This document shows, in pieces, positions 1-16,828 of a stretch of 16,828 bases of DNA; the stretch's first letter is position 1, and each line of letters starts with the position of its first letter. The stretch is from NCBI GenBank assembly GCA_017996845.1, contig JAGOGF010000046.1:1-16828 (forward strand). Reading direction: 5' to 3'. The translations under genes and the position numbers were made by a program. The DNA is from Butyrivibrio sp. GTDB lineage: Bacteria; Bacillota_A; Clostridia; Lachnospirales; Lachnospiraceae. The notes below the pieces were generated by a model. That model saw only the letters and a list, made by a program, of their open reading frames with translations. It was not told where the DNA came from and ran no database searches.

Positions 1-253
1 ACCCTGCCATCAGATATGCGGCAGCAGGCGGCCAGTATCGCATCAGTTCGACACCGTTATACCACATTGGATTATATAATGGCCATAGATTTCCATTCAG
101 AAGCGAATGGTATACATAATCACCACGGTATACATGATACATGACATCGCTTCCGGATGGATAAAGTCCATTTTGTGATACGAAAATCATGATCAGAAGC
201 GCCAGAAATTCATACAATATGATTGTCATAATAACACCGGCTGCTCTTTTCAT
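1..253 (-). CDS. PTPS-related polytopic membrane protein, N-terminal fragment (cut by window edge)
   Basis: Only the first 84 codons are present; the rest lies beyond base 1. The start ATG is at 253-251, preceded by a GGAAG ribosome site and lying 15 nt after the stop of the PTPS-like gene, so it belongs to the same operon. The protein opens with KRAAG and one membrane helix (residues about 5-26). An extracytoplasmic loop follows with an acidic residue (D36) and the aromatic-rich motifs VYRGDYVYHS, WPLYNPMWYNG and MRYWPP. This pattern is what I recall of the membrane proteins carrying the '6-pyruvoyl-tetrahydropterin synthase related' domain (PF10131), which resemble GT-C glycosyltransferases with an acidic residue in the first outer loop. 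I infer a role in moving or transferring sugar for the XrtG system. Family assignment is from motif memory, and length and remaining helices cannot be seen. Confidence 0.72.
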   Translation of the reverse strand, partial: MKRAAGVIMTIILYEFLALLIMIFVSQNGLYPSGSDVMYHVYRGDYVYHSLLNGNLWPLYNPMWYNGVELMRYWPPAAAYLMAG

Positions 254-268
254 CTGATTTCTTCCATC

Positions 269-739
269 CTATCTGTCACCTGTATTCATTTCATCCAGCA
301 TCCGGTCAATCATCTGATCCATGGACTGTGCCGACTGTCTGCTGATATGACTGATATAATCTGAATCATTGCTGTAATCGATCACATAACTCCTTGTAGG
401 CGTTTCACTTCCTTCGAGCTGCAGCAGTTCACCGCCGGTTTCATGTATCACAAGTCTGAGCTGTTCCCCAAAATATTCTGTAATATTTTCCAGTGTCGGT
501 ATGATCAGATTGAACGGTTCAACCTGATTCAGCGTGATATTCTGGTATTTATTAAAAAAACCATTTATGGCATTTTCAAAAAAATTAAACTCCATGAATT
601 CCTTACGAACAATCTGAATATCAAGACCAAATTCCCATGTATGCGGATGGACATTTCCCTGCAGTCCTTTGATTGATATGCTGTGGCTGGCATTCAGATA
701 TACTTTGAACCTGTATTTTCTGAAGAATCTGTCCTCCAT
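269..739 (-). CDS. 6-pyruvoyl-tetrahydropterin synthase-like protein of the XrtG cluster, catalytically degenerate
   Basis: The fold is that of PTPS/QueD: an NASHS motif (H19), a paired-histidine motif HPH (H31, H33), PTLENITEYF (E84) and SETPTRSYVID (E112). The three histidines that bind zinc in this family are kept. The catalytic residues are not: the Cys four residues before the histidine pair is Gln27, and the Asp-His of the LDHxxLN motif is Gln66-Asn67 (YQNITLN). Known PTPS and QueD chemistry is therefore unlikely. A PTPS-related family (TIGR03112) is described as a companion of exosortase G, and this protein fits it. I chose ATG 739 (156 aa) because GGAG lies 7 nt upstream. A TTG at 778 that overlaps the previous stop would give 169 aa but has no good ribosome site. 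The C-terminal 30 residues are polar and Met/Asp-rich. Confidence 0.82.
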   Translation of the reverse strand: MEDRFFRKYRFKVYLNASHSISIKGLQGNVHPHTWEFGLDIQIVRKEFMEFNFFENAINGFFNKYQNITLNQVEPFNLIIPTLENITEYFGEQLRLVIHETGGELLQLEGSETPTRSYVIDYSNDSDYISHISRQSAQSMDQMIDRMLDEMNTGDR

Positions 740-774
740 ATCTGTACTCCGTTTCCTTTGTATTTCCTGATCTG

Positions 775-1992
775 TCAAAGCCTGTCAAAATCATCTTTTT
801 GTGTAATATCAATATCAAAATCATTGTTATATTTCATTTTAATCCTGCCCGTTATATCTGAAACAGTCTGCTCTGCCGCAGATTCATCCTCCGGTGTGAC
901 TACAGGCTGCGTCTGCACAGCAGGTGCAATTCCAATGGCTTCTTTCTGATAGACTTCGGCCACATTTTCCTGTTCCCCCACTTCAAAAATACGTTCCGCA
1001 GTAATTGCATATTTTTCCAGAAGACTCAGTTTCTCAACAGCAGCTTCCCTGCTGCACTGTACAAAGATCAAAAGCATGTGTGAGGCATCCATTTTCATCC
1101 GGATCACGTTCTCTCCCAGAATTTCCTGCCCTTCACTGATCAGAATCTGATATGTTTTTTCTTCAAAAGGAACAATTGCCATAACCAAAGGCCTGTTTGC
1201 ACGCTCGTTCAGCTTTTTGAGCATCGTCGGAATAAGAGAACTGCCAAATATCATGGTTTTGGAACTGTATAAATTTTTATTATGCAGTTTTTCATCCAAC
1301 TGCTCAATATTTCTGCGCAGTTCTTCCTGCGTCTGCTGCCCTGCAAAGAGCTGCCTTTTCAGATTATTGACAAGTCTTGCCAGAATAATGACTGCAATTA
1401 CGAAGATCATCAGAATAACCGCTATCATGATTACAAGGCTGATCTTTGTACTCAGATAGGTATTGTTCTCCAGCATAATCTCTGCATTGGTCAGCAGACA
1501 GATTTGATAATTCCTGTTATTATAAACAAACGCAACTCCGGAAGCAATGAATTTCCTTCCATCAATAATCACCACTGCGTGTTTTACCTGACCCTGTTTC
1601 AGTCCTGCCACAAATTCTCTTGAACTGACCGTATTATAATACGTATCGGATGAAAAGCTCTTATATCTGCTTGTTTCCAGTACATCCTTCACAAATACAA
1701 GCGTCTCATCATGCGAAAGTGTCCAATATCTGTTGCTGGAAGAATCCAGCGTTCCCAATATATTTTGTATGATTTTCTCATCTGTATTCTCAGGCTGCAG
1801 ATTGATCTGATCCAGTACCAGCTGTACATAACCATCTTGCTCCTGCGCATAAATCTCGGCCACTCCCTTTTCATAATTGTTAATAAGTACCCATGCATAT
1901 ACTGCAGCAAGACATGCAATTCCAAGTGCCACAAATGTGAAAAAAAGTGTAGGAAACATTTTTGAACGATTATTTCTGTTCTTCGTATGCAT
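775..1992 (-). CDS. Two-TM sensor-like membrane protein with degenerate GGDEF-like cytoplasmic domain
   Basis: 405 aa. Membrane helices lie at about 13-36 and 184-206 and enclose an extracytoplasmic domain of about 145 residues that resembles dCache-type sensors. A polar, coiled-coil-like helix (207-240) leads to a cytoplasmic domain (about 243-345). Its pattern, RPLVMAIVPF then VIRMKMDASHMLLIF, can be laid over the GGDEF fold (LALIDID, then RLGGDEF). The signature is reduced to KMDAS, and the residues where an RxxD inhibitory site would sit read ILGE. It should therefore not make c-di-GMP, and no known binding site is visible. The tail (350-405) is acidic and disordered-looking. The start has GGAGG 6 nt upstream and overlaps the end of the glycosyltransferase gene by 23 nt. 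Its place beside a BcsA-like glycosyltransferase suggests it senses or controls glycan synthesis. The fold assignment is inference. Confidence 0.65.
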   Translation of the reverse strand: MHTKNRNNRSKMFPTLFFTFVALGIACLAAVYAWVLINNYEKGVAEIYAQEQDGYVQLVLDQINLQPENTDEKIIQNILGTLDSSSNRYWTLSHDETLVFVKDVLETSRYKSFSSDTYYNTVSSREFVAGLKQGQVKHAVVIIDGRKFIASGVAFVYNNRNYQICLLTNAEIMLENNTYLSTKISLVIMIAVILMIFVIAVIILARLVNNLKRQLFAGQQTQEELRRNIEQLDEKLHNKNLYSSKTMIFGSSLIPTMLKKLNERANRPLVMAIVPFEEKTYQILISEGQEILGENVIRMKMDASHMLLIFVQCSREAAVEKLSLLEKYAITAERIFEVGEQENVAEVYQKEAIGIAPAVQTQPVVTPEDESAAEQTVSDITGRIKMKYNNDFDIDITQKDDFDRL

Positions 1993-3364
1993 CTGAATCC
2001 TCCGGATTGTTTACCATTTCCCTGAATTTAGTTATAACCTTTCTGAAACGAGTCGTATCTGTCCTGACAATGCCGTTAAAAGCCGCATTTTCTTCCGACA
2101 AAGTGCTGGTGCGCCATGCACTGTTGGTATTGATGCTGTTGACAATGCCGGCAAACCGGATAAAAAAGACAAGCAGATTAAAAAACGGAAGCCATAGAAT
2201 CACCCACCACTGTTTCAAATAGTATCTGCGTACCGCAGGGAAATCTTCCAATAGTTTCTGTGAAATCAGAAAATACAGATATCCGCAAAGAACATAAAAC
2301 GCCATAATCAGTCCGATGGATACAAAAACAATCTTACCTGAGTATCCGATAAACATCAGATATAAAAGAGCTACATACCAGATGATTCGCGGAAATGCAA
2401 ACGTATGATCATACATCAGTGTCTTAACATTACTGTCCTTGAACATACGAAGCGGGCGGAGCTTACTCTGCGGAAACATCCTGGCAACTTCCAGCGAGCC
2501 TCTTTGCCAGCGCTGACGCTGCGTATAAAGCTTGTCCATGTTTTCAATCGGACCTACGAAAAAGATGGCATCTTCACAGATTTTCACAATCTGATGCTGA
2601 ATATATTTCATCTGAAAAGTGATTTCCGTATCTTCACAGATGGTATCTGTATTATATAACCATGAATTTCTGAGCGCTGATTTACGAAATCCGGAGAAAG
2701 CACCGGAAAGTGTATAGATTGCATTGAATTCAGACGCATAATTTCTTCCTGCCAGAAACGCCTGTGCATATTCCGTAAATTCCAGTTTGCGCAGAAATCT
2801 TGACTTCCATAAGGGATAATGCTCAATCTGTTCCGGTATGGTCAGAATCGTACCCGTCATACAGTTAACAGCAGTGTCTGCTTCAAATTTTCTTACCATA
2901 CGGGATAAAGCCGTCGGTTCCAGCTTACCGTCACTGTCGATATGAATGATATATTTCCCTTCGCTGTTGTAAATTGCCAGATTCAATGCTCTTGATTTGC
3001 CCTGCATTGCATTCAGCCACTGCATGCGAAGATCGGAATACTTATCCTGACATCTTGTATATATATCAAAGCTATCATCTTTTCCCTGATTATTGACCAG
3101 AAAAACCTTGATGCTCCTGTTGGGATAATCAGAATCATTAATGGATCTGATGCATTGCTCCAGCGAAGCGCTTGAATTATAGACCGGAATAATCAATGTG
3201 ATTTCAGGATACCTGTCCGGTATCGGAATCTTTTTTCTGGTGATCATGCCTTTCAACAGGACGAAAAATCCGCCGATTGCAGGCAATACTTCCATAATGA
3301 GCGGAATAGTAATCCAGGATATCCAGAAAAAGAAGGGATTAAAAAGCTGCGCCGCAAGTCTCAT
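1970..3364 (-). CDS. XrtG-associated membrane glycosyltransferase, family 2 (TIGR03111-like)
   Basis: 464 aa. An N-terminal membrane helix (about 8-38) is followed by a GT-A catalytic domain: LIIPVYNSS (57-65), the DxD metal/nucleotide-sugar motif DSD (143-145), CEDTEIT with the probable catalytic-base region (E244-D245), and QRQRW (282-286). The last is the Q/RxxRW signature of processive synthases such as cellulose, hyaluronan and poly-GlcNAc synthases. Three or more C-terminal helices (about 320-425) complete the BcsA-like layout. It should polymerise or transfer sugars from a nucleotide sugar at the inner membrane face. Its ATG overlaps the XrtG stop by four bases (ATGA), so the two are probably translationally coupled. 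A glycosyltransferase of exactly this kind is a defined partner of exosortase G. The sugar and the product are unknown. Confidence 0.88.
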   Translation of the reverse strand: MRLAAQLFNPFFFWISWITIPLIMEVLPAIGGFFVLLKGMITRKKIPIPDRYPEITLIIPVYNSSASLEQCIRSINDSDYPNRSIKVFLVNNQGKDDSFDIYTRCQDKYSDLRMQWLNAMQGKSRALNLAIYNSEGKYIIHIDSDGKLEPTALSRMVRKFEADTAVNCMTGTILTIPEQIEHYPLWKSRFLRKLEFTEYAQAFLAGRNYASEFNAIYTLSGAFSGFRKSALRNSWLYNTDTICEDTEITFQMKYIQHQIVKICEDAIFFVGPIENMDKLYTQRQRWQRGSLEVARMFPQSKLRPLRMFKDSNVKTLMYDHTFAFPRIIWYVALLYLMFIGYSGKIVFVSIGLIMAFYVLCGYLYFLISQKLLEDFPAVRRYYLKQWWVILWLPFFNLLVFFIRFAGIVNSINTNSAWRTSTLSEENAAFNGIVRTDTTRFRKVITKFREMVNNPEDSDAYEEQK

Positions 3365-3963
3365 TTTTTCTCATTCTTTCCGTAGGTAAACCGGCCAACC
3401 TGCATGTGAACAATATGCGGTTTGGTGAACACATAGAAATACATCGCCACCTGCAGGAAATAAAACACGATTCTGCCTACAAAAGTATGCGCGATATAAT
3501 ATACATCCGTTCCATATGCCTTTACCAGCAGACATATGATGGTAATGCGGAGTGCATTTCCCAGTATGGTATATACCGTTCCCAGGATTCCGACCAGCAC
3601 CCGTTCACTGATATCGTATACACCGAAAAAAGCCAGAAGAGACAGAAATGCAGCAATTTCAATGATTCCCGAACATTCCAGATCAATACGGAGCGTTACC
3701 GCACTGACTCCTGACGTAATAAAGAGAACGCCATATTTGAAATAGGTAACGTACGCGCCTGTCAGATTCCCCACAATACCGGAAATGGCAGCCACAACTC
3801 TGGCCAGCGGCAGGGTCAGCCATGGCCGGATTAATGTCATCTGAATCAGAAACAGACCAATGCTCCCAACCATATAAAACCAGAATCCAAGTTTGCTTCT
3901 TTTGAGTACAAATAATATATATATCCATAATGCGATTATAATAACCGCTGCCAGGTACTTCAT
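3361..3963 (-). CDS. xrtG: Exosortase family protein XrtG
   Basis: 200 aa, polytopic, with about six to seven hydrophobic helices. The exosortase/archaeosortase catalytic residues are visible in the right order and spacing: Cys97 in LECSGI, Arg139 in GNALRI and His159 in YIAHTFVGR. These enzymes are membrane transpeptidase-like proteins that recognise a C-terminal tripartite signal (short motif, hydrophobic helix, basic cluster), cut it, and are thought to transfer the protein to another molecule. The G type (TIGR03110) is the Gram-positive version, found with a glycosyltransferase and a PTPS-like protein; both lie directly downstream here. Its likely substrate is encoded directly upstream (4038-5690). 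The start has AAGGA 8 nt upstream. The identification rests on catalytic motifs plus gene order, and is strong. Confidence 0.9.
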   Translation of the reverse strand: MKYLAAVIIIALWIYILFVLKRSKLGFWFYMVGSIGLFLIQMTLIRPWLTLPLARVVAAISGIVGNLTGAYVTYFKYGVLFITSGVSAVTLRIDLECSGIIEIAAFLSLLAFFGVYDISERVLVGILGTVYTILGNALRITIICLLVKAYGTDVYYIAHTFVGRIVFYFLQVAMYFYVFTKPHIVHMQVGRFTYGKNEKK

Positions 3964-3979
3964 CCGTTATATCCTTTCC

Positions 3980-4002
3980 AAAAAAGCAGGGAAACCCCTC
4001 TG
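3980..4002 (-). terminator. Weak hairpin plus T-run between the sorted protein gene and xrtG (possible attenuator)
   Basis: On the minus strand a short GC stem (CAG-GGG pairing with CCC-TG around a GTTT loop, with one bulged A) is followed after GC by six T residues, just before the ribosome site of xrtG. The stem is only about six pairs, so this would terminate only partly. It could lower expression of the enzymes relative to the abundant surface substrate. This is seen by eye and no folding energy was calculated. Confidence 0.35.
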
Positions 4003-4037
4003 TTATTCAGAAGAGCTCCCCCTCAGAAGCTGTTGCT

Positions 4038-5690
4038 TTATGTCGCCTGCATCTCAAATTCCCATGGATATTTCTTCTTACGATAATAAAACAGCATTGC
4101 TGTTGGAATGATACAGATTGTAACGGCAAGCCATGGATCTGTTGATGTTCCTGCCGCACTCAGCCATTCCTGTCCCAGTCTGTGGAACTGTACCCCGAAA
4201 GTTCCGACATCATTTTCCGAGAGGCCGAATTGTCTGGCAAGTGTTGCCAGATCAAAACCGTACTCCATCTGGTCAATCCCGTTTTTGATTGTCACAGTCA
4301 TCTTACCATAACAGGTGTCATTCGGTGAAATATTATTGATATTCGTTGTCACTCCCCAGCCTGAATTATCAAAGAGATAAAATGTATAGGTCCCGTCTGT
4401 GAGGTTTCTCATGGAGCCGCCATTTTTATTTAATGATCCATCCGGATTCTGATAGTAGGCCGTTACCATTTTGGTCTTACCGGAATCGTTGTTCACTTTG
4501 ACGGTAAATTCGGTAAATTCATACCCGCCCATCTGCGAGAGATGTTCCGGGTTGCTGGTATATACATGCCCATACGCCGTGCTTCCGTCTGTATAAAGTG
4601 CACCTTCTGCATCAACCTCACCGTATTTCGTGCCAGCTGTATCGTATTGAATGACCTGGTTGGGATAATTGGCCCAGTCGGCATAATCTCCATCAACCGT
4701 AATGGCTGATTTTGTTCCTGTTCCGGATGTACTGCCGCTTCCAGAATCAGAGCCAGGCGTATTTCCGCCGCTTCCGTTATAATTGGATACATCACTCACA
4801 AAAGTGGAGCCAAGATAATAACCAAATGAGATGGAATTCCTATAATAGGGAAGTGCCGATCTGGGAATGGCGATTTCTCTGCGATAGTGCGGATCATCGG
4901 CATGCCAGTCCCCGCTCTTATAATCGGTTGATACCGTAACCCCCGATACCGTCTGATTCTGATACGTTACTTCAACCTGCCCTTTATCCATAACATGCAC
5001 GATCATAACGTTCCCCAGATCAGTCGTAATTGCAAAATTACCGCTGCTGTTGACACCTGACCAGGATGCCGCATTGGGCTGATGTTCATCCAGATACAGA
5101 TATACATAATCTCCGTCAAAGACCATCCCTGCCGCATTTACAAGTCCGCCGCTGGCACTGCTGGTATCCTCTTTGGCAACGGCATCCCAGTCGGAGAAAT
5201 TACCATCCACCTTAATTCCGTCGAAACTGCCCTGGGGAGCCGCCATCGCAGATGCGCCAAGCAAATTAACAAGACCGGAATTTCCTTCTGATGAAATGTC
5301 TGCCGCTACAGAAGCATCATCTGACATTCCGGATGACGCACTGTCGGAAGAATCTGACACGCTGCCCTCTGATGCTCCCGTTGAAGCTTCCGCACCTGCT
5401 GACATTCCGGTTCCGGCATCTACTGCAGCACCGGTTCCGGTAGCCGGACTCTGCACTGAGGATGCGGATTCCGAAGGATCTGTCGCTGAACCTGTCCCGG
5501 CAGCATGCTTTTTTTCATCAGCAGTTCCTGTACCGCTGCCCGTCATATCGCTGCCATTGCTGACTTCTGTATGCAGAGATTCTTCTGCCGCAGAATTTTC
5601 CGCTGCGTTTACAGTCGTCATCTGTGTTGCAGCCAGGAATGGTATGATAAGTGCGAGACTGAAAAAGCGTTTTACACTTTTTTTCATCAT
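4038..5690 (-). CDS. Secreted Firmicu-CTERM-type surface protein, likely XrtG substrate
   Basis: 550 aa from ATG 5690, chosen because AGGAGG lies about 9 nt upstream; the in-frame ATG at 5699 is almost on top of that site. A signal peptide (about 1-29, ending VNA/AE) is followed by a long Ser/Thr/Gly/Ala-rich, likely glycosylated stretch (about 30-150). Two related modules come next, each starting with VDG(x)3DW (VDGNFSDW near 161-168 and VDGDYADW near 332-339), separated by a Gly/Ser linker. This motif is reminiscent of CBM9/DOMON-like beta-sandwiches that bind sugars. The C-terminus carries a sorting-type tail: STDPWL, a hydrophobic helix (about 520-535), RKKK, then YPWEF. This fits the Firmicu-CTERM domain (TIGR04145) linked to exosortase G. 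It is the first gene of the operon. The ligand is unknown. Confidence 0.85.
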   Translation of the reverse strand: MMKKSVKRFFSLALIIPFLAATQMTTVNAAENSAAEESLHTEVSNGSDMTGSGTGTADEKKHAAGTGSATDPSESASSVQSPATGTGAAVDAGTGMSAGAEASTGASEGSVSDSSDSASSGMSDDASVAADISSEGNSGLVNLLGASAMAAPQGSFDGIKVDGNFSDWDAVAKEDTSSASGGLVNAAGMVFDGDYVYLYLDEHQPNAASWSGVNSSGNFAITTDLGNVMIVHVMDKGQVEVTYQNQTVSGVTVSTDYKSGDWHADDPHYRREIAIPRSALPYYRNSISFGYYLGSTFVSDVSNYNGSGGNTPGSDSGSGSTSGTGTKSAITVDGDYADWANYPNQVIQYDTAGTKYGEVDAEGALYTDGSTAYGHVYTSNPEHLSQMGGYEFTEFTVKVNNDSGKTKMVTAYYQNPDGSLNKNGGSMRNLTDGTYTFYLFDNSGWGVTTNINNISPNDTCYGKMTVTIKNGIDQMEYGFDLATLARQFGLSENDVGTFGVQFHRLGQEWLSAAGTSTDPWLAVTICIIPTAMLFYYRKKKYPWEFEMQAT

Positions 5691-5786
5691 GATATCCATC
5701 CCTCCTTTCGCCTTTCCTAACGGCTGTTTTGCCTGCTGTTTTCTATTATCATAATCATTGTCATATTTTCAGAATATTTGTTTTTT

Positions 5787-5816
5787 ATTATAGCATGCGC
5801 TTATATTATCATGCAA
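5787..5816 (-). promoter_or_regulatory. Promoter of the XrtG operon (extended -10)
   Basis: Read on the minus strand: TTGCAT as a weak -35, an 18-nt spacer, then TGCTATAAT, a perfect -10 hexamer with the TGn extension. It lies about 95 nt upstream of the ATG at 5690, so the mRNA would have an untranslated leader of roughly 90 nt in which I see no known riboswitch. The divergent gene starts at 5930, so this 239-nt gap holds promoters in both directions. Confidence 0.6.
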
Positions 5817-5842
5817 TCTACACAATTATTGTCTGAGATATG

Positions 5843-5851
5843 TGTTACAAT
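5843..5851 (+). promoter_or_regulatory. Candidate extended -10 promoter of the VanZ-like gene
   Basis: TGTTACAAT matches an extended -10 (TGn plus a hexamer one base off consensus). No good -35 is present at 16-18 nt. It sits about 80 nt upstream of the ATG at 5930. This is the only reasonable plus-strand promoter I see in the gap. Confidence 0.4.
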
Positions 5852-5929
5852 GATTCTTGATTTATCAAATCCTCTGCCAAATGAAAATGGATCAGGCCTT
5901 TTCCGGCAGATTATTTATGGAGATAAAAA

Positions 5930-6475
5930 ATGTCCTTTTTTCAATCCTATTCCTTTCAGCGAGCATGTGCCGATATTTTAAGACTTTGGAAAAATTATCT
6001 GATACCCGCCTGTGTACTGGGGAGCATCTGCTTCTCCTGTTATCTTCTGTACGCCATTGTCAGACATAAAAAGAAGTGGCCTGCGCTCTTCTTTTTCCTG
6101 CTTGGTATGTACGTCTGTTACGTCTGTGCTGCCACATTTTTTACAAGGGAAATCGGCAGCAACAATACGGTCAATCTGGTTTTGTTTTCTACCATTGATA
6201 ACAGACATGCCTGGTTTGCATATGAAAATATGTTCATGCTGTTTCCGCTGGGTATTCTCCTGCCGACCATATGGCATTCTGTACGTAAATGGAACGTCGG
6301 GCTCTTGATCGGTTTCCTGATCGCCCTGATCATCGAAACGCTGCAATATCTGACACGCACCGGGCACTTTGAACTGGATGATATTCTGTTCAATGGTCTG
6401 GGAGAAGCTGCCGGATGGCTTATCTATCAATTTGCTGCAGCTCTTATTCATAAAGCACCTGTTTCACACAAATAA
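5930..6475 (+). CDS. VanZ-like family membrane protein
   Basis: 181 aa with four to five membrane helices. The VanZ-like family pattern is clear: ENMFMLFPLGILLP (about residues 99-112), then GFLIALIIETLQYLTRTGHFELDDILFNGLGEAAGW read in pieces, with the conserved IE..Q, DDI..N and G..G elements. VanZ itself gives low-level teicoplanin resistance by an unknown mechanism; most chromosomal homologues like this one have no proven role and are thought to act at the cell envelope. The start ATG follows GGAG by 7 nt. It is transcribed alone, away from the XrtG operon, and ends at a good hairpin. No vancomycin resistance genes are nearby, so glycopeptide resistance should not be inferred. Confidence 0.85.
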   Translation: MSFFQSYSFQRACADILRLWKNYLIPACVLGSICFSCYLLYAIVRHKKKWPALFFFLLGMYVCYVCAATFFTREIGSNNTVNLVLFSTIDNRHAWFAYENMFMLFPLGILLPTIWHSVRKWNVGLLIGFLIALIIETLQYLTRTGHFELDDILFNGLGEAAGWLIYQFAAALIHKAPVSHK

Positions 6476-6492
6476 AATGATTCTTATATAAA

Positions 6493-6527
6493 AAACGGAT
6501 GGTGCGTTTTGACGGCACCATCCGTTT
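6493..6527. terminator. Shared terminator between convergent genes
   Basis: A perfect 13-bp stem (AAACGGATGGTGC pairing with GCACCATCCGTTT) closes a 9-nt loop, 17 nt after the VanZ-like stop and 20 nt after the stop of the convergent small gene. The A-rich left flank gives a T-run when read on the minus strand. On the plus strand the T-run is short (GTTTG). It probably serves both genes, more strongly the minus-strand one. Confidence 0.85.
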
Positions 6528-6546
6528 GTCTGTTCTCTATTCAGTT

Positions 6547-6861
6547 TTAAATAAAATCTTCGCATACCGGACATCTGCAGCCTAAGTCCTGGTCCGTCTT
6601 ATCCAGTTTCAGATAAACTTCTTCCGGAATCTCAATTCCGTCAATATACTTGGAAAGTATATCTTCCGGTTTGCACAAATGCTTCTTGGCTGATAACTTC
6701 TTGAACTCATCGTAATCAAAGATTCTGCCTGAACGTACATCCAGCTTGTCACTGTACAAAACAGGAGCTACGATCTCATCGTAAAAAAAGTCATTTCCGA
6801 TCTTTACAATATCACATACAATTACTTCATTTATTTCTGTACCACAGATATAACAAAACAT
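6547..6861 (-). CDS. Small protein with two CxxC pairs (probable zinc-binding), function unknown
   Basis: 104 aa. A CYIC pair at residues 3-6 and a CRCPVC group near the C-terminus (about 96-101) look like the two halves of a zinc ribbon placed at opposite ends of the chain. Between them lies a mixed, acidic alpha/beta region without a motif I know. It is soluble, with no signal peptide or membrane helix. The start follows GAGAGG by about 8 nt. It has its own strong promoter (6917-6945) with an imperfect inverted repeat across it, so it is probably a regulated single-gene unit. I do not recognise a family; the reading as a metal-binding protein is inference from cysteine spacing only. Confidence 0.7.
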   Translation of the reverse strand: MFCYICGTEINEVIVCDIVKIGNDFFYDEIVAPVLYSDKLDVRSGRIFDYDEFKKLSAKKHLCKPEDILSKYIDGIEIPEEVYLKLDKTDQDLGCRCPVCEDFI

Positions 6862-6912
6862 AATTCTATCCTCTCTTTCATCCAGTATATGGAAAGCTTA
6901 CATCCTGGCAAA

Positions 6913-6939
6913 CTCAATTATAGTTTATCTAAAATTGAG
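6913..6939. promoter_or_regulatory. Imperfect inverted repeat over the promoter (candidate operator)
   Basis: Arms CTCAATT and AATTGAG are exact complements. Inside them, after one mismatch, TAG and CTA continue the symmetry around a central ATAAA. The 27-nt element lies across the -10 and most of the spacer of the 6917-6945 promoter, where a repressor would block RNA polymerase. The binding protein is unknown, and AT-rich DNA makes chance symmetry possible. Confidence 0.4.
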
Positions 6940-6945
6940 GGTCAA
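6917..6945 (-). promoter_or_regulatory. SigA-type promoter of the small CxxC protein gene
   Basis: On the minus strand TTGACC, a 17-nt spacer, and TATAAT form a near-consensus housekeeping promoter about 60 nt upstream of the ATG at 6861. An imperfect inverted repeat (6913-6939, listed separately) covers its spacer and -10. Confidence 0.8.
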
Positions 6946-7042
6946 TAGATAATATATTTTTTTCTGCAAGTATTGTGATAACATTTCCATCTGCTGTTTT
7001 CAGGTGTATATTATTAATAGCAGAAAAGGAGCCTGTATCAAT

Positions 7043-7747
7043 ATGAAATCATTCAAAAAAATACATGAAAAAGCTGCAGCACAGCTATCTGAAACAGACA
7101 TCAAAAAAGATGCCAGTCTGGATTACGCTTCCCTTTATGATGATGATCCGGGGCCGACTGAAGAAGAAAAAATGCAGATGCAGGAGGAAGCCGAAAAAGC
7201 AGCCTGCTATCAGAAAAGAATGCGCTTTCAGCAGCATATGATCCGTTTGCTTGCTGTTACTACTGCACTGGCATTTGCCGGTATTGTCCTATATTCTTTT
7301 CACCAGTATCAAAACAAAACAGAAATCACGACCGCCGCAGCTGCGGGGACTGCCACAGCCTCAGAATCTGTTACTGTGACGCAGCCACAATCACAGTCGG
7401 CAGCATCCTCTTCTGTATCAATTCTTTCTTCTGCCGATTCTTCCTCCGGTATCAGCCATGGTGATTATCACATCTATAATCCAAATGCCCCCTACCGGAA
7501 AGTAAATGAAACGGTAACATCTTCCGGTGACAACGTCAATCTGCGCACACTGCCAAGCACTGAAAACGGGAGCATCATTATAGCAAATATTAAAAAAGGG
7601 CAGATCGTGACAAGAACCGCTGTCGGTGAAAACGGTTGGTCAGAACTGTCCTATCATGGTAAAACCGTATATGCTGTTACCGATCTGATCGCCGTATATG
7701 AAGACTCTGCCTCTGCAGCAAATACCAGCTCCGTTCATACCTGGTAA
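7043..7747 (+). CDS. Membrane-anchored bacterial SH3 (SH3b) domain protein
   Basis: 234 aa. The ATG at 7043 is preferred because AAAGGAG lies 11 nt upstream; a GTG at 7004 would add 13 residues but lacks a ribosome site. A charged cytoplasmic segment (1-66, with an acidic YDDDPGPTEEE stretch) leads to one membrane helix (about 67-86). A low-complexity Ala/Ser/Thr/Gln linker follows (about 93-140), then an SH3b domain (about 155-220) with the typical VNLRTLPSTENGSII, GQIVTRTAV and GWSELSYHGKTVYAVTDLI pattern. This is a type II topology with the SH3b domain outside, where such domains usually bind peptidoglycan. No catalytic domain is attached. It converges on the GGDEF-EAL gene with only 16 nt between the stops. 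No clear promoter was found upstream. Confidence 0.8.
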   Translation: MKSFKKIHEKAAAQLSETDIKKDASLDYASLYDDDPGPTEEEKMQMQEEAEKAACYQKRMRFQQHMIRLLAVTTALAFAGIVLYSFHQYQNKTEITTAAAAGTATASESVTVTQPQSQSAASSSVSILSSADSSSGISHGDYHIYNPNAPYRKVNETVTSSGDNVNLRTLPSTENGSIIIANIKKGQIVTRTAVGENGWSELSYHGKTVYAVTDLIAVYEDSASAANTSSVHTW

Positions 7748-7760
7748 TTTCCATTCATTC

Positions 7761-7782
7761 GGTCTATTCAATCGAATAGACC
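7761..7782. terminator. Hairpin at the convergent gene ends (weak terminator candidate)
   Basis: A perfect 9-bp stem (GGTCTATTC with GAATAGACC) and 4-nt loop includes the stop codon of the GGDEF-EAL gene and starts 13 nt after the stop of the SH3b gene. No T-run follows in either direction, so intrinsic termination would be weak. It may instead protect mRNA 3' ends. Confidence 0.4.
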
Positions 7783-10268
7783 TGCTGCTCTACCGCCACA
7801 TCAGCAGGAACAGGCTTGCAGAAATAGTAGCCCTGCACGTAATCACACCCATATTTCTGCAGGAGCTTTAACTGATTTCTTTCTTCTATTCCTTCTACCG
7901 TAATCTTCATGTCAAGGCAATGCGCAAGATCAATCAGAATGCCTATAAAATCGCCCTTTCCCTCCTGGAGATAGGTATCCGTCAATGTTTTGTCGATCTT
8001 AATCTTTTCGACAGGTATATAAGTTAGATAACTGATTGCAGAATAACCGGTTCCAAAATCATCCAGTGTCAGGCTGACACCGATCTTACTGAAATCAGCG
8101 AACAGATTCATTGCCTTGTCATTATTTTCAATCAGAATGCTTTCCGTAATCTCAATCTCAATCAGCTGCGGCGCAACATGATATTTCTTCAGCAGTCCCT
8201 GCAAATAAGACACATAACCTGTATCCGCCATCTGTCTGCTGGAGAAATTAATAGACACCGGCAAAATGGTGATTCCCTGATCCTGCCATTTTGCAATCTG
8301 CCGTACTACTTTCTGGGTTACAATGCGCCCGATCGACTGAATCATCCCGGTCTCCTCTGCAACAGGGATGAACTGTCCCGGTGTATAGGAACGATCTTTC
8401 AAACGCAGAAGCGCCTCAAATCCTGCAATCTTTCCTGTGATAATATCTACCTGCGGCTGATAAAGGATCTCAAAACCATTCTCTTTGCATGCTTTCTGCA
8501 GAACGCCTATTACTTCATTCTTTTTCAGCATATTATTTTTCATCGCAGTGTCAAAATAAGCATATTTATTCTTGCCTGAATGCTTGCAGGCATACATCGC
8601 AAGATCTGCATTTGCAAGCAGCTCCGGAGCAGAACACTCACCATTTACCGAACTTGCGACCCCCATGCTGGTACTGATCAAGTAAACCTGATCATGGTAC
8701 GAAAAAGGTCTTCCCAGTTCCTGTCTGATGCGATTCACATACAGACTGGTTTCTTCCGCAGAAACGACTGATGTAATAAGCAGAAACTCATCTCCGCCGA
8801 AACGGGATGCAAAAATGTCCATATTCTCCATCATCCGGTCCAGACGTTCTCCGATCTCAATCAGAACCGCATCACCAAATGCATGTCCGATGGAATCATT
8901 GATTCCTTTAAAATCATCCACATCCAATGCGATCAGTGATACAGAAGATCTGTTCCCCAGAAGAGAAGAAAGACGGGAAATTGCTGACTGTCTGTTCGGA
9001 AGACCTGTCAGATAATCATGTTCTGCCTGATAACGGATATGTGCTTCCTTATCTTCGAGTTCTTTCCTGAAATGGCGCTGTCTGATATTGTCCCACCCGA
9101 CTGTCAGAATGACGATGAACAATACAAGTGAAACAATAATAATCGGCACCATATACTTTTTGTATATTACAAAAAAGGATTCTTTTTCATTTATGATAAC
9201 CGCACCGGCAGGTATCAGTTTTCTGTCAATATGATACTTCTGTATCATATCATTATCAAAATAGTACGTTCCATCTCCATTTTCCCGGATCGGAATCTTC
9301 GTAATATCTGCACCTGATAAAATATTTCTGGCCATTATCGCAGCAGATTTACCGGATTCCTCATAGGAAACCATTTTGCCTCCCAGAAAGCCATCTCCAA
9401 CACCGCCAAAAGAACTGCGGTAGATCGGAATATGTGCATGCGCCGCAGTATAACGGATTCCATCAAGCATCGTATATGCATTGCCCTCTACATCCGTAAA
9501 ACTGTCCATATACAGCAGAATCGTATCATTTCCAAGCGATTCCAGTTGTTCCGCATATTCTTTCCAGGTGTAAAGAGAAGTATCAAGCGTTTTAAATGTA
9601 TATTTCGGATATGCATTTTTGAGTGCCATGAACTGCTGTAAATCCCCATATCCGGTCGGCGTATCATCATAAATTCCCACAATCTGTTTTGCCTGCGGCT
9701 GCATTTTGGTTGCAATTGCAAGTGTTTCCTTGATATAAAGTTCCTCTGCAATTCCCGTAATATAGGGATTTTCTCCTGCGCTGCGTGCTATGTTCAGATC
9801 ATTTACGCAGAAAAAGACCATCGGTGTATTCTTAAAAAGTTCCTCCTGGTGTTTAACGGCAAAACGCAAAGCAGAATCATCGCCCAGAAGGATCAGATCG
9901 TACTTCCTGGCTCTTGCAAGTTTATATTTCAGACTTACATAGAAATTATTCTCATTCTCCGAAGTATCGTAATTTTTCATATCCATATACTGTGTATCGA
10001 TTCGCACATTATTGATGGAATCAAATACGTCATTGATTCCCTTTTTCTGTAATGCGACCGTTGGAAAATCATCCGTATAGGAACTGATAAACAAAATTCT
10101 CTTTCCGGAGCATGCCGTATTCTGAAGGGCGGTCTGTTCTCCTCTGTCTGTATCATTAAATTTTGCAGCTACGGCAATCAGAAAGACAGCAAAAAGAATG
10201 AAATATGCCGGTAAAATGTATTTCTTATAAATTTTCCATGCCCTATCATAAGAAAATGATTTTTTCAT
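7764..10268 (-). CDS. Membrane GGDEF-EAL protein with extracytoplasmic substrate-binding-like sensor
   Basis: 834 aa from ATG 10268; a TTG one codon earlier is possible, and the CAGGAG site fits either. A first helix (about 18-37) is followed by a periplasmic-binding-like domain (about 55-350) similar to ABC_sub_bind (PF04392), then a second helix (about 372-392). The GGDEF domain (about 410-570) keeps RFGGDEF (near 490-495) and DVDDFKGINDSIGH. The RxxD inhibitory site is absent (ENMD at that position). The EAL domain (about 585-830) keeps the EAL motif (in GFEALLRL), SINFSSRQ, IEIEITES, DDFGTGYS, KIDKTLTD, EGIEE and QGYYF, so all usual metal and catalytic positions look intact. It can therefore probably both make and break c-di-GMP, with the balance set by an outside ligand. 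It has its own promoter and is a single-gene unit. Confidence 0.92.
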   Translation of the reverse strand: MKKSFSYDRAWKIYKKYILPAYFILFAVFLIAVAAKFNDTDRGEQTALQNTACSGKRILFISSYTDDFPTVALQKKGINDVFDSINNVRIDTQYMDMKNYDTSENENNFYVSLKYKLARARKYDLILLGDDSALRFAVKHQEELFKNTPMVFFCVNDLNIARSAGENPYITGIAEELYIKETLAIATKMQPQAKQIVGIYDDTPTGYGDLQQFMALKNAYPKYTFKTLDTSLYTWKEYAEQLESLGNDTILLYMDSFTDVEGNAYTMLDGIRYTAAHAHIPIYRSSFGGVGDGFLGGKMVSYEESGKSAAIMARNILSGADITKIPIRENGDGTYYFDNDMIQKYHIDRKLIPAGAVIINEKESFFVIYKKYMVPIIIVSLVLFIVILTVGWDNIRQRHFRKELEDKEAHIRYQAEHDYLTGLPNRQSAISRLSSLLGNRSSVSLIALDVDDFKGINDSIGHAFGDAVLIEIGERLDRMMENMDIFASRFGGDEFLLITSVVSAEETSLYVNRIRQELGRPFSYHDQVYLISTSMGVASSVNGECSAPELLANADLAMYACKHSGKNKYAYFDTAMKNNMLKKNEVIGVLQKACKENGFEILYQPQVDIITGKIAGFEALLRLKDRSYTPGQFIPVAEETGMIQSIGRIVTQKVVRQIAKWQDQGITILPVSINFSSRQMADTGYVSYLQGLLKKYHVAPQLIEIEITESILIENNDKAMNLFADFSKIGVSLTLDDFGTGYSAISYLTYIPVEKIKIDKTLTDTYLQEGKGDFIGILIDLAHCLDMKITVEGIEERNQLKLLQKYGCDYVQGYYFCKPVPADVAVEQQVYSIE

Positions 10269-10301
10269 CAAGAAAAATCTCCTGTCACATTGGATAGATC
10301 T

Positions 10302-10330
10302 ATTATATTGATATTATGACAGAAATGCAA
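10302..10330 (-). promoter_or_regulatory. Promoter of the GGDEF-EAL gene
   Basis: On the minus strand TTGCAT, a 17-nt spacer and a perfect TATAAT lie about 34 nt upstream of the ATG. The -35 sits at the end of a run of T residues just after the 4Fe-4S gene, so this gene is transcribed separately from the redox operon ahead of it. Confidence 0.65.
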
Positions 10331-10349
10331 AAAAAACACAAATTTGATA

Positions 10350-11189
10350 TTATTTCCAGCGATATCCGCTGCTGATCGCATGGACAGGGCATACATTTTT
10401 GCAGGCGCCGCAGCGGATACATTCCGGAGAATTGATATTTTCCGTTACTTTGACCTGCATCAGGCAAGTCTTCTCACAAATCCCGCAATGCGTACACTTG
10501 TCTTCCTCTACCTGCATCCGGTAAATACTGAATCTGTTAAAAAGTGCATATACAGCGCCCAATGGACAGATATATTTACAGAAAGGTCTATATATATGCA
10601 TCGATGCGGTCACCGTCAGAATCAGGATCAACATTTTCCAGGAGAAAAGGAATCCAACCATACTGCGAAGTGCCGGATTGGTAAGCACAAGCGGTATCCC
10701 ACCTTCGAGTGTCCCGGCCGGACAGATGTATTTGCAGAACCATGGATCTCCGATTCCATAGGTTCCATGCACCAGTGCCGGTAAAAGAAGAACAAAAACA
10801 ACAAGAATCACATATTTCAGATAGCGAAGCATTCCATCGATTCCTGCCGGTATCTGCCATTTTCTGACCGGTATCCTGTACAGCAGTTCCTGCAGAAATC
10901 CAAACGGACACAGAAAACCGCAAATCAGTCTGCCAAATATTGTGCCAAAGAGGATCAGCAATCCCGTAACATAAAAAGACAGGCTTTTCTGCCTGCCATT
11001 TAAGACTGCCTGCAGTGAACCGATCGGGCAGGCACCAAAAGCCCCGGGGCATGAATAACAGTTAAGCCCCGGAACACATATCCGTTTACTCTGTCCCTGC
11101 CAGATTCTCCCCTCAGCAAAGCCTTTCAGATTTCCATTCATCAGCAGCGCAGAGACTGCCTGGATCCAATGCCGCGTTCTTTCCTTCAT
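10350..11189 (-). CDS. Polytopic 4Fe-4S membrane protein (NapH/CcoG-like) of a redox operon
   Basis: 279 aa from ATG 11189, preceded by GGTGAGAGGG. An ATG at 11234 would overlap the CXXC gene and has a poor ribosome site. The N-terminal part carries CVPGLNCYSCPGAFGACP. Membrane helices are separated by CGFLCPFG, CKYICPAG and CKYICPLG motifs, the CxxxCP signature of the NapH/NosR/CcoG-type quinol or ferredoxin-linked proteins. The C-terminus holds two ferredoxin clusters, CTHCGICEKTC and CIRCGACKNVCP. It should pass electrons from the cytoplasm through the membrane. Its operon partners are a thioredoxin-like lipoprotein and a CXXC peptide, so I infer that it supplies reducing power to thiols outside the membrane. 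It is the last gene of the operon. Neither electron donor nor acceptor has been shown. Confidence 0.85.
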   Translation of the reverse strand: MKERTRHWIQAVSALLMNGNLKGFAEGRIWQGQSKRICVPGLNCYSCPGAFGACPIGSLQAVLNGRQKSLSFYVTGLLILFGTIFGRLICGFLCPFGFLQELLYRIPVRKWQIPAGIDGMLRYLKYVILVVFVLLLPALVHGTYGIGDPWFCKYICPAGTLEGGIPLVLTNPALRSMVGFLFSWKMLILILTVTASMHIYRPFCKYICPLGAVYALFNRFSIYRMQVEEDKCTHCGICEKTCLMQVKVTENINSPECIRCGACKNVCPVHAISSGYRWK

Positions 11190-11215
11190 ATCCCTCTCAC
11201 CCTGCTTCTGCCTGT

Positions 11216-11350
11216 TCAGCCGATTCCAATGCATTCCAGGCAGATATTGACCGCCTTCTGCAGAACAATCTGCGTTTCGCCTGAATAAATTCCCAACAGA
11301 GTCATTGCTGCAGATAACAGAAGCATGAAAAATTTAACATATTTTGTCAT
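11216..11350 (-). CDS. 44-residue CXXC membrane peptide (CD1871A-like)
   Basis: A short open frame starts at an ATG that overlaps the Rrf2 stop (ATGA) and ends in TGA 26 nt before the start of the 4Fe-4S gene. The product has one hydrophobic helix (about 5-21, KFFMLLLSAAMTLLGIYSGE), then VLQKAVNICLECIGIG with a CLEC redox-type motif five residues from the end. It closely fits my memory of the 'CD1871A family CXXC motif-containing protein', short peptides found beside 4Fe-4S membrane proteins in Clostridia. The motif would lie at the outer membrane face and may relay electrons or disulfides between the Fe-S protein and the TlpA-like lipoprotein. The role is inference. The coding potential is supported by the gene overlap and conserved-looking end. 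Confidence 0.85.
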   Translation of the reverse strand: MTKYVKFFMLLLSAAMTLLGIYSGETQIVLQKAVNICLECIGIG

Positions 11351-11811
11351 TTTCCGCCTCCTGCCCCTGTTGCAATAACGCTGCCGTTCTTGCGGCCTTT
11401 CTCTGCTATCACCCGTCTGTCAATGTCTGCAATGGTCCTGCCTGCAAGATAATCATAACAGCGGCTGTTCATCTGTGCATAGACTTCATCCATCACTTCC
11501 GCCATTCCCGAAGAAATCTGGCAGGGTCTGTCAATCTCTCCTGAGCGCCATTTCTGTGCAATCGGTATTTCAGAAAGTGCATGAAGCACCTGCAGCATTG
11601 TAATAGTTCCCCCATTTTCCGAAATACGATATCCGCTGCCCTTTCCTTCCGAAGCAGTGATCAGCCCCGCTTTGTGAAGCTTTGTCATTACTTTGCGGAC
11701 TCTGGCCGGATTGGTACATATATTATCAGCCAGTTCCTCACTGGTGATCAATACACCTCTGTGATACAGATACACCAGTCCATGTATCGCAAGTGCAAAT
11801 TCTGCCGTCAT
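11347..11811 (-). CDS. Rrf2 family transcriptional regulator
   Basis: 154 aa. It opens with MTAEFALAIHGLVYLYHRG, then a winged helix-turn-helix: SEELADNICTNPARVRKVMTKLHKAGLI as recognition region, with the wing in EGKGSGYRI. A dimerisation helix follows (about 95-135). Rrf2 proteins sense Fe-S clusters, NO, iron, cysteine or redox state. Cysteines here lie near residues 32, 98 and 114; they do not form the IscR/NsrR triad, so the signal is unclear. The start follows AGGAGG by 7 nt, and the gene lies 36 nt after the TlpA gene. It is inside the operon whose promoter carries a long perfect inverted repeat, so it is probably an autoregulator. Confidence 0.9.
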   Translation of the reverse strand: MTAEFALAIHGLVYLYHRGVLITSEELADNICTNPARVRKVMTKLHKAGLITASEGKGSGYRISENGGTITMLQVLHALSEIPIAQKWRSGEIDRPCQISSGMAEVMDEVYAQMNSRCYDYLAGRTIADIDRRVIAEKGRKNGSVIATGAGGGK

Positions 11812-11847
11812 TTCCCAGCCTCCTGCTCCGATTTGTGCATACCGGTC

Positions 11848-12564
11848 TCATTTCATATTCTGCAGCGTCTGGTCGATAATCTTCTCCCAGTCTTCTTTAC
11901 TCTTACTGCCCATATAGGTTTCCCCGATCACATGCCCAGTGCTGTCTGCAAAGAAAGTAGTCGGAACAGCGTAAATATCACTCAGTCCCGCGTTTATCAG
12001 ATCCTGTGAAGGAAGTATGTGCAGATAATCGGCGCCTGTCTGTGAAGCAAGGGAAGCAGCATTTGCCACCTGACTCTTGGACCAGGTTCCATCCTGCTCC
12101 AGTGTATCAATCGGAATTCCTATGATCTGCAATCCTTTATCCTGATATTCCCTGCTCAGTTCTCCCAGTTCAGGCATCTCTTTCAGACACGGACCGCAAT
12201 AAGTTGCCCATACATTGATCATGGTAAGCTTATAATCTGCAAAAACATCTGCCGTTATCACATTCCCTGCCAGATCCGTCGTTTCAAAGGAACTGTATGC
12301 GCCTGCAGAATCCACCGCAGTATCTGCACTGTCTGCAGTCTGCAGTACAGAAGACTGCTCTGTCTGCGCCGTCTCTGCAGTCGGATCTGTCTCTGCAGAA
12401 GACTGTTCTGTCTGCGCCCTCTCTGCAGAAAACTGCGCTGCCTCTGTATCGCCTGTTGTCTGTACATCTGCCGATTTTCCTGTTTCAGCAGAACATGCCG
12501 TCAGCATACTGCTGCCTGTGAGTAAACCCAGAATTATTATTCCTGTCATGAAATGCTTTCTCAT
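11848..12564 (-). CDS. TlpA-like thioredoxin-fold lipoprotein (disulfide reductase family)
   Basis: 238 aa. A lipoprotein signal peptide ends in the lipobox LTAC with Cys24. A linker (about 25-90) rich in Ala, Gln, Thr, Glu and Ser contains two copies of AQTEQSS 16 residues apart. The TlpA/ResA-type domain (about 92-235) has the active site WATYCGPC (C123, C126), the cis-proline loop AVPTT (P201) and the insert GIPID typical of the family. It should be anchored to the outer face of the membrane and reduce or exchange thiols there. It is first in an operon with an Rrf2 regulator, a CXXC peptide and a 4Fe-4S membrane protein. No CcdA or DsbD partner is present, so the Fe-S protein may be its electron source. 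GGAGGT lies 7 nt before the start. Confidence 0.92.
   Translation of the reverse strand: MRKHFMTGIIILGLLTGSSMLTACSAETGKSADVQTTGDTEAAQFSAERAQTEQSSAETDPTAETAQTEQSSVLQTADSADTAVDSAGAYSSFETTDLAGNVITADVFADYKLTMINVWATYCGPCLKEMPELGELSREYQDKGLQIIGIPIDTLEQDGTWSKSQVANAASLASQTGADYLHILPSQDLINAGLSDIYAVPTTFFADSTGHVIGETYMGSKSKEDWEKIIDQTLQNMK
12340..12440. repeat. Degenerate 48-bp tandem repeat in the lipoprotein linker
   Basis: Segments built on GCAGAAGACTG and CTGTCTGCGC recur at 48-bp spacing and encode the duplicated AQTEQSS segments. A third, more diverged unit follows. It is in frame and lengthens the linker between the lipid anchor and thioredoxin domain. Edges are approximate. Confidence 0.6.
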
Positions 12565-12580
12565 AAATATTACCTCCGTA

Positions 12581-12611
12581 TTATACTGTAACTATATTAG
12601 TTACAGTATAA
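12581..12611. promoter_or_regulatory. Perfect inverted repeat, candidate Rrf2 operator
   Basis: Arms TTATACTGTAACTA and TAGTTACAGTATAA, 14 bp each and fully complementary, flank a TAT centre. The element covers the spacer, the -10 and the predicted start of transcription, which is classical placement for repression. The operon encodes an Rrf2 protein, making it the obvious ligand. It has no T-run and so is not an intrinsic terminator. Confidence 0.8.
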
Positions 12612-12619
12612 TATGTCAA
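12591..12619 (-). promoter_or_regulatory. SigA promoter of the TlpA/Rrf2/CXXC/Fe-S operon
   Basis: On the minus strand a consensus TTGACA, exactly 17 nt, and TATAGT; the -35 overlaps the stop codon of the MATE gene upstream. A second TATAAT lies 11 nt further on, inside the repeat. The predicted start of transcription is near 12584, giving a leader of only about 20 nt. Confidence 0.85.
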
Positions 12620-13992
12620 GCATTTGTAATATTGTTGATCCATATTCCCTTTTTCACCAGTAAATAACCAATCAGACACTTAATCAGCTCGATCATCTGG
12701 CAGCACAGAAACACCAGTGTAATCGGCATCCGGGTATCGTGCACCAGAACAAATGCAAGCGGAATGGAGAACACCCATACAAAGCAGGAATCAAATAGGA
12801 ACGTGATAAACGTCTTGCCGCCTGAACGGAGTGTGAAATAGGTGGCATTTTCATATGCATACATCGGCATACAGCAGGCAGAAACCATGATAAAAGAGGT
12901 TGCAAGACTGCGTACCTCATGATCCGTATTGTAAATATTGGGAAAAAAGGGTGCTGCGCATAACATCAGTGCACCGGAGATCATACAACAGATGACAGCA
13001 AAAAAAGTCATTTTGCCGGCATCTTCTCTTACTTCCTTTTTTTCTGCACCCAGTTCCTGCCCGATCAGAATCGCAATTGCACTGCCCATTGCAATAAAAA
13101 CAATATTAAATACATTTGAAATAGTCGCAGAAATATTCATCGCAGCAATGACTGTCAGACCACGGATGGAATAATTCTGCAGCATGACTGCCTGCCCCGC
13201 GGCCCAAAGTGTTTCATTTGCCAGAAGCGGAAATCCCTTTATCGTCATCTGTTTCATTAATGCAACCGGAATTTCGAAATGCCGGTATGCGCCTTCAATA
13301 AAATGATTTCTTTCTGTATGCGTATGTGTCCAGATGACGATGATTCCCATTTCAACAAATCTGGATATTACCGTTGCGATTGCAGCACCTACTACTCCAA
13401 ATGCAGGCATACCGAACTTCCCGTAAATGAGAACATAGTTCAGTACCAGATTGACCAGTACCGCTGTAATTCCTGCCTTCATGGGCAGAACGGTTTCGTC
13501 TGTTTCGCGCAGTGTTCCGGTATAGGTCTGTGAAATGGCAAACGGAATCATATCCAGGAGCATCACTGTCATATACTGCTTCGCATATAAAAGTGTTGCC
13601 GCCGCATTACTGCCGGAACCATCTTCATGAAGATACAGTCTGATCAGCACCGGCCCTGCCACGGTAAATGTCAGGATTCCCAAGAAGGCTAGCACTGCAA
13701 CCGTAATCAGTTTGAAACGGAAGCACTCTCTGACGCCTTTATGATCCCCTTTCCCATAAAACTGCGCAGCAAAAATCCCTGCACCTGATATTCCGCCAAA
13801 AATACACAGGTTATATACAAAAAAAAGCTGATTGACAATCGCGACCCCGGACATCTGGTCAGTTCCCACCCGTCCCACCATAATATTGTTCAGCATTCCC
13901 ACAAAATTGGTGATACCATTCTGTATCATGATCGGTATCGCGATCAATAATAAATGTCTGTAAAAATCTTTTGTTCCTATCAGCTTTCTCAT
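12616..13992 (-). CDS. MATE family efflux transporter
   Basis: 458 aa with about twelve membrane helices in two homologous halves. N-terminal landmarks of the MATE/NorM superfamily are visible: LLLIAIPIMIQNGIT, the NNIMVGRVGTDQMSG loop, and GGISGAGIFAAQFYGKGD. The second half shows the matching NYSIRGLTVIAAMNISATI and IGQELGAEKKE elements. Such transporters export organic cations, drugs or metabolites using a sodium or proton gradient; the substrate cannot be read from sequence. The start has AAGGGA about 9 nt upstream. It lies 40 nt downstream of the LCP gene with no terminator between, so the two may be co-transcribed. Its stop codon overlaps the -35 of the redox operon promoter. Confidence 0.92.
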   Translation of the reverse strand: MRKLIGTKDFYRHLLLIAIPIMIQNGITNFVGMLNNIMVGRVGTDQMSGVAIVNQLFFVYNLCIFGGISGAGIFAAQFYGKGDHKGVRECFRFKLITVAVLAFLGILTFTVAGPVLIRLYLHEDGSGSNAAATLLYAKQYMTVMLLDMIPFAISQTYTGTLRETDETVLPMKAGITAVLVNLVLNYVLIYGKFGMPAFGVVGAAIATVISRFVEMGIIVIWTHTHTERNHFIEGAYRHFEIPVALMKQMTIKGFPLLANETLWAAGQAVMLQNYSIRGLTVIAAMNISATISNVFNIVFIAMGSAIAILIGQELGAEKKEVREDAGKMTFFAVICCMISGALMLCAAPFFPNIYNTDHEVRSLATSFIMVSACCMPMYAYENATYFTLRSGGKTFITFLFDSCFVWVFSIPLAFVLVHDTRMPITLVFLCCQMIELIKCLIGYLLVKKGIWINNITNA

Positions 13993-14032
13993 GCAAGCAT
14001 TCCCTTATCCCTTTCAGTCATCCCCAGATCTG

Positions 14033-15247
14033 TTATTCGATTCCTTCCACTTTATGATAAAACACTTTGATGATCAGATCATAAAGCTGTTCCTCATCAT
14101 ATGTAAATTCCTCATGTTTCGTTTTACCGACCGCAGTGGTTCCCTTAAGAGAATATATACCGGAGGAATCAAAACTGTAACCGATCATGTTCGTTGCCAT
14201 ATAGGTCACCTTTGAGGCATCAATATCTGTCACCATATAGGGTTTTACTCTGTTGAAAATATCAAGTACCAGAGAAGGATCACTTTTCACACCGCTCTTG
14301 AGGCTGCCGGCAAAGCCTCCCAGATACTGTTCCTGCCGCAGAAGTCTTGCTGAGGCACTGTCAAAGGCAGCTTCGTTCCGATACCGGATATAGGTATATG
14401 CTTCCTTGCCTGTCAGCTTGACCCTGTTGCCTTTGGTCAGCCGCTTATCTCCCCATGCGGTACAGTCTTCGAGTACATCGACCGTGACTCCTCCGACTGC
14501 ATTATTGATCTCACTGAAGGCCCCCATATTGAGCGCACAATAACCATTGATCGGCAAATTGTAGAAGAGATTGGAAACCGCCTTTTCCTCCCGTTCACAA
14601 CTCTGCTCTTTGCCATCGCCATATCCATGCTGCAGACAGATCTGCCCGACGCCCGATCCCACAAAAGCACCCTTTTGATCATAAACATCGATATCTGTCA
14701 TCGTATTCCGGTTTACAGATATAACCGAGAACTTTCTGGCATCCGGATCCGCCGCCAGGAGAAATATTGCATCTGCCTGACCACCGCTGATCCCATCCTT
14801 TGCCGTCCTGACTCTGTTCTGATTATCAATTCCCATGATCAGAAATGTCAGAATATTCGAATTATACGTGTAAACACCGCCTTTATACCGAATCCATCCT
14901 GCCTGCCAGTTCTCTCCCTGACTGCTCTCATTACCTGATACTGCTGCAGCAAGATCCGGCCCGCTGGAAGCAGTATTTGCATACAGTTCCTTTTTACCTA
15001 CCTGATTCATAATCTGCCAGGCTGCCAGAACCGTTCCTCCCATACATAACACTGCGATCAGTATCCCGATCAGAATCTTTATGAACAATCTGAAACCATG
15101 CCGCCTGTGATGGTGATGTCTGTGATGATGATGCGTTTCATGCCTGGGATCCTCTCCCTCATTTTCCGGTTTTATGGAAAGATCTGCAATAAACATATCT
15201 TCATCCTTCTGTATTGTCTCATTTGTTGTTTTATTATAGTTTTCCAT
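14033..15247 (-). CDS. LCP family (LytR-CpsA-Psr) protein with His-rich cytoplasmic tail
   Basis: 404 aa, start supported by GGGGAG 9 nt upstream. The cytoplasmic N-terminus (1-52) holds ten histidines among residues 36-50 (a run of ETHHHHRHHHHRRH). One membrane helix (about 53-77) and a linker (78-125) follow, then the LCP domain (about 128-330): LTFLIMGIDN, GGQADAIFLL, FSVISVNRNTMTDI, INNAVGGVTVDV, IRYR and ARLLRQEQYL carry the conserved Asp and Arg residues that bind the pyrophosphate-lipid substrate. LCP enzymes attach wall polymers such as teichoic acids or capsule to peptidoglycan outside the cell. No polymer genes adjoin it, though the XrtG glycan cluster is in the same window. The His cluster may bind metal; it is not a feature of the family core. 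Confidence 0.9.
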   Translation of the reverse strand: MENYNKTTNETIQKDEDMFIADLSIKPENEGEDPRHETHHHHRHHHHRRHGFRLFIKILIGILIAVLCMGGTVLAAWQIMNQVGKKELYANTASSGPDLAAAVSGNESSQGENWQAGWIRYKGGVYTYNSNILTFLIMGIDNQNRVRTAKDGISGGQADAIFLLAADPDARKFSVISVNRNTMTDIDVYDQKGAFVGSGVGQICLQHGYGDGKEQSCEREEKAVSNLFYNLPINGYCALNMGAFSEINNAVGGVTVDVLEDCTAWGDKRLTKGNRVKLTGKEAYTYIRYRNEAAFDSASARLLRQEQYLGGFAGSLKSGVKSDPSLVLDIFNRVKPYMVTDIDASKVTYMATNMIGYSFDSSGIYSLKGTTAVGKTKHEEFTYDEEQLYDLIIKVFYHKVEGIE

Positions 15248-15285
15248 GTTCCGCTGCTCCCCGTTCCTGTTTTCTGATCATTCAT

Positions 15286-15294
15286 AATATAACA
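15286..15294 (-). promoter_or_regulatory. Candidate extended -10 promoter of the LCP gene
   Basis: On the minus strand TGTTATATT is an extended -10 about 39 nt before the ATG. No convincing -35 is seen; the upstream position is taken by a short inverted repeat (15298-15314). Confidence 0.4.
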
Positions 15295-15297
15295 TTG

Positions 15298-15314
15298 TAT
15301 TACATTCTGTAATA
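15298..15314. promoter_or_regulatory. Inverted repeat upstream of the LCP promoter (candidate operator)
   Basis: TATTACA and TGTAATA are perfect 7-bp arms around TTC, lying where the spacer and -35 of the LCP promoter would be. No regulator gene is adjacent. Its inner TTACA/TGTAA resembles half of the redox-operon operator but in inverted orientation, so I do not call them the same site. Confidence 0.4.
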
Positions 15315-15355
15315 AATAAGAACAATTTCTGCACTTTATAAAAATTTTTTCACAA

Positions 15356-15373
15356 AAAAGCAAATTTGCTTTT
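15356..15373. repeat. 18-bp perfect palindrome in the LCP/chemoreceptor gap
   Basis: AAAAGCAAATTTGCTTTT is a perfect palindrome with no loop, in the 225-nt AT-rich gap between divergent genes. It lies 27 nt upstream of the chemoreceptor -10 and 62 nt upstream of the LCP -10. It could be a shared operator or only an AT-rich structural element. Confidence 0.5.
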
Positions 15374-15399
15374 CTGAAATGTATTTTTGACCATATTTA

Positions 15400-15408
15400 T
15401 GTTATAAT
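15400..15408 (+). promoter_or_regulatory. Extended -10 promoter of the PocR-chemoreceptor gene
   Basis: TGTTATAAT is a perfect extended -10 placed 65 nt before the ATG. The -35 region has no consensus match at 16-18 nt, which is usual for extended -10 promoters. Confidence 0.6.
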
Positions 15409-15472
15409 TATATCGATAAGTTATTCAAATTTTATATACATATTTGTAACATACAAAGGAAAGGGAAATTTT

Positions 15473-16510
15473 ATGGTAGAATACACTGGTAGCGGAGAAA
15501 TTGATCTTTCTGTACTGGAAGTCGCTGATGTAATTGATGTTGCCACACTGAAGAAATTTCTGGATAATTTTGCACTCGGAATGAACTGTGCTGCAGTATC
15601 CGTCGACCGCAATGGTAATGAAATTACCTCTCCAAGCTATTATCGTTCTTATTGCCAGGATTTCATTCACAATTCTCCTACCGGAGATAAGCGCTGTGCA
15701 GAATGTCATAACCGTATGGGAGAAGAAGCTGCCAGAACAGGTAAACCTTTTGTCGGTCCCTGCCATGCAGGTCTGACTGACTTTGCAGCACCGATCATCG
15801 TAAACGGTCAGCACCTTGGGACTGTACTTGGCGGTCAGATTCTTGACAAACCCATGGATGAAAAAAATGTACGAAGTGTTGCGCATGAAACCAATCTGGA
15901 TGGCGATGCCTTATGGGCTGCCAGCAAAAAGATCGATATTGTTTCGAAAAAAAATATTGATGCTGCTGCAGAAGTTCTGTTTATTGTAGTAAATACATTT
16001 GCTGAAAATGGCTACAGACAGCTTGAAATCAAGCATATGTCAGGCGAACTGGCTGACAATTTCATTCAGATCTCTTCCACTGTCGATATGCTTGCCGAAT
16101 CTGCACAGACCATCACCTTCAATCAGCAGGCACTGACAGAACAGATTCAGAGCATTACTGCAACAACGGAGAAGATCACCGCTGTTCTCAAATCCATTGA
16201 ACAGATTGCCAACAATATCAAGATGATCGGTCTCAATGCCAGTATCGAAGCTGCACATCTTGGTTCCGCAGGCGCAGGCTTTGCTGTTGTAGCAAAGGAG
16301 ATTCAGAATCTTTCTCAGAAATCAAAAGGAACAGCCAATGAAATCTCGACCATGAATGAGCAGATTACAGAGATTATCTCCAGTACACTGGAAAAGGCTG
16401 ATAATACCCTTAAGACAACCGAAGATCAGTCAGCTGCCATGGAAGAACTCTCTGCAACTACGCAGAATGTAACCACACTGGCTGAGAAGCTGAAGGAACT
16501 TTCCAACTGA
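15473..16510 (+). CDS. Soluble PocR-domain methyl-accepting chemotaxis-like receptor
   Basis: 345 aa, no membrane helix or signal peptide. The N-terminal PocR sensor domain (about 22-180) shows its usual cysteine/histidine set: C39, C61, KRCAECHNR (C75, C78, H79), GPCHAGLTDFAAPI (C97, H98) and GTVLGGQ. PocR domains bind small organics and some sit near redox-active cysteines. The C-terminal half (about 190-345) is a long coiled-coil hairpin. Its tip, MIGLNASIEAAHLGSAGAG followed by FAVVAKEIQNLSQKS, is the kinase/CheW-contact region of chemoreceptors. The arms are short and no C-terminal methyltransferase tether is seen. It should sit in a cytosolic array or act through another partner. No che or fli genes occur in the window. 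The start follows AAAGGAAAGG, and the gene ends at a strong terminator. Confidence 0.92.
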   Translation: MVEYTGSGEIDLSVLEVADVIDVATLKKFLDNFALGMNCAAVSVDRNGNEITSPSYYRSYCQDFIHNSPTGDKRCAECHNRMGEEAARTGKPFVGPCHAGLTDFAAPIIVNGQHLGTVLGGQILDKPMDEKNVRSVAHETNLDGDALWAASKKIDIVSKKNIDAAAEVLFIVVNTFAENGYRQLEIKHMSGELADNFIQISSTVDMLAESAQTITFNQQALTEQIQSITATTEKITAVLKSIEQIANNIKMIGLNASIEAAHLGSAGAGFAVVAKEIQNLSQKSKGTANEISTMNEQITEIISSTLEKADNTLKTTEDQSAAMEELSATTQNVTTLAEKLKELSN

Positions 16511-16527
16511 CAAACAGATCAATATGG

Positions 16528-16564
16528 ATGGCGAAGGTTTTAAAAAAACCTTCGCCATTTTTTT
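16528..16564 (+). terminator. Rho-independent terminator of the chemoreceptor gene
   Basis: A 14-bp stem (core ATGGCGAAGGTTT pairing with AAACCTTCGCCAT) with a 3-nt AAA loop is followed by seven T residues. It starts 18 nt after the stop codon. No T-run follows on the minus strand, so it does not serve the convergent gene equally. Confidence 0.92.
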
Positions 16565-16583
16565 GCGCATATAAACGCTTTGA

Positions 16584-16828
16584 TCAGATCAACCTTAATG
16601 TGGCTGCTTCTATTTCCTCTGCTATGTGTTTCACCTCCGTCTTCGTGAACCCATATGGCGCACTGACTTTATATAAATCTTCAAATGAAGGAATTCTTCC
16701 ATTTCCATTTATTGTTGTTGCTCTCTCCCCACCAGTTGAATAACTGTATGTCAGATCATAGGCTGGTGACAATGACCATCTCATTGTTTTTTCATCAAAT
16801 AAATAAGTAAAGTTTTTTGAGTGGTCAT
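16584..16828 (-). CDS. HipA-family kinase toxin, C-terminal fragment (cut by window edge)
   Basis: The frame is open from the window end to TGA at 16584, giving about 81 residues. It begins with DHSKNFTYLFDE, which contains the histidine-Ser-Lys-Asn part of the HipA catalytic loop (family pattern D-x-H-x-K-N). This is followed by MRWSLSPAYDLTYS, ERATTINGNGRIPS and a helical end. These are hallmarks of the HipA C-terminal lobe. HipA proteins are Ser/Thr kinases that in known cases phosphorylate glutamyl-tRNA synthetase, and are held by a HipB-type antitoxin. The ATP site, the start and any hipB lie outside the window, so intactness and the toxin role cannot be judged. An ATG at 16784 is internal. 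Confidence 0.85.
   Translation of the reverse strand, partial: DHSKNFTYLFDEKTMRWSLSPAYDLTYSYSTGGERATTINGNGRIPSFEDLYKVSAPYGFTKTEVKHIAEEIEAATLRLI

Follow-up and report, generated by a model that had tools for sequence, protein, structure and literature searches.

An exosortase G locus of Butyrivibrio likely to encode a glycan-making complex, and a related clade whose fused exosortase lacks its cysteine

To our knowledge, the acceptors and purposes of bacterial exosortases are largely unknown. The closest described system, exosortase G (XrtG) with its Firmicu-CTERM substrate, is already named in NCBIfam, and the locus described here adds one further member. A first-pass annotation of this DNA had held that the purpose of XrtG is not established, and the literature we found agrees, giving only passing mentions: according to passages of PMC12854382, the cell-wall markers over-expressed in L. 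plantarum include a complete XrtG system, and a table in PMC8951740 has 'exosortase G' as a row. The XrtG passages of these two papers describe no XrtG mutant.

Two other systems are comparable. A C-terminal tail made of a motif, a transmembrane (TM) segment and basic residues, a conserved triad and a link to exopolysaccharide genes are features shared with PEP-CTERM/EpsH, as set out in passages of PMC1569441. The locus differs from that system in having one substrate beside the enzyme and in its motif, which is G-x-S-T-G and not PEP. Moreover, the Firmicutes that carry XrtG relatives lack an outer membrane, unlike the Gram-negative hosts of EpsH. With archaeosortase A, XrtG shares the superfamily TIGR04178, but its partners are glycan genes and not lipid-synthesis genes. 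Passages of PMC7157517 describe the substrates of archaeosortase A as lipid-anchored and report that HvPssA and HvPssD are required to process them.

We analyzed a stretch of 16,828 nucleotides from Butyrivibrio sp. (contig JAGOGF010000046.1), hereafter the window, and placed the following features in it:

4038..5690, minus strand: Firmicu-CTERM protein, the putative XrtG substrate (TIGR04145, 102.2 bits, cut-off 50, residues 333-543)
4137..4154, minus strand: sorting motif A-G-T-S-T-D, residues 516-521 of the 553-aa frame
3361..3963, minus strand: XrtG exosortase (TIGR03110, 170 bits, cut-off 102.75)
1970..3364, minus strand: XrtG-associated GT2 glycosyltransferase, PgaC/BcsA-like (TIGR03111, 581.7 bits, cut-off 363.95; QRQRW motif)
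775..1992, minus strand: two-TM sensor, gene 3 (predicted model, mean pLDDT 75.4)
922..1257, minus strand: degenerate GGDEF-fold domain of the sensor, residues 246-357
269..739, minus strand: PTPS-like (T-fold) domain protein (TIGR03112, 123.4 bits, cut-off 69.35; longest frame 269-778)
2..253, minus strand: PTPS-related membrane protein, an 84-aa N-terminal fragment cut by the window edge

All six genes of the minus-strand system proposed by the first-pass annotation are present, from the frame at 4038-5699 to the one at 2-253 that the window edge cuts off. Neighboring frames overlap or lie at most about 40 bases apart, except for a 74-base gap after the first gene, whose start is at 5690 (earlier annotation) or 5699 (longest frame). 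Four of the six genes exceed curated NCBIfam cut-offs, and all four models that had been named for searching (TIGR03110, TIGR03111, TIGR03112 and TIGR04145) are among those matched. For the PTPS protein, the ATG at 739 is the likely start because all 17 aligned sequences share M14; its residues are numbered here as in the TTG-initiated frame beginning at 778. We found no match to tRNA genes or to Rfam families at gathering thresholds anywhere in the window. Also near the locus are a VanZ-like protein (5930-6475, plus strand) and a LytR-CpsA-Psr protein (14033-15247, minus). The window further contains a protein that combines a PocR sensory domain with a chemotaxis (MCP) signaling domain (15473-16510, plus) and, at its edge, the C-terminal piece of a HipA-like protein (16584-16826, minus).

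The window exceeds all four cut-offs of the XrtG/Firmicu-CTERM system with the genes together, and a Lachnospira eligens plasmid shows the same gene order. What the window adds is the unnamed sensor gene, which was not found in the Lactococcus locus, where a diguanylate cyclase and an EAL gene lie directly upstream instead. That locus, on the Lactococcus lactis conjugative plasmid pBV60 (L081, 4413-10691), is a compact operon in the order PAS-GGDEF, EAL, CTERM, XrtG, GT, PTPS, TIGR03766.

Relatives were collected by a profile scan of contigs with a 22-sequence XrtG alignment, and the best 80 of 143 confirmed places were kept. Counting members with a phmmer score of at least 30, and with absences that include contig ends, these 80 loci hold XrtG in 80, the substrate in 78, the glycosyltransferase (GT) in 78, the PTPS protein in 72, the GT-C protein in 72 and the sensor in 71. 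In all 80 the members with the best scores share a single strand; the gene order is that of the window in 49, has GT-C beside the substrate in 19 and is partial in 12. The shared strand and the recurring order show that the arrangement is not due to chance.

XrtG loci are sparsely distributed across the sampled genomes, which come from samples that overlap one another. XrtG was found in 13 of 398 genomes of a phylum sample (9 above the cut-off), in 11 of 392 from the order of a Butyrivibrio relative (10 above), in 12 of 391 from the class of another relative (all 12 above) and in 14 of 63 from the class of genome G020 (13 above), whose class and order samples are the same 63 genomes. Two small samples gave 4 of 10 genomes (1 above the cut-off) and 1 of 3, and none of 14 named control genomes yielded XrtG in any distribution search. 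We set aside L100/L111 (23.6 bits), which by the cut-off is not XrtG, and L141 (21.5 bits). In L099/L110, at 93.9 bits and below the TIGR03110 cut-off, the exosortase and the GT share one frame.

Several other observations concern the surroundings of these loci. A family of lipoprotein-like proteins of about 720 aa (L041 11010-13214 and 16 more members) lies within 400 bp and on the same strand in 16 loci, downstream in 15 of them; three members had no Pfam match and one had no NCBIfam match. Beta-glucan was suggested by a GH16 lipoprotein next to L112, a lead we dropped because this protein had no phmmer match elsewhere in L001-L080 and L101-L112. In L080, a short frame (10578-11111) joins the start of the GT, PTPS and the end of GT-C, a structure suggestive of a deletion within the locus.

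The substrate has a signal-like N-terminus, a Ser/Thr/Gly/Ala-rich linker, two 'DGxxxDW' domains and a C-terminal sorting tail. In agreement with the earlier claim of a sorting tail on a protein beside XrtG, the TIGR04145 match and the A-G-T-S-T-D motif are accompanied by a hydrophobic stretch and then RKKK. Among 78 substrates (77 from the best 80 loci plus the window), 74 have a motif of the class xGxS[TSAG]x, and the remaining four read GTP[TS]G. The first domain resembles CBM9 in the structure model of a relative, by a borderline fold match; passages of PMC8280721 describe an aromatic clamp by which CBM9 holds a chain end. Single-sequence searches of solved structures with the substrate, gene 3 and the PTPS protein matched nothing.

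XrtG adjoins the TIGR03111 GT and the Firmicu-CTERM substrate in the window. The residues C97, R139 and H159 (codons at 3673-3675, 3547-3549 and 3487-3489, minus strand) stand where they had been reported, and this Cys/Arg/His triad is invariant in all 81 XrtG sequences from the best 80 loci and the window.

QxxRW, the motif of processive GT2 enzymes, is present in all 78 GT sequences with a phmmer score over 400 (77 from the best 80 loci plus the window). The window GT2 resembles synthases of the BcsA/PgaC type in this motif and in its match to TIGR03937 (123.1 bits), but it scores far below the PgaC cut-off (422.3 bits) and, unlike BcsA, has no PilZ domain (Pfam scan, E<=0.01). Ten of the 78 GT2 sequences, the window's not being one of them, carry a C-terminal extension that makes them longer than 900 aa. 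The extension was checked in three of them, with Pfam for L017 and L024 and with NCBIfam for L024 and L049: it has a sulfatase fold nearest to phosphoglycerol transferase I, whose NF009027/NF003000 cut-offs are not reached (L024 181.6 of 572 bits, L049 167.4 of 574 bits). By its sequence, then, the extension is a domain related to phosphoglycerol transferase I, not an equivalog.

The 84 aa encoded at 2-253 have no family match of their own. The fragment does match an 826-aa protein of L001 (11973-14453) that scores 454 bits to PF10131, and it probably comes from a GT-C transferase. In L053 the GT-C protein is continuous with an RmlD (dTDP-rhamnose pathway) domain in a frame of 1,328 aa (13199-17185). 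GT2-GtrA genes lie within 400 bp of the locus in 13 relatives, two of them confirmed by Pfam. The earlier proposal that a glycan is made is thus supported by QxxRW in GT2 and by the GT-C and polyprenyl-phosphate-sugar partners in relatives, and it is well supported that the locus encodes a glycan-making complex.

Gene 3 exceeds no family cut-off in NCBIfam or Pfam. The earlier description 'sensor-like' can be refined: a putative extracytoplasmic domain (residues ~36-185, topology inferred) is followed by TM2, a long helix and a cytoplasmic domain that is predicted to have a GGDEF fold without the GGDEF motif. None of 82 homologues has GG[DE]EF in the columns of residues 285-320; the pattern does occur in four of the 82, but all four matches sit in the extracytoplasmic domain and were discarded. 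PelD, a regulator with a degenerate GGDEF domain, also has a GAF domain. Gene 3 differs from regulators of this type in being a two-TM protein with an extracytoplasmic domain, and no RxxD site was recognized at the expected place.

We considered control of the best 80 loci by c-di-GMP. GGDEF/EAL frames occur in 12 of the 80 loci (13 frames in 1397 kb), and the 180 GGDEF matches in the ~34.2 Mb of ten genomes behind the loci lead to an expectation of about seven per 1397 kb. We claim no c-di-GMP link, because this excess is small, the two counting methods differ and EAL-only frames were counted on one side only. Such genes do occur nearby: the window carries an ABC-substrate-binding-like sensor with GGDEF and EAL domains (7764-10271, minus strand), and L001 has a GGDEF-EAL gene (14557-16875) after the XrtG locus. 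The L. acidophilus gts operon described in passages of PMC6123363 combines BcsA-like GtsB with a degenerate EAL protein that binds c-di-GMP, and is an analogy only, because GtsB could not be shown to be TIGR03111.

In the PTPS-like domain, all 73 sequences have the zinc-type residues H32, H44 and H46 as well as R129, and 72 have the anchor Glu E125; Aneurinibacillus L082 has Ser in place of H44. Active PTPS/QueD enzymes have a catalytic Cys and an Asp-His pair. Alignment to solved PTPS/QueD structures indicates that the window domain lacks the catalytic-type Cys before HxH, and the Asp-His of 2dj6 aligns to Q79-N80, with Q79 in 73 of 73. Seven frames in which PTPS is fused to GT-C likewise retain the zinc histidines and the E-x-P motif. 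With the zinc histidines and Glu kept and the catalytic residues lost, the domain looks, from its sequence, suited to binding and not to catalysis. A second, shorter PTPS-domain gene precedes the substrate gene as a weak match in 24 of the best 80 loci (for example, L048 4897-5250, L043 1425-1826 and L033 7955-8311); Pfam confirmed it in L043 and L033, and in L048 it barely passes TIGR03112 (73.6 of 69.35 bits).

Fusions in relatives name the subunits of the locus that work together. PTPS is fused to GT-C in L101 and L103-L108 (the L106 frame is split), and the GT-C part of L101 and L107 is followed by a tailed domain of the 'DGEFDDW' type, which in L101 scores only 15.9 bits to TIGR04145. In L112, PTPS replaces the GGDEF-fold domain after the sensor helix, the gene 3 part being a weak 26-bit match. 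Substrate and XrtG of the window type form a single frame in L053, P0282, P0285, P0335 and P0264, the last of which further includes a dolichyl-phosphate-type GT2 and GtrA. In substrate-XrtG fusions, the tail helix of the substrate, right after the motif, is the first helix of XrtG. A Foldseek search with a model of such a fusion gave no meaningful match. The window-type fusions retain the XrtG Cys (5 of 5) and the AGxS[ST]G motif (4 of 5) and could still be cut; archaeosortase A is known to have a naturally fused substrate whose cleavage site lies internally (HVO_0405, passages of PMC7157517).

A different kind of fusion was found in the class of G020, where 14 genomes hold 15 XrtG places: nine fused frames and six separate genes. 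The fused frames, of about 400 aa, run from a substrate-like domain into XrtG (L122 is cut by a contig end). Cys97 is lost in all nine (eight Asn, one Ser) and kept in all six separate genes. In a tenth fused XrtG (L091, genome G082) the residue is likewise Asn. All ten have Arg139, and all nine that reach that far have His159. Within a search that reached few subscription papers, we found no account of an exosortase that lacks the Cys and is fused to its substrate.

The substrate-like domain of this clade is related by phmmer to the separate proteins beside the six unfused XrtG. Of those proteins, five end in W-S-P-I-P-I-[LM], a hydrophobic stretch and basic residues, and the sixth (L128) has I-S-P-I-P-A-L; all ten fused frames read W-x-P-F-P and then continue into XrtG. 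Weak TIGR04145 matches (L092 15.9 and L104 19.4 bits, cut-off 50) and position tie the domain weakly to the window substrate, and calling it 'CBM9-like' extends a resemblance from L053 that may hold here by analogy.

The nine fused rows form one group in the tree (92/90; 99/96, starred, without L121). Thus the loss of Cys in the fused frames counts as one event, not nine, and a test that treats the rows as independent would mislead. Using only pairs with dS below 1.6 (6 of 28 for the fused gene, 6 of 21 for the GT), dN/dS is 0.082-0.136 for the Cys-less XrtG part (six pairs, from G020, G139, G433 and G082) and 0.070-0.104 for the adjacent GT. PTPS::GT-C and the GT lie beside the fused gene in L103, L106, L126 and L130-L133. 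With low dN/dS and these neighbors present, the Cys-less XrtG is still under purifying selection beside the synthase, and joining that depends on the nucleophile looks dispensable in this one lineage.

The reading we favor, with a probability of about one half, is that the products of the locus form a membrane complex in which a surface glycan is made and a carbohydrate-binding protein is retained on the outer face. The processive-type GT2 would polymerize the glycan and pass it outward, the GT-C protein would add sugars outside from polyprenyl-phosphate donors, and in some relatives phosphoglycerol would be added. The exported CBM9-like protein would bind the glycan, perhaps at a chain end, with XrtG keeping it at the synthase. 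In the window, where the triad and the tail are intact, it is likely that XrtG severs the tail as well and passes the protein on to an acceptor. The degenerate-GGDEF sensor and the PTPS domain would be cytoplasmic ligand-sensing control parts. The genes, the folds (one of them borderline), the fusions, the conserved residues and the selection are observations; the identity of the glycan, its binding, the formation of a complex, the cleavage and the ligand belong to the interpretation.

A bolder form of this reading is possible but doubtful. It makes XrtG at root a membrane dock that fixes a glycan-end-binding CBM9-like protein to the synthase, with transpeptidation secondary and discarded in one lineage by fusion of substrate to enzyme and loss of Cys, and it makes the PTPS domain a new small-ligand receptor controlling the synthase, with a ligand that might be pterin- or guanine-nucleotide-like.

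We consider unlikely the model of the first-pass annotation, in which XrtG removes the tail and the C-terminus so freed is joined to a glycan or glycolipid made by the neighboring glycosyltransferases, giving a covalent protein-glycan conjugate. The invariant triad, the dedicated substrate in 78 of the best 80 loci and the pairing of XrtG with GT2 in 78 of them all fit such a joining, but the Cys-less fused clade, which keeps its synthase genes under selection, speaks against it as the general function. The conservation can be explained without a covalent link, and the free end of a GT2 product normally bears no amine except where it is an amino sugar. It is likewise improbable that XrtG moves the protein to the amine of a membrane lipid, leaving the glycan genes as a binding partner only. 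Membership in one superfamily with archaeosortase A and the lipid anchoring of that enzyme's substrates favor this, but the neighbor families identified in the best 80 loci, a part of all families there, include no lipid-synthesis gene, and the Cys-less fused clade can do without exchanging an anchor. Finally, that XrtG is chiefly a protease releasing the CBM9-like protein with the polymer, the fused clade being a decaying remnant, is very unlikely: the intact motif and triad of the window, the single tree event and the split GT-C frame of L106 would suit it, but the dN/dS of the fused XrtG is close to that of the GT, and PTPS::GT-C, the fused protein and the GT are all present in L103, L106, L126 and L130-L133.

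The fusions also draw attention to a domain that keeps the zinc residues of PTPS without the catalytic ones and may be a new kind of regulator for polysaccharide synthesis. A clade of distant relatives that selects for an XrtG without its nucleophile suggests that holding the protein may count as much as cutting it, and separates two possible roles, docking and transpeptidation, so that the question of what XrtG does becomes testable.
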